From Streptomyces canus (GTDB taxonomy: Bacteria > Actinomycetota > Actinomycetes > Streptomycetales > Streptomycetaceae), in assembly GCF_041435015.1 (NCBI RefSeq), contig NZ_CP107989.1:8866001-8930000 (forward strand): 64,000 bases of DNA, written 5' to 3'. A program made the translations under genes and the position numbers. The notes under the pieces were generated by a model. It worked only from the letters and a program-made list of their open reading frames with translations, was not told the origin of the DNA and did not search any database. Below are positions 1 to 64,000 of the stretch, in pieces. Every line of letters begins with the position of its first letter. Positions within the stretch are counted from its first letter, which is position 1.

Positions 1-198
1 GAGGACACCGGACACACCGTCGTCGCCTACATCCGGCGCCGTCGCACGGAACGCGCCCGGCACCTGCTCATCGCCTCCACACTGGCCATCCCCGCGATCG
101 CGGCGACCGTCGGCATCCCCGACCTGCAGGCCTTCAACAAGGCCTGCCGCAAGGAGCTGGGCGCGTCGCCGCGGGCCGTCCGGGAGGGACACGGATAG
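1..198 (+). CDS. AraC-family transcriptional regulator, C-terminal fragment (cut by window edge)
   Basis: The reading frame is open from the first base to a TAG at 196-198, giving 65 residues. It reads as the second half of an AraC-type DNA-binding domain: a recognition-helix region rich in Arg (YIRRRRTERAR), a turn with LAIPAIAATVGIPD, then the AF..ACRKELGASPRAVRE signature that closes nearly every AraC/XylS HTH. In this family the domain contacts promoter DNA. The effector domain would lie left of the window, so the target is unknown. The gene that follows on the same strand is not continuous with it; a decayed region begins immediately after the stop. Confidence 0.8.
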   Translation, partial: EDTGHTVVAYIRRRRTERARHLLIASTLAIPAIAATVGIPDLQAFNKACRKELGASPRAVREGHG

Positions 199-558
199 AG
201 CGTGCCTCAAGTCCGAGCCGTACGCCGGGCGCCCCAGCGCCAGGTCCGGTATCGGCCGACGGCAGCGCAGACGACGTAGAGGACGAACGACATCGTCGTG
301 ACGTACGGGCTGATCGGGATGCTGCTGCCCGGGGCCAGCAGGATGCCGCCCTTGCACCGGGACCCCGCGGGCCTCGGCCTCGTCTGTACGGGGCGAGGAG
401 GACCACCCCGAGGCCCAGTCCGAACGGCACCAGGATGACGATCACCGAGTTGCGGGCACGCGCGCGCGTGCCGAGCGGGCCGATCGCGCCGGCCGCCAGG
501 ACGGACCCCCGGGTGGAACTGCGCGCTCCGGTAGAGAACGCGCCCCTTCACCGCGCTG
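199..558 (-). pseudogene. Gene-poor stretch with a probable frameshifted membrane-protein remnant
   Basis: No intact gene is visible in these 360 bases. On the minus strand one frame encodes a hydrophobic segment (SVIVILVPFGLGLGVVLL, about 415-465). A second frame further along encodes another (PYVTTMSFVLYVVCAAVGRY, about 240-305) followed by a basic tail and stop near 207. The two segments would join if one frameshift near 375 were undone, so this looks like the end of a small polytopic membrane protein that has decayed. The family cannot be named. It may instead be chance hydrophobicity in non-coding DNA. Confidence 0.3.
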
Positions 559-1458
559 TCATTCCTTCCCGGTGAGCAGTCGCCGCGGGTTGGCGATCCG
601 GAAGGCGTAGGCCGCCGCTCCGCCGAGCCCGTGGCCGGGGTGCTGCGGCGGCTCGGCGTACGGCCGGTCCGAACCCTGGACCAGGGCGTCCACGCCCAGC
701 GCACGCACAACGGACTCGACGGCACGCGGCCCGTACGAGGACGTCTCGACGAACACCAACGGGTCCGGCTCCGTCCTGCCGTCCCCGCGCGCGGCGAACC
801 GCTCCCCGTGCAGCGGGGCGAGCCCGGCCAGCAGTGCGAAGCAGACCCGCAGCCGCGGATGGCGGGGGCGGCCGTAGGCGCGGAAGGCGAACCAGGCGGC
901 GTGCATCTGCTGGACGTAGGGGACCATCGCGGGCCACCACCCGGGCCCCTCGGAGCCACCGGCCGCGGGCCCCGGGTGCACGAACAGCGGGAGGTCGCGC
1001 TCTTCGAGCAGCTCGAGCAGAGGGGCGCACCGGGCGTAACCGGCCGCGTCCGCCAGGGCGTCGGCGGGCAGCTGGAGGCCGGCGAATCCCAGGTCCAGGC
1101 AGTCCGCCGTCGCCTTGGCGTCGACGTCCCGCACACAGGCGGCGGCCCACGCCCCGAACGGCGCGGGGAGCGCGGCCGCGCCCTCGTGATAGGCGTCCAG
1201 CAGCGGCCGTGCCTCGGCCGCGGGCAGCCACTCCACGCCGATCGGCGCCGAGAGGGAGACGAGCGCGAGGCCGAGGCCGTCGGTGGCGGCGAGTTCCGCG
1301 CGCCGGACCGCGTCGTGGTCGGCGGGCGGCAGGCCGTAGGGCGGCTCGCCCTTCAGATACAGCGTCCAGCCGTCCAGATACGGCGGCTCGCGGCGCGCCC
1401 TCAAGGCCGTCACCAGCGACGGGCTCCACAGATGCTGGTGTACGTCGACATTGGTCAT
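559..1458 (-). CDS. Amidohydrolase family protein (amidohydrolase_2-like)
   Basis: 299 residues. The N-terminus NVDVHQHLW (residues 3-11) is the metal-binding H-x-H of TIM-barrel amidohydrolases of the ACMSD/uronate-isomerase-like group (PF04909). FVHPGP supplies the next His, and a late QGSDRPY carries the conserved Asp. These enzymes hydrolyse or decarboxylate small cyclic substrates using a divalent metal; the substrate here cannot be read. The ATG at 1458 is preceded by GGGAGGAG at good spacing, which fixes the start; longer in-frame extensions upstream run through non-coding DNA. It stands alone on the minus strand, 146 bp from the start-proximal neighbour, so no operon partner suggests a substrate. 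Confidence 0.8.
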   Translation of the reverse strand: MTNVDVHQHLWSPSLVTALRARREPPYLDGWTLYLKGEPPYGLPPADHDAVRRAELAATDGLGLALVSLSAPIGVEWLPAAEARPLLDAYHEGAAALPAPFGAWAAACVRDVDAKATADCLDLGFAGLQLPADALADAAGYARCAPLLELLEERDLPLFVHPGPAAGGSEGPGWWPAMVPYVQQMHAAWFAFRAYGRPRHPRLRVCFALLAGLAPLHGERFAARGDGRTEPDPLVFVETSSYGPRAVESVVRALGVDALVQGSDRPYAEPPQHPGHGLGGAAAYAFRIANPRRLLTGKE

Positions 1459-1604
1459 GCCGCTCCTCCCACCCAGGCCCGCGATGTGCTCCGGACTCCC
1501 CGGCCTCCATGATCTCGCGGCCGACCACCTCCGCGTCCACCCCGCGGCGACTGCGAGATCGGCCGGCCTGCTCGGAGCTTGGTGGCTCATCGACCTCCGG
1601 ATGC

Positions 1605-2855
1605 CTAGCCGATCTCCACCACGCGGGCCCAGGCGGGCGGTGAGTCCGGCACGTACTCGGGGTTGTTCTCGCGTCGTGCCCGGCTCCTCCCCGGCCGGGG
1701 GAACAGACCGATGACGGTACGGCATGAGGGCCGCGCGCTCGGCCAGGGCGTCTGCCCGTCGGTCAGGGCCACGACGACGTCCGGACGGGGCCGCGAACGC
1801 AGCGCCTTCTCGAAGCCCGTGCGCAGATCCGTACCCCCACCGCCGACCAGCGGGATGCCCTCGGCCCGGCACAGGGGACTGACGACCCCGGCCGCCGCGT
1901 CGCACGACAGCACGTTGACCAGATCACGTCGGCCGCCCACGGCGTGGGAGATCGCGGCAACCTCCAGGAGCGCGCTGCCCAGCTCGCCGTCGCTGACGGA
2001 GCCGGAGGTGTCGATGATCACGCAGACCCGGGGTGGTCGGCGTCGCAGGCTCGGCAGCACCGTGCCGGGCACCCCCGCCGAGCGCCGCGACGGACGGCCG
2101 TAGCTGTAGTCGTCGCCCGCGCCGGAGCCGGAGACCGCCGAACGAAGCGCCGCGCCCAGCAGGTCCCGCCATGGCTGCGGCGGATGGAACGCGTCCTCCG
2201 CCCACCGCCGCCAGCCCTGCGGGGTGTCCCCCGGATGCGCCTTGATGCCCTGCGCCACCCGGAAGCGGACCGCGTCCCGCTCCTGCTCGCTCAGGCCGTC
2301 CGCCCCGTCGGAGCCCAGGTCCCACGCGCGTTCGAGACCGTCGGCACCGCTGCCGCAGTCCAGCCAGGACAGGTCGAGGGTGAGCGGACCGAAGCTGATC
2401 CCGCTCAGGTACTCCTCCATCAGCTGCCCCTCGGGCAGCCTCAACCGCCAGGGCCGGACGGCGCCTTCGGGTGCGACGAGTCCGTCTCCGTACACGTCGT
2501 CGTTGATCTCGCAGTCCGCGGCGATGTTCATCCGCAGCCGGTCCCCGACACCGGTCAGCCCGCGCTCACGGGCCACCCGGTCACCGCGCCCGTGGTGGTC
2601 GCGCAGCAGGTGGGACACCTCGTGCACCCACACCCCCGCCAGCTCCTCCACCGGCATGCGGTCCACGAACGCCGGTGAGACATAGCACCGCCAGTGCCGG
2701 TCGACAGCCATCGTCGGCACCTGCTTCGACTCGACGGTGTGCAGGGCGAACAGCGCGGTGGCCAGATAGGGGCGGGCGCGGGCGGCGTGGAGACGGGCGG
2801 CGAAGAGCTTGTCGCGGTCCAGGCGTCCCCCCTCTTCGGGGGTGTTCGTGCTCAT
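1605..2855 (-). CDS. Metallopeptidase-like / von Willebrand factor A domain protein (DUF2201-type)
   Basis: 416 residues in two parts. The N-terminal half has a zincin signature HEVSH (residues 78-82) followed by DHHGRGD, as in the putative metallopeptidase domain of the DUF2201 family. The C-terminal half is a VWA-like domain with an intact MIDAS: DTSGS (about 282-286), GGGGTD, and LTDG. VWA domains bind Mg2+ and act as protein-interaction switches beside AAA+ ATPases. The ATG at 2855 overlaps the stop of the upstream MoxR gene by four bases (ATGA), so the two are translationally coupled. Inference: the ATPase remodels or loads targets selected by this protein. Whether the HExxH half is an active protease cannot be judged from sequence. 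Confidence 0.88.
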   Translation of the reverse strand: MSTNTPEEGGRLDRDKLFAARLHAARARPYLATALFALHTVESKQVPTMAVDRHWRCYVSPAFVDRMPVEELAGVWVHEVSHLLRDHHGRGDRVARERGLTGVGDRLRMNIAADCEINDDVYGDGLVAPEGAVRPWRLRLPEGQLMEEYLSGISFGPLTLDLSWLDCGSGADGLERAWDLGSDGADGLSEQERDAVRFRVAQGIKAHPGDTPQGWRRWAEDAFHPPQPWRDLLGAALRSAVSGSGAGDDYSYGRPSRRSAGVPGTVLPSLRRRPPRVCVIIDTSGSVSDGELGSALLEVAAISHAVGGRRDLVNVLSCDAAAGVVSPLCRAEGIPLVGGGGTDLRTGFEKALRSRPRPDVVVALTDGQTPWPSARPSCRTVIGLFPRPGRSRARRENNPEYVPDSPPAWARVVEIG

Positions 2856-4072
2856 CGGCGGGCCTTGGAGGCGACCGCCGCCCGGTCCGCCCGCCGGGAC
2901 AGCGCCACCGTCCCGGCGAGCCTCTCGATCGCCGCCGGCACATCCCAGTCCTGCTGCCGCAGCGAGGCGAGCGTGGTCGCGGGCACGACCACCAGGTCCG
3001 GGGCCCCGGTCTCCAGCGCCCGCACCAGCACCGCCCACGCGGAATCCCAGCGGGCCCGGTCCGGACGTGCGCGTACGGCCGCCACCACACCGTCGAGCAC
3101 GGCCTGCCGGAGGTCTCCCCGCTCGGGCAGGACGGCCCCCGCGGGATCGGCGAGCACGTCCTCGGGGTCCGGGAGGTCCAGCCGGTCCAGGCTCGCCAGC
3201 AGCTCCAGCCCCGGGCCGTCGCCCACCGTGCCCCGGACCAGCGACGAGAGCACGTCCCTCGCGGAACCGGCCGCGGTCGCGAAGGCGATCAGGGACAGGG
3301 TCATGTCCCAGCTCCGCGGCGACGGCCAGGGACCGCCCCGCCCGGTCTCGTTGGTGGGCAGCCGGTGCACGAGCGTGGGCCGCGCGGCGAGCAGCCCGCA
3401 CACCGCGCGGCGGGCGAAGTCCACGGCCTCCGGCAGCTTGCGCGGGTCGAGCTGTGGCAGGGTGGCCCGCGGCCAGGTCCCGCCGAGCCCGCGTACGACG
3501 GTCTCGTGGTCGTGGGTCCACTGGAGATGGACGAACCGGTTGGCCAGCGGCGGGCTCAGCTCCCAGCCGTCGGCCGCCGAGGACCTGGGGTTGGCGGCGG
3601 CCACGATCCTCACACCGGGCGGCAGCCGGAGTGCGCCGATCCGCCGCTCAAGGACGAGGCGGAGCAGCGCGGCCTGGACGGCGGGCGGTGCGGTGGACAA
3701 CTCGTCCAGGAACAGCAGCCCCCGGCCGGCCCGCACCAGCCGTACCGCCCAGTCCGGCGGGGCCATCGGCACGCCCTGGGTGGCGGGATCGTCCCCGACC
3801 ACGGGCAGGCCCGAGAAGTCGGACGGCTCGTGCACGCTGGCGATCACCGTGGTCAGCGGCAGGTCCAGGGCGGCGGCGAGCTGGGTCAGGGCCGCGGTCT
3901 TGCCGATGCCCGGCTCACCCCACAGCAGTACGGGCAGATCGGCGGCCACGGCCAGGGTGAGGGCCTCCAGCTGGGAGTCGGGGCGCGGTTCGGTGGTGGA
4001 GTCGCGCAGCAGGGTCAACAGGTCGGCGGCGACGTCGAGTTGGGAGAGGGGAGCAGGGGCGGTCATGGGCAT
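2852..4072 (-). CDS. MoxR-type AAA+ ATPase
   Basis: 406 residues. Walker A is GEPGIGKT (52-59), Walker B is LLFLDEL, sensor 1 is IVAAANPR, and the arginine-finger region SPPLANRFVHL follows. This order and the ANP sensor are typical of MoxR/RavA/CoxD ATPases, which work with VWA-domain partners as chaperones for complex assembly or protein maturation. It sits second in a three-gene minus-strand operon: 59 bp after the repeat protein and overlapping the VWA gene by ATGA. Two ATGs lie at 4072 and 4066; neither has a strong ribosome site, so the start is uncertain by two residues. The C-terminal region after about residue 300 matches nothing I recognise. Confidence 0.88.
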   Translation of the reverse strand: MPMTAPAPLSQLDVAADLLTLLRDSTTEPRPDSQLEALTLAVAADLPVLLWGEPGIGKTAALTQLAAALDLPLTTVIASVHEPSDFSGLPVVGDDPATQGVPMAPPDWAVRLVRAGRGLLFLDELSTAPPAVQAALLRLVLERRIGALRLPPGVRIVAAANPRSSAADGWELSPPLANRFVHLQWTHDHETVVRGLGGTWPRATLPQLDPRKLPEAVDFARRAVCGLLAARPTLVHRLPTNETGRGGPWPSPRSWDMTLSLIAFATAAGSARDVLSSLVRGTVGDGPGLELLASLDRLDLPDPEDVLADPAGAVLPERGDLRQAVLDGVVAAVRARPDRARWDSAWAVLVRALETGAPDLVVVPATTLASLRQQDWDVPAAIERLAGTVALSRRADRAAVASKARR

Positions 4073-4131
4073 GAGTGATCACCTGTGGGCTAGGAGTGGG
4101 CCAGGAGGAGGGGACGGTGTCCCCGGAGGAT

Positions 4132-5985
4132 TCAGGTCGCGTGACGCGGATGGGTACGCCGGTTCCGGGAGTCGCGACCGCTCGGACGTGGTCGGAACCA
4201 AGTGGGTCCGGGTTCTGTCAGGCCCGCCCTGAACAGGCCGTATGTGATGCGCCGTAGCGCGGCCGCCTCCAGTTCGTCCCGGAGGGATCCGGTGCGCAGC
4301 AGCGCCTCGGGGCCGAGCAGTCCTTCCACGACGGCCAGGGCGCCGGCGGTGTCGCCGTGCACGAGACGCTCGCGGACGCCGGCCAGGCAGTGCGGACGGC
4401 GGTGTGCCTCGTCGATCGCCTGGAGGCAGGGGAGCGGGGTGCCGGTCAGCGCGACCAGCAGTTCCTCCCGCCGGATCTCGTCAGGGTCGTGGTCCAGCGG
4501 GGCCAGCACCCCGTCGACCAGGCCGATCCGGTGGCGGGCTCCCCGGCACTCCACGAGACGCGGCTGTCCCGGCCGGTCCGGCGTGCGGGGCGGCCCGGTG
4601 GCCGCGCGGTCCGGTGCCAACGCGGCGGCGACCAGGGGGTGCAGCCGGTCCGCCTCGATCGCGCCGGCGCGCAGCAGTTGGAGGTCGGGCAGCACCCAGG
4701 TCGCCGCGTCCGGCAGGACGGGGAGCGCGGAGACGGTACCGGCGGAGGGGGTCGGCACGGGACGTATCACGTCGTCGTCCGCGGCGAGCTCCAGCACCAG
4801 CCGCTGCCGCCCACCGAGCCGCACCAGCAGGGCTCCGCCGGTCCGCCCTTCGTCCGCGAGCAGTATCCGCGCCTCCGCCGCCCACCGATCGACGGCACAA
4901 CCGGGCGGCACCGGCAACTCCGGTCCATGGGAGGCAAGTCGGCGGGCGCTCGACCGGATCGAGGGCTCACCAGCCTCCGACCCTTGCCGCAACTCGTCGG
5001 TTCCGCTCGGGTTTGGGGTCTGACTGATCGCGGTCTGGCCGCGTGCTTCATCGGTCCCGGCCTGGTGGCGGGTCTGACTGGTTCCGGTCCGGTCGTCGTC
5101 TTCAGCGGTGCCGGTCTGGTGGTGGGTCTGGCTGGTTGCGGTCTGGTCGCGTGTTTCACCGGTGCCGGTCCGGTGGCGGGTATCACCGGGCCCGTTCGGG
5201 TCGCGGGTCTGGCCGGTCGCGGTCCGGTCGTGGTCTTCAGCGGCTGAGGTCCGGTCGGGGATCTGATCGGGGGTCTGACTGGTTCCGTTCGGGTGGCGGG
5301 TCTGGCTGGTTCCGGTCCGGTCGTCGTCTTCACCGGTCCCGGTCCGGACCCTGAGATCACCGCCCCCGTCCCAGGAGCGGACTTCACCGCCCCAGTCCCG
5401 CTGCCGCTCCCGCACCTCACCGGCCCCCGAGCGATCCCGCACCTCACCGCCCCCCGACCGCGCCCGCAACTCCCCGACTCTGCCCGCATCCCACAGATGC
5501 CGGTGCAGATCCAGGCGGAACCGTCGGTTCGGGCGTGGGTGCGGATGTCCTGCGGCGTCGGCCGTGGACCGGGACCACAGCGCGAGGCTGATGCGCTGCC
5601 CGGCATCAGCCCAGGCCGGCGCGGTCCGGGCCACGAGATGCACAGGGCCCTCGAGTGCGTCGTACCGTGCCAGTGTCAGGGTCACCCCCGGCCGCAGCAG
5701 CCCGTCCGGGGCGATCCTCGGCATGTGCCAGCGCAGCAGGTCGGGAGCGAGGGCGCGGAGATCGGACCGGACCCGGGACGCCAACTCCCGGCCGTGATCG
5801 CGCGCCACGGCACGGAGGTTGAGATCGACGTCGAAACCCGCGGCGGCACACGCCCCCGCCCAGTCCCCGGCGAGGCGACGGGCGGTCGCGGTCTCGATCA
5901 TGGAGGCCGGCACGGCGAACTCGCGCACGCGCGGCCAGAAGGATGTACGGATGTCCTCGTTCGCGGTCGAAGTGAGCATCAGCAC
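4132..5985 (-). CDS. Unknown protein with central 9-residue tandem repeats, first gene of the MoxR-VWA operon
   Basis: 617 residues, family not recognised. Residues 1-170 and about 340-617 look like ordinary folded protein, with Leu/Ala-rich helices and hydrophobic strands. Between them lies a very hydrophilic stretch (about 171-335): first Gly/Arg/Glu units such as GEVRDRSGA, then a run of nine-residue units with the pattern T-G/A-T-x-Q-T-R-H/D-x. There is no signal peptide or membrane segment, so it is probably cytoplasmic. It is followed after 59 bp by the MoxR ATPase and then the VWA protein, suggesting a three-part complex in which this is the substrate adaptor or target-specific component. 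That role is inference from position only. Confidence 0.75.
   Translation of the reverse strand: MLMLTSTANEDIRTSFWPRVREFAVPASMIETATARRLAGDWAGACAAAGFDVDLNLRAVARDHGRELASRVRSDLRALAPDLLRWHMPRIAPDGLLRPGVTLTLARYDALEGPVHLVARTAPAWADAGQRISLALWSRSTADAAGHPHPRPNRRFRLDLHRHLWDAGRVGELRARSGGGEVRDRSGAGEVRERQRDWGGEVRSWDGGGDLRVRTGTGEDDDRTGTSQTRHPNGTSQTPDQIPDRTSAAEDHDRTATGQTRDPNGPGDTRHRTGTGETRDQTATSQTHHQTGTAEDDDRTGTSQTRHQAGTDEARGQTAISQTPNPSGTDELRQGSEAGEPSIRSSARRLASHGPELPVPPGCAVDRWAAEARILLADEGRTGGALLVRLGGRQRLVLELAADDDVIRPVPTPSAGTVSALPVLPDAATWVLPDLQLLRAGAIEADRLHPLVAAALAPDRAATGPPRTPDRPGQPRLVECRGARHRIGLVDGVLAPLDHDPDEIRREELLVALTGTPLPCLQAIDEAHRRPHCLAGVRERLVHGDTAGALAVVEGLLGPEALLRTGSLRDELEAAALRRITYGLFRAGLTEPGPTWFRPRPSGRDSRNRRTHPRHAT
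4981..5475 (-). repeat. 27-bp in-frame minisatellite encoding 9-residue units
   Basis: About 18 imperfect units lie in tandem within the gene at 4132-5985. The clearest block reads, in nine-residue steps, TATGQTRDP, NGPGDTRHR, TGTGETRDQ, TATSQTHHQ, TGTAEDDDR, TGTSQTRHQ, AGTDEARGQ, TAISQTPNP. The upstream part (GELRARSGG, GEVRDRSGA, GEVRERQRD) is a diverged relative of the same period. No stop codon or frameshift interrupts the array, so it is translated. Confidence 0.85.
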
Positions 5986-6089
5986 TCACCTTGCGCGGAC
6001 GGGACCCCCAATCGTTCAGGAGTGTGAGTCGTCATCGTGGAGCAGCGTAAGCCGCCCCGTGCCCATCTTCCACGTATTTTCCGCCGGGT

Positions 6090-6103
6090 TAGCCTGGGGC
6101 GTG
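6090..6103 (+). promoter_or_regulatory. -10 box and leaderless start of the cytochrome P450 gene
   Basis: TAGCCT at 6090-6095 matches the actinomycete -10 pattern TANNNT and is followed five bases later by the GTG at 6101, the geometry of a leaderless transcript. An earlier in-frame GTG at 6059 would force a TTA codon into the gene at 6089-6091, rare in Streptomyces, which further favours 6101. Confidence 0.55.
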
Positions 6104-7258
6104 ATCGGATTCCCGCTCGGCGCCACCACCACGCTGGCCGAACTCGCCAGTGATCCGCATCCGCGGCTGGCCCGACTGCGTGCCCACGAACCCGTGTCCT
6201 GGCTGCCCGAACTGAACGGCTGGCTGGTGACCCGGCGCGATCTCGCGCTCGACGTGATGCGGGACGCCGAGACCTTCACCGTGGACGATCCCCGCTTCTC
6301 GACCGCCCAGGTCGTCGGCCCGAGCATGCTCTCCCTGGACGGCGACGCACACACCCGCCACCGCGAGCCGTTCACCGCACCCTTCCGCCCGCGTGAAGTA
6401 CGGGACGGCTTCGCCGAGTTCATCGTGCGGGAGACCGACCGCCTCGTCACCGCACTCGAACCGGCGGGCACCGCCGAACTGCGCCGCGACTTCGCCGGCC
6501 CCCTCGCCGTCGCCGTCGTCACCGAGGCACTCGGACTGGTGGGCGCCGGCACGGACACGGTGCTCACCTGGTACGACGCCATCGTGCGGACCGTCTCGGA
6601 CCTCACGGCGGGCCGTACGGCCGGACCCGCGGGCCCGGAGGCGTACGCCCAGCTTCGGACAGCGGTCGAGACCACGGTCGCGAAGAAGGGCGCCACCTCG
6701 CTCCTGACCTCCGCCGCGGACCGGTTGGCGCTGCCGGAAGTGGCCTCCAACGCCGCGGTGCTGATGTTCGGAGGCATAGAGACCACCGAGGCGATGATCA
6801 CCAACGCCCTGCTGCATCTCCTCCGGCACCCGGATCAACTCGCCTTGGTCCAGGCCGACTCCGCCCTGCTGGACGGCGCGATCGAGGAGTCCCTGCGTCT
6901 CGAACCCGGCGCGGCCGTCGTGGACCGCTACGCCACCCGGGACCTCACCCTCGGCCCGGCCTCGATCCACCAGGGCGACCTCGTCACCGTCTCCCTGACG
7001 GGTGCCAACCGCGACCCCGCCGTTTTCCCCGACCCCGACCGCTTCGACGTCCGCCGCGCGAACGCCCGCCTCCAGCTGGCCTTCGCCCACGGCCCCCACT
7101 ACTGCCTCGCCGCCCACCTGGCCCGTCTGGAGACCCGCATCGCCCTACGGCACCTGCTCGACCGTCTCCCCGCTCTCCGCCTCGACCCGGACCACCCCAC
7201 CGCCCCGTACGGTCTGGTCTTCCGCAAGCCACCCACCCTGCACGTGCTCTGGGGATGA
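6101..7258 (+). CDS. Cytochrome P450
   Basis: 385 residues from GTG 6101, the usual size for a soluble bacterial P450. The I-helix oxygen-activation motif is GGIETTEA, the K-helix ExxR is EESLR, and the haem loop is FAHGPHYCLAAHLAR with the proximal Cys at about residue 335. The residue two after the Cys is Ala where most P450s have Gly, a tolerated variant. The enzyme would hydroxylate or otherwise oxidise a small lipophilic substrate using ferredoxin or flavodoxin electrons; no ferredoxin gene is adjacent and no biosynthetic cluster surrounds it, so the substrate is unknown. It is divergent from the MoxR operon and convergent with the next minus-strand gene. Confidence 0.92.
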   Translation: MIGFPLGATTTLAELASDPHPRLARLRAHEPVSWLPELNGWLVTRRDLALDVMRDAETFTVDDPRFSTAQVVGPSMLSLDGDAHTRHREPFTAPFRPREVRDGFAEFIVRETDRLVTALEPAGTAELRRDFAGPLAVAVVTEALGLVGAGTDTVLTWYDAIVRTVSDLTAGRTAGPAGPEAYAQLRTAVETTVAKKGATSLLTSAADRLALPEVASNAAVLMFGGIETTEAMITNALLHLLRHPDQLALVQADSALLDGAIEESLRLEPGAAVVDRYATRDLTLGPASIHQGDLVTVSLTGANRDPAVFPDPDRFDVRRANARLQLAFAHGPHYCLAAHLARLETRIALRHLLDRLPALRLDPDHPTAPYGLVFRKPPTLHVLWG

Positions 7259-7309
7259 TCTCCAGCGCGCCGTCGTCGGCGGGGCCATGCCGTCGGCCCG
7301 AGTGACCGC

Positions 7310-8086
7310 TCAGCCGGCGGCCTGCTTCACCTCCAGGGACAGGTCGTTGTCGACCGTGTAGTACGGCCGCACGACGATTCCCCCGGCCGGGGCGCCCGGG
7401 TAGACGAAGACATTCTTGCGGTCCGCCACGTCGTCCAGAAGCCGCGCGAGCCGGATCATCGGGGCTCCGGGAGCGGGCCGTACGAACATGTCCCAGATGC
7501 CGATGTCCAGGGTCTCGTCGGCGACCGTGAACGAGAAGTGCCGGCCGCCTTCTGCGACCAGTGGCTCGAGCGTACGTACGGTCCCTCTGTCCCGCCGCAG
7601 CCGCAGCCGCACCTCGGCGCCGGCCGGCAGCGAGGCACCGTGCAGCCGGGCCGAGACCGTCAGCTCCCCGCCTGTGACGTCCACGCGGCCGACCTCCGCG
7701 TGCGCGGGCCGCAGCCAGGTCCGCACCGCGAGAAAGCCGTCCTTGGTGACATACGGGACCCGGACGGCCAGCGGCACGTGCCGGTCCCGCAGGTGTCCGT
7801 CGACCAGGGCCCGCAGGTCACGCGGGCCCGGACGCAGCCGTGTGCGCTCGGAACCGTCCAGCAGATACACGTCCCAGCGGCCCTCCGCGAGCACGGGATC
7901 GGCCCCGAGCACGGCACGTCCGCGCCCCACGTCGGCCGGCTTCAGGTCGAGGACGTGCAGGGTCTCCTCGGGCAGCCCCTTCTTCGGACGCAGCCGCAGC
8001 AGCAACCGGCGGCCATGGGCGTCAGGCACCTCGAAGATGATCCTGCCGTCCGCGTCGACCGCGCACCCGGCGCGTGTCGTCGTCAC
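7310..8086 (-). CDS. Unknown beta-rich protein coupled to a glycosyltransferase
   Basis: 258 residues from a GTG at 8086 that overlaps the stop of the upstream glycosyltransferase (GTGA), so the two are almost certainly co-translated. I do not recognise a named family. The sequence alternates short hydrophobic strands with charged turns (RRLLLRLRPKK, RWDVYLLDG, GIWDMFVRP) and looks like one or two beta-sandwich domains. There is no signal peptide or membrane segment. Similar strand-rich modules are found fused or adjacent to teichoic-acid-type and GT4 transferases in Streptomyces (from memory). A role in binding the polymer acceptor is a guess. Confidence 0.65.
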   Translation of the reverse strand: MTTTRAGCAVDADGRIIFEVPDAHGRRLLLRLRPKKGLPEETLHVLDLKPADVGRGRAVLGADPVLAEGRWDVYLLDGSERTRLRPGPRDLRALVDGHLRDRHVPLAVRVPYVTKDGFLAVRTWLRPAHAEVGRVDVTGGELTVSARLHGASLPAGAEVRLRLRRDRGTVRTLEPLVAEGGRHFSFTVADETLDIGIWDMFVRPAPGAPMIRLARLLDDVADRKNVFVYPGAPAGGIVVRPYYTVDNDLSLEVKQAAG

Positions 8087-9342
8087 GGCCTCCCCTTTCG
8101 TACGATGCGCAGCGCACCGCTCGCCGCGACCAGAGCCGTGTCCCGGGCGGCGAAGCCCCGGGCGGCCAGATGTGTGCTCCGGCGTTCCCGCACGACCGGC
8201 CGTCCCGCCCGCCGCGCCGAGACCGCCTCGGTGATGAGCCGCTCGGCCTGCTCGACCACGGGTCCGGGAGCGAACCGCCGCGCGTTCTCCAGGGCCGCCC
8301 GGCTCATACGGCGGCGCAGCTCGTCGTCCCCGACCAGTTTCAGCAGGGCCGCGGCCATGGCGTCCCGGTCCCCGACCGGCACCAACCGCCCGTCGACCCC
8401 GTCCGCGATGATCTCGGCGGGGCCGTGGGGACAGTCGGTGCTCACCACAGGCAGCCCGCAGCGCATCGCCTCGACGATGGTCATGCCGAAGGGTTCGAAG
8501 TCGGAGGCGGCCACCCCGATCGAGCCCTTGACCCACTCCGCCTCCATGGGAGCCGCGGGGCCCATCAGGAAGACGTTGTTCCACAGGCCCAGGTCGTTGA
8601 CGAGCTGCCGAAGCCGGTCGCCTTCGTCCCCCTTGCCGTAGATGCGCAGCTGCCAGTCCGGATGCTCGGCGGCGACCGCGGCGAAGGCCTCGACGAGAAG
8701 GTCGTACCGCTTCACCGGGACCAGCCGACCGGCCGCGACGACCACCTTCGCCGAGCCGTCAGCCGCGGGCAGTACGGGATCCGGCACGCTGTTCGGAAGC
8801 GCCTCGACCCGTACGCCCGGAAGCCGCATTCGGCGCCGGTAGGCGCCCGCGTCCGCCTCGGTCACCGTGGTGAGCACGTCGAGCCCCCGGTAGGCCCGCC
8901 GCAGCGCGGTGCGCAGCCGGGGCGAGTGGTTGTCCAGGGTGAGGTGCTCCTGACCGATCCGGGCGACACGGGGTGGCGCCTGACCCGCGAGATGCACGTT
9001 GAGCCCGGGCCGGGTGCCGATCACCGCGTCCGCGTCGATGGTGGCGAGGGCCTCGGATATGCGCTGGTCGGTCAACTCGCTGTACTGCCCGTACCGGTAC
9101 TCGGAGCGCGGGAACACCCGCGCCGGTCTCCGATGTAAAGGGTGCTCCTTCTCCTCCCTGAGATCGACCAGCGGTCGCAGCGAAACCCTCGGATCCAGCA
9201 CGAAGTTGGGCAGCTGCCGGTGCCGCAGCACGGAGACGATCTCCACCTCGTGCCGTTCGGCCAGGGCCTGGGCCAGATTGAAGGTGGTGGTGATGGTGCC
9301 TCCGATCGCGTAGGCGTTGTGGAGCAGGAAAGAGATCTTCAT
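8083..9342 (-). CDS. Glycosyltransferase family 4 protein
   Basis: 419 residues. The N-terminal half opens with KISFLLHNAYAIGGT, the glycine-rich acceptor-side loop of GT-B enzymes. The C-terminal half has GRLVPVKRYDLLVEAF and the nucleotide-sugar site EPFGMTIVEAM with the two conserved glutamates (E-x7-E) of GT4 retaining transferases. It would move a sugar from an NDP-sugar to a wall polymer, lipid or metabolite; the acceptor is unknown. A phosphopolymer is possible given the coupled partner downstream. It has no membrane segment, so it acts at the cytoplasmic face. Confidence in the family is high, in the substrate none. Confidence 0.9.
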   Translation of the reverse strand: MKISFLLHNAYAIGGTITTTFNLAQALAERHEVEIVSVLRHRQLPNFVLDPRVSLRPLVDLREEKEHPLHRRPARVFPRSEYRYGQYSELTDQRISEALATIDADAVIGTRPGLNVHLAGQAPPRVARIGQEHLTLDNHSPRLRTALRRAYRGLDVLTTVTEADAGAYRRRMRLPGVRVEALPNSVPDPVLPAADGSAKVVVAAGRLVPVKRYDLLVEAFAAVAAEHPDWQLRIYGKGDEGDRLRQLVNDLGLWNNVFLMGPAAPMEAEWVKGSIGVAASDFEPFGMTIVEAMRCGLPVVSTDCPHGPAEIIADGVDGRLVPVGDRDAMAAALLKLVGDDELRRRMSRAALENARRFAPGPVVEQAERLITEAVSARRAGRPVVRERRSTHLAARGFAARDTALVAASGALRIVRKGRP

Positions 9343-9416
9343 GTCGGGCTAGACCACCCGGCATTGCCTGCGGTTGACCCTCGTTACCCATTCGTGGTGT
9401 CCTCGCCACCAGGACG

Positions 9417-10490
9417 TCATGCCGTGTACTGGTATGCGGGATAAGTGAGGTAGCCGCTGTCTCCGCCCTGGAAGTAGGTGGCCTCGTCGGCGGGGGCGAT
9501 CGGCAGATCGGTGCGCAGCCGCTCGACCAGGTCCGGGTTGGCGATGAAGGCGCGGCCGAAGCTGATGAGATCGGCGCCGAGACCGAGCCAGTGGTCGGCC
9601 TCGGAGCGGCCGGCCTGCTTGGCGCCCATCGGCAGTACCGGATTCATGACGAGGGCACCGGGCCAGACCCGCCGCAGGTCCAGGAGCGTCTCCTCGGGGG
9701 CGGTGGCCTCCAGATGAACGTAGGCCAGCCCGAGACGGGACAGCTCGGTCAGCAGCGCGGTGTACAGCTCTGCGACCTGGGTCTCCTCAACTCCCCAGAA
9801 CGTGCCGCCCGGTGAGAGTCGGATCCCGGTCCGCTCGGCACCCACGGCGTCGACGGTCGCGGCCGCCGCCTCGACGGCGAAGCGGATCCTGTTGGTCACC
9901 GAGCCGCCGTAACGGTCCGTGCGCAGATTGGCGTTGGGGGCCAGGAACTGCGAGATCAAGTACCCGTTGGCGCCGTGCAGTTCCACTCCGTCGAACCCGG
10001 CGTCGACGGCGCGGCGCGCCGCCCCGGCGTACGACTCGGCATGCTCGGGGACCTCCTCCGTGCCCAGCGCGCGCGGAACCGGCGCGGGCTGCGGTCCGGT
10101 GGGCGTGAACACCTCGCCGGTGGCGGGGACGGCCGAGGGGCCGATGGGCCGCAGGCCGTTGGTGTCCGGGTGGGAGACCCGACCGCCGTGCATGATCTGT
10201 GCGAAGATTCGGCCCCCGTTGGTGTGCACGGCCTCGGTCACCGGGCGCCAGGCGGCCACCTGCTCGTCGGTGTACAGCCCCGGCGTCCCCGGATTGGACT
10301 GCCCGATCAGGCTCGGCTGCACCCCTTCGGTGACGATCAGGCCCGCCGTGGCGCGCTGGGCGTAGTAGCGCGCCATCGACGGCGTCGCCAGACCGCCCTC
10401 GGCGGCCCGCACCCGTGTCATCGGGGCCATGACCACCCGGTTGGGCAGCCGCAGTCCGCCGAGCCGGAAGCCGGTGAAAAGGGTCGTCAC
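9417..10490 (-). CDS. Old Yellow Enzyme-type NADH:flavin oxidoreductase (alkene reductase)
   Basis: 357 residues, the normal OYE length. Hallmarks are the FMN barrel start LPNRVVMAPMTR, AQIMHGGR, the substrate-binding HGANGYLISQF, and the C-terminal FGRAFIANPDLV phosphate loop. OYEs use NAD(P)H to reduce activated C=C bonds (enones, maleimides, nitro compounds) and often serve electrophile detoxification. The GTG at 10490 is chosen because AAGGAGAC lies seven bases upstream; the nearer ATG at 10495 leads straight into a stop. The gene is divergent from a MerR regulator across a promoter of MerR-controlled type, so induction by an electrophile or redox signal is likely. Confidence 0.92.
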   Translation of the reverse strand: MTTLFTGFRLGGLRLPNRVVMAPMTRVRAAEGGLATPSMARYYAQRATAGLIVTEGVQPSLIGQSNPGTPGLYTDEQVAAWRPVTEAVHTNGGRIFAQIMHGGRVSHPDTNGLRPIGPSAVPATGEVFTPTGPQPAPVPRALGTEEVPEHAESYAGAARRAVDAGFDGVELHGANGYLISQFLAPNANLRTDRYGGSVTNRIRFAVEAAAATVDAVGAERTGIRLSPGGTFWGVEETQVAELYTALLTELSRLGLAYVHLEATAPEETLLDLRRVWPGALVMNPVLPMGAKQAGRSEADHWLGLGADLISFGRAFIANPDLVERLRTDLPIAPADEATYFQGGDSGYLTYPAYQYTA

Positions 10491-10539
10491 GTCATGTCTC
10501 CTTGGAGATCCGTCGTACCCGTGTCCCGGGCACACGGGT

Positions 10540-10571
10540 ACGCTAAAACCTGACGTCGACGTGAGGGTCAA
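10540..10571 (-). promoter_or_regulatory. MerR-type promoter and operator for the OYE gene
   Basis: Reading the minus strand: -35 TTGACC (10571-10566), a 20-bp spacer, then -10 TAGCGT (10545-10540). The spacer is filled by the dyad CCTGACGTCGACGTGAGG (10549-10566), palindromic except for one position per arm. A long 19-20 bp spacer with a dyad inside it is the hallmark of promoters that MerR-family activators untwist. The adjacent MerR gene is the obvious regulator. Confidence 0.75.
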
Positions 10572-10590
10572 GTCCGCGAGGGAGGAACGC

Positions 10591-10959
10591 GTGCGCATCG
10601 GGGAACTGGCGGCACGGGCCGGGGTCAGCGTCCGGGCCCTGCGCTACTACGAGGAGCAGGGTTTGCTCACCAGCACACGCAGCGCGAGCGGGCAGCGGCA
10701 CTACACACAGCCCGCGGTCGAGCGCGTGACGTTCCTCCAGCGGATGTACGCGGCCGGTCTGTCCAGCCGTACGATCGCCGAACTCCTGCCGTGCGTCGAC
10801 TCGCCCAGCGAGGAGACGTCCGACGCCGCCCTGGAGCGGATGGCCGAGGAACGCGACCGGCTCTCCGACCACATCGAGGAGCTGATCCGGACCCGGGACG
10901 CCCTCGACGGGCTGATGGCCACGAACCGGGCTCACCGCGAGAGCCTGCGAACGGCGTGA
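10591..10959 (+). CDS. MerR-family transcriptional regulator
   Basis: 122 residues from GTG 10591, with GGGAGGA four bases upstream. The N-terminus is the MerR winged helix (RIGELAARAGVSVRALRYYEEQGLL) with the RYYE signature, followed by a Arg/Glu-rich dimerisation helix ending ...RAHRESLRTA. No Cys cluster for metal binding is present near the C-terminus (the single Cys lies at about residue 69, in ELLPCVDSP), so it is not an obvious metal sensor; an electrophile or drug-type signal fits better with its OYE target. It probably binds the dyad at 10549-10566 and may also control its own gene. Confidence 0.88.
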   Translation: MRIGELAARAGVSVRALRYYEEQGLLTSTRSASGQRHYTQPAVERVTFLQRMYAAGLSSRTIAELLPCVDSPSEETSDAALERMAEERDRLSDHIEELIRTRDALDGLMATNRAHRESLRTA

Positions 10960-11002
10960 CAGGCTGAGATCACCTGGAACCGGTCGGACCGAGGAGCCCC
11001 AC

Positions 11003-12199
11003 GTGACGTACGACATCGCCGCCATCCGCTCCCACTTCCCGGCCCTGGCCGCCGGTATCGCCCACTTCGACGGCCCCGGCGGCACCCAGACCCCCGAGCC
11101 CGTCATCCGGGCCATCGCCGACGCCATGGCGCAGCCCCTGTCGAACCGGGGACAGGTGACCCTGGGGGAGCGCAACGCCGAGGCCCTCGTCACCGGGGCC
11201 CGCCGCGCGATGGCCGACCTGCTCGGGGCGAGTCCCTCGGGGATCGTCTTCGGCCGCAGTGCCACCCAACTCACCTACGACGTCGCGCGCACCCTCGCCA
11301 AGACCTGGTCACCCGGCGACGAGGTGGTCGTCACCCGCCTCGACCACGACGCCAACATCCGCCCCTGGGTCCAGTCCGGAGCCACCGTACGGTGGGCCGA
11401 ATTCGACCCGGAGACAGGTGAGTTGACGGTCGACGCCATCCGGGCCGTGCTGTCCGAGCGGACCCGCCTCGTCGCTGTCACCGCGGCCTCCAACCTGATC
11501 GGCACGCGCCCCGACATCCCCGCCATCGCCCGGGCGGCGCACGAGGTCGGCGCGCTCGTCCACGTCGACGGCGTCCATTACACGGCCCACGACCTGGTCG
11601 ATCTCGACGCGCTCGGCGCGGACTTCTTCGTCTGCTCCCCGTACAAGTTCCTCGGCCCGCACCAAGGAGTCCTCGCCGCCCGCCCGGAGTTGCTGGAGAC
11701 CCTGCACCCGGACAAACTCCTGCCCTCCACCGACGCCGTCCCGGAGCGCTTCGAACTGGGCACGCTGCCCTACGAGTTCCTCGCCGGCACGACAGCGGCG
11801 GTCGACTTCCTCGCCGAGCGGCTGGACCCGGCGGCCACCGGCACCCGGCGGGAGCGGCTGACCGCCGGGTACGCCGCGCTCGAAGCCCACGAACGGGTCC
11901 TGCGCGCGCAGATCGACGAGGGGCTCGCCGCGCTCGACGGCGTCACCGTCCACTCCAGGGCCGCCGACCGCACTCCGACCGTCCTGCTGACCTTCGAGAA
12001 CCACAGCACGGCCGACGCGTACGGCTTCCTCGCGGAGCGTGGCGTCCAGGCCCCGGCCGGCTCCTTCTACGCCATCGAGGCCTCCCGCCACCTCGGCCTC
12101 GGCGACACCGGCGGCCTGCGCGTCGGCCTCGCCCCCTACAACGACTCACCGGACGTCGACCGGCTCCTGACGGGACTGGCCGACTTCCTGAAGAGGTGA
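11003..12199 (+). CDS. Class-V PLP enzyme, cysteine-desulfurase-like
   Basis: 398 residues from a GTG with GAGGAG upstream. It has the class-V aminotransferase fold: FDGPGGTQTP near the N-terminus, HVDGVHYTAHD for PLP stacking and the Asp, and CSPYKFLGPH with the Schiff-base Lys. It resembles the VC1184-type subgroup (TIGR01976) annotated as cysteine-desulfurase-like. The only Cys is the one before the Lys motif; the mobile-loop region near the C-terminus (AGSFYAIEAS) has none, so classic persulfide chemistry is doubtful. An aminotransferase, lyase or selenocysteine-type activity is equally possible. It lies 13 bp before the DUF427 gene, so they are probably co-transcribed. Confidence 0.82.
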   Translation: MTYDIAAIRSHFPALAAGIAHFDGPGGTQTPEPVIRAIADAMAQPLSNRGQVTLGERNAEALVTGARRAMADLLGASPSGIVFGRSATQLTYDVARTLAKTWSPGDEVVVTRLDHDANIRPWVQSGATVRWAEFDPETGELTVDAIRAVLSERTRLVAVTAASNLIGTRPDIPAIARAAHEVGALVHVDGVHYTAHDLVDLDALGADFFVCSPYKFLGPHQGVLAARPELLETLHPDKLLPSTDAVPERFELGTLPYEFLAGTTAAVDFLAERLDPAATGTRRERLTAGYAALEAHERVLRAQIDEGLAALDGVTVHSRAADRTPTVLLTFENHSTADAYGFLAERGVQAPAGSFYAIEASRHLGLGDTGGLRVGLAPYNDSPDVDRLLTGLADFLKR

Positions 12200-12212
12200 A
12201 GGAGAGACGCTC

Positions 12213-13001
12213 ATGACCAGCTTCCCCACCGCACGAGAGGTACGGATCACCCCGGAAGGCCTGCTGTGGGAACCCAGTGAACGCTGGGTGCGCGGCCGCA
12301 AGGGAGACGTCACCGTCGTCGACAGCCGGCACCCCGTCCTCGTCTGGGAACCGGACGTCCCCGTCCCGCTGTACGCCTTCCCGCGCGCCGACGTCCGCGA
12401 GGACCTGCTCCGGCCCGCGAAGAACCCGGCCACCGGCACCCACACCGGATCGCGGATCTTCTACGACCTCGAGGCCGACGGCGAGCTCGTCGAGAACGCC
12501 GCCTGGACCTTCCCGGCCGCCGACCTGGCCGGCCACATCGCCTTCGCGTGGTTCCGGCGCTGGGGCACCGGCCTCGACCACTGGTACGAGGAGGAGGAAG
12601 AGATCTTCGTCCACCCTCGTGACCCGCACAAACGCGTCGACGCCATGCCCAGCAGCCGTCATGTCCGGGTCGAGATCGACGGGACGGTCGTCGCCGACAC
12701 CCACCGTCCCGTCCTGCTCTTCGAGACGGGCCTGCCCACGCGGTACTACATCCCGCGCGAGGACACCCGCCTCGACCTGTTCGAAGCCACCGACCACCAC
12801 ACCGACTGCCCCTACAAGGGCACCGCCGAGTACTGGTCGACGGGTGGCCACGCGAACATCGTCTGGAGCTACCCGGACCCGCTCCCCGCGGTGGGCGTCG
12901 TCAAGGGGCTGCTCGCGTTCTTCAACGAAGTCGTCGACATCACCGTGGACGGGGAGCGCCTGGAGCGGCCGGTGACGCCCTTCACCGGGACGGTGGAGTG
13001 A
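12213..13001 (+). CDS. Tandem DUF427 domain protein
   Basis: 262 residues formed by two copies of the small DUF427 beta-fold. The first copy reads VTVVDSRHPVLVWEPDVPVPLYAFPRADV..., the second VVADTHRPVLLFETGLPTRYYIPREDT..., each followed by a cysteine or glycine turn and a WSYPDP-like end. DUF427 proteins are common in actinomycetes; their biochemical role is not established. The start is the ATG after AAGGAGAG. It follows the PLP enzyme by 13 bp, suggesting a two-gene unit. No signal peptide, so cytoplasmic. Confidence 0.85.
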   Translation: MTSFPTAREVRITPEGLLWEPSERWVRGRKGDVTVVDSRHPVLVWEPDVPVPLYAFPRADVREDLLRPAKNPATGTHTGSRIFYDLEADGELVENAAWTFPAADLAGHIAFAWFRRWGTGLDHWYEEEEEIFVHPRDPHKRVDAMPSSRHVRVEIDGTVVADTHRPVLLFETGLPTRYYIPREDTRLDLFEATDHHTDCPYKGTAEYWSTGGHANIVWSYPDPLPAVGVVKGLLAFFNEVVDITVDGERLERPVTPFTGTVE

Positions 13002-13024
13002 TCAGAACGTGCCCGCAGAAGGCC

Positions 13025-13039
13025 GTACAACCGTTGTAC
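13025..13039. promoter_or_regulatory. Perfect 7+1+7 inverted repeat upstream of pyruvate carboxylase
   Basis: GTACAAC-C-GTTGTAC is a perfect palindrome with 7-base arms, 112 bp before the pyc start and 24 bp after the DUF427 stop. Its size and symmetry fit an operator for a GntR- or TetR-type regulator. No -10/-35 pair could be assigned with certainty, and no regulator gene is adjacent, so the link to pyc is inferred from position. Confidence 0.5.
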
Positions 13040-13150
13040 CTGCGCAGATCACCTCCAAACCGTCAGCGACACGTGACCTGACTCTCATGGCCACCGGCGG
13101 TCTTTGCCGAGACCATGGGGGGCGTCACCGGCAGGCCGAAGGGAACGGGA

Positions 13151-16100
13151 ATGCTCCGCAAGGTACTGGTCGCCAACCGAGGTGAGATCGCGATTCGCGC
13201 GTTTCGCGCGGGCTACGAGGTCGGCGCGAGGACGGTCGCCGTCTTCCCGCACGAGGACCGCAACTCACTGCACCGACTCAAGGCCGACGAGGCCTACGAG
13301 ATCGGCGAACCGGGCCATCCCGTGCGGGCGTATCTGTCCGTCGACGAGATCATCCGTGCCGCCCGCCTGGCCGGTGCCGACGCCGTCTACCCCGGCTACG
13401 GCTTCCTCTCCGAGAATCCCGAGCTCGCGCGCGCCTGCGAGGAAGCGGGCATCACCTTCGTCGGACCCAGCGCCGACATCCTCGAACTGACCGGCAACAA
13501 GGCCCGCGCGGTCGCCGCCGCCCGCGCCGCCGGCGTTCCGGTCCTGGGCTCCTCGGCGCCCTCCACCGACGTGGACGAGCTGGTCGGGGCCGCCGACGAC
13601 ATCGGCTTCCCGGTGTTCGTGAAGGCCGTCGCCGGTGGTGGCGGACGCGGTATGCGCCGGGTCGAGGACCCCGCCCAGCTGCGTGAATCCATCGAGGCGG
13701 CCGCGCGTGAGGCGGCCTCGGCCTTCGGCGACTCGACCGTCTTCCTGGAGAAGGCCGTCGTCGAGCCCCGCCACATCGAGGTGCAGATCCTCGCCGACGG
13801 GGACGGCAACGTCATCCACCTCTACGAGCGCGACTGCTCGGTGCAGCGCCGCCACCAGAAGGTCATCGAGCTCGCCCCCGCACCCAACCTCGACCCCGGC
13901 CTGCGCGACCGGATCTGCGCCGACGCCGTCCGTTTCGCCCGCGAGATCGGCTACCGCAACGCGGGCACCGTGGAGTTCCTCCTCGACCGCGAGGGCAACC
14001 ACGTCTTCATCGAGATGAACCCGCGCATCCAGGTCGAGCACACGGTCACCGAGGAGGTCACCGACGTCGACCTCGTCCAGGCCCAGCTGCGCATCGCCGC
14101 CGGCGCCACCCTCGCCGACCTCGGCCTGTCCCAGGAGACGGTGCGGCTGCACGGCGCGGCCCTCCAGTGCCGTATCACCACCGAGGACCCCGCCAACGGC
14201 TTCCGCCCCGACACCGGCCGCATCAGCGCCTACCGCTCGCCCGGCGGCTCCGGCATCCGCCTCGACGGCGGCACCACGCATGCCGGTACGGAGATCAGCG
14301 CCCACTTCGACTCGATGCTGGTCAAGCTCTCCTGCCGGGGCCGGGACTTCACCACCGCCGTCAACCGGGCCCGGCGCGCCGTGGCCGAGTTCCGCATCCG
14401 GGGCGTGGCCACCAACATCCCGTTCCTCCAGGCCGTCCTCGACGACCCGGACTTCCAGGCGGGCAACGTCACCACGTCGTTCATCGAGCAGCGCCCGCAC
14501 CTGCTGACCTCCCGGCACTCGGCCGACCGCGGCACCAAGCTGCTCACCTACCTGGCCGACAGGACGGTGAACAAGCCGCACGGCGAGCGGCCCGACGTGA
14601 TCGATCCGGTCACCAAGCTGCCCCGGGTGGATGCCGGGGTGGAGCCGCCGGCGGGCTCCAAGCAGCGGCTCACCGAGCTGGGCCCCGAGGGCTTCGCCGG
14701 CTGGCTGCGCGAGTCGCCGACCATCGGCGTCACCGACACCACCTTCCGCGACGCCCACCAGTCGCTGCTCGCGACCCGCGTGCGCACCAAGGACATGCTC
14801 GCCGTCGCCCCCGCCGTCGCCCGCACCCTGCCCGAACTGCTCTCCCTGGAGTGCTGGGGCGGTGCCACCTACGACGTCGCCCTGCGCTTCCTCGCCGAGG
14901 ACCCCTGGGAGCGGCTGGCCGCCCTGCGCGAGGCCGTCCCCAACATCTGCCTCCAGATGCTGCTGCGCGGCCGCAACACCGTGGGCTACACCCCGTACCC
15001 CACCGAGGTGACGGACGCCTTCGTGCAGGAGGCGGCGGCCACCGGCATCGACATCTTCCGCATCTTCGACGCGCTCAACGACGTCAGCCAGATGCGCCCC
15101 GCCATCGAGGCGGTACGGGCCACGGGCACGTCGATCGCCGAGGTCGCCCTCTGCTACACCTCGGACCTGTCCGACCCGAACGAGCGCCTCTACACCCTCG
15201 ACTACTACCTGCGCCTCGCCGAGCAGATCGTCGACGCGGGCGCCCACGTCCTGGCCGTCAAGGACATGGCGGGCCTGCTGCGCGCCCCCGCCGCCGCGAA
15301 GCTGGTGTCGGCCCTGCGCCGAGAGTTCGACCTTCCGGTGCACATCCACACCCACGACACCGCGGGCGGCCAGCTCGCCACCTACCTGGCCGCGATCCAG
15401 GCGGGCGCGGACGCCGTGGACGGTGCCGTGGCCTCGATGGCCGGTACGACCTCGCAGCCCTCCCTGTCGGCGATCGTCGCCGCGACCGACCACTCCGACC
15501 GGCCCACCGGCCTCGACCTCAGGGCCGTCGGCGACCTGGAGCCGTACTGGGAGAGCGTCCGCAAGATCTACGCGCCCTTCGAAGCGGGCCTCGCCTCCCC
15601 GACCGGGCGGGTCTACGACCACGAGATCCCCGGCGGCCAGCTCTCCAACCTGCGCACCCAGGCCGTCGCGCTCGGGCTCGGTGACCGGTTCGAGGACATC
15701 GAGGCGATGTACGCGGCCGCCGACAAGATCCTCGGCCACCTGGTGAAGGTCACCCCGTCCTCCAAGGTGGTCGGCGACCTCGCCCTGCACCTGGTCGGCG
15801 CCGGGGTCACCCCGAAGGAGTTCGAGGAGACCCCGGACCGCTTCGACATCCCCGACTCGGTGATCGGCTTCCTGCGCGGCGAGCTCGGCACCCCGCCCGG
15901 CGGCTGGCCCGAACCCTTCCGCACCAAGGCGCTGCAGGGCCGCGCCGACGCCAAGCCCGTCCAGGAGCTGAACGCCGAGGACCGCACCGGACTGGAGAAG
16001 GACCGCCGCTCGACCCTCAACCGGCTCCTGTTCCCCGCCCCGACCCGCGAGTACGAGACACACCGGCAGTCCTACGGCGACACCAGCCTCCTGGACAGCA

Positions 16101-16528
16101 AGGACTTCTTCTACGGCCTCAGGCCGGGCAAGGAGTACGCCGTCGACCTGGAACCCGGTGTCCGACTCCTCATCGCGCTGGAGGCGATCGGCGAGGCCGA
16201 CGAGCGGGGCATGCGCACGGTGATGTCCACGCTCAACGGCCAGCTGCGGCCCATCCAGATCCGTGACCGCGCGGCCTCCTCCGACATCCCGACCACCGAG
16301 AAGGCCGACCGCTCCGATCCGGGCCATGTCGCCGCCCCGTTCGCCGGTGTCGTCACGCTGGCGGTCGCCGAGGGCGACGAGGTCGACGCCGGGGCGACCG
16401 TGGCCACCATCGAGGCCATGAAGATGGAGGCCGCGATCACCGCGTCGAAGGCGGGTCGCGTCTCCCGGCTCGCGATCAACAAGATCCAGCAGGTGGAGGG
16501 TGGCGACCTGCTGGTCGAGATCGCCTGA
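13151..16528 (+). CDS. pyc: Pyruvate carboxylase
   Basis: 1125 residues, full length for the single-chain form. In order: biotin carboxylase domain (RKVLVANRGEIAIRAFRA at the start, ATP-grasp loop KAVAGGGGRGMR, EMNPRIQVEH), carboxyltransferase domain (DTTFRDAHQSLLATR, then the metal-binding HIHTHDTAGG), the allosteric/linker region, and the biotin-carrier domain with EAMKME carrying the biotinylated Lys at about 1091. It converts pyruvate, bicarbonate and ATP to oxaloacetate, refilling the TCA cycle in the cytoplasm. The ATG at 13151 gives the usual N-terminus; an ATG at 13115 would add 12 residues without family support. It stands alone; a palindrome at 13025-13039 may regulate it. Confidence 0.96.
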   Translation: MLRKVLVANRGEIAIRAFRAGYEVGARTVAVFPHEDRNSLHRLKADEAYEIGEPGHPVRAYLSVDEIIRAARLAGADAVYPGYGFLSENPELARACEEAGITFVGPSADILELTGNKARAVAAARAAGVPVLGSSAPSTDVDELVGAADDIGFPVFVKAVAGGGGRGMRRVEDPAQLRESIEAAAREAASAFGDSTVFLEKAVVEPRHIEVQILADGDGNVIHLYERDCSVQRRHQKVIELAPAPNLDPGLRDRICADAVRFAREIGYRNAGTVEFLLDREGNHVFIEMNPRIQVEHTVTEEVTDVDLVQAQLRIAAGATLADLGLSQETVRLHGAALQCRITTEDPANGFRPDTGRISAYRSPGGSGIRLDGGTTHAGTEISAHFDSMLVKLSCRGRDFTTAVNRARRAVAEFRIRGVATNIPFLQAVLDDPDFQAGNVTTSFIEQRPHLLTSRHSADRGTKLLTYLADRTVNKPHGERPDVIDPVTKLPRVDAGVEPPAGSKQRLTELGPEGFAGWLRESPTIGVTDTTFRDAHQSLLATRVRTKDMLAVAPAVARTLPELLSLECWGGATYDVALRFLAEDPWERLAALREAVPNICLQMLLRGRNTVGYTPYPTEVTDAFVQEAAATGIDIFRIFDALNDVSQMRPAIEAVRATGTSIAEVALCYTSDLSDPNERLYTLDYYLRLAEQIVDAGAHVLAVKDMAGLLRAPAAAKLVSALRREFDLPVHIHTHDTAGGQLATYLAAIQAGADAVDGAVASMAGTTSQPSLSAIVAATDHSDRPTGLDLRAVGDLEPYWESVRKIYAPFEAGLASPTGRVYDHEIPGGQLSNLRTQAVALGLGDRFEDIEAMYAAADKILGHLVKVTPSSKVVGDLALHLVGAGVTPKEFEETPDRFDIPDSVIGFLRGELGTPPGGWPEPFRTKALQGRADAKPVQELNAEDRTGLEKDRRSTLNRLLFPAPTREYETHRQSYGDTSLLDSKDFFYGLRPGKEYAVDLEPGVRLLIALEAIGEADERGMRTVMSTLNGQLRPIQIRDRAASSDIPTTEKADRSDPGHVAAPFAGVVTLAVAEGDEVDAGATVATIEAMKMEAAITASKAGRVSRLAINKIQQVEGGDLLVEIA

Positions 16529-16529
16529 G

Positions 16530-16554
16530 CCGGAACGGTGACGCCCGTTTCCGG
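16530..16554 (+). terminator. Hairpin after pyc
   Basis: CCGGAACGG pairs with CCGTTTCCGG across a six-base loop (one bulged base), starting two bases after the pyc stop. No strong T-run follows, as is common in Streptomyces. Confidence 0.5.
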
Positions 16555-16631
16555 ACGGGTCATGGCCATTGCGGTCCCGTCGGACCCGTTCGAGTCTGGA
16601 CCCATGCGCCGGGCGGCCGGGAGGACGGGCG

Positions 16632-19342
<2,711 letters not shown>

Positions 19343-19346
<4 letters not shown>

Positions 19347-20788
19347 CGGTGATCCTCGAGATCAACACCCTCGTCTGGCTGAATGAGTTGAGCAGTCGCT
19401 ACGGCCGTCCCGTCACCCTCGGTGGCGTGCCCGGCGAGGTCTGGGACTCCGTCGCACTGCCCGGCGTCGACACCGTCTGGCTGATGGGCGTATGGGAGCG
19501 CAGTCCGGCAGGACTGGAGATCGCCCTGCACGACGAGGGGCTCAGGGCCTCCTTCCGCGAGGCCCTGCCCGACGTCACCGACGCGGACATCGCCGGATCG
19601 CCGTACTGCGTACGCGACTACGTCGTCGACGCCTCCCTCGGAGGACCCGAAGGGCTGGCCGCCGCCCGCACCCAACTCGCCGCACGAGGACTGCGGTTGA
19701 TCCTTGACTACGTTCCCAACCACGTGGCCCCCGACCACCCTTGGCTCACGTCGAGCCCCGACCGTCTCGTCCGGGGCACCGCCGACGACCTGGCCCGCGC
19801 ACCGGCCGACTTCATCGAGGCCGGGGGACAGGTCTACGCCCGCGGCCGTGACCCCTACTTCCCGCCCTGGCCGGACGTGGTCCAGCTGAACGCCTTCGGC
19901 GACGCGCTGCGCGAGGCGACCGTGGACACCCTCGTGTCCATCGGAGACCAGGCCGACGGCGTGCGCTGCGACATGGCCATGCTGCTGATGAACGACATCT
20001 TCGGGAAGACCTGGGGAGACCGCGCGGGCACGGCCCCCGCCGAGGACTTCTGGCCGTACGTCATCCCGCGCGTGCAGGCCCGCCACCCCGATCTCCTCTT
20101 CGTCGCCGAGGCCTACTGGGACCTTGAAGGGGCCCTCCAGCAGCAGGGCTTCGACCACTGCTACGACAAGCGCCTCTACGACCGTCTGCTGCACGAGAGC
20201 GCCGATTCCGTCCGCGCCCACCTGGGCGCCGACCTCGCCCACCAGCGCGGTCTCGTCCGCTTCCTGGAGAACCACGACGAGCCCCGGGCCGCCGCCACCC
20301 TGCCCGGCGACCGGGGCCGGGCGGCGGCCGTGGTCGTGGCGACGCTGCCGGGCGCGACCCTCTGGCACGAGGGCCAGTTCGAGGGCCGCCGGGTGCGGCC
20401 ACCGGTGTTCCTGAGGCGCAGGCCGCAGGAGCCCGTCGACGAGCCCCTGCGCGACTTCTACGGCCGACTGCTGCCCGCCGCTGCCGCCGTACGCAGGGGA
20501 GACTGGCGGCCGCTGACACCGACGGGCTGGCCGGACAACGACACGTACCGCGACCTGCTCACCTGGACCTGGACGCACGCCGACGCCCGCCACCTGGTCG
20601 CCGTGAACGACTCCGACCGCCCGGCCCAGGCGAGGCTGCCACTGCCCTGGGACGACCTGCGGGGCCGCGTGTGCCGCGCGACCGACCTGCTCACCGGGGC
20701 GGTGTACGACCGTGACGGAGACGAACTGGCCGACTGCGGTCTGTTCGTCTCCTTGGAGGGCTGGGGGTGCCACGTCCTCAAGTGGTGA
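19343..20788 (+). CDS. Alpha-amylase family (GH13-like) glycosidase
   Basis: 481 residues, TIM-barrel alpha-amylase type. Conserved region I is DYVPNHVAPDHPW, region II is GVRCDMAMLL (nucleophile Asp), region III is FVAEAYW (acid Glu) and region IV is FLENHDEPR. It is shorter than typical GH13 enzymes at the N-terminus and lacks domain B bulk, with a small C-terminal beta domain. No signal peptide, so intracellular. Translationally coupled (ATGA) to the GH63-like gene. Inference: the two process the same alpha-glucoside in sequence, for example a glycogen- or glucosylglycerate-like compound. Exact substrate unknown. Confidence 0.85.
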
Positions 20789-20823
20789 CGGCCACGGCAG
20801 CGGCGTACGGTCGAACGGAGACC

Positions 20824-22371
20824 ATGAGCAGCGACCCGCAGGCGAGTTCTGCACCACGGACGACCCCACCGGACTCCGGCGGCGGCGGCAAGGCCATGGC
20901 CCTGCTCGTCATCGCGTCCTGCCAGCTCATGGTGGTGCTCGACATCACCATCGTGAACATCGCGCTCCCGGACATCCAGCGCTCCCTCGGCTTCTCCACC
21001 ACCAGCCTTGCCTGGGTGGTCAACGCGTACACCCTCACCTTCGGCGGGCTGCTGCTGCTGGGCGGCAGGACCGGCGACATCCTCGGCAGACGCCGCATGT
21101 TCATCTGCGGAGTACTGCTGTTCGCGCTCGCCTCGCTGCTCGGCGGGCTCGCCCAGAACGAGGGTCAACTCCTCGCCGCACGTGCCCTCCAGGGCGTCGG
21201 CGGGGCCATCGCGTCCCCGACCGCCCTCTCCCTGGTCAGTACGACCTTCCGAGAAGGCCCCGAGCGCAACCGGGCGTTCGGCGTCTTCGCCGCGGTCTCG
21301 GCCGGCGGCGGCGCGATCGGACTGCTGGCCGGCGGAGTCCTCGTCGAGTGGCTGAACTGGCGGTGGGTACTGTTCGTCAACGTCCCGATCGGGCTGCTCA
21401 TCGCGCTCGCCACGCCCCGCTGGATCCGTGAGTCGGAGCGACATCCCGGCAACTTCGACATCATCGGCGCGCTGACCGCCACCGCGGGCATGGTGCTGCT
21501 CGTGTACGGCTTCATCCGGGCCGCCCAGGAAGGCTGGAGGGACGCGCTCACACTGGCCTCGTTCGCCGGGGCGGTCGTCCTCCTCGTGGTGTTCGTGCTG
21601 GTCGAGAAGCGTTCCCGGCAGCCGATCACCCCGCTGCACATGTTCGCCGACCGCAACCGAGCGGGCACCTACGGCATCATGCTGTGCCTCGCGGCCGCGA
21701 TCTTCGGCATGTTCTTCTTCCTGACCCTCTTCACACAGAACGTGCTGGACTTCAGCCCACTGGCGACCGGGTTCGCGTTCCTGCCGGTCAGCGTGGTCAT
21801 CGCGATCGGCGCCGGTCTCGCCTCGCGGTTCCTGCCCGTGTACGGACCCAAGCCCTTCATGGTGGGGGGCGCGATCCTCGCGGCGGCCGGGCTGGCCTGG
21901 CTGACCCGGACCGACGTCCACTCCACCTACGCGGGCAGTGTCCTCGGACCGATGCTCGTCTTCAGCCTCGGCATGGGCATGGAGTTCGTGTCGTTGACCC
22001 TGATGGCTCTCTCCAACGTGCCCACCGAGGAGACCGGCGCGGCCTCCGGGCTTCTCAACGCCACCCAGCAGGTGGGCGGTTCGCTCGGGCTGTCCATCCT
22101 GGTCACGATGTTCGGCACGGCCAGCACCAACGAGGCGGAGAAGCAGGTGCCGCGCTTCCTCGCCCAGGCCACCCCGGCCGAGCGCCGCCTGTTCGAGCGC
22201 ACCGGTGAACTCCCGGGCTCCTGGGGCGACGAGGTCCTCACCGCCGGCGTCTCGGCCGCGTTCGTGATGGCCGCGATCTTCACGGTGCTCGCCGCGCTCA
22301 TCGCCGTGGTGGTCATCCAGGTCCGCCCCTCCGACCTGGAACGCCTCAAGGGCGGGCCGCCGCTGCCCTAG
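20824..22371 (+). CDS. MFS exporter, DHA2 (14-TM) drug:H+ antiporter family
   Basis: 515 residues with fourteen predicted membrane helices. The first helix has the DHA2 motif LDITIVNIALP, the loop 2-3 motif is GGRTGDILGRRRMF, and motif C (GGAIGLLAGG) follows. This architecture matches QacA/EmrB-type multidrug exporters that use the proton gradient. No TetR or MarR regulator is adjacent; a LuxR gene lies convergent and overlaps its last 26 bases. Start: the ATG at 20824 after GGAG; upstream in-frame codons overlap the GH13-like stop region. Substrate unknown. Confidence 0.9.
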   Translation: MSSDPQASSAPRTTPPDSGGGGKAMALLVIASCQLMVVLDITIVNIALPDIQRSLGFSTTSLAWVVNAYTLTFGGLLLLGGRTGDILGRRRMFICGVLLFALASLLGGLAQNEGQLLAARALQGVGGAIASPTALSLVSTTFREGPERNRAFGVFAAVSAGGGAIGLLAGGVLVEWLNWRWVLFVNVPIGLLIALATPRWIRESERHPGNFDIIGALTATAGMVLLVYGFIRAAQEGWRDALTLASFAGAVVLLVVFVLVEKRSRQPITPLHMFADRNRAGTYGIMLCLAAAIFGMFFFLTLFTQNVLDFSPLATGFAFLPVSVVIAIGAGLASRFLPVYGPKPFMVGGAILAAAGLAWLTRTDVHSTYAGSVLGPMLVFSLGMGMEFVSLTLMALSNVPTEETGAASGLLNATQQVGGSLGLSILVTMFGTASTNEAEKQVPRFLAQATPAERRLFERTGELPGSWGDEVLTAGVSAAFVMAAIFTVLAALIAVVVIQVRPSDLERLKGGPPLP

Positions 22372-23116
22372 GGACGAGCCCGAGCCGCTGGGCGTGCAGC
22401 ACCGTACTGACGCGGTCGTGGGTGCCGAGCTTGCGGTAGATGTTCGCGATGTGCTTGTGGACCGTACGCTCGGATATCCCGAGCCTGCGGCCTATCGACA
22501 CGGCCGTCAGGGCGTCGCCGAGCAGGAGCAGCACCGTTGTCTCCCGGGGCGTGAGCGCCACGTCGGCCGCCTCCTCGGAAGGGGCGTCGAGCCGCCGTAG
22601 AAGGTTGCGCTGCTGCTCGACGGCGGCCAGCAGGGGCTGCAACTGCTCGGCCAGGCGCAGTTCGTCGTCGGTGAAGTCCCGTCCCGAGCGGTAGACCATG
22701 CACCCGGTGACCGGGGTGGTCGACTGCGGCAGCGGAACGCCCAGCACATGGTCGACGTCCAGGAGGTCGTCGAGCAGCCGCGCGGTCGGGCTTCCCGACC
22801 AGGAACGGCCGGCCACCCGGCGGGCCGTGACCGGCGCCCGGTCGGGTCGGTCCGCGTAGTGCCGGGCCAACGGGTATCCCGACCGCAGCAGCGCGGTGTC
22901 CTCGTCCCCGAGCGCGACGAACTCCGCGGTGACCTCGGGGGACAGACCGAGCGTGCCCTCGCTCTCGTCCCAGTTGTCCAGCTTGTAGATCAGGGCGTCG
23001 CCACCGCACAGCACCGGCAGTTCGGCCGCCAGCAGGGGCCACAGTCGCTCAGGGTCACGTTCGTGGAGCGCGGCCACGGCGACCGACAGCACCCGCTCAT
23101 ACGCAGTTGTACCCAT
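22346..23116 (-). CDS. LuxR-family transcriptional regulator
   Basis: 256 residues. The C-terminus is a clear LuxR/FixJ helix-turn-helix (LTPRETTVLLLLGDALTAVSIGRRLGISERTVHKHIANIYRKL). The N-terminal 170 residues have no receiver or ATPase motifs and resemble a GAF-like sensor fold. The regulator is therefore probably ligand-controlled rather than phosphorylated. The ATG at 23116 is preferred; an upstream ATG at 23149 and GTG-type options exist and none has a strong ribosome site. It converges on, and overlaps by 26 bp, the MFS gene. The divergent side faces the end of the GH115 gene, so no clear target is adjacent. Confidence 0.82.
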   Translation of the reverse strand: MGTTAYERVLSVAVAALHERDPERLWPLLAAELPVLCGGDALIYKLDNWDESEGTLGLSPEVTAEFVALGDEDTALLRSGYPLARHYADRPDRAPVTARRVAGRSWSGSPTARLLDDLLDVDHVLGVPLPQSTTPVTGCMVYRSGRDFTDDELRLAEQLQPLLAAVEQQRNLLRRLDAPSEEAADVALTPRETTVLLLLGDALTAVSIGRRLGISERTVHKHIANIYRKLGTHDRVSTVLHAQRLGLVPRAAAARP

Positions 23117-23279
23117 ACCGGCGTAGTACCTCGCTGACCCACACTTCATCCGAGCACCATCGACGTTCTCGGATGTACTCCAGCACATCGAAGCTCCGGC
23201 GGGCCGCAGTGGGGGGAGGGCGGCCCGTCGGATACGCCTGTCCCCCCGCGGGGACGGCAGCGCCGGCCGCGACGCGTGG

Positions 23280-23308
23280 GGGCCGCCGGCACGGGGGACC
23301 GGCGGCCC
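23280..23308 (-). terminator. Terminator hairpin downstream of the GH115 gene
   Basis: GGGCCGCCGG pairs perfectly with CCGGCGGCCC across a nine-base loop, beginning 16 bases after the GH115 stop on the minus strand. The rest of the 23117-23324 spacer shows nothing else that I can name. Confidence 0.65.
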
Positions 23309-23324
23309 GCACGAAGCCCCCGGT

Positions 23325-26270
23325 CTACTGGTCCGGCGCCTCCAGACCCGGGCCCGGCGCGGGTTCCGGGTTGAACACCGGGTGATAGCTCTCCGGCGGC
23401 GCCAGGTAGGTGGCGGGCAGGCCGCCCGTGTCGATCACGATCTGGTCCACCGCGATCGCCGGATCGACCATGAAGATCCGCAGCACATGCTCCCCGGCCG
23501 CAGCGACCGTCACGGTGGCGGTCAGCCGCTCGACGCCGTCCTCCACCTGGCGGGCCCAGGCGTCCCCCCGGTTGCCGGTCGCGACGGCCTGCCCGGACAG
23601 GACGGTCACCGGCTGGTCGTCGAGCCCGACGGCCACCCGCCGCTGCCCGCGCTCGTCCAGCGAGGGCAGCCGGAAGACGGTGACGGGGAAGGTGCCGGCG
23701 CTGCTGAACCGCACCCGGTACCGCAACTCCGGTGCGCGGGAGGCGAAGCCATCGGTGATCGGAGCCGCCGTGGAAGGAACGGCCTCGACGGCTCCCGTAC
23801 GACGTCCGAGGCCCCGCACGGTCCGCCAGCGGCAGCCGCCCCGGCCCACCCACCGGTCGGCGTGCGCCGCGTCGATCGACACATACCCGTGGGCCTCGAC
23901 GAAGCCACGGGCCCGTCGGCGCCCGTTGACCACCCGCAGCGGCACGTCGAAGCGTTGCCCCGCGCCGGTGAAGGCGACCGTGGCCTCCTGGGCACCCTCG
24001 GGCGCGCGCTCCCAGTCGATCTCCACCCAGACCCGCCGCTGCTCGGTGAGCGAGCCACCGGCCGTGCTCAGCTTCACCCACAGGTGACTGGCCTCGGCCG
24101 CCCAGTCCAGGGGCAGGAACCCGGTGTTGAAGACGTCGACGAAGCGCCGGTCGCGAGTGTACGAGGAGAACGACAGCGGTCGGCCGGTCCCGGTCTCGTT
24201 CCCCTCGGCCGCCACCCCGAGCCCGCTGGTCTCCTGCCGGGTCACCCTCGTGACGGTCGGACGCCCCGGCGCCTTCGGGATCTGCGACGGGTACGGATTG
24301 ATGAACCCGTCCCATTTCCCGCCCGCCACCTCGGTGTTGTACCGGCTGGTGAGAGCGGCCTCCGCCGTGTGCGCGGCGAGCGCGAGGTCCGCGAAGCGGT
24401 TGGTGCCGGCTCCACGGCCCTGCCGGGCGGCGAGCGCGTTGCGGTCCGCCCAGTAGTACTTGAGGTTCATCAAGTACGCGCCGTGCACCGGATATTCGAC
24501 CAGTTCGTAGAAGGCGTCCCGATAGGCGTCGGGCAGCTCGGCGCCCACCGCCCGGACCCGCGCGAGGAGTCGGTCGTACGCCGCCATCCGGCGCCCGGAC
24601 TCGTCGCCGTGGTGGACGACGGAGACGAGGCCCGCGGCGATGAACTCGGGGCGCAGCTCCCCGGCGAGCCGGTAGTACTCCGTGCGGATCGCGGCGATCT
24701 CCCTGGCATGGCTTCGCCCGAACTGCCTCCCGGCCCACTCCGCCAGGAAGCCCTCGACCTCGTCGGCCTCCCAGCGGTCCACGTCCCAGGCCATGTCCAT
24801 CGCGAAGGACAGGCCGGTCTCGATCGACTTGACGTCACCGACGTTGAAGATCCACATGCGGTCGGTGCCGTGCTCGTAGACCCGCCGCAACTCCTGCCAG
24901 ACCTTGGCCACTTGGGTCGTGTCCAGCCACAGGTAGCTCTTCGGACGGCCCCAGTAGGAGAGGTGGTAGTAGATCCCGTTGCCGCCCGACCGCGCCCGCT
25001 CCGCCTCGTTCGGCAGCTGGCGCATGTTGCCGTGGTTGTCGTCCGGCCAGATGAGGGTGACGTCGTCGGGGACCTGGACACCGGCGTTGTAGAGGTCCAG
25101 GACCTCCTTGTACGGGATGAAGATCTGCGGCTCGGCCGCGGAGCCGACCTCTTCGGCGAGGATCCGGCGCTGGTCGGCGATGATGTCGTTCATCACCACG
25201 ACCTTCTCCGGGATCGTGGTGGCGTACTTCGTCTCCAGCGCGCTGTCGTGCAGGCCGCGCATACCGAGGGTCCAGCTGCTCTCGTACGCGGCGTTCTGTC
25301 GCGCCCGCGCTCTCCAGTAGTCGGAGATGACAGCGGGATTGACCGTGTAGTCGTAGACCGGCGCAGTTCCGTCGGCGTTCGGGTGCTCCGCGATCCACGG
25401 CTCCCATTCGTGGACACCGTTGCGCAGCAGGGCCTCGGGGTGGCTGGAGCCGACGACGATGCCGTAGCGGTCGGCGAGTTCGGGGTTCTCCCGGTACTTG
25501 TTGAAGAAGTCGGAGTACGGATGCATCGCCGGCCACAGGTAGTTGGCCTTCAGGCGCAGCAGCAGCTCGAAGACGCGCCGGTACGTCTCGGGGCCGATGT
25601 TCTTGTCGGTCTCCTGGGTGCGGTGGGACCAAGTGGTCAAGTTCTGCTCGTCGTTGATGAAGACGCCCCGGTAGCGGACCGACGGCTCCCGGCGCTCGAA
25701 GCGGCCCGCGGGGACCGTCACGGTGTCCCGGCGCTCCACGGGGACGTCGGCCCACCAGTACCAGGGGGAGACGCCGATGCGTTCGGAGGTGTCGTAGATC
25801 CCGTAGACCGTGCCGCGCCGGTCGCTGCCCGCGATCACCAGGGCGCGGTCCACGCCGGGCAGCGGACGCTCGATCACCTGCGTCACGGACGCCTCCCAGC
25901 GGCCCTTCACCCGGGAGACGTCCAGGCGGCCCTGCGAGACAAGGCGGTCGATGGCGGGGCTCGCGCCGAGGGTGCCCACCAGGACGAGCAGGGGGGCGCT
26001 CCGCGGCAACGCGCGGAGCAGGTCGGGTCTCGCCCCCGAGACCCGTTCGACGTCCGACTGGAGGTCGCCCGCGGCACGGACGACGGCAGGGTCGTCCGCC
26101 GCGTCCACGAAGATGCCGACGGCCGTGCCGTCCGCCGCGAGCGGGAAGGCGGGGCGGTCCGAGGAGGCAGCGTGAGCGCTGGTCGGGATCAGGCCGGGGA
26201 GGAAGGGGGCCGCGCCGACGGCGGCCATTCCCCGGAGGAAGGACTTGCGGGTCCATTGCTGGTGCGGCAC
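23325..26270 (-). CDS. Glycoside hydrolase family 115 (xylan alpha-1,2-glucuronidase), exported
   Basis: 981 residues. A Tat-like signal (TRKSFLRGMAAVGAAPFLPGL, with RK for the twin Arg) ends in SAHA. The core carries GH115 hallmarks: GTVYGIYDTSERIGVSPWYWWADVP, then YRGVFINDEQNLTTW, LKANYLWPAMHPYSDFF, and WPDDNHGNMRQLP. A C-terminal beta-sandwich module (from about 780) ends the protein. GH115 enzymes remove glucuronic or 4-O-methylglucuronic acid from xylan and, in some members, from arabinogalactan. The GTG at 26270 follows GGGGGAG. A LacI-type palindrome overlaps the expected transcription start. The aldarate catabolic operon 3.4 kb away could use the released uronate after oxidation. Confidence 0.92.
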   Translation of the reverse strand: MPHQQWTRKSFLRGMAAVGAAPFLPGLIPTSAHAASSDRPAFPLAADGTAVGIFVDAADDPAVVRAAGDLQSDVERVSGARPDLLRALPRSAPLLVLVGTLGASPAIDRLVSQGRLDVSRVKGRWEASVTQVIERPLPGVDRALVIAGSDRRGTVYGIYDTSERIGVSPWYWWADVPVERRDTVTVPAGRFERREPSVRYRGVFINDEQNLTTWSHRTQETDKNIGPETYRRVFELLLRLKANYLWPAMHPYSDFFNKYRENPELADRYGIVVGSSHPEALLRNGVHEWEPWIAEHPNADGTAPVYDYTVNPAVISDYWRARARQNAAYESSWTLGMRGLHDSALETKYATTIPEKVVVMNDIIADQRRILAEEVGSAAEPQIFIPYKEVLDLYNAGVQVPDDVTLIWPDDNHGNMRQLPNEAERARSGGNGIYYHLSYWGRPKSYLWLDTTQVAKVWQELRRVYEHGTDRMWIFNVGDVKSIETGLSFAMDMAWDVDRWEADEVEGFLAEWAGRQFGRSHAREIAAIRTEYYRLAGELRPEFIAAGLVSVVHHGDESGRRMAAYDRLLARVRAVGAELPDAYRDAFYELVEYPVHGAYLMNLKYYWADRNALAARQGRGAGTNRFADLALAAHTAEAALTSRYNTEVAGGKWDGFINPYPSQIPKAPGRPTVTRVTRQETSGLGVAAEGNETGTGRPLSFSSYTRDRRFVDVFNTGFLPLDWAAEASHLWVKLSTAGGSLTEQRRVWVEIDWERAPEGAQEATVAFTGAGQRFDVPLRVVNGRRRARGFVEAHGYVSIDAAHADRWVGRGGCRWRTVRGLGRRTGAVEAVPSTAAPITDGFASRAPELRYRVRFSSAGTFPVTVFRLPSLDERGQRRVAVGLDDQPVTVLSGQAVATGNRGDAWARQVEDGVERLTATVTVAAAGEHVLRIFMVDPAIAVDQIVIDTGGLPATYLAPPESYHPVFNPEPAPGPGLEAPDQ

Positions 26271-26302
26271 GAGACGCTCCCCCTGGTTGGCATGGTCAGG
26301 CC

Positions 26303-26327
26303 AGAAAGCGCTTTCTCCGGAACCCTA
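26303..26327 (-). promoter_or_regulatory. LacI-type operator at the GH115 promoter
   Basis: AGAAAGCGCTTTCT (26303-26316) is a perfect 14-bp palindrome with a central CG, the form bound by LacI/GalR-family repressors of sugar genes. Reading the minus strand, a -10-like TAGGGT lies at 26327-26322, so the palindrome falls on the predicted transcription start, 33 bp before the GTG. A repressor bound here would block GH115 expression until sugar is present. No LacI gene is in the window. Confidence 0.65.
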
Positions 26328-26395
26328 GGCGAGGTCTTCGCGGGGCGTCCAGAGGCGTGCGTGAAGGGAGTGCCGTGATGTGCTCGCGTGGCGTC

Positions 26396-28057
26396 TCAGA
26401 CGGGCCGAATCGCGCCGCGGATGATCGACTCGCCGGTCGGGTAGATCGACTCCTCGCGGATGGCCGCACCCGGGCCCGGCGCGTGGATCATCATGCCGTT
26501 GCCGGTGCACAGGCCCACGTGGCTGAAGTCGTCGTGGAAGAAGACGAGGTCGCCGGGTTGCATGGCGTACAGCGATACCGCCGTGCCGGTGCTCGCCTGG
26601 CCGAGAGCGGTGCGGGGGAGGGAGACGCCGGCGACCTTCCAGGCAGCCTGGGTGAGGCCGGAGTTGTCGTACGAACCCGGACCTGCGGCGCCCCAGACGC
26701 AGGGCTTGCCGATCTGGGAGCGGGCGAAGGCGAGCACCTGGATGACCTTCGAGTCGTAACCGGGGTCGACGGTGGGGAGCTCGACGCCCGGGGCCGCGGC
26801 CGGCTGGGGTGCCTGCCAGTCCGGCTCCGGGGCGCGTGGGGCCGGGATGGCCGGGATGCTCTGGACGGCGGCCGGGACGGTCCGGAAGGTGTCGGCCGGC
26901 GGGGGTGCGACGGCGGCGAGGGGGGCGGTGAGGGGTGAGGAGTACTCGGGGTATGCCGCGGTGGGTTGCGCGGAGTACTCGGCGAAGGCCGTGGTGGTCT
27001 GTCCGGTGTACTCGGGGAACCCCTGGGTGGTTTGTGCGGCGTATTCAGGTATGCCGGTGCTGGTTTGACCGCTGTAGTCCGCGAACCCCGTGGTGGTTTG
27101 TGCGGTGTACTCGGGCTGTCCCGTGCCGAGTTGCCCGGTGTAGTCGGGGTATCCCGTGCTGATCTGCGGGCTGTACTCGGGGTATCCCGCGCTGACCTGC
27201 GGGGTGTACTCCGGGAAGCCGGTGGCGGGTTGGGTGGTGTACTCGGGTGCCCCGGCCGTGGGTTGCGGCGTGTAGTCGGGGATCGCGGAGGCCGATTGCG
27301 GGGCGTACTCCGGGAAGCCGGTGACGGGCTGGGTGGTGTACTCGGGAACCCCGGCGAGAGGCTGGGCGGTGTACTCGGGGGCCCCGGTGGCGGGTTGCGG
27401 CGTGTACTCAGGGACGCCGGTGACCAGTGGGGAACTGGTCAAGGCGCGCATTTCGCCGGTGCCGGTGAGGTTCTGCGAGGCCGGTTCCGGTGACCACGAA
27501 GGTGACTGGGCCGGCGCGGGGGCGGGCACGCCCGGTGCCGTCTCCGGTGCGCTCGGCAGGGCGAGCATGGGTGCGGCGGTCAGTTCCGGCATGGCGCGTT
27601 CGGCCGGCTTCGGTTCGCGTGCCGGGGGAGCGTCCGACGGGCGCTGGCGACGTGTCTCGGCAGGGCGGGCGGCAACGCGGTCGGAGGGCAGGGTCGCCTC
27701 GATCATCGGGCCCGTCTTCGCGCGGGCCATGCCGTACCACTGCTTGGCGATGTCGTCGAGAGCGGGTTCGCCGCCGGTCCTGCGCCCGCCGCCGGTCGTC
27801 GGACCGGTACGGCCGCGGGTGCTGGACGCCGTTCCGGCCGCGCGCGTGGCGTTGTAGGTACCGGAGTCGGTCTCGGCCCGGTCGTAGAGATTGGTGACCC
27901 GTCGGCTCACCTCGTCGTGGCTCGGCCCCTCGTCCGCCGCGGCGTTCCCGGTCTGCGAGAGGAGGGCCGCGGAGGCGATGGCGGCCGTCGCGAGTGCGGA
28001 GTTGCGCTTGGCCGGGAGGCTGAACCCTCCATTGCGCGAAGTTCGATCCGGCGCCAT
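26396..28057 (-). CDS. NlpC/P60-fold protein with Asn in place of the catalytic Cys and an 11-residue repeat stalk
   Basis: 553 residues: a Sec signal (ALATAAIASAALL, to about residue 41), a low-complexity Pro/Ala/Arg linker, a repeat stalk (213-377), then an NlpC/P60 domain (about 432-553). In that domain the usual YDCSGL motif reads YDNSGL: the codon at 26663-26665 is AAC on the coding strand, so residue 465 is Asn. The later active-site His positions (SHVGL and IHAPGPG) remain. Active members cut gamma-D-Glu-DAP type bonds in peptidoglycan; this one should not. It may bind wall peptides or a partner. The cell-surface location follows from the signal peptide. It is monocistronic, between GH115 and an SDR gene. 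Confidence 0.88.
   Translation of the reverse strand: MAPDRTSRNGGFSLPAKRNSALATAAIASAALLSQTGNAAADEGPSHDEVSRRVTNLYDRAETDSGTYNATRAAGTASSTRGRTGPTTGGGRRTGGEPALDDIAKQWYGMARAKTGPMIEATLPSDRVAARPAETRRQRPSDAPPAREPKPAERAMPELTAAPMLALPSAPETAPGVPAPAPAQSPSWSPEPASQNLTGTGEMRALTSSPLVTGVPEYTPQPATGAPEYTAQPLAGVPEYTTQPVTGFPEYAPQSASAIPDYTPQPTAGAPEYTTQPATGFPEYTPQVSAGYPEYSPQISTGYPDYTGQLGTGQPEYTAQTTTGFADYSGQTSTGIPEYAAQTTQGFPEYTGQTTTAFAEYSAQPTAAYPEYSSPLTAPLAAVAPPPADTFRTVPAAVQSIPAIPAPRAPEPDWQAPQPAAAPGVELPTVDPGYDSKVIQVLAFARSQIGKPCVWGAAGPGSYDNSGLTQAAWKVAGVSLPRTALGQASTGTAVSLYAMQPGDLVFFHDDFSHVGLCTGNGMMIHAPGPGAAIREESIYPTGESIIRGAIRPV
26927..27421 (-). repeat. 15 tandem 33-bp units encoding an 11-residue Pro-Glu-Tyr repeat
   Basis: Fifteen contiguous units with no gaps, consensus T-G-x-P-E-Y-T-x-Q-x-x (for example TGVPEYTPQPA, TGAPEYTAQPL, TGFPEYTPQVS, TGYPDYTGQLG, TGIPEYAAQTT). 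The Tyr is present in every unit. Synonymous and non-synonymous divergence between units suggests an old array that is maintained rather than a fresh expansion. Confidence 0.9.
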
Positions 28058-28194
28058 GAAAGATGTGCCCCTTCCGTCGTGCTGCTCGCCGTCAACTTAG
28101 CCAACTTGTGAGGCTCTCGTGAAGGTTGAAGTGTGAAAAGCGTGAGATGTAACTGTGACCTTCGTCGCGTGCGGGCCGGTCCTCCTGGTGCGGA

Positions 28195-29250
28195 TCAGCG
28201 TTTTCCCTGCTGAGCGAGCCACGCCTCGTAATGATCGAGGACCGTCTCCTCGACCGGGCGGTAGACGAGGCCCAGTTCGTTCACGCTGCGGCTGTTGTCC
28301 ACCGTGAAGCGGATGCCGAGGTGTTTGCGGATGTAGTCCTGGGTCAGTCCGAAGGCGGGGCCGAGGACGCGCACGGGCCAGTGGGGGAGCGCGGTGCGCG
28401 GGATGCGCAGGCCGAGGGGATGGCGGGTGCGGATGATGCGGGACATGTCGTGGAACGACGTCATCGTCGGCGCGGCCAGGATGTAACGGCCCTTCGCGTC
28501 GGGCTTCTCCGCCGCCGCGATGTGTGCGTCGGCGACGTCACGGACGTCGACCGTGGTGAAGCTGAAGTCCGGGGCGCCGTAGAAGAAGTAGCCCTTGAAG
28601 AGTTCCTCCAGGAGGAAGAGGCTGCCGGACTCGGAGGCGGGCGTGAGCGAAGGGCCCAGGATCAGGCCGGGGTTGACGGACACCATGCGCCAGCGGGTCT
28701 GCGCGGCCTCCGCGTCCCAGGCCGCGCGCTCGGCGACCGTCTTGGCGTAGTGGTACGGGTTGTTCTCCACCGTGCTGCTGGTGTTGACGTACGTCTCCGA
28801 CAGGACCTGCCCCTCCATGTCCCGAACGTCGGAGTAGTCACCGAAGATCGCGCCGACCGTGGAGGTGAAGACCAGCCGCTCGACCGTCGGCGTCCGCTCG
28901 ATGCCGGCCAGGACGTTGCGGGTGCCGGTCAGGGCCGGGCCGACCATGTCCTTCTGGCCGTCCTTGATCTTCTCCGGCATGAAGAACGGCGAGGCGACAT
29001 GGAAGACGACGCGGCAGCCCGCCATCGCCTCGTCGAAGGAGCCCTCATCGAGGAGGTCGGCCTCGAACAGCGTGAGCCGGCCGGGGAACTCTGCTTCCAT
29101 CTGCCGCAGCGGCCGCACCTTCGCCGCGTTCGCGAGACTGCGCACGGTGGCGTGCACCTCGTCACCCCGCTCCAGCAGCCGCCGCACCAGATGACTGCCG
29201 ACGAACCCGCTGCCGCCGGTCACCAGAACGCTGCCCGAATCCGCACCCAT
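28195..29250 (-). CDS. NAD-dependent epimerase/dehydratase family (extended SDR, dihydroflavonol-reductase-like)
   Basis: 351 residues. The Rossmann start is VLVTGGSGFVGSHL, the active-site motif is YHYAK, and the Ser lies in FTSTVGAIFG. Length and the NPGLILGPSL segment fit the 3-beta-hydroxysteroid/dihydroflavonol-4-reductase branch of extended SDRs, which reduce ketones or oxidise alcohols with NAD(P). The substrate is unknown. It is too long and too different to be a uronate dehydrogenase, despite lying between an alpha-glucuronidase and a glucarate operon. GAGAGGAG precedes the ATG. Probably monocistronic. Confidence 0.85.
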   Translation of the reverse strand: MGADSGSVLVTGGSGFVGSHLVRRLLERGDEVHATVRSLANAAKVRPLRQMEAEFPGRLTLFEADLLDEGSFDEAMAGCRVVFHVASPFFMPEKIKDGQKDMVGPALTGTRNVLAGIERTPTVERLVFTSTVGAIFGDYSDVRDMEGQVLSETYVNTSSTVENNPYHYAKTVAERAAWDAEAAQTRWRMVSVNPGLILGPSLTPASESGSLFLLEELFKGYFFYGAPDFSFTTVDVRDVADAHIAAAEKPDAKGRYILAAPTMTSFHDMSRIIRTRHPLGLRIPRTALPHWPVRVLGPAFGLTQDYIRKHLGIRFTVDNSRSVNELGLVYRPVEETVLDHYEAWLAQQGKR

Positions 29251-29302
29251 GCGTCGCTCCTCTCACCGGGGAGTGACATTGAAGCACCGGCGGATCTTCG
29301 GC

Positions 29303-29545
29303 GGGAGGTGAGTGGACTCGGAGCGTCGCGCAGTTCAGGTCCCAGCTGCCGCCGGGGTAGTGGCCGGTGGAGAGCAGGGAGACGCCGGCGAAGAAGGTCA
29401 GCAGGCCGATCGGCGCGCGGATGCCGCCCGCGAGGCCCGGGACCGGATAGCGGGGGATAGTCGACAGCCACCACTTCACCAGGACCAGCCCGCGGGACAG
29501 GTGCTCGGGACATCTCGGGAGGATCCGGGATCCAGCCGGGCCGTA
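29303..29545 (-). pseudogene. DUF4389 membrane-protein fragment
   Basis: The 29251-29651 spacer holds no intact gene. In one minus-strand frame a segment reads LVKWWLSTIPRYPV followed by IGLLTFFAGVSLLSTGHYPGGSWDLN, which closely follows the DUF4389 pattern (VKWLLAIPHY ... FTGRYP). The preceding residues (CPEHLSRGLVLVKWW) also match that family's lead-in. No start codon or upstream half is present and the frame enters junk on both sides, so this is a remnant of a small membrane-protein gene. Confidence 0.55.
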
Positions 29546-29603
29546 CGGCTCGCCCGGTAGCGCGTGTCCGCCGTGGCCGGCCCCGCTCCCAAGGTGTCGG
29601 CAA

Positions 29604-29638
29604 AGACAAGACGCCCGGGTTCGCCGGGCGCCTTGTCT
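29604..29638 (-). terminator. Terminator of the aldarate operon
   Basis: AGACAAGACGCCCGG pairs with CCGGGCGCCTTGTCT (14 of 15 positions) around a five-base loop, starting 13 bases past the glucarate dehydratase stop on the minus strand, followed by TTT. Best intrinsic terminator in the window. Confidence 0.8.
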
Positions 29639-29651
29639 CATGGGGGTTCTG

Positions 29652-30905
29652 TCACCAACGGGGGAGCCTGAGTTCGTAGTCGGGCTGGAAGCGCCGCATG
29701 TATCCGGTGTCGTCGCGGCTGCGTACCCCGGAGTCGACGTAGAGGCGATGCAGCCGGGCCAGGGCCTCGTGGTCGAGTTCCACACCGAGGCCGGGTCCGG
29801 TCGGTACCTTGACCTCGCCGTCGCGGAACTCCAGGACACCGGGGAGGACGATGTCGTCCGCCGAGTTCCACGGGTAGTGCGTGTCGCAGGAGTGGTCGAG
29901 GTTCGGGATCGCCGCCGCCACATGGGTCATGGCGGCCAGGCTGATGCCCAGGTGCGAGTTGGAGTGCATGGACAGGGCGAGCCCGAACGCCTCGCAGACG
30001 GCGGCCAGTTCACGGGTGCGGCGCAGGCCGCCCCAGTAGTGGTGGTCGGTCAGCAGCACCTGGATCGCGTTCTGTTCGATCGCGGGCCTCAGATGCTCCC
30101 AGGCGATCACGCACATGTTGGTGCCCAGCGGCATCGGCGCGTCCTTCGCCACCGCCGCCATGCCCTCGATGCCCTTGGTCGGGTCCTCCAGGTACTCCAG
30201 GACACCGTCGAGTTCATGGGCCACGTACCTGGACGTGTCCACCGTCCAGGCCGTGTTGGGGTCCAGGCGCAGCGGCTGCCCGGGGAAGGCCTCCGCGAGC
30301 GCCTTGATCGCGGCGATCTCCTCGTCGGGCGGGAAGACACCGCCCTTCAGTTTGAACGACCTGAACCCGTACCGCTCCTGCATCAGCCGGGCCTGCTCCA
30401 CGATGCCGGCCGGGTCCAGGGCCTCGCCCCAGTCGTCGCCGACGGCGGCGCGGCCGTCGAGGGCCGGATGCTCGGCCCATTTGTAGAAGAGATACGCGGC
30501 GAACGGCACCGAGTCCCGAACCGTCCCGCCGAGCAGGTCGCTGACCGGGCGGCCGAGCAGCTTGCCCTGCGCGTCGAGACAGGCCACCTCCACCGCCGAA
30601 GTGGTCCAGCCGCGCTCGTGGGAGCTGGGCACGGTCGGGAGCAGGGCGGCGTCGATCGCGGCTCCGACGGCGGTCGTGTCGAAGACGTCCATGCCTGCGA
30701 CGACCTTCGCGGCGGCCTCAAGTCGTTCCAGTCGGGCGACGCCGCCGGGGGACTCACCGAGGCCCACCGTGCCGTCTTCCAGGACGAGTTGGAGGATGAT
30801 GCGCAGGGCGAGGGGCTCGTGCACGCCATTGGAGTTGAGCAGCGGCGGGTCGCGGAAGGCGATCGGGGTGACGATCAGCTCTTTGATCCGAGTCGGGTCG
30901 CTCAT
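29652..30905 (-). CDS. gudD: Glucarate dehydratase (enolase superfamily)
   Basis: 417 residues. The N-terminus (TPIAFRDPPLLNSNGVHEP) is characteristic of D-glucarate dehydratase. The barrel carries the KxK general base (SFKLKGG), three metal ligands (LDPN, LEDP, TNMC region) and HSNSHLGI with the other catalytic His. The enzyme removes water from D-glucarate (or L-idarate) to give 5-dehydro-4-deoxy-D-glucarate in the cytoplasm. Its start overlaps the stop of the 5-dehydro-4-deoxyglucarate dehydratase gene by ATGA, which performs the next step, so the assignment of both is mutually supported. Galactarate as substrate cannot be excluded. Confidence 0.9.
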   Translation of the reverse strand: MSDPTRIKELIVTPIAFRDPPLLNSNGVHEPLALRIILQLVLEDGTVGLGESPGGVARLERLEAAAKVVAGMDVFDTTAVGAAIDAALLPTVPSSHERGWTTSAVEVACLDAQGKLLGRPVSDLLGGTVRDSVPFAAYLFYKWAEHPALDGRAAVGDDWGEALDPAGIVEQARLMQERYGFRSFKLKGGVFPPDEEIAAIKALAEAFPGQPLRLDPNTAWTVDTSRYVAHELDGVLEYLEDPTKGIEGMAAVAKDAPMPLGTNMCVIAWEHLRPAIEQNAIQVLLTDHHYWGGLRRTRELAAVCEAFGLALSMHSNSHLGISLAAMTHVAAAIPNLDHSCDTHYPWNSADDIVLPGVLEFRDGEVKVPTGPGLGVELDHEALARLHRLYVDSGVRSRDDTGYMRRFQPDYELRLPRW

Positions 30906-31810
30906 GCGCCGACCACCTCCAGGCCGTGGTCGATGAGCTTGGACAGACGCGCGATGTGCTCCGGGGCCGGATCGACCAGGGGCGCCCGTACGCCACCGGC
31001 GTCCAGTCCACGCAGGGCCACTCCCGCCTTGACGAGCGCCACGGCATACCCCGGCACCTCGTCGCGGAGCTGGACGAGGGGGCCGTAGAACTCGTCGAGG
31101 AGGGTGTCGAGAAGCGGTCGGTCGCCCGCGGGGAGTGCCCGATGGAACGCGAGGGCGATCTCGGGCGCGAAGGCGAACACGGCGGAGGAGTACAGCGGGA
31201 CGCCGATGCCCTGATAGGCGGGCGCGGTCATCTCCGCCGTCGGGAGGCCGTTGAAGAACTGGAAGTCCTCCGTGCCCGGCACGGCACGCACCGCGCGCAC
31301 GATGCGGTGCATCCGCTCGATGTCGCCGAGGCCGTCCTTGAGGCCGACGACCCTGGGCAGTGCGGCGATCGCGGCGGCCGTCGCCTCGGTGAGGCGGGCG
31401 GTGCCGCGCTGGTAGAAGATCACCGGGAGCTCGCTTGCGGCGGTGACCTCCTCGACGTAGCGCACCAGACCCTGCTGCGGGGCCGTCACGAGGTACGGCG
31501 GGAGCAGCAGGATGCCGTCGGCGCCGGCCCGCGCCACGCGGGCGGCGTGGTCGCGGGCGACCGGGGTGGGGCCGCCGGCCGCGGCCAGGACGGGCACCCG
31601 GCCCGCGGTCGTCTCGACCGCGACCCGGGTGGCCCGCTCGATCTCGTCGGGCGTCAGCGCGTGGAACTCACCGGTGCCGCAGGCGACGAACACGCCGCCC
31701 GCACCGGCGGCGACGCCGCTGTCGATGTGCTGGGCGAGCCGTTCCTCGTCCAGCGAGCCGTCCGCGGCGAACGGGGTCACCGGGAAGAACAGCACTCCTT
31801 GGAACTTCAT
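30902..31810 (-). CDS. kdgD: 5-dehydro-4-deoxyglucarate dehydratase
   Basis: 302 residues, DapA/NanA-type TIM barrel. FFPVTPF and CGTGEFHAL form the N-terminal and phosphate-like loops, FYQRG supplies the Tyr, and GLKDGLGD holds the Schiff-base Lys. In this family the GxGE/GEF variant and length are typical of KdgD, which dehydrates and decarboxylates 5-dehydro-4-deoxyglucarate to 2,5-dioxopentanoate (2-oxoglutarate semialdehyde) and CO2. It lies between the permease gene (27 bp upstream) and gudD (overlapping), completing a short aldarate pathway. The final semialdehyde dehydrogenase is not in the window. Confidence 0.88.
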   Translation of the reverse strand: MKFQGVLFFPVTPFAADGSLDEERLAQHIDSGVAAGAGGVFVACGTGEFHALTPDEIERATRVAVETTAGRVPVLAAAGGPTPVARDHAARVARAGADGILLLPPYLVTAPQQGLVRYVEEVTAASELPVIFYQRGTARLTEATAAAIAALPRVVGLKDGLGDIERMHRIVRAVRAVPGTEDFQFFNGLPTAEMTAPAYQGIGVPLYSSAVFAFAPEIALAFHRALPAGDRPLLDTLLDEFYGPLVQLRDEVPGYAVALVKAGVALRGLDAGGVRAPLVDPAPEHIARLSKLIDHGLEVVGA

Positions 31811-31837
31811 GTCTCCCTCACACGTGGGGGGTCGGGG

Positions 31838-32782
31838 TCAGCCCTTCGTGGCACCGGCGGCGATGCCGGTGACCAGGGAGCGCTGGAGGAGCAGATAGAC
31901 GATCAGGCTGGGAATCAGGGCGATGACCGCACCGGCCAGGACCACGCCGGAGCCGACCTCGGGGTCGGTGCGCAGGATGGACAGGGCGACGGTGACCGTG
32001 TAGTCGGTGGGGTCCTTGGAGGCGATCAGGGGCAGCAGGTACTGGTCCCAGATCATGATGAAGCCGAGCACCCCTGCCACGCCCAGCGCGGGCCTGCACA
32101 GCGGCAGGATGATCTGCCAGAGCATCCGCAGTTCGCCGACGCCGTCGAGGCGGGCCGCCTCCTCGATCTCGGCGGGGATGTCCCGCATGAACTCGGTCAG
32201 CATCATCACCGAGAAGCCCCAGGCGCCCAGGGGCAGGATGACACCCCAGACCGTGCCCTTCAGGTCCAGGTGGACCACGGGGACGTCACCGAGGACCAGC
32301 GACAGGGGGATCGCGATGACCTCCTCGGGCAGCATCAGCGTCATCATGAACAGCATCATGATCAGCGCCTGGCCACGGAACCGGTGCCGCGCCAGCGCGT
32401 ACGCGGCCAGCGTGCACACCACGAGCTGGAGCAGCAGTCCGCCACCCGCGATGACCAGGGAGTTGCCGAGGTAGTCCCAGATGCCGCGCTCGCCCGCCAC
32501 CCTGAAGTTCAGCAGGGTGCTGTCGTGCGGCAGGAACGACAGCGAGGATCCGCTGGGGTTGGTGGTGAAGGCGCCTGAGAAGATCGTCAGGAAGGGCGCC
32601 GCGAAGACGGCGAGGGCGATCAGACAGAGCAGGATGCGCAGGGCCCAGGCGAGACCGGGCCGGTCGTTCCAGCCGAGGGCGGTGTCGAAGCGGGCCGGCG
32701 TGGTCCGCTGCGCCTTGCTGGTCCGTCCGGCCGGGGTGTCAGGTGCCGCCGGCCGGACGGGGTCGATGACGGGGGCGCTCAT
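31838..32782 (-). CDS. Carbohydrate ABC transporter permease (MalG-like)
   Basis: 314 residues with six membrane helices and the cytoplasmic EAA loop EIEEAARLDGVGELRMLWQIILP, which docks the ATPase. A hydrophilic N-terminal tail of about 45 residues precedes the first helix. The length and the GFSVMMLTEFMRDIP lead-in place it in the MalG/CUT1 group. Its start overlaps the stop of the other permease (ATGA). No ATPase gene is in this operon; CUT1 systems in Streptomyces are normally energised by the shared MsiK ATPase, encoded elsewhere. Likely cargo: an aldarate or uronate, or a short oligosaccharide carrying one. Confidence 0.9.
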   Translation of the reverse strand: MSAPVIDPVRPAAPDTPAGRTSKAQRTTPARFDTALGWNDRPGLAWALRILLCLIALAVFAAPFLTIFSGAFTTNPSGSSLSFLPHDSTLLNFRVAGERGIWDYLGNSLVIAGGGLLLQLVVCTLAAYALARHRFRGQALIMMLFMMTLMLPEEVIAIPLSLVLGDVPVVHLDLKGTVWGVILPLGAWGFSVMMLTEFMRDIPAEIEEAARLDGVGELRMLWQIILPLCRPALGVAGVLGFIMIWDQYLLPLIASKDPTDYTVTVALSILRTDPEVGSGVVLAGAVIALIPSLIVYLLLQRSLVTGIAAGATKG

Positions 32783-33699
32783 CGCGCTTCTCCCCTCTTG
32801 CGGAGGTGGTTGACCAGGACGGTGAGCAGCAGCGTCACGCAGAGCAGGACGACCGAGGCCGCCGAGGCGCCGCCGATGTCGTTGCGGCTGAAGCCCAGGG
32901 TGTAGGCGCGGGTCATCCAGACATCGGTGGACCCGGCGGGGCCGCCGCCGGTGAGGACGTAGACCTCGGTGAACACGCGCAGTCCGCGGATCGTGGCGAG
33001 CGTGAGCACGATCATGAGCGCCGGACGGATCGCGGGAAGCGTGACGAAGCGCAGCCGCTGCCACAGCGAGACACCGTCCATCGCCGCTGCCTCGTACAGC
33101 GAGCGGTCCACGCCCGCGAGACCGGCGAGGAAGATCACCATGTTGTACGGCGCCCAGATCCAGATGCCCATCACCATCGTCGAGTACAGCGCGATGCCGG
33201 GGTTGTCGAGGAACTGGACGGTCCCGACTCCGAAGAAGTGCAGGCCGCTGTTGAGCAGGCCGTCGGAGGTCGGGTAGTACATCAGCCGCCACAGCTCGCC
33301 GACGACCGCGGTGGCCGTGACGGCGGGCAGGAAGACCGCGGTGCGGAGGAACTTCAGCGAACGGGCCTGGCCCTCGAGGAGCAGCGCGAGAGCGAACCCG
33401 AGCAGGATCGCGCCGACCGACTGGCCTATGCCCAGGATCAGGGTGTGCCCGATGGCGTCCTGGAAGCGGTGGTCGGTCAGGACCCGGCTGTAGTTCTCGA
33501 GGCCTGTCCACTTGTCGCCGAGGAAGGGCCTGACGTCGAAGAAGCTGAGCCATATGCCCTTGGCCATCGGCCAGAACTTGAAGACGAGGGCGAGCAGCAG
33601 ACCCGGAGCCAGGAAGAGCCAGGGGACGACGGCCTTCTTGTCGAAGGCCCTCCTGCCCGTGCCTTCGCGCGCCCCGGGGGCGGGAACGGTAGCGGTCAT
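32779..33699 (-). CDS. Sugar ABC transporter permease (MalF-like)
   Basis: 306 residues, six membrane helices after a short cytoplasmic tail. The EAA loop is SLYEAAAMDGVSLWQRLRFVTLP and the C-terminus ends in a basic KRGEAR. This is the MalF-side partner of the MalG-like permease. Both ends overlap neighbours by ATGA, so binding protein and both permeases are translationally coupled in the order typical of CUT1 operons. Confidence 0.9.
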   Translation of the reverse strand: MTATVPAPGAREGTGRRAFDKKAVVPWLFLAPGLLLALVFKFWPMAKGIWLSFFDVRPFLGDKWTGLENYSRVLTDHRFQDAIGHTLILGIGQSVGAILLGFALALLLEGQARSLKFLRTAVFLPAVTATAVVGELWRLMYYPTSDGLLNSGLHFFGVGTVQFLDNPGIALYSTMVMGIWIWAPYNMVIFLAGLAGVDRSLYEAAAMDGVSLWQRLRFVTLPAIRPALMIVLTLATIRGLRVFTEVYVLTGGGPAGSTDVWMTRAYTLGFSRNDIGGASAASVVLLCVTLLLTVLVNHLRKRGEAR

Positions 33700-35030
33700 G
33701 TCAGCAGGTCCTGGTCCTTGAGGTCACCGGCGAGGGTGTCGTTCAGCTCCTTGAGCTGCGAGCGGACGTCACCGCCGCAGTACGTGAAGATCGAGTTCAG
33801 CGCGTCGGCGGTGTCCTGCTTGATCGGGGCGAAGTCCGGCGCGTTCGGGAACTGCTCGGAGGCGTGCTCGTAGGCCTTCTGTACGACACTCCAGCGGGCG
33901 TCGTTCCTGACCTTCGCCGCGTCCAGCGTGGAGTTCACGGGGATACGCACGACGGGCTGGTGGACGCCGGTGCCGGCCATGGCGATCTTCTGGCCCTCGG
34001 CCGAGACCAGGAACGAGGCCAGCGCCAGCTCCTTTTCGTCCTTGCCGGTCCTGGCACCGAGGTAGACGTTCTCGCCGTCGGCCAGCACATCGCCTCCGGC
34101 CGGGCCGGAGGGGGCGGGGACGACCTCGTACTTGTCCTTGCCGGGCGTGGCGTCGAAGGTGGTGATGTTGTACGGGCCGGTCATGTACATCCCGGCGTTG
34201 CCGTCCTGGAAGTTGGTGGCCGTCGCCGTGACGGCGGTGATCGCGCCGGGCTGGACGACACCCTTCTTGCCGCAGAAGAGGTTGTCCTTCATCCAGGTCA
34301 CGGCGTTGATCGCGGCGGTCGAGTCCATGGCGGGGGTGTACGTGCCCTTGCCGTCCGGCGCGATGATCTGCGCGCCGCCCTGCCACAGGAAGCTCGCGCC
34401 CCACATGGCGGCGTAGCCGTTCTGGGCGCTGGCCGGTGCGACCATGCCGTAGGTGTCGGCCTTGCCGTCGCCGTCCGGGTCCTCGGTGGCGAAGGCCTGG
34501 GCGACGGAGAGCATCTCCTGCCAGGTCGTCGGCGCCTTCAGCCCGAGCTTCTTCAGCCAGTCGGACCTGATCATCAGAGTCTGCGCCTGACGGGAGTACG
34601 GGATGCCGTAGTGCTTCCCGTCGATGCCGACCGTGGAGGACCAGGACTTGTCGGTGATCCGGTCGCCGCCCGCGATCGAGGCGGGGTCGATCGGCTTGAG
34701 CAGACCCTGGCTCTGGTAACTGCCCATCAGCGCCGTGTCGTTGATCATGACGTCCGGCAGGTCCTTGGTGGACGCCCGGCTCTGGAGCTGTTGGTCGAAG
34801 TTGACGACCGGCTGATAGTCGATCTTGATGCCGGTCTTCTTGGTGAAGGCGGCGAAGACCCGGTCGTAGGTGGCGGCCGAGTCCGGATCGCTCCGGGTCC
34901 AGACCTCCAGCGTGTTCGGATCGCTGTTGCCCGCGCTGTCGGAGCCGGAGCCACAGGCGGCCGTTCCGAACATCAATCCCGCGACGGTGGCCGCCGCGGC
35001 CAGGCGGTGTCGTCGTCGGCGATCGCCCAT
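33696..35030 (-). CDS. Sugar ABC transporter substrate-binding lipoprotein
   Basis: 444 residues from the ATG at 35030. A basic start (MGDRRRRHRL) and hydrophobic segment lead to the lipobox FGTAAC (lipidated Cys at about 26) followed by a Gly/Ser linker. The body fits a cluster-D type CUT1 binding protein (LEVWTRSDPDSAATYDRVFAAF, GKHYGIPYSRQ, WGASFLWQGG). An upstream in-frame ATG at 35063 lacks a ribosome site, while ACGGAGAG precedes 35030. First gene of the five-gene operon that ends with glucarate dehydratase; location is the outer face of the membrane. Sugar specificity is inferred from the operon, not seen. Confidence 0.92.
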   Translation of the reverse strand: MGDRRRRHRLAAAATVAGLMFGTAACGSGSDSAGNSDPNTLEVWTRSDPDSAATYDRVFAAFTKKTGIKIDYQPVVNFDQQLQSRASTKDLPDVMINDTALMGSYQSQGLLKPIDPASIAGGDRITDKSWSSTVGIDGKHYGIPYSRQAQTLMIRSDWLKKLGLKAPTTWQEMLSVAQAFATEDPDGDGKADTYGMVAPASAQNGYAAMWGASFLWQGGAQIIAPDGKGTYTPAMDSTAAINAVTWMKDNLFCGKKGVVQPGAITAVTATATNFQDGNAGMYMTGPYNITTFDATPGKDKYEVVPAPSGPAGGDVLADGENVYLGARTGKDEKELALASFLVSAEGQKIAMAGTGVHQPVVRIPVNSTLDAAKVRNDARWSVVQKAYEHASEQFPNAPDFAPIKQDTADALNSIFTYCGGDVRSQLKELNDTLAGDLKDQDLLT

Positions 35031-35067
35031 GGACGCTCTCCGTTCCTGTCCGTGCTCGTTCATATCC

Positions 35068-35082
35068 GTGAACTCGCTTCAC
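35068..35082. promoter_or_regulatory. Inverted repeat in the leader of the aldarate operon
   Basis: GTGAA-N5-TTCAC (extended by one C/G pair on each side) lies 12-26 bp downstream of the predicted transcription start and 38 bp before the start codon. It may be a second operator or a leader hairpin. Confidence 0.45.
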
Positions 35083-35100
35083 GAATCTAAATGATCGGCC

Positions 35101-35135
35101 AAGCTACGGATCGTTTCTTCCGTATGTCAAGACAT
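35101..35135 (-). promoter_or_regulatory. Promoter and operator of the aldarate operon
   Basis: On the minus strand a perfect -35 TTGACA (35130-35125) is followed by an 18-bp spacer and -10 TAGCTT (35106-35101), placing transcription start near 35094. The palindrome ATGTC-AA-GACAT (35124-35135) covers the -35 box; a GntR-type dimer bound there would block polymerase. No regulator gene lies next to it; the divergent kinase-like gene is 87 bp away and could share control. Confidence 0.7.
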
Positions 35136-35221
35136 GACGGGGAGTCTTCACAGAGGCTGTGCACGAGCTCTTCGGGAAAGCTGGTGCGAAAGCTGTGGTG
35201 TGAGTGATCAGGGAGACGCAG

Positions 35222-36097
35222 GTGTACGACGACAGCGACGGCCCGCGTGAGGCGGCGGAGCGGCTCACAGGCCGTACGGCGACGGATGAGCGCCCGCTGT
35301 CCGGCGCGCTGGCCGAGGTGGTCCTCGACGACGGCCGGACGGTGATGGTCAAGCGCGCCGACAGTCTTGAGGAGGCCCGGGCGGAGGCGGCGGGGCTGCG
35401 CTGGCTGGCCGGTGCCGGCACCGTCCCGGTGCCGATTGTGTACGGCCAGGACGGCCAGGGCGGCCACTGGCTGGTCACCGACCTGATCGCGCGGGGGCGG
35501 CCGAACCGGGAGGCTGCGCTCGGCCTGGGCCGGGCGCTGGCGGGCTTGCACCTCGCCGGGGCGCCCGCCTTCGGCTCGGCGCCGCCCGGTGGCCCCCGGG
35601 AGGCCTGCATCGGGCGCGCACCCATGCGGAACGTCGAGGGCACCGACTGGCCGGAGTGGTACGCCGAGCACCGGGTGCTGCCGTATCTGCGGAGCGCGGT
35701 GAACGACGGCACCATGACGCTTTCGGAGGCCGAGGTGATCGAGCGGCTCTGCGAACGGCTGCCCGGTCTCGCGGGCCCCGCCGAGCCCCCGGCCCGGCTG
35801 CACGGCGACCTGTGGAACGGAAACGTGCTGTGGGGCGCCGACGGCCACGCCTGGCTGATCGACCCGGCCGCGCACGGCGGCCACCGCGAGACCGACCTCG
35901 CGATGCTCCACCTCTTCGGCTGCCCGCACCTGGGCGAGGTGCTGCGCGGCTACGAACAGGTGGCACCGCTCGCCGACGGCTGGGCCGAACGCATCGGGCT
36001 CCACCAGCTGTTCCCCCTGCTGGTGCACACCGTGCTGTTCGGGCGGGGCTACGCCGAACAGGCCCTCAGCACGGCGAAGGCGGCCCTGGAACGGTGA
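35222..36097 (+). CDS. Fructosamine/ketosamine kinase-like protein
   Basis: 291 residues. The kinase-fold N-lobe Lys sits in VMVKRAD, the catalytic loop is HGDLWNGNVLW and the metal site is WLIDPAAHGGHRETDLAML; this set is diagnostic for the fructosamine-kinase family (PF03881). Such enzymes phosphorylate ketoamines on glycated proteins or metabolites so that they break down. The GTG at 35222 is chosen because GGGAG lies seven bases upstream; the GTG at 35204 has no ribosome site. It is divergent from the ABC/aldarate operon and ends before the tandem structured elements at 36137-36343. Confidence 0.88.
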   Translation: MYDDSDGPREAAERLTGRTATDERPLSGALAEVVLDDGRTVMVKRADSLEEARAEAAGLRWLAGAGTVPVPIVYGQDGQGGHWLVTDLIARGRPNREAALGLGRALAGLHLAGAPAFGSAPPGGPREACIGRAPMRNVEGTDWPEWYAEHRVLPYLRSAVNDGTMTLSEAEVIERLCERLPGLAGPAEPPARLHGDLWNGNVLWGADGHAWLIDPAAHGGHRETDLAMLHLFGCPHLGEVLRGYEQVAPLADGWAERIGLHQLFPLLVHTVLFGRGYAEQALSTAKAALER

Positions 36098-36136
36098 GTA
36101 CACCGGTCCAGGGCCGCCTGAGCGGGTGACATCGCG

Positions 36137-36212
36137 GGCGAGGAGAGCGAAGGAGCTGATTTCACGCCCCGAAGGGCAGTCGCTGAGAAGGAAGCTCCCT
36201 CATGGCCTCGCC
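36137..36212 (+). ncRNA. Structured RNA-like element, copy 1
   Basis: Outer stem GGCGAGG (36137-36143) pairs with CCTCGCC (36206-36212). Inner stem GGAGCT (36152-36157) pairs with AGCTCC (36193-36198). A small hairpin GCCC-CGAA-GGGC occupies 36166-36177. Purine-rich unpaired strands (AGAGCGAA and GAGAAGGA) are shared with copy 2. No open reading frame explains the conservation. The strand is assigned by the purine-rich side and is not certain. This and copy 2 fill most of the 36098-36360 spacer. Confidence 0.55.
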
Positions 36213-36264
36213 ACGGGCGGTACGGCCGCGGTGACCCGCGGGTGCCGCCCGGTGCGATGTCGAC

Positions 36265-36343
36265 GGCGAGGAAAGCGAAGGGGCTGGAGCTTTGGAGGCC
36301 CGGTTGTCAGCCGGTGAGAAGGAAGCCCCTTCATGGCCTCGCC
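36265..36343 (+). ncRNA. Structured RNA-like element, copy 2
   Basis: The same outer stem, GGCGAGG (36265-36271) with CCTCGCC (36337-36343). The inner stem is now GAAGGGGCT (36277-36285) with AGCCCCTTC (36324-36332), nine perfect pairs. Where copy 1 has an A-T pair, copy 2 has G-C, a compensatory change. The apical part differs (a CCGG...CCGG hairpin around 36300-36314). The two copies start 128 bases apart, in the same orientation, between convergent genes. Confidence 0.6.
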
Positions 36344-36360
36344 ACGACAGACGCTAGCAG

Positions 36361-38568
36361 TCACTCGGGGATCAAGTCGCGCAGATTTTCCGGGGTGATG
36401 ACCACCGAGTCCGGGTGCAACCCCTCGGGCCGCTCCAGGCCGATGTAGGTCACGGGCACGTCCGGCACCGACTCGGCATCCCAAGGTGCCACATCCGTAC
36501 CGCCGTTCGCCATCAGCTCGGTCAGATACCCGACCGTGAGCTGTTCGCGCTCGACGACGGCACGCAACAGTGTCGCCACCGACACCTGGTTGCCCTCGAC
36601 GCGGTTGTACGCCGGATGACCCTTCAGGTATAGGTGCAGCCACTTGGCGTGCCAACTCCCGTCCTCCGCACGCCGGAACGCCAGCGGCAGCGCCACCCGG
36701 CCCGGCCCGCGCAGCTCCGACTTCATCCGCACGGTACGCGCCTCGAAGGGCCGCCCCTGCTGCTCGCCCTCGCGCAGCATGAACCCGAAGAACGACTCCT
36801 CCGCCTCCTCGAACCCCTCCCCGGAGTAGATGTTGACCTGCGGGACGATGTACGTGCCCCGCACCGCACCGAGCCGCAGATTGATGAACTCCGAAGCGCC
36901 GTCGGGGGCGTTGGTGATGTCACCCGAGTGCTCGCCCTCCACCTCACGGAGGTTGGTGTACGACAGCCACGACACCGTGTCGTACTTCGCGTCCAGGAGC
37001 AGCGCCGACAGGTCGTAGTCGGTGACCCGCTGGGCCTGCTTCCAGTACACGAAGAACCGCAGCAGCTCCCCGTCGACCGGCGAGACGGAGCCGCGGGGCA
37101 GCACACCGAGTCCGGCCGAGGTCGCCCGCCCGCTGAGCGGAAGCGCCACGTCGAGGACGTCGGGGCCCACCAACAGCCGCTCCGGGGACGGGAGTCGACG
37201 GCCGATCTCCGCGTCGAGGGCGGCGATCAGACGCTCACGGTCCGCCTCCGGTACCGCCGTACGCGTGTCGTCGGCGACGTGCGCGCGGCCGAGACGGTTG
37301 ATGAACACCCGCTTCCGGCCCTTCTCCGCGGCCCGGTTGTGCAGGTACTCACGCACCGACAGCACGACCCGCCCGGACACCTCCGGGGCGGTCTGCTCTA
37401 CGGCGGCCACCACGGCGTCCCGCTCCTCCTGCGTGCGCGCGGTGCGCAGCAGTCGGTCCAGCGCGCGGAAGAGCCTGCCCGGCGCGGACTTGAGCAGCTC
37501 CGCCGCCCCGGTGACGTCGTCCGCACCGAGCAGTGCCTCGATGCGCGCGTCGAAGGTGTGGGCCTTCATCTCGCCCCGGGCGACGGCGAACACCTCGGCG
37601 GCGCGTGGCCACTGGGGGTACTCGTGCGGGTGCAGACGCTCGCCGAGCCGCTTGAAGGCCTCGCGGTGCGCGAGGACGTCGGCGAGCTTGGCCGGGGCCG
37701 CCGCGACGACCGAGTCGAGCCCCGCGAGCAGGGCCCGGCGGACCGGACGCGACAGTGCGCGGAACCGGGTCGGCTCCTGGAGGGACACATCCCCGCCCGA
37801 CACCGCGCAGGCGAGCCGCAGCACATCGGTGACGGTGTCCAGCAGCAGATCCGAACCCGCCTTCAGCCGGGCCTCGTTGACGACGGCACGGTTCTCCCGC
37901 ACCGGGATCCCCTCCGGCTGGGGCCCGTCGGCGCAGTGCTCGGCGAGCACCTTGAGGTCGGCCAGGTGCTCGTCGCCGAGCGGCGTGGTGCTTCCGGCCA
38001 GCGCCAGGTACAGGGCGGTGACCTCGTCGTCCAGGGCGCCGCCTGGGTGCAGGACGGTCAGGCGGTCGCCCACCGCGGCCGTCAGCTCGTCGTGCGCGGC
38101 GAGCATCTCGTCGTACGTGTGCTGGTAGGTGCCGTACGCCGGCAGCGTGAGCAGGTTGATCACGCCGTTGCGCAGCTGGGCGAGGACGCCGGAGCGGGCC
38201 TTGCCGTCCTCCAGGGCCTCGCGCACGCAGCGCATCCAGAACTCGAAGGTGTCCGGGACGTTGGCCGGGAAGTCCTTGAAGTAGACGTTGTGCCGCACAT
38301 GGTCGCCGGCCATCTCACGGACGGTGGCGAGCGTGCCGACGGCGGTGTCGACGACCGTGGCCTCCGACAGCCCCGACAGTTGCCTGAGCGCATCCGCCGA
38401 CAGCTTGAAGCCGACGGACATCAGCGCGGCGTCGAACTGCCGCGCCGCGACGGCGCCTTCCCCGACGGGACCCGCGAGGGAAGGGAGACGGAGGGTGTGC
38501 CGGATGACCAGGCGTTCCAGGCGGTGGACCATTCCGGAATGGTCGCAGAGGTGTTCGATCCGGCGCAC
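36361..38568 (-). CDS. TerD-domain protein (RING-less relative of the MXAN_6230/SCO0854 group)
   Basis: 735 residues. The long N-terminal part is helical with no motif I can name; it resembles, from memory, the MXAN_6230/SCO0854 family in which a RING-type zinc finger follows the first 150 residues. Here the matching place (around CVREALEDGK) has no Cys/His cluster. From about residue 500 a TerD-type calcium-binding beta domain is clear: RFFVYWKQ, DYDLSALLLD, HSGDIT, and a PQVNIYSGEGF end. TerD proteins belong to tellurite-resistance and stress complexes. The start at 38568 has no strong ribosome site; the ATG at 38532 is an alternative. The gene is alone between repeats and DUF5997. Confidence 0.7.
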   Translation of the reverse strand: MRRIEHLCDHSGMVHRLERLVIRHTLRLPSLAGPVGEGAVAARQFDAALMSVGFKLSADALRQLSGLSEATVVDTAVGTLATVREMAGDHVRHNVYFKDFPANVPDTFEFWMRCVREALEDGKARSGVLAQLRNGVINLLTLPAYGTYQHTYDEMLAAHDELTAAVGDRLTVLHPGGALDDEVTALYLALAGSTTPLGDEHLADLKVLAEHCADGPQPEGIPVRENRAVVNEARLKAGSDLLLDTVTDVLRLACAVSGGDVSLQEPTRFRALSRPVRRALLAGLDSVVAAAPAKLADVLAHREAFKRLGERLHPHEYPQWPRAAEVFAVARGEMKAHTFDARIEALLGADDVTGAAELLKSAPGRLFRALDRLLRTARTQEERDAVVAAVEQTAPEVSGRVVLSVREYLHNRAAEKGRKRVFINRLGRAHVADDTRTAVPEADRERLIAALDAEIGRRLPSPERLLVGPDVLDVALPLSGRATSAGLGVLPRGSVSPVDGELLRFFVYWKQAQRVTDYDLSALLLDAKYDTVSWLSYTNLREVEGEHSGDITNAPDGASEFINLRLGAVRGTYIVPQVNIYSGEGFEEAEESFFGFMLREGEQQGRPFEARTVRMKSELRGPGRVALPLAFRRAEDGSWHAKWLHLYLKGHPAYNRVEGNQVSVATLLRAVVEREQLTVGYLTELMANGGTDVAPWDAESVPDVPVTYIGLERPEGLHPDSVVITPENLRDLIPE

Positions 38569-38623
38569 CGGAGTTTTCGGGGCCCCGGCCTTCCGCGGGC
38601 TCTGGATCTTCCGCGCGCCAGGG

Positions 38624-39007
38624 TCAGGACTCCTGGCCCTGCTTCTTCTCCTTGATGCGCGCCGCCTCCTTGCGGACCTCCGCCTGGGTGGCGCGCTCCT
38701 TCTCCAGCCACTCGGGACCGTCTTCCCGCAGCGCCTCGATCTGCTCGGTGGTGAGGGGCTCGGTGACCCCGCCGCGCGCGAGGCCCGCGATGGAGACGCC
38801 CAGCCTGGCCGCGACGACCGGGCGGGGGTGCGGGCCGTTCTGGCGCAGGTCCTGGAGCCACTGCGGCGGATTGGCCTGAAGTTCGTTCAGCTCGGCGCGC
38901 GAGACCACGCCCTCCTGGAACTCCGAGGGGGTGGCGGGGAGGTACACACCCAGCTTCTTCGCCGCGGTCGCGGGCTTCATCGTCTGGGTGCTCTGATGCG
39001 ACTTCAT
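38624..39007 (-). CDS. DUF5997 family protein
   Basis: 127 residues. The whole chain matches the small actinobacterial DUF5997 family: TMKPATAAKKLGVYLPATP at the start, PPQWLQDLRQNGPHPRPVVAARLGVSI in the middle and a charged helical C-terminus. Function is not known; the middle resembles a DNA-binding helix-turn-helix-like segment (ARLGVSIAGLARGG). It is divergent from the LysR-like gene below, and this pairing is constant in Streptomyces (from memory), suggesting joint action. The ATG at 39007 follows -10 box TAGTCT by seven bases, so the transcript is probably leaderless. Confidence 0.85.
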   Translation of the reverse strand: MKSHQSTQTMKPATAAKKLGVYLPATPSEFQEGVVSRAELNELQANPPQWLQDLRQNGPHPRPVVAARLGVSIAGLARGGVTEPLTTEQIEALREDGPEWLEKERATQAEVRKEAARIKEKKQGQES

Positions 39008-39014
39008 GGAGTCC

Positions 39015-39059
39015 AGACTATCGGCCGCGCACGAGGCCTCCGACCACAGTGGGTAACCT
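39015..39059. promoter_or_regulatory. Back-to-back leaderless promoters of DUF5997 and the LysR-like gene
   Basis: Minus strand: TAGTCT at 39020-39015, seven bases before the ATG at 39007. Plus strand: TAACCT at 39054-39059, six bases before the GTG at 39066. Both match TANNNT and both transcripts would begin at or next to the start codon. The two boxes are 33 bp apart, so one bound protein could control both genes. Confidence 0.6.
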
Positions 39060-39065
39060 TGCCGC

Positions 39066-39875
39066 GTGACAGACTCGCCAGAACCCCCCTCCTTCCGGCT
39101 CGCGTACGTCCCCGGGGTGACGCCCGCCAAGTGGGTGCGGATCTGGCACGAGCGGCTGCCGGACATCCCCCTTGAGCTCCTCCAGGTGAGCGCCGCGGAG
39201 GCCTCCGACGTGTTGCGTGACCGCGGTGCGGACGCCGGTCTCGTACGGCTGCCGGTCGACCGTACGGTGTTCAGCGCGATTCCCCTCTACACCGAGACGT
39301 CGGTCGTCGTGGTCCCCAAGGACCACGTGGTGACCGCGGCGGAGGAGGTGACCCTGGAGGACCTGGCCGACGAGGTCGTCCTCCACCCCCTCGACGACGT
39401 CATCGGCTGGGACCGGCCGCCCGGCGAAGCGGCCTTCGAACGTCCCGCCACCACGGCGGACGCGATCGAGCTCGTGGCGGCGAACATCGGCGTCCTCGTC
39501 GTCCCCCAGTCCCTGGCCCGTCTCCACCACCGCCGTGACCTCACCTACCGCCCGGTCACCGACGCCCCGCAGTCCGACATCGCCCTGTCCTGGCGGGAGG
39601 ACGCCACGACGGACATGGTGGAGGACTTCATCGGCATCGTCCGGGGACGGACGGTCAACAGCTCACGGGGTCGCACCCAGCCGGAGCCGGAGCGAAAGCA
39701 ACGGCCCGAGAAGGGCGGCGGCCGCAAGCCCGCGGCGGGTGCGGGTGCGGGTGCGGGGAAGGGCGCGGCGCGGGGGTCCTCCGGCGCGGGCAAGGGTTTC
39801 CGCGGCGGGTCCGGCGGGTCCGGCGGCTCAAAGGGCGGCGGCGCCCGACGGGGGAAGCCCAAGCGCAGGGGCTAG
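39066..39875 (+). CDS. LysR-type substrate-binding domain protein without HTH, with basic Gly-rich tail
   Basis: 269 residues. Residues 1-195 form a periplasmic-binding-like LysR effector domain (FRLAYVPGVTPAKW..., LLQVSAAEASDVLRDRGADAGLVRLP, VAANIGVLVVPQSLA), but the N-terminal winged helix that LysR regulators use for DNA is absent. The last 65 residues are Arg/Lys/Gly-rich and disordered (GGGRKPAAGAGAGAGKG), possibly a nucleic-acid tether. With the divergent DUF5997 protein, which may supply DNA binding, it could form a split regulator. GTG start after a leaderless-type -10. Confidence 0.82.
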   Translation: MTDSPEPPSFRLAYVPGVTPAKWVRIWHERLPDIPLELLQVSAAEASDVLRDRGADAGLVRLPVDRTVFSAIPLYTETSVVVVPKDHVVTAAEEVTLEDLADEVVLHPLDDVIGWDRPPGEAAFERPATTADAIELVAANIGVLVVPQSLARLHHRRDLTYRPVTDAPQSDIALSWREDATTDMVEDFIGIVRGRTVNSSRGRTQPEPERKQRPEKGGGRKPAAGAGAGAGKGAARGSSGAGKGFRGGSGGSGGSKGGGARRGKPKRRG

Positions 39876-40226
39876 CTTTTCTTGGGGCTTGGGGCTTGGG
39901 GCTTGGGGCTTGGGGTTCATGGCTGGGTGATGGATGCTCGGCGTCCGAAGCCTGGGGCGGCGCGGGCGCGGCGGCGTCGGGCGGTCGGGGACGCAAGCCC
40001 GGAGCCGGTTCCCCTCTGCGTCACGGCCCCGCCGCCCAGCGGCCCTGGTCTGGTCATCCCCACAGGCGGCGCCGACGTACAGGAGCCCGGAGCCCGGCGT
40101 CGGGAGCCGGTTGCCCGAGGCGTCGCGGCCCCGCCGTCCTGTTCGGTCTCCGCAAGTGGCGCCGACGGTGGTGATGTCCCGGCGGGCGATGCGATCCGCC
40201 TGCGCCCCGACGCGCGGTTCGCCGCT
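39876..40226. other. Gene-free spacer with a G-rich array and a diverged 102-bp repeat
   Basis: No gene is supported in these 351 bases. They hold the G-tract array (39884-39915) and two related segments starting at 40001 and 40103 that share GGAGCCGGTT, then CGGCCCCGCCG, then GGCGCCGACG, with about 102 bp between starts. The minus-strand frame stays open across both copies (GRRGRDASGNRLPTPGSGLL and GRRGRDAEGNRL), but no start signal or product could be recognised. Confidence 0.5.
39884..39915 (+). repeat. Five GGGG tracts at 7-bp period (G-quadruplex motif)
   Basis: GGGG tracts begin at 39884, 39891, 39898, 39905 and 39912, each separated by CTT, nine bases after the stop of the LysR-like gene. 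The array is a textbook intramolecular G-quadruplex sequence on the transcript strand. Confidence 0.8.
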
Positions 40227-41396
40227 TCAGTCGGTGCCGAACACCCCGTCGGGCCCGAACGTCACCCCCGCGAACCGTTCCCCCATCCGTCGGTGCGTCG
40301 CCGCGTCCGGATGCAGGTCGTCCGGTAGCGGCAGCTCCGCCGAGTCGTTCTCCCCGTACAGCTCGCGCCCGTCCAGGTAGTGCAGGTTCGGGTCCTCGGC
40401 GGCCCGCTGCTTCACGATCCGGGTCAGCTCCTCGCGGATCACCTGGAGGGTCAGCTTCCCGCTCGCGCGTTCCGCCGGGTCGCCCAGCGTCCTGAATCGC
40501 AGCCGGCCCTCGCCGAGCTCGCTGACGTCAGGGAAGCAGGGCCCCGGAGTGTCCTCGTGCATCGGGCACAGGATGGGCGAGACGACCAGCAGCGGCGTGT
40601 CCGGGTGGCCCTCGCGGATCGTGTCGAGGAAGCCGTGAACCGCGGGACCGAAGGCGCGCAGCCGCATCACGTCGTGGTTGACGATGTTGATCCCGATCTT
40701 GACGCTGATCAGGTCGGCGGGCGCGTCCCGTACGGCCCGCGCGGTGAACGGGTCGAGCAGCGCGCTCCCGGCCAGGCCCAGGTTGACCAGCTCCACCCCG
40801 CCCAGCCTCGCGGCGACCGCGGGCCAGGTGTTCCTGGAGCTCGCCGCGTCGGAGCCGTGGCTGATGGAGCTGCCGTGGTGCAGCCACACCCGGCGATCAG
40901 CGGGCGGCGCGGGCTCGACGGGGGCGTCGGTGTGCAGGGAGATCAGTTCGGTGGTCTCGTTGTGCGGCAGCCAGATCTCGACGTTCTTGACCTCGCCGGA
41001 CAGCCCGTCGAAACGGACGGTGCCGTGCGGCCCGGGCCGCACCTCGGACGTCCCCTCGGCCATGTCGACGGTGATGACATTGCCGCCGAGCACACTGCCC
41101 TGCCCGGCCGGCCGGCCGTCGACGACCAGGTCGTACACGCCGTCGGGACGGGGCGGCGCACCCACGTAGGCCCGCTTGGTCGGCAGTGCGTCCAGCTCCA
41201 CCGCGGTGGCCCGGGTGCGGAACACCAGCCGTACCCCGGAGGGCTGGGACTCGGCCATCGCCAACTGCCCGTCGGTGTTCTGGGCACGGGCCCGCGCGGG
41301 CAGCCGGTGCGGCAGCACCCCGTGCTCGGTGTGCTCCACATCGAGGGCGCCGCGCAGCAGGTCGGCGGTGACGGGTGTGGTGATCCAGTCGTGCAT
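40227..41396 (-). CDS. SGNH/GDSL-type hydrolase (esterase)
   Basis: 389 residues. An N-terminal beta-sandwich (about 1-165) precedes an SGNH hydrolase domain: block I HHGSSISHG with the Ser, the Gly of block II near NLGLAGSALL, the Asn in VKIGINIVNHD and the C-terminal LPDDLHPD with Asp and His of the triad. Such enzymes de-esterify lipids or acetylated sugars. There is no signal peptide, so intracellular. The ATG lies 4 bp after the TetR stop, so it is co-transcribed with that regulator. Confidence 0.88.
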   Translation of the reverse strand: MHDWITTPVTADLLRGALDVEHTEHGVLPHRLPARARAQNTDGQLAMAESQPSGVRLVFRTRATAVELDALPTKRAYVGAPPRPDGVYDLVVDGRPAGQGSVLGGNVITVDMAEGTSEVRPGPHGTVRFDGLSGEVKNVEIWLPHNETTELISLHTDAPVEPAPPADRRVWLHHGSSISHGSDAASSRNTWPAVAARLGGVELVNLGLAGSALLDPFTARAVRDAPADLISVKIGINIVNHDVMRLRAFGPAVHGFLDTIREGHPDTPLLVVSPILCPMHEDTPGPCFPDVSELGEGRLRFRTLGDPAERASGKLTLQVIREELTRIVKQRAAEDPNLHYLDGRELYGENDSAELPLPDDLHPDAATHRRMGERFAGVTFGPDGVFGTD

Positions 41397-41400
41397 GTCC

Positions 41401-41982
41401 TCAGCCTGTCGAAGGAGGGGTGGGCCAGTTGCGCAGCAGCGCGTCGAGGGCGTCCAGGATCCGTGTCCAGGACTCCTCGGAGTCGGGGGAGCTGTGGCTG
41501 AACCCTCCTGCCCCCTCCAGGCTCGCGTAGCCGTGGAAGGTGCTGCCCAGCAGTCTTACGGCATGGGTCTGTTCGGGTTCGGGCAGGTCGTAGCCGCGCA
41601 GGATCGCCCGCATCATCTGCGAGTGCCGTACGCCCGCGCTGGCCGCCGCGGTCTCGGGGTCGAGCCTCAGCCGGGCGGCGGCGGCACGGCCGGGGTGCGC
41701 GTGGGCGTAGTCGCGGTAGACGTTCGCGAAGGCGGTGAGGGCGTCCTTGCCGGCCCGTCCGGCCACCGCGTCGGCGGAGAGGTCGGCGAGCTCCTCCAGG
41801 GCGAACAGGGCAATCCGGGTCTTGAGGTCCTGGGAGTTCTTCACGTGCGAGTACAGGCTCGCGACCTTGACGTCGAACCGCCGGGCGAGCTCCGAGACGG
41901 TCACCTGCTCGAAGCCCACCTCGTCGGCCAGGTCCGCGCCCGCACGGACCAGTCGCTCCGTGGTCAGCCCTACTCGTGCCAT
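41401..41982 (-). CDS. TetR-family transcriptional regulator (WHG-domain type)
   Basis: 193 residues. The N-terminal HTH reads LTTERLVRAGADLADEVGFEQVTVSELARRFDVKVASLYSHVKN, the TetR pattern ending in LYxHV. The C-terminal ligand-binding part has the HGYASLEGAGGF-like WHG signature. The ATG at 41982 follows GAGAGGA; a longer start at 42009 has none. It leads the esterase gene by 4 bp and is divergent from the FBP gene, with a perfect dyad between them. It most likely represses both directions until its ligand, perhaps the esterase substrate, appears. Confidence 0.88.
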   Translation of the reverse strand: MARVGLTTERLVRAGADLADEVGFEQVTVSELARRFDVKVASLYSHVKNSQDLKTRIALFALEELADLSADAVAGRAGKDALTAFANVYRDYAHAHPGRAAAARLRLDPETAAASAGVRHSQMMRAILRGYDLPEPEQTHAVRLLGSTFHGYASLEGAGGFSHSSPDSEESWTRILDALDALLRNWPTPPSTG

Positions 41983-42008
41983 AGCAGTCCTCTCGTTTGC
42001 CAGAAACA

Positions 42009-42046
42009 ATTATGTATTTGCCTAAAGCTTTTAGGCAAACTAGCGT
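42009..42046. promoter_or_regulatory. TetR operator with divergent promoters
   Basis: TTTGCCTAAA (42017-42026) and TTTAGGCAAA (42030-42039) are perfect 10-base arms around GCT. Rightward: -35 TTGCCT (42018-42023), 17 bp, -10 TAGCGT (42041-42046), then six bases to the ATG at 42053 (leaderless). Leftward: the mirror -35 TTGCCT (42038-42033), 18 bp, -10 CATAAT (42014-42009). Each -35 lies inside one arm of the dyad, so a bound TetR dimer would shut both genes. Confidence 0.8.
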
Positions 42047-42052
42047 GAGGCT

Positions 42053-42550
42053 ATGGAACCGCTGACCGAGCAAGAGATCCGTGCCGCCTTCGTGAACTGC
42101 ACCAAGGGCGAGGCGAAGCGGCTGTCCGTACCGCGTGACCTGGCCGAGCGTCCCTGGGAGGACCTGGACTACTTCGGCTGGCGCGATCCGCAGGCCCCCG
42201 ACCGCGCCTACCTGGTGGCCGTGCCGGACGGCCGCCCGACAGCGCTCGCGCTCCGCGGCTCCGCCGCCGGCTCCTGGCAGACGCGGCGCAGCATGTGCTC
42301 GTTGTGCCTGACCACCCACTCCGGCGGGGTCTCCCTGATGGTCGCGCGGAGGGCGGGCAGGGCAGGGCAGCAGGGCAACTCGGTCGGCGCCTACATGTGC
42401 GACGACCTCGCCTGCTCGCTCTATGTGCGGGGCAAGAAGGACGCGGGCGCCGGTGCGCGGCTGCACGAGACGCTCACCCTGGACGAGAAGATCCGGCGGA
42501 CGGTGACGAACCTCGCCGCCTTCGTCGCCAAGGTGACGGGCGCCGCGTAA
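42053..42550 (+). CDS. FBP (EF-G-binding protein) C-terminal zinc-finger domain protein
   Basis: 165 residues. It carries the treble-clef zinc site CSLC near residue 82 and CDDLAC near residue 116, with the surrounding TTHSGGVSLMVARRAG pattern of the FBP_C family (PF16571). Members bind elongation factor G and, in related cases, relieve fusidic-acid inhibition by a separate FBP fold. Here only the zinc-finger part and a short N-terminal stretch exist. It is divergent from TetR and probably leaderless, under the shared dyad operator. Whether it acts on EF-G in this organism is unknown. Confidence 0.85.
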   Translation: MEPLTEQEIRAAFVNCTKGEAKRLSVPRDLAERPWEDLDYFGWRDPQAPDRAYLVAVPDGRPTALALRGSAAGSWQTRRSMCSLCLTTHSGGVSLMVARRAGRAGQQGNSVGAYMCDDLACSLYVRGKKDAGAGARLHETLTLDEKIRRTVTNLAAFVAKVTGAA

Positions 42551-42699
42551 GGCGCTTGGTGAGATCACCGGTGCATGCCCTCTGACCTCGTGTTCTTCGG
42601 CCGGTGACTGCGGACCTGCGGCACCTTCTACACGCATTCGGCAGAGGGGCGGGCGATGCGTGTCGGCTGGAGCCGCCCGCTCGGGGTATCCGCCTGAAC

Positions 42700-42813
42700 A
42701 TGCTTGCTCTGATTGCCTACCGCTCGTACCACGGCGCAACGACCGTGTGGGCCTTCGTGGTTGCCATTCTCGTCGCGCTGGTGGCGGGCTGGTACATCCG
42801 TCGTCAAAGGTAG
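42700..42813 (+). CDS. Possible small membrane protein
   Basis: 37 residues: MLALIAYRSYHG, then one strong membrane helix (VWAFVVAILVALVAGWYI) and a basic RRQR end, giving an inside-positive C-terminus. There is no ribosome site before the ATG, and a longer GTG-type start at 42604 is possible. It may be a real small membrane protein or a chance frame; the well-formed helix and stop make it worth recording. Confidence 0.3.
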   Translation: MLALIAYRSYHGATTVWAFVVAILVALVAGWYIRRQR

Positions 42814-42855
42814 GCGCGACACCCGCAGACCTGCTTGCCCGGGCACCGCAGGCCG

Positions 42856-43014
42856 CTACGGACGGTTGATCGGGATCTCGTAGACGATCTCGCAGTGAGC
42901 GGCGGGCACCACGATGTCCGTCGTCTCCACGGGCCGTCCCCCGTCGCTGTAGTACGTCCGCCGGATGTGCGTGACGAGGGCGGTCCGGGTCGCAACCAGC
43001 CGCGGTCACCTCCT
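42856..43014 (-). pseudogene. Truncated GntR-family regulator (UTRA domain C-terminus only)
   Basis: The minus-strand frame ending in TAG at 42858-42856 reads THIRRTYYSDGGRPVETTDI then PAAHCEIVYEIPINRP, the final two strands of a UTRA ligand-binding domain of HutC-type GntR regulators. About 50 residues are present; upstream the frame hits a stop at about 43013 and no HTH is found. This is the tail of a regulator gene whose front was lost. Confidence 0.7.
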
Positions 43015-43153
43015 CGGGGTGAGCGCACCGCACCGTTTCTGAAACCGCGGCCGCAGGCTGGTCCCACGGCCATGCCGAATTCCCCCGGGCGGGGCGTGAA
43101 CCATGCCCGGCGTGGCACCATGCCCCCTTCAGCACACCGTTCATGGGGGACAC

Positions 43154-43606
43154 ATGCGTACCCGCGCCACCATCGCGCTCACCACCGCCCTGCTTGCCAC
43201 CCTCGCCGCCTGCTCCTCGTCCAGCGACGACAAAGCCGACACCCCGAACAGCAGCCCCACCACGGCCGCCGAGACGCCGACCACCACCCCGAGGGCGCCC
43301 GACGCCCCCGAACTGGAGCGCGTCGCGGACACGTACGTGAACCTCTACTTCGGAGGGGCCGGGGAGGGGGCGTACGCCTTCCTGTCGAAGCGCTGTCGCG
43401 CCAAGGCGGACCCGGCCACGTACGCGGCCACCGTGGGGGAGGCCGCGAAGGACTACGGCCCCGACCATCGGGCGACGGACGTGCACGCGACGGTTTCAGG
43501 GGACATGGGCCGCGTCTCGTACAAGGTGAAGGGCTTGCCGAAGTTCGACCAGCAGGGGCAGCCGTGGACGGTTGAGGGCGGCGCCTGGAAGTACGACGCC
43601 TGCTGA
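43154..43606 (+). CDS. Small secreted lipoprotein, function unknown
   Basis: 150 residues. A signal (MRTRATIALTTALLATLAAC) has a good lipobox LAAC with the lipidated Cys at residue 20, then a Ser/Thr/Pro/Asp linker (about 21-50). The folded part (APELERVADTYVNLYFGG...) ends VEGGAWKYDAC and resembles the small alpha/beta cone of DUF4878/NTF2-like lipoproteins. The terminal Cys may pair with the one in SKRCRAK. GGGGGA lies three bases before the ATG. It stands alone and is followed by a strong hairpin. Confidence 0.8.
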   Translation: MRTRATIALTTALLATLAACSSSSDDKADTPNSSPTTAAETPTTTPRAPDAPELERVADTYVNLYFGGAGEGAYAFLSKRCRAKADPATYAATVGEAAKDYGPDHRATDVHATVSGDMGRVSYKVKGLPKFDQQGQPWTVEGGAWKYDAC

Positions 43607-44001
43607 CCCCGCGCGCCACCCCGGGCCCCGTCGGCCAGCGTCGGCGGGGCCCCTGTCGTGCCCGGCGGATTGCAGCACTCACGATCCTGCGGCGCCCGCC
43701 CCAGCCGACGACAGCCCGCCCCGACGGCGGGTGCGCCAACGGACAAGCGGGCCTTTGGGCCTGACGGCTTGCTGGTGGAGAACGACGGCGTTCAGCTCAC
43801 GACCTCATCGTCCGGAACTCTCGGCTGGGGAGCCATCGGGGGCGGTCACGATGGTTGCTGTACTTCGCTGCTGTACCGCAACGGCCATCATGTAGTACTG
43901 GTCCACCGGTCGTTCACTGGTCATCGGTGTTTCGGCGTCATACGCTCTGTCGCTACGCCTGGGCAGCCGGGCTCTGTGGTCTGAGCGGAGGGGGAGCTGC
44001 G
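43607..44001 (+). other. Spacer with a terminator only
   Basis: Apart from the hairpin at 43623-43652 I see nothing supported in these 395 bases. An open frame across 43658-43984 has poor codon bias, no ribosome site and no recognisable product. Confidence 0.6.
43623..43652 (+). terminator. Terminator after the lipoprotein gene
   Basis: GGGCCCCG pairs perfectly with CGGGGCCC across a 14-base loop, 17 bases after the lipoprotein stop. Confidence 0.65.
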
Positions 44002-45120
44002 ATGCCGCTGGAGTTCGGACTGTGGAGGGTGGACGACAAGCCGGTGCGAGTCGCTACGCGGCCGATGCCCTTGGAGTCTCGGCTTGAGGAACTCATCGAG
44101 GCCGATCCAGGCATTTTGGGGCATCCGCTGCTGCTGATCGGCCGGCAGGTGCTCACGCAGCATGGCAAGGTCGTCGACCTGCTGGGCATGGATGCCGAGG
44201 GGAGCCTGCACGTTCTGGAGCTCAAGCGGGATCGCACGCCTCGTGAGGTGGTGGCTCAGGTTCTCGACTACGGTTCCTGGGTCCAGGAGCTCACCAACGA
44301 CCAGATACGCGACATCTATGCGTCCTACGCCCGCAGCAGGGGATTGGCTGAGGAGCTGGACGAGGCGTTCGCGCTGCGGTTCGGCGGCACTCCGCCGGAG
44401 GCGCTCAACTCGACTCACGCTCTCACCATCGTCGCGAGTGAGATTGATGCGGCGACGGAGCGGATCGTCACCTACCTGGCGTCTGGGTTCCAGGTTCCGG
44501 TCAACGTGCTCTTCTTCCGCTACTTTGAGGACGAGGGGCGTTCCTACCTGGCACGCACCTGGTTGATCGACGAGGTCGAGGCCGTGGCGCCGTCGACTGG
44601 GTCGAAGGGACGCGGGAAGCAGGAGCCGTGGAACGGGACGGATTGGTACGTGTCCTTCGGCGACGAGCCCGGTGGCCGGAACTGGGGCGACGCCCTCAAC
44701 TACGGATTCGTTTCGGCCGGCGGTGGAGAGTGGTTCTCACGGACGATTCGGTCCCTGCCCCTTGGCGCGCGGGTGTTCACGCACATCCCCAAGGTGGGCT
44801 ATGTGGGCGTCGGCACGGTCTCCGGCGAACCGCAACCGTTCGAGGACGCCGCCCTCAGCATCGACGGTGAAAGCCGACGGCTGGTTGATCTCCCGCTGGA
44901 GGGCACGTACCGACGCTCTGAGGAGGCAGCGACGGATGGGGAAGATCCTCGTGAGTGGATAGTCCCGGTTACCTGGGAGCGGGTCGTGCCGCGCGAAGAG
45001 GCACTGTGGCGTACGGGCTTCTTCGCCAACCAGAACTCCGCCTGTAAGCTCCGCGCCCGCTTCACGATCGAAGAGGTCTCCCGCCACTTCGGCATAGAAC
45101 AAGGCATCCCTGACGCTTGA
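44002..45120 (+). CDS. NucS/DUF91-like nuclease-fold protein, lower GC
   Basis: 372 residues. Residues 20-110 follow the NucS-like PD-(D/E)xK core: VVDLLGMDAEGSLHVLELKRDRTPREVV, with D...ExK metal ligands in DLLG and ELK, and QVLDYGSWV after it. The C-terminal half (about 205-372) is a separate domain of unknown type containing WYVSFGDEP and FFANQNSACKLR. NucS proteins cut mismatched DNA; fusions with other domains occur in restriction-like and defence settings. GGAGGGGGA precedes the ATG. Codon use is clearly less GC-rich than its neighbours, and it lies between a GntR remnant and a tRNA half, so it was probably acquired. Its target is unknown. Confidence 0.75.
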   Translation: MPLEFGLWRVDDKPVRVATRPMPLESRLEELIEADPGILGHPLLLIGRQVLTQHGKVVDLLGMDAEGSLHVLELKRDRTPREVVAQVLDYGSWVQELTNDQIRDIYASYARSRGLAEELDEAFALRFGGTPPEALNSTHALTIVASEIDAATERIVTYLASGFQVPVNVLFFRYFEDEGRSYLARTWLIDEVEAVAPSTGSKGRGKQEPWNGTDWYVSFGDEPGGRNWGDALNYGFVSAGGGEWFSRTIRSLPLGARVFTHIPKVGYVGVGTVSGEPQPFEDAALSIDGESRRLVDLPLEGTYRRSEEAATDGEDPREWIVPVTWERVVPREEALWRTGFFANQNSACKLRARFTIEEVSRHFGIEQGIPDA

Positions 45121-45361
45121 CAGCAGCGTCATGGCTCCACTTCATCAGCCCACGGTCCAGCCGCACACGTGACGGCGGCAGACGCACGTCTTCGGCCTCC
45201 CCCGCAGAGCCCGTCCGGAACAATCCAACTCCGCGTACCCCGCCCCATGAGGCCGCGGGGGATCTCCCCCCAGCCGCCCGGTGCGGGCTGACACGTCCCT
45301 CGCCGAAAACTTCGACACGTATGCGACACAGCCACCCGCGAAATCCCGGTGACAGCCGGGC

Positions 45362-45405
45362 AGCCCCGGAACCTCCCCATGCACGTAGGGGGAGGTTCCG
45401 GGGCT
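45362..45405. terminator. Long perfect hairpin
   Basis: AGCCCCGGAACCTCCCC (45362-45378) pairs perfectly with its complement at 45389-45405, a 17-bp stem with a 10-base loop. It may be a two-way terminator between the nuclease-like gene and the minus-strand tRNA remnant, or a relic of a mobile element end. Confidence 0.55.
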
Positions 45406-45436
45406 TCGCCATGGCGCGCGGAACGTGCTCTGACCT

Positions 45437-45463
45437 GCAAAAATGCCCTCCCGATGGGAGGGC
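45437..45463 (-). terminator. Intrinsic terminator behind the tRNA 3' half
   Basis: On the minus strand GCCCTCCC-ATC-GGGAGGGC is followed by ATTTTTG. It lies eight bases after the tRNA-like end, exactly where a tRNA gene's own terminator would sit. Confidence 0.7.
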
Positions 45464-45470
45464 GGGGACT

Positions 45471-45519
45471 TGCCTCTCCGGCAGGACTCGGACCTGCGGC
45501 CAAGCGCCTGGAAGACGCC
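45471..45519 (-). pseudogene. 3' half of a tRNA gene (anticodon arm to acceptor), possible attachment-site remnant
   Basis: Reading the minus strand: anticodon stem GGCGT / GCGCT around the loop CTTCCAG (anticodon TCC, glycine type), a five-base variable loop TGGCC, a perfect T arm GCAGG-TCCGAGT-CCTGC (one change from the universal TTCGAGT), then CGGAGAG as the acceptor 3' strand. No D arm or 5' acceptor strand can be found upstream. This is the portion of a tRNA gene that integrating elements carry as attachment site, and it is followed by a terminator. Identity of the tRNA is tentative. Confidence 0.6.
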
Positions 45520-45806
45520 CGCGCCCTGGGGGAGTTCACTCGGGAGGTCAGGGGGTACGTCGCCTCCCGTGCCGTGTTTGCCACCGCCTGGCCGTTCGCC
45601 GGGGTGAGCGAGCCGGCCGCCACCCAGGATGCGGCACATCGCGCCCAGCCCTCGCGCCCCGCTCCCTCGCCCCGCGAAGCCGTACGCCGATGCGGCGCGC
45701 CCCCTCCGTCCCTGCCGAACCGCAGCCGACCTCGACGACGTGCTCGACGACGTGCCGAGCGAGTCGGACCGTCAGTGGAACAGGGGCGTTCCGGTGCCCC
45801 CGGTGG

Positions 45807-45822
45807 CAGAATCGGGCGCGTG
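45807..45822 (+). promoter_or_regulatory. -10 box and leaderless-type start of the LAL regulator
   Basis: CAGAAT at 45807-45812 (one change from TAGAAT) is followed seven bases later by the GTG at 45820. No ribosome site is present, so a leaderless transcript is likely. Confidence 0.45.
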
Positions 45823-48501
45823 GACCGGGGGATCCTCGAGCGGGAGCCCGAGCTGGCGCGACTGGCCTCGGCCGCGCGGGAGGCGGCGGACGGGGCCGGA
45901 TCCGTGGTGCTCGTCTTCGGAGAGGCCGGTATCGGCAAGTCGAGCCTGGTGAAGGCCCTTCCCGGCCATCTGCCGGACGGCACCCGGATCCTCGTCGGCG
46001 AGTGCGACGACCTCGACACCCGCAGGCCCCTCGGCCCCTTCCGCGACCTGATCGGCAGCGTCGGCGGCGAACTCGCCGGAGCCGTGACGGAGGGCGGCGA
46101 CCGCCATCGCGTCCACGAGGCTCTGCTCGAAGAACTACGCGGAGCGGTACTCGTCGTCGAGGACGTCCACTGGGCCGACGAGGCCTCCCTGGACGCCCTG
46201 CGCTTCCTGGTCCGGCGGATGGAACGGCTGCCCGCCCTGCTCGTCCTGACCTACCGTGACGACGAGTTGAGCCGTGAACACCCCCTACGGCATCTGCTCG
46301 GCCAGGTGTCCCGGGCGCCCCGCGTGCACCGGCTGCCGCTGTCCCGCCTGTCCCTGGACGCCGTACGTTTCCTCAGCGCCGGCCGCGTCGACCCCGCCCA
46401 GGTGTACGCCGTCACGAACGGCAACCCCTTCTTCGTCGCCGAGATCGTCGCCGCCGGTGGCACCGGCAGGGTGCCCCCGACCGTCGTCGACGCCGTGCTC
46501 GCCCGCCTGCGAGGTCTGCCCGGCGCCACCGTGGACGCGTTGGAGCAGTTGGCCGTCGTTCCCTCGGCCGTGGAACGCCAGCTGGTCGACGCGCTGCTCA
46601 CGGACGGGGCGTCCGCCCCGGCGGCGCCGCGGGAACCCGGCCCGCGCGCGACCGCGGTGTCCGCCCCGGCGGCGGACCACCACGGCCCGCTCACCGACGG
46701 GGTGTCCGTCCTGGCCGCCGCCGAGCAGCGCGGTCTGCTCACCGTCACGCCGGAACGGGTGGCGTTCCGGCACGAGCTGATCCGCCGGGCCGTGGCCGAC
46801 TCCCTGCCCGCCGCCCGCCGCATCGGCCTCAACCGGGCCGTTCTCGCGGCTCTGGTCGCCCGGCCCGGATCCGACGCCGCCCGGATCGTCCACCATGCGG
46901 CCCAGGCCGGCGACCAGGACGCCATCGCCCGTTACGGCCCCGACGCGGCGAAGGACGCCTCCGCCACGGGCGCCCACCGCGAGGCCGCCGCCCAACTCCG
47001 GCTCGTCCTGCGCGACCGGCACCGCTACGCCCCCGCCGAACTCGCCGACCTGCTCGAACGCTACGCCGTCGAGAGCTACACCATCGCCGACTCGGCCGCC
47101 GCCGTCGCCGCCCAGCGCGAGGCCGTCGCCCTGCGCCGCGCCCTCGGTGACACCCTCGCCCTCGGCGCCGACCTGCGCTGGCTGTCCCGCATCCACTGGT
47201 GGGCCGGCAACGCCGACCAGGCCCAGGACGCCGCCCGAGAGGCGGTGGCGGTGCTTGAACACGCGGGCGACGACCGCCTGTTGGCGCTTGCCGTCAGCAA
47301 CACCGCCCAGCTGCGCATGCTGTCCGAGCGCTACGCCGAGGCCGTCGAACACGGCGAGCGCGCCATCACCCTGGCCCGCAAGGCGGACGACCCGGCGATC
47401 CTCGCGCACGCCCTCAACAACGTGGGCACCGCCCGCTGGCGCTCCGGAGACCCCGGCGGGCGGGCGGAGTTGGAGGAGAGCCTCGACGTCGCGCTCGCCG
47501 CCGGCGAGGTCGAGCACGCCTGCCGTTCCTACGCCAACATCATCTGGACCCTGCTCGACAACCTCCAGTACGACGAGGCCGACAGGTTCCTGCCCCCGGC
47601 GATGGAACTCGCCGACCGCGCCGAGCACTTGGGGTTCCTCAACTACCTCCACGTCGAACTCGCCATGCGCAGGCTCGCCGCCGCCGACTGGGACGACGCC
47701 GAGAAGCACGCCGAGTACGGCATGCACGACTTCATCCCGGCCCGCTGTCCCGCCCTGACCGTCCTGGCCAGGGTCCGCATCCGGCGCGGCCGCCCCGGCG
47801 CCGACGAACTCCTCAGTGAGGCCTGGGAGATCGCCGTAGGGACGAAGGAACTGCAGCGCACCGGACCGGTGGCGGTGGCGCGGGCGGAGTCGGCCTGGCT
47901 GCGCGGGGACGCGCAAGGGGTGATCGAGGCGGCCGCACCCGTCCACGCCCAGGCGAGCCGGCTGCCCGGTGCCCCCCACCGGCCCGAGCTCGCCTACTGG
48001 CTCACCAAGGCGGGTCATCGCGTCCCACCGGACGACTCCGACCATCCGTACGCCCTGCAGGCGCGCGGGCAGTGGCGCCGGGCCGCGGCGCTCTGGCAGG
48101 CCGCGGGCTGTCCCTACGAACATGCCGCCGCGCTCGCCGAGAGCCCGGAACCCGCCGCCAAGCTGGAGGCCCTGGCCGCCTTCGACGCACTGGGCGCCGA
48201 ACCGGCGGCCCACCTGCTGCGCGTCGAGCTTCGACGGCTCGGCGTGCGCCACGTCCCGCGCGGCCCCCTCGCCGCGACCCGCGAGAACCCCGCAGGCCTC
48301 ACCGATCGCCAGCTCCAGGTCATACGGCTGCTCGCCGAAGGGCTCACCAACGCGGAGATCGCCGCCCGGCTCGTCGTGTCGGTCCGCACGATCGACAACC
48401 ATGTGCGAGCGGTGCTCGACAAACTCGACGCACCGGGCCGCCGCCAGGCCGCCGTGCGCGCGGCGGAGCTCGGATTGCTGCCCGGCGGCTCCCCGACCTA
48501 G
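45820..48501 (+). CDS. Large ATP-binding LuxR regulator (LAL family)
   Basis: 893 residues. N-terminal STAND-type ATPase: Walker A GEAGIGKSS, Walker B VLVVEDVHWAD, then a winged-helix region; the middle is a long array of TPR-like helices (AVEHGERAITLARKADDPA and similar); the C-terminus is a LuxR HTH (LTDRQLQVIRLLAEGLTNAEIAARLVVSVRTIDNHVRAVLDKL). LAL/MalT-type proteins bind ATP and a small inducer, oligomerise, and activate nearby genes. The likely target is the flavoprotein gene 100 bp downstream. GTG 45820 gives the standard REPELARL N-terminus; the frame continues upstream but through non-coding DNA. Confidence 0.9.
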   Translation: MDRGILEREPELARLASAAREAADGAGSVVLVFGEAGIGKSSLVKALPGHLPDGTRILVGECDDLDTRRPLGPFRDLIGSVGGELAGAVTEGGDRHRVHEALLEELRGAVLVVEDVHWADEASLDALRFLVRRMERLPALLVLTYRDDELSREHPLRHLLGQVSRAPRVHRLPLSRLSLDAVRFLSAGRVDPAQVYAVTNGNPFFVAEIVAAGGTGRVPPTVVDAVLARLRGLPGATVDALEQLAVVPSAVERQLVDALLTDGASAPAAPREPGPRATAVSAPAADHHGPLTDGVSVLAAAEQRGLLTVTPERVAFRHELIRRAVADSLPAARRIGLNRAVLAALVARPGSDAARIVHHAAQAGDQDAIARYGPDAAKDASATGAHREAAAQLRLVLRDRHRYAPAELADLLERYAVESYTIADSAAAVAAQREAVALRRALGDTLALGADLRWLSRIHWWAGNADQAQDAAREAVAVLEHAGDDRLLALAVSNTAQLRMLSERYAEAVEHGERAITLARKADDPAILAHALNNVGTARWRSGDPGGRAELEESLDVALAAGEVEHACRSYANIIWTLLDNLQYDEADRFLPPAMELADRAEHLGFLNYLHVELAMRRLAAADWDDAEKHAEYGMHDFIPARCPALTVLARVRIRRGRPGADELLSEAWEIAVGTKELQRTGPVAVARAESAWLRGDAQGVIEAAAPVHAQASRLPGAPHRPELAYWLTKAGHRVPPDDSDHPYALQARGQWRRAAALWQAAGCPYEHAAALAESPEPAAKLEALAAFDALGAEPAAHLLRVELRRLGVRHVPRGPLAATRENPAGLTDRQLQVIRLLAEGLTNAEIAARLVVSVRTIDNHVRAVLDKLDAPGRRQAAVRAAELGLLPGGSPT

Positions 48502-48523
48502 GTATCCCGGAGCGCCGACCTGG

Positions 48524-48534
48524 GTGACGGTCAC
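48524..48534. promoter_or_regulatory. Short perfect palindrome before the flavoprotein gene
   Basis: GTGAC-G-GTCAC, 68 bp upstream of the flavoprotein ATG; a half-site GTGACG recurs near 48551. It is a candidate site for the LAL regulator encoded just upstream. Confidence 0.35.
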
Positions 48535-48601
48535 GGATACCCGCTGCGGTGTGACGCGAGTAGAACGGACGAATCTACCCGATTCGGAAACGGGGGACTT
48601 C

Positions 48602-50017
48602 ATGTCCAGCACGCCCGCCCAGGCCGCACGTCGTGAACTGACCGGATTCACCGGGGAGCTCATCGGCCCCGAGGACGCCGGCTACCAGGAGGCCCGTACC
48701 GTCTACAACGCGATGATCGACAAGCACCCCGCCCTCGTCGCCCGCTGTGCCGACGCGGACGCGGTGTCCCGCACGATCGGCTTCGCCCGCGCCCACGGCC
48801 TTCCCCTCGCCGTGCGCGGCGGCGGGCACCATGGCGCCGGGCTCGGCACCGTCGACGGGGGAGTGGTCGCGGACCTGTCACCCATGAAGGACATCCGGGT
48901 CGACCCCGAAGCGCGCACCGTGCGGGTCGGCGGCGGCTGTGTCTGGGGCGAGGTGGACCGCGCCACCAACGCGCACGGCCTGGCCACGCCCAGCGGCATC
49001 GTCTCCACGACCGGTGTCGGCGGCATCGCCACCGGCGGCGGGCTCGGCCACCTCACCCGCAGCTGCGGGCTGACCATCGACAACCTGCTGGAGGCCGACG
49101 TCGTCCTGGCCGACGGCCGCCGGGTACGGGCGAGCGCCGACGAGAACAGCGACCTGTTCTGGGCGATCCGGGGCGGCGGCGGCAACTTCGGCGTCGTCAC
49201 CTCGTTCGTCTTCCGGCTGCACGAGATCAGTACGGTGATCGCCGGGCCGACCTTCTGGCCCGTCGAGGACAGCGCCGAAGTCCTCTCCGCCTACCGGGAG
49301 TTCATCCTGAACGCGCCCCGCGAGCTGGGCGGGTTCTTCCTGCACGGCACCGTGCCGCCCGCCCCGCCGTTCCCCGAGGAGATCCAGCTCCGCAAGACGG
49401 CCGGCGTGGTCTGGTGCTACACCGGCGACGACACCGAGGCCGCGGCACGCGAGATGGCCCCGCTGCTCGACGCCCTGCCCGCGCCGCTGCTGCACGCCCC
49501 CATGGTCATGCAGCACCCCGACCTGCAGGCCATGTTCGACGGGCTCTACCCGCCCGGCCACCAGTGGTATTGGCGGGCCGACTTCGTCGAGACCATCCCG
49601 GACGAGGCGGTCCAGCTGCACGCCAAGTTCGGCGCCGAGGTGCCGACCGTCCAGTCGACCATGCACCTCTACCCGATCGACGGCGCCGCCCACGACGTGG
49701 GCCAGGACGAGACCCCCTGGGCCTACCGCCACGCCAACTGGGCTTCCGTCTTCGCCGGCGTCGACCCCGATCCGGCCAACGCCGAGCTGGTCAAGCGGTG
49801 GACCGTCGACTACTTCGACGCCCTGCACCCGCACTCGGCGGGCGGCGCCTACGTCAACATGATGATGGACGAGGGCCAGGAACGCGTCCGCGCCAGCTAC
49901 CGCGGCAACTACGACCGCCTGGCCCGCATCAAGGCCGACCGGGACCCGGACAACGTGTTCCGCCTGAACCAGAACATCCAGCCGGCTCCGAAGCCCTCGC
50001 ACGGGGCGCGACCGTAG
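48602..50017 (+). CDS. FAD-binding oxidoreductase (BBE-like, PCMH fold)
   Basis: 471 residues. The FAD domain has RGGGHHGAG, where the His is the usual site of 8-alpha covalent FAD linkage, followed by STTGVGGIATGGGLGHLTR and the C-terminal BBE segment (YRGNYDRLARIKADRDPDNVFRLNQNI). The second attachment Cys seen in bicovalent members would lie near GGGVWGE; here the residue is in GGCVWGEVD, so bicovalent binding is plausible. Such enzymes oxidise alcohols, sugars or alkaloid-type rings with O2. GGGGGA precedes the ATG. No signal peptide. It follows the LAL regulator, which probably controls it. Confidence 0.9.
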   Translation: MSSTPAQAARRELTGFTGELIGPEDAGYQEARTVYNAMIDKHPALVARCADADAVSRTIGFARAHGLPLAVRGGGHHGAGLGTVDGGVVADLSPMKDIRVDPEARTVRVGGGCVWGEVDRATNAHGLATPSGIVSTTGVGGIATGGGLGHLTRSCGLTIDNLLEADVVLADGRRVRASADENSDLFWAIRGGGGNFGVVTSFVFRLHEISTVIAGPTFWPVEDSAEVLSAYREFILNAPRELGGFFLHGTVPPAPPFPEEIQLRKTAGVVWCYTGDDTEAAAREMAPLLDALPAPLLHAPMVMQHPDLQAMFDGLYPPGHQWYWRADFVETIPDEAVQLHAKFGAEVPTVQSTMHLYPIDGAAHDVGQDETPWAYRHANWASVFAGVDPDPANAELVKRWTVDYFDALHPHSAGGAYVNMMMDEGQERVRASYRGNYDRLARIKADRDPDNVFRLNQNIQPAPKPSHGARP

Positions 50018-50057
50018 CGCGGGTCGCTCGGCGGAGCCGGGGACGGGCGCTGTGCCG

Positions 50058-50747
50058 TCAGCCCCGGTTCCGCACCAGCCAGTCATGAGCCGCCCGTGCC
50101 GTGAACTCCTCCTGGCCTCCCCGCAGGAGGAGACCGGCGCGGGCGAACTCCGGGGCGTCGGCCTGCGCCGCGACGTACGGGATCGCTATACAGCGCATCC
50201 CGGCGGCGTGCGCGGCGGCGGCGCCCGGGGCGGCGTCCTCCAGGACCACGCAGTCGGCCGGGTCGGCACCCAGCCGGCGGGCCGCCTCCAGGAAGACGTC
50301 CGGCGCGGGCTTGCCGTGGGCGACCTCGTCGGCCGAGACGGTCGTACGGAGATACGCGTCGAGGCCCGTCCCGGCCAGGATCGCGTCGATGGCCTCCGGA
50401 GAGGACCCCGAGGCCACCGCCATCGGCACGCCCTCACCGGCCAGCAGCTCCACGAACTTCCGCATCTCGGGGTACGCGCGCGTGGCGGTGCGGGCCAGCT
50501 CCAGATAGCGCCGGTTCTTGTCCGCGAGGAGTTCCGGCACGGACGCCCGCAGCCCGTACAGCGACTTCCACCGCGTGACCGTCTCCTGCGTGCTGATCCC
50601 TACGTACCGCTCGTGGTCGGTCCAGGTGAAGTCCGGGACGCCGTGCTCGGCGAGGGTCTGCCGACCCGCTTCGTAATAGTTCGGCTCGCTGTCCACGAGC
50701 GTGCCGTCGAGATCGAAGATGACCGATATGCCGCTGAGCCTGCTCAT
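50058..50747 (-). CDS. HAD-superfamily phosphatase (beta-phosphoglucomutase-like)
   Basis: 229 residues. HAD motifs are all present: I FDLDGTLVDSE with the nucleophile Asp, II ASGSS, III Lys in HGKPAPD, IV VLEDAAPG. The helical C1 cap and length match the phosphoglycolate-phosphatase/beta-phosphoglucomutase branch, which dephosphorylates small sugar phosphates. The substrate is unknown. It lies 20 bp after the Lrp gene on the same strand and may be co-transcribed with it. Confidence 0.9.
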   Translation of the reverse strand: MSRLSGISVIFDLDGTLVDSEPNYYEAGRQTLAEHGVPDFTWTDHERYVGISTQETVTRWKSLYGLRASVPELLADKNRRYLELARTATRAYPEMRKFVELLAGEGVPMAVASGSSPEAIDAILAGTGLDAYLRTTVSADEVAHGKPAPDVFLEAARRLGADPADCVVLEDAAPGAAAAHAAGMRCIAIPYVAAQADAPEFARAGLLLRGGQEEFTARAAHDWLVRNRG

Positions 50748-50767
50748 GGCCCCCAGGATGTCAAAGA

Positions 50768-51244
50768 TCAACTCCGGGCAGCGCGCCCGACCGACTCCAC
50801 CAGCGGCAGCAGCCGGTACGCGACCCGCTCCCGCAGCGCCACCTCGGTCCGCGTCCGCACCACTCCCGGCAGGCTGATCACCTTCTGGATGACGTCCTCC
50901 AGATGCGCGTTGTCCCGCGCCACGACCCGCGTCAGCAGATCCCCGCCGCCCGCGATCGAGAACGCCTCGACGATCTCCGGCACGGCGGCCAGCGCGTCCC
51001 CCACGGCGTCGAGCCGCCCCTGGGTCACCTCGATGTGCACGAACGCCAGCACCGGATGACCGAGCGCGGCGGGCGACAGCGAGGGCCCCGTACCGGTGAT
51101 CACCCCGTCCCGCTCGAGCCGGTCGAGCCGCGCCTGCAAGGTGCCCCGCGCGACCCCGAGGATCCGCGCGTACTCCCGCACGCTCGTCCGTGGCCGCTCC
51201 AGCAGCAGTCGCAGGATGCGGGTGTCGAGCTCGTCCACGGCCAT
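50768..51244 (-). CDS. Lrp/AsnC-family transcriptional regulator
   Basis: 158 residues. N-terminal HTH (LDTRILRLLLERPRTSVREYARILGVARGTLQARLDRLERDGVI) and C-terminal RAM domain (VLAFVHIEVTQGRLDAVGDAL, EIVEAFSIAGGGDLLTRVVARD) typical of amino-acid-responsive Lrp/AsnC proteins. Divergent from the FUSC membrane protein across 123 bp that contain CACTGT (51306) and its complement ACAGTG (51348), possible half-sites. The FUSC gene is the probable target, as Lrp regulators commonly control a divergent transporter. Confidence 0.9.
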   Translation of the reverse strand: MAVDELDTRILRLLLERPRTSVREYARILGVARGTLQARLDRLERDGVITGTGPSLSPAALGHPVLAFVHIEVTQGRLDAVGDALAAVPEIVEAFSIAGGGDLLTRVVARDNAHLEDVIQKVISLPGVVRTRTEVALRERVAYRLLPLVESVGRAARS

Positions 51245-51367
51245 GGCGTGCGGCCTCCTCGTCCATGGTCCGTTGGCCCGCCGGTGGATGCTCCAGGACC
51301 GCTTTCACTGTGCCGATGGCCCAGCATATGCGATGTCACTTGAGCCGACAGTGGCAAGGATGCTGCA

Positions 51368-52942
51368 ATGAGCCCGTCGATGGCGCTGCGGACCCCGCGG
51401 CGCCTTTTCCATGCCGGTGTCCAGCCGGTGTCCAAGACTTTCAGGGGGCGGTACGTGCTGAAGAGGGCGTTCATGGCGGCGGACCCGGGCCGGACCCGGC
51501 TGCGCTTCGCCGCGCGGGCGGTGCTCGGCATCGGCCTCGCGGTCGTGGTGTGCGGCCTCGCGGGACATTCGCTCGCCGGTGCCGTCACCGGCGGTCTCGC
51601 CGCGCTGCTCGCCCTGTTCACCGTCACGGACGCCACCGTCCGCGGGCAGGCGCTCACCACCGCCCTGCTGCCCGCCGTCGGCCTGCCCGTCCTCGCCGCC
51701 GCGGCTGGGCTCCACGACCACCCCGTCGCCCGCGACCTCGTCCTCCTCGCCGTGGTCGGCGCGGGCGTGTACGCCCGACGCTGGGGCCCACGCGGGCACA
51801 GCCTCGGCGTCTTCGCGTTCATGACCTTCTTCGTGGCGCAGTTCCGGCACGCGACCACCGACCAGCTGCCCGAGCTCTACGCCGCCGTCCTGCTGTCCGT
51901 GCTCACCGCCGCCGCGGTCCGCTTCGGCCTGTGGTGCTACGAGCGCCGGCTCCCCCCGGCCCCCGTGCCCGCCCCGCCCGCCGGGACCGGCCTCGCCCGT
52001 GCGACCACCCGCCAGGCGGTCCAGGCCATGGCCGGCGCGGGTTTCGCCCTCGTCGTCGGCCAGCTGATCTCCGGCCAGCGCTGGTACTGGGCCGTCGGCG
52101 CCACCTGGTGGATCTTCGTGAACACCACCTCGCGCGGCGAGACCCTGGTGCGCGGCTTCCGCCGGGTCCTCGGCACGGTGATCGGGATCGGCCTCGGCCT
52201 GCTCGTCGCCCTACCGCTGCACGGGGCGCCGGCGCCCACGGCCGTCCTGCTCGCCGTCTGCGTCTTCGGCATCTTCTACACGGCCGCCGTCTCGTACACG
52301 TGGATGATGCTCTGGGTCACGCTGCTGGCCGAGCTCCTCTACGGCCTTCTCGGCGTCCTGAACCCCGGGCTGCTGGCCCTGCGGTTCGCGGAGACCGGCG
52401 TGGGCGCGGTCGGGGCCGTCCTCGCGGTGCTGTTCGTCCTGCCGATCACCACCCACGCCGTCACCGACGCCTGGATCCGGCGCGCCCTGCGCTGCGTCCA
52501 CGCCTGCACCGCCGAGGCCGCCGCCCGCCTCGCGGGAGTGCCGGGCGCCGACCCGGCCGTCCGGGTGACCGAACTGGAGCAACTGCTCGGCCGGGTCCGC
52601 CTCTCGGTGGCCCCGCTGGTCCACCCCCTCAACCCCATGCCGGCCCGCAAGCGCCGCGCCCGCCGCGTCCTCGCCCTCCTCGACGACTGCGCCTGGGAGA
52701 TCCGGGGCCTGGTCACCGTCGCGGCCGACCCCGAGGCCTCGCACGACGCCCGTCTGACCGCCGCGTGTCGGCGGGTGGAGGCCGCTGTGGAGGCCCTCAC
52801 GGACGGCAGGGACTTCCCGGTGGCGGACCGCCCTCTGGCCGAGGAACCCGCCCTGACTCATCTGCACGGACTGGAAAGGGCGCTCGCGGAGCTGGCCGCG
52901 CCCTTGCGCACGCCGACCGGCTCACCGCTGGTGGGAGCCTGA
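51368..52942 (+). CDS. FUSC-family inner-membrane protein
   Basis: 524 residues with two blocks of membrane helices (about 45-180 and 215-360) separated by a short cytoplasmic loop, then a soluble helical C-terminus. The RWYWAVGATWWIFVNTTSRGETLVRG segment is the FUSC/aromatic-acid exporter signature (fusaric-acid resistance type). Such proteins export aromatic acids or related compounds. AAGGA precedes the ATG at 51368. Divergent from the Lrp gene, its likely regulator. Confidence 0.85.
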   Translation: MSPSMALRTPRRLFHAGVQPVSKTFRGRYVLKRAFMAADPGRTRLRFAARAVLGIGLAVVVCGLAGHSLAGAVTGGLAALLALFTVTDATVRGQALTTALLPAVGLPVLAAAAGLHDHPVARDLVLLAVVGAGVYARRWGPRGHSLGVFAFMTFFVAQFRHATTDQLPELYAAVLLSVLTAAAVRFGLWCYERRLPPAPVPAPPAGTGLARATTRQAVQAMAGAGFALVVGQLISGQRWYWAVGATWWIFVNTTSRGETLVRGFRRVLGTVIGIGLGLLVALPLHGAPAPTAVLLAVCVFGIFYTAAVSYTWMMLWVTLLAELLYGLLGVLNPGLLALRFAETGVGAVGAVLAVLFVLPITTHAVTDAWIRRALRCVHACTAEAAARLAGVPGADPAVRVTELEQLLGRVRLSVAPLVHPLNPMPARKRRARRVLALLDDCAWEIRGLVTVAADPEASHDARLTAACRRVEAAVEALTDGRDFPVADRPLAEEPALTHLHGLERALAELAAPLRTPTGSPLVGA

Positions 52943-53055
52943 ACCCACGCCGCCATGCCCGTGACGTCCTCGTGAAGATGACCGGAGCTGGTCTAGACCG
53001 GTGCTGATCGACTGCTACCGTCGCCCCGAACGGCACAGACCGAGAGGGGACGACT

Positions 53056-54087
53056 GTGGCAGACGGCGGCGGGCGGGGACGGGCCTACATCGGGTCGTTC
53101 ACGGCGGCGGGAGGCCCCGGCATCGTGACGGCGGCGGTGGCCCCGGACACGGGCGCGTTGAAGGTGCTGAGCGGCCTGAACGGCGTACCCGATCCGTCGT
53201 ATCTGGCGCTGTCGGCCCGCGGGGACGTGCTCTACGCGGTCAGCGAGACGGCCGAGGGCGCGGTGGCCGCGTACCGGGTGAACGGCGACCGGCCCGAGCC
53301 GGCCGGCCCGCCGGTGCCGGTCGACGGGAACGGGCCCACGCACCTCGCCGTGCACGCCGGACACGTCCTGACCGCCAACTACGGCTCCGGCAGCGTCACC
53401 ACCGTGCCCCTGCGCGCCGACGGCTCCCTCGCGGGTGCCCCCTCCGGCGTGCTGCGCCACACCGGCTCGGGCCCGCACACGCCCCGCCAACAGAGCCCCC
53501 ATGCCCACCACGTGCAGCCCGACCCGAGCGGGCGGTGGATCGTCAGCGTCGACCTCGGCACGGACTCCGTGCGGGTGTGCACCCTGACGGACGGTGCGCT
53601 CGACGTACACCGCGAGGTCGCCCTGCGCCCCGGATCGGGCCCGCGCCACCTGGCCTTCCATCCCGACGGGACCCGTGCCTACGTCCTCAACGAACTCACC
53701 CCGACCCTCATCAGCTGCCGCTGGGACGCCGAGGAGGGCTCCCTGAAGCCCCTGAGCGAGATCCCTGTGCTGGCGGGCGCCCCGCAGGGCGACGCCTATC
53801 CTTCGGGCGTCGTCACGTCCCCCGACGGCCGTTTCGTGTGGACCGCCACCCGGGGTGAGGACGTCCTGTCCACGTTCGCCGTCGAGGGCGACGACCTGCG
53901 GCTGGTCGGTACGGTCATCTGCGGCGGCCGCTGGCCCCGGGCCCTCGCGGAGTCCGGCGGATTCCTGTACGTGGCGAACGAGCGCTCCGGCGAGGTGACC
54001 TGGTTCGCGGTGGACCCGGCGACCGGCCTGCCCAGGTACGAGGGCTCGATCGAGGTCCCGGCGGCGTCCTGCGTGGTCTTCGACTGA
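53056..54087 (+). CDS. Lactonase-family beta-propeller protein (YbhE/6-phosphogluconolactonase-like)
   Basis: 343 residues forming seven blades with the family's repeats (PSYLALSARGDVLYAVSE, PTHLAVHAGHVLTANYGSG, AHHVQPDPSGRWIVSVDLG, PRHLAFHPDGTRAYVLNEL, PSGVVTSPDGRFVWTATRG). The HHV and HLAF His residues and the NYGSGSV loop match the PF10282 lactonase family. Known members hydrolyse 6-phosphogluconolactone or other sugar lactones. No signal peptide. GGGGA precedes the GTG. It could act on a sugar lactone from the oxidation steps elsewhere in the window, but no neighbour proves this. Confidence 0.85.
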   Translation: MADGGGRGRAYIGSFTAAGGPGIVTAAVAPDTGALKVLSGLNGVPDPSYLALSARGDVLYAVSETAEGAVAAYRVNGDRPEPAGPPVPVDGNGPTHLAVHAGHVLTANYGSGSVTTVPLRADGSLAGAPSGVLRHTGSGPHTPRQQSPHAHHVQPDPSGRWIVSVDLGTDSVRVCTLTDGALDVHREVALRPGSGPRHLAFHPDGTRAYVLNELTPTLISCRWDAEEGSLKPLSEIPVLAGAPQGDAYPSGVVTSPDGRFVWTATRGEDVLSTFAVEGDDLRLVGTVICGGRWPRALAESGGFLYVANERSGEVTWFAVDPATGLPRYEGSIEVPAASCVVFD

Positions 54088-54100
54088 TCCACCGGCTGCA

Positions 54101-54144
54101 CACCGAAGGGCCCGCTCCGACGGATGGAGCGGGCCCTTTCGGTG
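54101..54144. terminator. Bidirectional terminator
   Basis: CACCGAA-GGGCCCGCTCC pairs with GGAGCGGGCCCTTTCGGTG (one bulge) between the convergent lactonase and CbiX-like genes; it ends 14 bases after the lactonase stop and serves both strands. Confidence 0.75.
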
Positions 54145-54164
54145 ACGCGGTCGCAGGGGGGCGC

Positions 54165-55088
54165 TCAGCGCACCGGTGCGCCCTGCGCCTGCTGCGGGGC
54201 GATGCCCAGCGCGGTCGTGTACTTGGCGAGGACGAGCTTGCCGATCGCCGGGTAGGGGCCGAGCGGCTCGGCGGCGGAGCAGCCGGCCTCCTTGGCCGCC
54301 TCCTCGATCACGGCGGGGTCGATCTCCGGCCCTATCAGATACGGCGCGAGCGCCAGCTGCTGCGAACCGGAGGACCGCAGCTGATCGGCGATGGACGCGA
54401 TCGAGCCGTCCTGGTCGAGCGCCGCCGCCATCACCGGCACGGCGAGACGCGCGGCGAGCAGCATGCCGGTGATCCCGGCCGCCTGCACGGCCTCCTCGCC
54501 GCCCACCGCGCCCAGGATGATGCCGTCCGCGGCGGTCGTCACGGCGAACAGGCGAGCACGGTCGGCACGGGCCAGCCCGGCCTCCGACAGACGGACGTGC
54601 AGCGCCTCGGCGAGCAGCGGGTGCGGGCCCAGCACATCGGTGAGGTCGGCCGCGATCCGGCTGTCCATCACCGCCTGGCGGATCCGGCGCAGCAGCGCGC
54701 TGTCCGGACCGGCGAGCAGCGGCACCACGACGGCGACGGGGCCGTCGGGCTCCTTGACGTCCATCCCGGCGGCCTTGGCCTGCTCGTAACGGGCGGCGCG
54801 CTCCTCGGCGGCATGGATCAGGACGGCCTGAAGCGTGGGGAACTCCGAGTCGTCCCCGTCGAGGTACCCGATGCGCGCGTCCAGGCCGGGGAGCTCGGAG
54901 CGGGCGATGCTCACGACCTCCTCGGCAAGGCTGCGCGTGGCGGCCGCGGGCGTGCCCGGAACCGCGAGGACGAGCGCGGGCGCGCCCTCGGGAGCCGCCA
55001 AGGGCTCGGGTCGGCGGTGCCGCCCGGGCTGGCGAGGTCGCGGCATTCGTACTGGCAGGCCGGACGCGGGCCCAGTGGGGGAGCTCAT
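54165..55088 (-). CDS. CbiX/sirohydrochlorin-chelatase-like protein lacking the usual His
   Basis: 307 residues with two chelatase-like halves (LVLAVPGTPAAATRSLAEEVVSIARSELPGLD... and VLGPHPLLAEALHVRLSEAG..., GPYLIGPEIDPAVIEEAA). In CbiX and CbiK the first strand ends in AHGS, whose His binds the metal; here it reads AVPGTP. The motif is thus altered at the catalytic position, though other His residues (GPHPLL) remain. A proline-rich basic N-terminus (about 1-30) is unusual. It may bind tetrapyrroles or nickel without chelatase activity. Monocistronic, convergent with the lactonase. Confidence 0.75.
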   Translation of the reverse strand: MSSPTGPASGLPVRMPRPRQPGRHRRPEPLAAPEGAPALVLAVPGTPAAATRSLAEEVVSIARSELPGLDARIGYLDGDDSEFPTLQAVLIHAAEERAARYEQAKAAGMDVKEPDGPVAVVVPLLAGPDSALLRRIRQAVMDSRIAADLTDVLGPHPLLAEALHVRLSEAGLARADRARLFAVTTAADGIILGAVGGEEAVQAAGITGMLLAARLAVPVMAAALDQDGSIASIADQLRSSGSQQLALAPYLIGPEIDPAVIEEAAKEAGCSAAEPLGPYPAIGKLVLAKYTTALGIAPQQAQGAPVR

Positions 55089-55183
55089 GGCGACGCATGT
55101 TACTGGCTTCCGGGGCTCCCCTGTTCGGGGAGGGTGCAGGTGAGCGGTATCCGTCCGGTTTTGTCTGATGAGTTACGTCCGCT

Positions 55184-56176
55184 TCAGCCCCTCTTTGGGG
55201 TCACCACGTACAACATCGACTCGTCACTCGGAAGGGTGAGCGAACGCCGCGCCAGTTCTGTGGCGATCTGTACGGATCCCTCCAGCGGTCCGCCCGCCGC
55301 CGTGACCTGCCGGGCGTGCGGCAGACGTCGCTTCAGCTCCTCCTCCAGCGGTACGACGAGGGCGGCACCCATCCTGAACAAGCCACCGGTGAGGCTGACA
55401 TGCGGCTCGCCCTCCGCCGGACAGACCGCGGCCGCCGAGTCCGCCATGTGCCGGGCCGCCTCGCGCAGGATCCTCTCGGCGACCGGGTCGCTCCCGGCGC
55501 AGGCCGCCACTTGGGGCGCGAAGGAGGCGAGCACGGCGGGCCGGTCCGTACGCGGGTACAGCCTGCCGGGCAGCTCCCGCACCGGTCCGAACGACTCCTC
55601 GGCCAGGGTCAGCAGCGCCACCGAGCCGCCGGACCGCCCGTCATGGGCCCGCAGTGCGGCCTCCAGCCCGGCCCGCCCGATCCACGCCCCGCCCCCGCAG
55701 TCGCCCAGCAGATGACCCCAGCCGTCCGCCCGGCGCCAGGACTCGAGGTCCGTGCCGATCGCGATGAGACCCGTACCGGCCGCGACGACCGCACCCGGGC
55801 GCGGGCCGAGAGCGCCGGTGTACGCCGTCACCGCGTCCGCGACGAGCGCGACGGTCCGGACCCCGAACTCCCTCTCCAGCGCGGTGGGAAGCTCGGCCCG
55901 CAGCGCATCGCCCAGGGTCGCGAGACCGGCCGCCCCGACGACGGCGGTGTCCAGTCCGGTCACTCCGGCCTCGGACAGCAACGCCCGCACCATGGGGGTC
56001 AGCTGCTCCATCAGGTGCCCCGGGTCGATCCCGCGCGCACCCGTCCGCACGGGCACCCGGGACTCCCGCGGGGCCGTGTTCCCCCGGCCGGGGAGGCCGA
56101 CGAGGACCCGCAGTCCGGAGCCGCCGGAGTCGACGGCGAGGAACCCTTCCCCCGTACCGGTCCCGTGAAGTGACAA
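55184..56176 (-). CDS. BadF/BadG/BcrA-type sugar kinase (N-acetylglucosamine-kinase-like)
   Basis: 330 residues from a TTG at 56176. The actin-like ATPase fold is clear: FLAVDSGGSGLRVLVG (phosphate 1), GAAGLATLGDALR, VVAAGTGLIAIG (phosphate 2 and adenosine), WGHLLGDCGGGAWIGRAGLEAAL, and SLTGGLFRMG. This set is typical of the BadF-type GlcNAc kinases of actinomycetes and animals. The TTG follows GGAAGG, but other starts are possible and an upstream extension would overlap the ung promoter. Its product, GlcNAc-6-phosphate, would fit the nearby GH89/GH29 operon. Confidence 0.85.
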   Translation of the reverse strand: MSLHGTGTGEGFLAVDSGGSGLRVLVGLPGRGNTAPRESRVPVRTGARGIDPGHLMEQLTPMVRALLSEAGVTGLDTAVVGAAGLATLGDALRAELPTALEREFGVRTVALVADAVTAYTGALGPRPGAVVAAGTGLIAIGTDLESWRRADGWGHLLGDCGGGAWIGRAGLEAALRAHDGRSGGSVALLTLAEESFGPVRELPGRLYPRTDRPAVLASFAPQVAACAGSDPVAERILREAARHMADSAAAVCPAEGEPHVSLTGGLFRMGAALVVPLEEELKRRLPHARQVTAAGGPLEGSVQIATELARRSLTLPSDESMLYVVTPKRG

Positions 56177-56242
56177 GCTCCCCGCCTTCCCGGTGATGCG
56201 GCATCCATATACGAGTGTGTGCTTGGCCCTGGCGCCTGCCAG

Positions 56243-56259
56243 TAGAGTGACACGCCGTG
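56243..56259 (+). promoter_or_regulatory. -10 box of the ung gene
   Basis: TAGAGT at 56243-56248 lies eight bases before the GTG at 56257; there is no ribosome site, so the transcript is probably leaderless. Confidence 0.5.
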
Positions 56260-56934
56260 GCACCACGACCCTTGCACGAACTTGTTGAAGCAGGCTGGGC
56301 GAAGGCTCTCGAGCCCGCGGCCGAACGCATCGCCGCCATGGGGGACTTCCTCCGGGCCGAGATAGCGGCGGGCCGGACCTATCTGCCGGCCGGGGCGAAC
56401 GTCCTGCGGGCCTTCCAGCAGCCGTTCGACGACGTCCGCGTTCTGATCGTCGGTCAGGATCCCTACCCGACGCCGGGGATGGCGATCGGGTTGAGTTTCG
56501 CCGTCTCGCCCGAGGTGCGTTCCCTGCCGGGCAGCCTGGAGAACATCTTCCGGGAGATGCACTCCGACCTGGGGCTGCCCCGGCCGTCGAACGGGGATCT
56601 GACGCCCTGGGCCGAGCAGGGTGTGCTGCTGCTCAACAGGGCGTTGACGACGGCCCCGCGCAAGCCGGGCGCGCACCGCGGCCAGGGCTGGGAAGAGGTC
56701 ACCGAGCAGGCCATCCGGGCGCTTGCCGCTCGAGGGAAGCCGCTGGTGTCGGTCCTGTGGGGGCGTGACGCGCGAAATCTGCGGCCGCTGCTGGGGGATC
56801 TTCCGGCCATTGAGTCCGCTCATCCCTCGCCCATGTCGGCCGACCGCGGATTCTTCGGCTCGCGACCGTTCAGCCGCGCCAACGACCTGCTGCTTCGCCA
56901 GGGTGCCCAGCCGGTGGACTGGCGACTGCCGTAG
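56257..56934 (+). CDS. ung: Uracil-DNA glycosylase
   Basis: 225 residues, full-length family-1 UDG. The water-activating motif is GQDPYP with Asp68, the uracil-binding Phe is in LSFAVS, the Asn in LLLNRAL, and the minor-groove loop is HPSPMSA with the catalytic His. The enzyme removes uracil from DNA in the first step of base excision repair. GTG start after a TANNNT box. Divergent from the sugar kinase; the pair is a common neighbourhood in Streptomyces (from memory). Confidence 0.95.
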
Positions 56935-56935
56935 G

Positions 56936-56961
56936 CCCCCTCGACCGTGCGGTGGAGGGGG
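56936..56961. terminator. Terminator after ung
   Basis: CCCCCTC-G-ACCG pairs with CGGT-G-GAGGGGG around a two-base loop, immediately past the ung stop; it also faces the end of the GH89 gene and may serve both strands. Confidence 0.7.
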
Positions 56962-57029
56962 GGTCGGGCCGCCGTCTCGTGACCGCGTACGCCCGGGAAT
57001 GCCGGCCGCGGGCGTCGCGGTCGCCGCGC

Positions 57030-60000
57030 TCAGGTCACCGTGAATCCGTCGAACGTGGCGATGCCCCGTCCGTCGGTCCAGCCGTTGGCCGCGGTCATGA
57101 AGACCCCGACGTCCTGTGCGGCGGCCGCGCCTGACGGCGTGGCCGTGCCCACCGTCGTCCAGCTGACTCCGTCCGTACTCGCCTCACCGGTGTACGAGGC
57201 GCCGGACCTGGTCAGCCGCAGCCGCACCGGCGCGGTGAAGGAGCCCGACAGTTCGATCGAGTCGAAACGGCCGTCGCCGTCCGCGTCCCAGCTCAGCGCG
57301 CAGCCGTTGGACGGGGTGATCGCCAGGTTCACATAGCCCGCGCTCCCCTGGGAGCCCAGGTCGTTGCGGACGATGAGGCCCGCCCGTGCCCAGCCCCCGG
57401 ACGCGTCCTGGGACGTGACGGTGACCTGGGCCACCGTTCCGTCCTGGTACCCGCCCGTCCGGTACACCGCCCCGAACTCGTTGGTGCCGCCCCACAGGTC
57501 GGCCCCCGCGCCCTCGATGGCGATCTCGTCGCCGGCCTGACCGAACACCGCGTCGTTGTAGGAGGCCGTGCGGTACGGGTCGCCGACGCCGGCCGCCGCC
57601 ATCAGCCGTACCGGCGCCACCGCCTTCCCGCCCCCCGCGTACGCCGCCGACGCGACGACCTGGCCGACCAGTTCCGTGGGCGCACCGGCCAGCGAGACCT
57701 CGAAGCGAGCGGCGAACGTCTCGCCGGACGCCACCGACGCCTTGCCCACCGGATCGAGCGCCTTCACCGCCAGGCCCTCGGGCGCGGTGACGGAAAGGGT
57801 CACGCCGCGCGCCGCCGCGAACCCGTTCCTGTTGGTGAAGGTGACCGTCACCGTCGCGGGCGTGCCCTCGGCCACCGCTCCCCGGTCGACACCCGCCGTG
57901 AGGGCCGCCTGGTGGGGAGTGCCGGCGAGCAGGTCGCGCACGCTGCGAGCCAGGGCGTACGGGGAGCCGTGGGGATCGGTCGGATACGTCTCGTGCGCGT
58001 GTGCCCAGCGGTCCTCCAGGGCGAACCAGTCGATCGTCGCTGGGTCCTTTCCCGTGGCGAGCGCGTTGAAGTACGTCTGCCAGCGGGTGCGGTACAGGCC
58101 GCCGACCAGTCCGGACCACTCCCGGTTCGCGTAGTCGTGCAGGCCCTCCTCGCTGCTCTGGCGTCCGCCCCAGGTCGTGATGAGGGAGCGGACGTCGTAT
58201 TCGAGGCGGTCCTTCTCGGCCCGGTCGGCGCCCCAGGAGCGCGCGTCGGCGAGCCACCGCCCGAGCAGATGCGGGCCGGAGGTGGCCAGCAGGTCGTCGA
58301 GGAGGTCCATCCAGCCCAGCCAGGTCTTGGTCAGCCTGCCGAAGAGGGCCGTGTCCCCGGCGTCGTGTGCGGCCTTGATCTGCGGCAGCAGGACCCGGCT
58401 GCGGTTGGACAGGACCTGCCGGGCCACATCGACGACGTCGTACCGGTAGGCCGAGTTGTCCCTCAACTCCACTCGTACGGCGAGGAGTTCGGTGAGTGCG
58501 GCATCGAACGCCGTGGTGTCGTAGCGGTCCTTCTCCGGCCCCCAGGCGGCGGCCTTGTTCGCCGTCAGGCTCGGACGGGCGCCGAACAGGCCGTCGGGTG
58601 CCTCGCTCCAGGAGTCCGCCCGGGACATGTTGTACGCGGTGTCGCGGATCGTCTGCCAGGCCGCGGCGGCATGCCGGTCGGGGCCGCCGTAGCGGGAGAG
58701 GGCGTACGCGGCGAACCAGTCGTCCAGGTCCACGGTGCCGGGCGTCCAGGCCAGGTCGGTGAGAAGGGCCAGGGCGGGCGCGTTGTTGTCCGCCCCCTCG
58801 GGCATCGCCGCGATACCGGCGAGCGAACTGCCCTCCCTGTCGCGCCACTTGGGGTACTGCTCCACCCAGTCCGGGGCGTTGGCGCCGATCGGGGTGTGGC
58901 CGCCGAAGTTCCAGATGCTGCCGAAGGCGTACGGGGTGCCGCCCCAGTCGCTCTCCCGGTCCGTGACGGTGGTGTAGCGGTCCGACAGGCCGTCCACGAT
59001 CAGCATCCGGCTCTTGTCGACGCCGTCCAGCAGCGCCTTGGCCGGGTTGTTCTGCCAGCCGAGGATCGCCCACACGGCCCCCGGGTGGGCCTTCTGCAGT
59101 GCCGCCTCGACGGCCCCCGCGGCCTCGCCCACCGGCACGTCACCGGCGTTGCCGCCCTCGTGCAGCAGGTCCATCTTGTACATCGTGCTCTCGCCGAACC
59201 GCTCCTTCTGGGCACGGTAGAAAGCGGCGGCCACGTCGTCGAAGGCCGCGGTGCGCGGGTCGAGCCAGTCGGGGCGTTTGAAGGCGCCCCAGGTGCCCTG
59301 CGCCACCACCGCCGCGTCCCCGCCGTGCTTGGCGGGGAAGTCGTCCGGGACGCTGCCGTAATAGCCCGGCAGGACCGGCGTCATGCCCAGGTCACGTACC
59401 CGGTCGATGATCTTCTCGGCGAGCGCGGCGCGCTTCTCGATGAGCTGCCGGGAGATGGGCCCGCCGAAGCCCGACATGTTCTGCAGCAGCCACCAGGGCT
59501 GGTGGGCGGGGGCCGGGATCCAGGCGCGCATCTCGGCGTCGGTGTACCGGAACTGACGGAACGTGTCGTAGTAGACGGCGTCGCCGCCGATGTAGATGAG
59601 GACCCGGTTGACTCCGTGCACGGCCAGGACGTCCAACTCGCACTGCCAGGCGTCCCAGTCGCGGTAGGCGCCGGTGTAGCCCTCGTTGGTGTCGTTGAAG
59701 GCGAAGCGGTGCGGCACGTTGGCCGCTCCCGTGATCGCCGCGGCGGGCGCGGGGAGGATGCGCGGCAGGTTCACCTGCTCGCCGGTCCAGGAGACGGAGG
59801 CGTGCGCGGTCCGCCGCAGGTAGGTGTGGAGGCCTGTGAGCAGCACGGCGGGGCTCGTGCCCTCCACCGTGATCTGCCCGGCCCGGCCGGTGACCCGGAA
59901 GCGGTCGGTGCCGTCCTTGACGGCCCGCAGGGTGAGCTGCCGGTAGTGGTCGGGAAGCAGCCGCTTCAGCGCGGCCGCGGCGGGCGCGGTGTCGAAGAGG

Positions 60001-60128
60001 ACTCCGTCGGCCGCGTACGCGCCCTGCGGGAGGGGCAGCAGCGCGGCGCCGCCCAGCGCGACCGCGCCCGTGAGGATCCGTCTGCGGGTGACGCCTGGCA
60101 GGTCGAGGTCGCCTCGGTTGTCGTGCAT
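57030..60128 (-). CDS. GH89 alpha-N-acetylglucosaminidase, exported, with accessory modules
   Basis: 1032 residues. A Tat signal (VTRRRILTGAVALGGAALL) leads to YAADG. The GH89 core has the three-domain NAGLU layout: WDAWQCELDVLAVHGVNRVLIYIG, YYGSVPDDF, then YKMDLLHEGGNAGDVP, where a Glu of the catalytic pair lies, and the helical domain with TWGGRQSSEEGLHDYANREWSGL. From about 730 an NEW3-type beta module and from about 830 a concanavalin-like module (YRTASYNDAVFGQAGDE...) follow. It removes terminal alpha-GlcNAc, for example from mucin-type glycans or heparan. Last gene of the minus-strand operon, 20 bp after the module cistron. Confidence 0.92.
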   Translation of the reverse strand: MHDNRGDLDLPGVTRRRILTGAVALGGAALLPLPQGAYAADGVLFDTAPAAAALKRLLPDHYRQLTLRAVKDGTDRFRVTGRAGQITVEGTSPAVLLTGLHTYLRRTAHASVSWTGEQVNLPRILPAPAAAITGAANVPHRFAFNDTNEGYTGAYRDWDAWQCELDVLAVHGVNRVLIYIGGDAVYYDTFRQFRYTDAEMRAWIPAPAHQPWWLLQNMSGFGGPISRQLIEKRAALAEKIIDRVRDLGMTPVLPGYYGSVPDDFPAKHGGDAAVVAQGTWGAFKRPDWLDPRTAAFDDVAAAFYRAQKERFGESTMYKMDLLHEGGNAGDVPVGEAAGAVEAALQKAHPGAVWAILGWQNNPAKALLDGVDKSRMLIVDGLSDRYTTVTDRESDWGGTPYAFGSIWNFGGHTPIGANAPDWVEQYPKWRDREGSSLAGIAAMPEGADNNAPALALLTDLAWTPGTVDLDDWFAAYALSRYGGPDRHAAAAWQTIRDTAYNMSRADSWSEAPDGLFGARPSLTANKAAAWGPEKDRYDTTAFDAALTELLAVRVELRDNSAYRYDVVDVARQVLSNRSRVLLPQIKAAHDAGDTALFGRLTKTWLGWMDLLDDLLATSGPHLLGRWLADARSWGADRAEKDRLEYDVRSLITTWGGRQSSEEGLHDYANREWSGLVGGLYRTRWQTYFNALATGKDPATIDWFALEDRWAHAHETYPTDPHGSPYALARSVRDLLAGTPHQAALTAGVDRGAVAEGTPATVTVTFTNRNGFAAARGVTLSVTAPEGLAVKALDPVGKASVASGETFAARFEVSLAGAPTELVGQVVASAAYAGGGKAVAPVRLMAAAGVGDPYRTASYNDAVFGQAGDEIAIEGAGADLWGGTNEFGAVYRTGGYQDGTVAQVTVTSQDASGGWARAGLIVRNDLGSQGSAGYVNLAITPSNGCALSWDADGDGRFDSIELSGSFTAPVRLRLTRSGASYTGEASTDGVSWTTVGTATPSGAAAAQDVGVFMTAANGWTDGRGIATFDGFTVT

Positions 60129-60148
60129 GAACGTCCTTCCGGCAGGGC

Positions 60149-61054
60149 TCAGTTGATCGTCGTGATCGTCATGGCGAAGATGTGCAGGGCGGCGGCGCCC
60201 TCCTGGATGCCGTCGCTGACCTTGGGCAGGACGACGGAACGCAGTTCCTTCCCGGCTGTCAGATCGACGCCGAACGTGAACAGGCTGACGGGGTTGTCGT
60301 CCCGGCCGGAGCTGAGGTGGCGGTAGGGCAGCACCACCGCGGCGGAGGAGTTCGCGCCGTACCAGTCGGGGACGGCGACCGAGAACGCCTGCTCGGTGCC
60401 GTCGGCGTAGACGACCTTGCCCTCGCCCTTGCCCTCGCCCCAGGTGCTGGTGCCGAGGAAGGACAACCGCGAACCGGAGCCGGACAGCAGCACGGTCTGG
60501 CCGTAGGAGATGACGTTGTCCTTGGCCCCGGGCTGCGTGTCCGGCCAGGTGAAGGGCACCCCCTCGTAGGTGACCGTGGCACCCGGAGTCAGCCCCACCG
60601 ACGCCAGCGCCTCGGCGGACAGGCTGGAGTTCGAGCCGTCGATGTTCGCGACGGTGAGGGCGCCCTCGGTGGAGATCCCCGCGTTGTCGAACGCCTTGGG
60701 CAGCGAGCGGTACGGCAGCAGGACGGGGGTGGTGGCGCGAGTGCAGTCGGAGCCGTTCCGGTGCACGTCGAAGAGGGCGTGCGCGGTGAACACGACCCGG
60801 CCCTCCGCGTCGTCGGCGAGCCGGGTCCGCCAGGCGCGGGTCACCGACCGTCCCGGCGCGAGGTCGCCCAGGCCGTCCTGTTCGGCGGAGGCGTCCACGG
60901 CGAGATAGAGCACGGTGCCGCGCAGCGCGATCCTGGTGGAGTTGGTGAGGGTGGCCGTCAGCGTCACGGTCTTGCCGGCCTCGGGCGCGGACGGGGTGAC
61001 GGTGAGGGAGACGGGCGGCGAGAGGAAGTCCTCCTCGGGACGGTAGGCGGTCAC
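60149..61054 (-). CDS. Accessory-module cistron (NEW3-like plus C-terminal glycosidase module), no catalytic domain
   Basis: 301 residues from a GTG overlapping the previous stop (GTGA). The first half (SLTVTPSAPEAGKTVTLTATLTNSTR ... AHALFDVHR) is a NEW3/CARDB-type immunoglobulin-like module; the second half (SSLSAEALASVGLTPGATVTYEGVPF ... SFLGTSTWGEGKGEGKVVYADG) is the beta module that closes many Streptomyces glycoside hydrolases. No signal peptide and no active-site motif. Alone in the cytoplasm it would have no role; it may be exported as part of a frameshift product or by association with a Tat partner. Confidence 0.78.
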   Translation of the reverse strand: MTAYRPEEDFLSPPVSLTVTPSAPEAGKTVTLTATLTNSTRIALRGTVLYLAVDASAEQDGLGDLAPGRSVTRAWRTRLADDAEGRVVFTAHALFDVHRNGSDCTRATTPVLLPYRSLPKAFDNAGISTEGALTVANIDGSNSSLSAEALASVGLTPGATVTYEGVPFTWPDTQPGAKDNVISYGQTVLLSGSGSRLSFLGTSTWGEGKGEGKVVYADGTEQAFSVAVPDWYGANSSAAVVLPYRHLSSGRDDNPVSLFTFGVDLTAGKELRSVVLPKVSDGIQEGAAALHIFAMTITTIN

Positions 61055-62004
61055 GCCTCCTCCACGGTGAAGTGGTCGAACACGGCCTGGACGGTCGTCC
61101 CGGGGTAGTTGAGGTTCACGGCGCTCGCCACCACGCCCGCGTCCAGGGCGCCGCTCGCGGAGGGCACGGTCGCGCTCGCGATCTCGTTCCAGGAGAGTCG
61201 GTTGTTGATACTGGTGTACGCGGTGTAGGTGGTGCCGGAACGGACCAGGCGCAGCCAGGCGGGATGGGTGGAAACGCCGCCGCCGGCCCAGGTGTCGAGG
61301 TGTCCGTTGCCGTCGCTGTCGGTCATGAACTCCACGCCGTACGACTTCGACATGGTGAGCACGGCGTAGCCGCCCTTCTCCGGGGCGGTCAGGTCGTTGG
61401 CGACGGCGATCCCGTACTTGGCGGTGGGGTTGTCGCTGCCGGTGAGGCTGACCGTCTCGACCTGCACCACGCTCGACTCGGCGGCGGCGCCGGGAAGGAG
61501 GATGCCCCCCTTCTCGTCGGTGCCGCCGGAGAAGTCGGCGCCGCCCGCCCAGATCACCAACTGACTGCCGTACTGGCCGAACTTCGCGTCGTCGGTGGTG
61601 GCGAACGTCCGGTACGGGTCCCGCACCCCATTGGGCTCGTAGGGCACCGTGAACGTCTTCGAGGACCGCGCGCAGTCGCTGCTGCGCTCATCGACGTCGA
61701 AGACCACGTGCGCGGTGAACGACACGTCCCCCGCCACGTCGGCCGGGATCGCCGTCTGCCAGCTCCGGGTTGTCTTCGCGCCGGGCCGCAGGTCGCCGAG
61801 CGGGATGGTCTTCGCGGCCGTGGTGGCTCGGGGGTTGATCAGATGGAGCACGGCGTTGAGGAGGGGGAAGGAACAGTCGTTGGTGAGGACCGCGGTGGCG
61901 GTGACCGCGTCGCCACTGGCCGGCTCGGCCGGCTGCGTGGTGACGGTGAGGGTGGGGCCCAGGGTGTCGAACCGGGTGCCGTTGCTGATTCCCACGCCGC
62001 TCAC
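61051..62004 (-). CDS. Accessory-module cistron (NEW3-like plus concanavalin-like module), no catalytic domain
   Basis: 317 residues from a GTG at 62004 that overlaps the fucosidase stop (GTGA). An NEW3-like module (LTVTTQPAEPASGDAVTATAVLTND ... HVVFDV) precedes a concanavalin-like module (IWAGGADFSGGTDEKGGILL ... YAVLTMSKSYGVEF ... ASAVNLNYPG) that is a close paralogue of the last module of GH89 and of the partial gene at 63461. No signal peptide, no catalytic residues. Translationally coupled on both sides, in a different frame from the fucosidase. Confidence 0.8.
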   Translation of the reverse strand: MSGVGISNGTRFDTLGPTLTVTTQPAEPASGDAVTATAVLTNDCSFPLLNAVLHLINPRATTAAKTIPLGDLRPGAKTTRSWQTAIPADVAGDVSFTAHVVFDVDERSSDCARSSKTFTVPYEPNGVRDPYRTFATTDDAKFGQYGSQLVIWAGGADFSGGTDEKGGILLPGAAAESSVVQVETVSLTGSDNPTAKYGIAVANDLTAPEKGGYAVLTMSKSYGVEFMTDSDGNGHLDTWAGGGVSTHPAWLRLVRSGTTYTAYTSINNRLSWNEIASATVPSASGALDAGVVASAVNLNYPGTTVQAVFDHFTVEEA

Positions 62005-63449
62005 CGGGCCCAGTCGACGGTGAAGACGTTGGCGATGTCGCTCGGCAGGGAGGACGGGACGGTGATGTTGATCTTTCCGTCGCGGCGGGTCCAGCGCAGA
62101 CTGCCGCTCGTGCCGAGCAGTCGAACCCGGGACGCGGCGCTGATGGGGATGTCGCCGGGCACCGAGAGAGTGCCGCTGGGCCTGCCCAGCACGATGATGT
62201 TGAACTTGCCCGGGGAGACGGTGTAGCGGATGCCGAGCGGGCTGCCCTCCTCCTCCGCGCGCACCCAGGGCGTCGATCCGTAGATCGCGGGGCCGTTGAC
62301 CTTCAGCCAGGCGCCGATGTCCTTCAGCCGCTTCTGCATGACCTCGGGGATCGTGCCGTCCGGCCTGGGGCCGATGTTGAGCAGCAGGTTGCCGTTCTTG
62401 CTGACCACGTCGGCGAGCAGCTGGATCAGGAACTCGGAGGTCTTGTAGTCCTCGTCCGGCTCGTGCTTGTTGTAGCCCCAGGAGTAGCCGATGGTCATGC
62501 AGCATTCCCACTTCTGGGGGTCCATCGTGGGGTTGGTGCGCTGCTCGTACGTCGCGAAGTCGAAGTGGGTGTCGAACCGGTCGTTGATCACGACACCCTT
62601 GGGGTGCGTACGGTTCTTGGCCCGGTTGTAGTAGTGGGCCATGGGTTCTTCGCTGCGCCACGGCGGGTTGCCGGTGGGCCGGAACCACTGTCCGTCGGCC
62701 CAGAGCAGCTCCGGGTCGTAGCGGTCGATGATCTCGTACAGCTGCTTGAGCTCGTAGTCGCCGACGTAGTCCTGGACCGGCTTGTAGCCGGTCATCGGGA
62801 TTTCCTGGTCGGTGTAGAAGTTGCGCATCGGCCGGCCGATCGCCGGGTTGAAGAACTCGCCGAGCGAGTAGTACAGGCCCGGCCGCACGGTGCCGCGCTT
62901 GCGGGCCGCGGTCATCAACTCACCGACGAGGTCACGCTTCGGGCCGTACGCCAGGGAGTGACGGTCCGTCACCTTGCTGGGGTAGAGGGCGAATCCGTCG
63001 TGGTGCTTGCTGGTCAGCGCGAAGTACTCGGCGCCCGCCTGCTCGAACAGTCGCACCCAGGAGTCGGGGTCGTACTTCTCGGCCTTGAACTGGGGGATGA
63101 GGTCGTCGTAGGTGACGTTCTCGCCGTAGGTGTCGCGGTGGTACTTCCACTCGGCGCTGTCCTTGGTGCTCTGGTACCACAGGTACCACTCGGAGGCGCT
63201 TCTCGGTGTCGCGCCGCCGATCACCGAGTAGATGCCCCAGTGCACGAAGATGCCGAACTTGGCGTCCTTGTACCAGCGCGGCACCGGGTGGGTGTCGAGG
63301 GATGGCTTGGTGGGCTGGTAGTCGGGGATGCCCGAGGCGGCGACCGTCGCACCCTGGGTGAGGGCCTGGGCGGTGCCGGGCGGGGCCAGCAGCACCGCAC
63401 CGCCGAGGGCGGCAGCGGTGGTCATGAAGTGTCTGCGGTTGACTGCCAT
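62001..63449 (-). CDS. GH29 alpha-L-fucosidase, exported
   Basis: 482 residues. A Tat signal (VNRRHFMTTAAALGGAVLL) ends in AQA. The barrel carries FGIFVHWGIYSV, TSKHHDGFALYPS, and the nucleophile in ELLWADGQW (Asp252). A C-terminal beta-sandwich (Fucosidase_C) ends FTVDWAR. GH29 enzymes release alpha-L-fucose from glycans. AAGAGG precedes the ATG. It follows the partial gene on the right by 11 bp and leads two module cistrons and GH89, an arrangement that suggests joint digestion of fucosylated GlcNAc-containing glycans. Confidence 0.92.
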   Translation of the reverse strand: MAVNRRHFMTTAAALGGAVLLAPPGTAQALTQGATVAASGIPDYQPTKPSLDTHPVPRWYKDAKFGIFVHWGIYSVIGGATPRSASEWYLWYQSTKDSAEWKYHRDTYGENVTYDDLIPQFKAEKYDPDSWVRLFEQAGAEYFALTSKHHDGFALYPSKVTDRHSLAYGPKRDLVGELMTAARKRGTVRPGLYYSLGEFFNPAIGRPMRNFYTDQEIPMTGYKPVQDYVGDYELKQLYEIIDRYDPELLWADGQWFRPTGNPPWRSEEPMAHYYNRAKNRTHPKGVVINDRFDTHFDFATYEQRTNPTMDPQKWECCMTIGYSWGYNKHEPDEDYKTSEFLIQLLADVVSKNGNLLLNIGPRPDGTIPEVMQKRLKDIGAWLKVNGPAIYGSTPWVRAEEEGSPLGIRYTVSPGKFNIIVLGRPSGTLSVPGDIPISAASRVRLLGTSGSLRWTRRDGKINITVPSSLPSDIANVFTVDWAR

Positions 63450-63460
63450 CTATGGGCCTC

Positions 63461-64000
63461 TTACTCGTGGGTGGAGAAGGAGTCGAAGAGTGCGGTCGTG
63501 ATCTGACCGGGGTAGTTGAGGTTGACCGCGCTCGCGACCAGACCCGCCTCGCCGGTGCCGCTCGCGGACGGCACGGTGGCGGTGGCCACCTGCTGCCAGT
63601 CGGTGCCGTCGGAACTGGCGTACGCGGTGTAGCTGGTGCCGTCGCGGACGAGCTTCAGCCAGGCGGGGTGGTACGAACTCCCGCCCCCGGCCCAGGTGTC
63701 GAGCTTCCCGTCACCGTCGCTGTCGGTCAGGAACTCCAGGCCGTACTGCGCGGACATGGTGAGCACCGCGTAACCGCCGGCCTCGGGCGCCGTGAGGTCG
63801 TTGGCCACGGCGATCCCCGCCTTGGCGGACGGGCCGCTGCCGGTCTGACCGATGACCCGGGCGGTCACCGTGCCGGACGGCGGCGCGGCGTCGGCGAGGT
63901 AGACCGCCGCCTTCTCGTCCTTCCAGCCGGACAGGTCCTGGCCGCCCGCCCAGATGGCGAACTGGTCGCCGTTCTGGGCGTATTGGGCCATCTCGGTCGT
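63461..64000 (-). CDS. C-terminal module of a further secreted protein (cut by window edge)
   Basis: The minus-strand frame is open from the stop at 63461 to the window edge (179 residues visible). It is the same concanavalin-like module as in the cistron at 61051-62004: IWAGGQDLSGWKDEKAAVYL, YAVLTMSAQYGLEFLTDSDGDGKLDTWAGGG, PSASGTGEAGLVASAVNLNYPG. The catalytic part, probably another glycosidase, lies beyond 64000. It precedes the fucosidase by 11 bp, so the operon begins outside the window. Confidence 0.85.
   Translation of the reverse strand, partial: TTEMAQYAQNGDQFAIWAGGQDLSGWKDEKAAVYLADAAPPSGTVTARVIGQTGSGPSAKAGIAVANDLTAPEAGGYAVLTMSAQYGLEFLTDSDGDGKLDTWAGGGSSYHPAWLKLVRDGTSYTAYASSDGTDWQQVATATVPSASGTGEAGLVASAVNLNYPGQITTALFDSFSTHE

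Follow-up and report, generated by a model that had tools for sequence, protein, structure and literature searches.

A tandem hairpin RNA beside TerD-family protein genes of Streptomyces and other bacteria, and its likeness to Y RNAs

Between two convergent genes of Streptomyces canus lie two tandem hairpins that are probably genes for a Y-RNA-like noncoding RNA, which would pair up with the product of the protein gene immediately upstream on that strand. We studied these within a stretch of 64,000 nucleotides (the window) and in related sequences from other genomes, plasmids, and putative viruses. By sequence comparison, the RNA is linked to one protein family across the Actinomycetota, Bacillota, Pseudomonadota, and Deinococcota, as well as in viral contigs.

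The hairpins and their coding strand

The two hairpins are 76-79 nt long. They share an outer stem whose arms are identical in both copies, and their inner stem covaries (GGAGCT/AGCTCC in one copy and GGGGCT/AGCCCC in the other). In these respects the sequence agrees with a preliminary description of this DNA, which also proposed that the pair was a functional structured RNA of no known class. Rfam has no gathering match in the window; at E values of up to 5, it gives just four unrelated microRNA models, at 36066-36129, and these do not overlap the copies. The folds of the single copies modestly beat those of shuffled sequences (z = -1.8 and -2.6 on the plus strand; -2.5 and -3.5 on the minus strand). 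The case for a structured RNA is carried by comparative data.

A BLAST search with the region gave matches in 80 of 199 genomes of the genus, many of which were short or outside the hairpins. Alignment A2, with 35 distinct elements taken from 37 partly overlapping loci, has 97.9% of 560 stem cells paired, and in 6 of its 16 pairs both partners have changed. Shuffles had 2.6 such pairs on average, and 1 of 500 reached the observed 6. Two other alignments, A5 (87 distinct rows from named genomes) and A3 (34 matches, mostly at the RING-type relatives that we discuss below), were fitted to a covariance model, so their pair counts are biased toward the model: 98.0% of 1392 stem cells in A5 and 96.5% of 544 in A3 are paired, and both alignments have both-side changes in 9 of 16 pairs. 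Shuffles of A5 had 3.0 such pairs on average, and 0 of 500 reached 9. As another control for A5, if the partners are slid by 1-3 columns, then 50-60% of the cells are paired. This is more than chance would give, and it supports the view that the hairpins form a functional RNA whose stems covary.

The same alignments indicate which strand encodes it. If the RNA is read from the minus strand, then 48 (A2), 95 (A5), and 46 (A3) of the variable cells are G.U. In comparison, there are 6, 9, and 5 A.C cells, which would be G.U if the RNA were from the plus strand. Judging by this bias, the RNA under selection is encoded on the minus strand, opposite to the first reading. So the unpaired strands that were originally noted are indeed conserved, but the RNA itself carries their pyrimidine complements, CUUCCUUCUC and GCUUUCC. 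The minus-strand consensus is GGCGAGG-CCAU-GAAGGGGCU-UCCUUCUC...AGUCCCUUC-GCUUU-CCUCGCC: two stems, a near-invariant pyrimidine loop motif (CUUCCUUCU), a conserved internal loop, and a variable apical part.

Table 1. Features around the hairpins, with positions in the window.
Feature	Position	Strand	Remarks
Fructosamine-kinase gene	35204-36097	plus	Convergent with the 735-aa ORF; the hairpins lie between the two
Inverted repeat, 19-nt arms 95% complementary	36078-36119		End of the convergent kinase gene
RNA copy A	36137-36212	minus	Distal tandem copy; R1 match, E = 5.3e-15
G+C-rich hairpin between the copies	36214-36251	minus	-29.0 kcal/mol (spacer fold); terminator-like, without a T run
RNA copy B	36265-36343	minus	Nearer to the promoter-like box; 5' end predicted at 36343; R1 match, E = 5.3e-16
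Extended -10-like box TGCTAGCGT	36351-36359	minus	Ends 7 nt before copy B; putative promoter
Linked protein gene, 735-aa ORF	36361-38568	minus	Helical N-terminal part and TerD-fold C-terminal part
DUF5997 gene (Pfam PF19460)	38624-39166	minus	Just upstream of the 735-aa gene

Linkage to the protein gene, and a putative promoter

The stop codon of the 735-aa ORF is at 36361-36363, and the RNA starts just past it. (Most of the close relatives that were listed are about 723 aa and start 12 codons later.) The preliminary description had suggested that a covariance model be used to look for homologs with covarying stems, and these do exist in other genomes. Our model, R1, has 62 matches in 56 of the 199 genomes of the genus, which is a lower bound because only part of the candidates from the first look were scored. 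All 62 are on the same contig and strand as a match to the 735-aa protein (the gene itself, a related gene, or what is left of one), where the comparison was to selected places with protein matches. On the 3' side of the gene, there are fifty within 60 nt and, at 116-209 nt, another six that are additional tandem copies. The last six lie 5' of a distant relative. Conversely, every full-length close relative of the protein in these genomes has an RNA match (47 of 47). Two of the 62 RNA matches (L133 in genome G155 and L134 in genome G104), with 63.8 and 63.9 bits, sit where the protein gene has been reduced to remnants. The RNA could have a protein-independent function there, or the gene could have decayed recently.

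We also scanned the best 80 of 552 relatives from named genomes, of which 75 are from Streptomyces, four are from Kitasatospora, and one is from a record with Streptosporangium in its title. In all 80 of these loci, the RNA is directly 3' of the gene and on the gene's strand. Nine have a second copy, and 88 of the 89 matches are on the gene's strand. (The only opposite match is the second tandem copy of locus L160, at 6320-6399.) A fructosamine kinase is found beyond the RNA in only 16 of the 80 loci, so it is the protein gene that the RNA accompanies, rather than the neighborhood as a whole.

This linkage bears on two ideas about what else the hairpins might be. First, the outer arms are 7-base inverted repeats, as might be found in a DNA element such as a protein-binding site or a recombination site. 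A G.U bias on one strand (48, 95, and 46 versus 6, 9, and 5) is expected of an RNA instead, and the RNA keeps a constant orientation to the gene (62 of 62 matches in the genus and 88 of 89 in the named genomes), so we consider a DNA element to be very improbable. Second, the preliminary description noted a faint likeness between the plus-strand purine run and TnpB-type (omega) guide RNAs, and raised the idea of a solo guide RNA or another transposon RNA. We give this next to no credence: selection acts on the minus-strand RNA but the likeness was read from the plus strand, the matches across the genus sit at one (TerD-family) gene family, and there is no TnpB among the four neighboring ORFs of the window that we scanned.

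The RNA lies behind a promoter-like box of its own. In the best 80 of 552 relatives, which are related and hence not independent, 80 of 80 loci have a TGnTAnnnT box whose end is 6-8 nt upstream of the RNA (the first copy, where there are two). The spacing is 7 nt in 67 loci, 6 nt in nine, and 8 nt in four, and the inner letters vary. As a control, TAnnnT at such a spacing was found at 196 of 112,398 sampled positions from the same loci. If the box is a promoter, then transcription would start at the first base of the RNA. In the window, the sequence upstream of copy A does not contain a TAnnnT box at 6-8 nt, so this copy may be made by read-through. By eye, the RNAs of many relatives are followed by hairpins that are comparable to the one between copies A and B. 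The inverted repeat at the end of the kinase gene is possibly a bidirectional terminator that ends the RNA unit.

A promoter-like box and a trailing hairpin would also be found in the gene for a base-pairing sRNA. Furthermore, the loop CUUCCUUCU is near-invariant and is complementary to AGAAGGAAG. The CU-rich loop might pair with Shine-Dalgarno-like targets in mRNAs, and the protein gene would then be a conserved neighbor or a helper. Nevertheless, we would not expect a plain antisense sRNA to have a conserved internal loop, nor to accompany one protein family across phyla while the order of the two changes. We view this explanation as decidedly unlikely.

Relatives in other subfamilies, phyla, and viruses

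The C-terminal part of the 735-aa protein has a TerD fold by our test, and the helical part aligns over 235 residues with the structure of a phage Ro60. Pfam gives no match for this protein at E values of up to 1, and hence no TROVE; nor is TROVE among the families matched by 23 of its relatives (at E values of up to 10). The protein scores 353.9 bits against NCBIfam NF041916, below the cut-off of 600, and its alignment to relatives does not show a RING.

A more distant relative (roughly 31-39% identity) is the RING protein MXAN_6230/SCO0854, which is found in 30 of 199 genomes and whose RING resembles that of Cbl. The RING-type relatives pass the 600-bit cut-off of NF041916, and this family is found in 49 of 200 genomes. 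All 28 of the RING-type loci that we fetched have an RNA match (20.7-41.7 bits, with 0.014 as the weakest E value). So do 28 of 28 RING-type loci that were picked by protein family alone, one of them weakly (E = 0.06); in this set, G173 repeats the first set, and the RNA model had already turned up G216 and G242. The stems of the RING-type RNAs differ, and are mostly GGGGCGG/CCGCCCC, while the loop matches CUUCCUUCU exactly or nearly so. The RNA comes after the gene in the 735-aa subfamily and before the gene in the RING-type subfamily, for which placement on the 5' side was computed in six genomes. For example, about 38 nt separate the end of the RNA from the start of the ORF at loci L098 and L129.

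The RING-type arrangement raises the question of autoregulation: the protein might bind a hairpin in its own leader and control its own mRNA, and the copies after genes would be decoys or would stabilize the end of the mRNA. This would explain why the RNA at RING-type loci is upstream on the gene's strand, and it requires no more than the binding that the Y-RNA-like reading already assumes. Against this, the RNA of the 735-aa type follows the gene and lies behind its own promoter-like box. (A tandem cis-regulatory RNA, which the preliminary description listed as an option, is possible, but the RNA of the window likewise comes after a gene and has such a box, and that of RING-type relatives precedes the gene.) Also, tandem arrays (with up to three copies in Deinococcus and more in viral contigs) and tRNA-like modules would be superfluous for autoregulation. 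We think that autoregulation is possible but rather unlikely.

To find more distant relatives of the protein, we used tblastn against plasmid records. R1 matches eight of the first nine plasmid loci. Niallia taxi has two tandem RNA copies (31.9 and 28.4 bits). Variovorax has one RNA of 27.6 bits and, behind a TATAAT, a partial second copy (E = 0.12); three genes, two of them hypothetical and one for a DUF6283 protein, lie between its TerD-family gene and rtcR. Of eleven further plasmid loci, five have R1 matches (one Streptomyces plasmid and four Deinococcus plasmids), and in the Deinococcus plasmids the gene is preceded by two or three copies. Two Vibrio loci each have two copies that we saw by eye and that R1 does not find. 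On these Vibrio plasmids (L275, 9188-9517; L276, 9175-9502), an annotated RNA ligase family gene lies about 3 kb beyond the gene and the two RNAs. We saw no RNA copy near the gene relatives of Segatella, Prevotella, or Mycolicibacterium. In a cross-phylum alignment of 14 chosen sequences, most of CUUCCUUCU and a UUUCC-like 3' strand are kept, and the loop varies in three of the four Deinococcus copies.

A plasmid of Hymenobacter volaticus has a tRNA-like RNA upstream of a TerD-family relative (L277, 3213-3324). It matches the Rfam tRNA model with 51.7 bits, ARAGORN does not call it, and it contains UUCCUUCU in its middle part. It is possibly a tRNA-mimic version of the hairpin RNA.

We also scanned 80 loci from IMG/VR with relatives of the protein. 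These contigs are putatively viral, and several are near duplicates. Counting up to 700 nt away from the gene, we found CTTCCTTCT 157 times on the gene's strand and 0 times on the other. It is present in 67 of the 80 loci, and 47 have two or more copies. Among 129 distinct copies, 54% have a perfect inner stem of 6 bp where it was predicted, and 87% have at least 5 of the 6 pairs. When strands were permuted among the copies (200 permutations), perfect inner stems averaged 4% with a maximum of 9%, and 24% had at least 5 pairs. An outer stem of at least 4 bp is possible in 66 of 70 copies with a perfect inner stem, a figure that has no control. The 5' internal loops of these copies include CTATA and CTATG.

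Some of the viral copies also resemble parts of tRNAs. T-loop-like sequence is in the apical part of eight copies, as compared to 2 occurrences in 165,076 bases of gene bodies. The contigs L287, L295, L298, L332, and L341 have T-arm-like sequence in the apical loop, and L341 also has a D-arm there, in the permuted order of YrlA. Against nine chosen loci of the 80, Rfam's YrlA model scored 42.3 bits in both L332 and L341, at an E value of 4.9e-6, and 34.3 bits in L331, at an E value of 0.0011. None of these scores reaches the cut-off of 69. In L341, the match spans the module of T-arm and D-arm inside the hairpin, and the Ro-binding stem pairs poorly. Rfam also found ordinary tRNAs in several of the nine loci. 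Another contig (L342, 110-466) has four tRNAs in a row, upstream of the TerD-family gene and the RNA copies.

Proposed function and comparison with known systems

How might a Y-RNA-like hairpin and this protein work together? By analogy, the helical part of the protein would bind the hairpin in the way that Y RNAs are bound by Ro60/Rsr, and the pyrimidine loop and the internal loop would be the contacts with the protein. The variable apical part, which in some relatives is a YrlA-type tRNA-like module, may tether, present, or mimic a client. The TerD domain, along with the RING where there is one, might couple the RNA-protein particle to a stress signal. The particle could then serve in RNA quality control or repair, for instance after attack by RNases during conflict with phage. 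We infer that the RNA is expressed, that the protein binds it, and that the system has such a function; for a role in RNA surveillance or repair, we rely on the rtcR neighbor, the YrlA-like modules, and the alignment to Ro60.

More broadly, we lean, by a little, toward a second Ro/Y-RNA-like ribonucleoprotein system that is found across phyla and in phages. It would consist of a protein with helical repeats and a TerD domain (and sometimes a RING) and arrays of hairpins, some of them YrlA-type tRNA mimics, and would act in RNA surveillance or repair during stress and phage-host conflict. If so, then proteins that are now named merely as TerD family, cytoplasmic, or RING domain-containing would gain an RNA partner with conserved motifs that can be tested. 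(In separate protein searches, we found 2179, 730, and 3962 database matches for this family.) The Ro/Y-RNA theme would take in another protein architecture as well as viral genomes, TerD-type stress proteins would be linked to RNA surveillance, and there would be an experimental handle in laboratory Streptomyces.

The hairpin RNA is apparently undescribed so far, given open-licence literature, which does not prove priority. The parts that we consulted of open-licence papers on Streptomyces sRNAs, Y RNA/Rsr, RtcR, YrlA, phage Ro60, and TerD do not describe it. We found no mention of SCO0854 or MXAN_6230 in the open-licence papers that we searched, and looking for scr0853/0854/0855 or SCO0853/0855 led only to an unrelated plant paper. 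A search for terms in the available parts of PMC2422843 and PMC3230914 gave no match.

Two known groups share some features with this system. The 735-aa protein is distantly related to the RING protein of NF041916 and has the TerD fold in its C-terminal part, but it falls below the NF041916 cut-off and has no RING by alignment. The database entries that we examined for NF041916 and for TerD-family proteins do not name an RNA partner. In the portion of PMC7824862 that was available to us, phage TROVE and TerD are treated separately. As for Streptomyces sRNAs from the 3' ends of genes, the sodF 3'UTR sRNA, as described in the parts of the literature that we consulted, is likewise a small RNA directly after a gene and is followed by a hairpin. 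Unlike that type of sRNA, the present RNA is tied across phyla to one protein family and can be on either side of the gene.

The closest comparison is to YrlA (RF02553) and Rsr/Ro60, where a small stem-loop RNA is also encoded beside its presumed protein partner. Also, the permuted tRNA-like module of some viral relatives matches YrlA, albeit below the cut-off. RtcR is described as the regulator encoded beside rtcBA operons, and Rsr and Y RNAs are part of these operons in certain bacteria (PMC7790460, as far as the available part goes); the rtcR near the Variovorax locus is reminiscent of the rsr-yrlBA-rtcBA operons. On the other hand, the copies in the window are below the gathering threshold of YrlA (69 bits) and do not match it at E values of up to 5; they do not have a tRNA-like part (neither Rfam's tRNA nor its YrlA model matches in the window); the CUUCCUUCU loop is outside the aligned part of YrlA; and, unlike Rsr/Ro60, the neighboring protein does not match the TROVE profile and carries a TerD domain. 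Because of the YrlA score and the TROVE profile, membership in the Y-RNA system is not shown, and we would describe this as a system that probably works like it.
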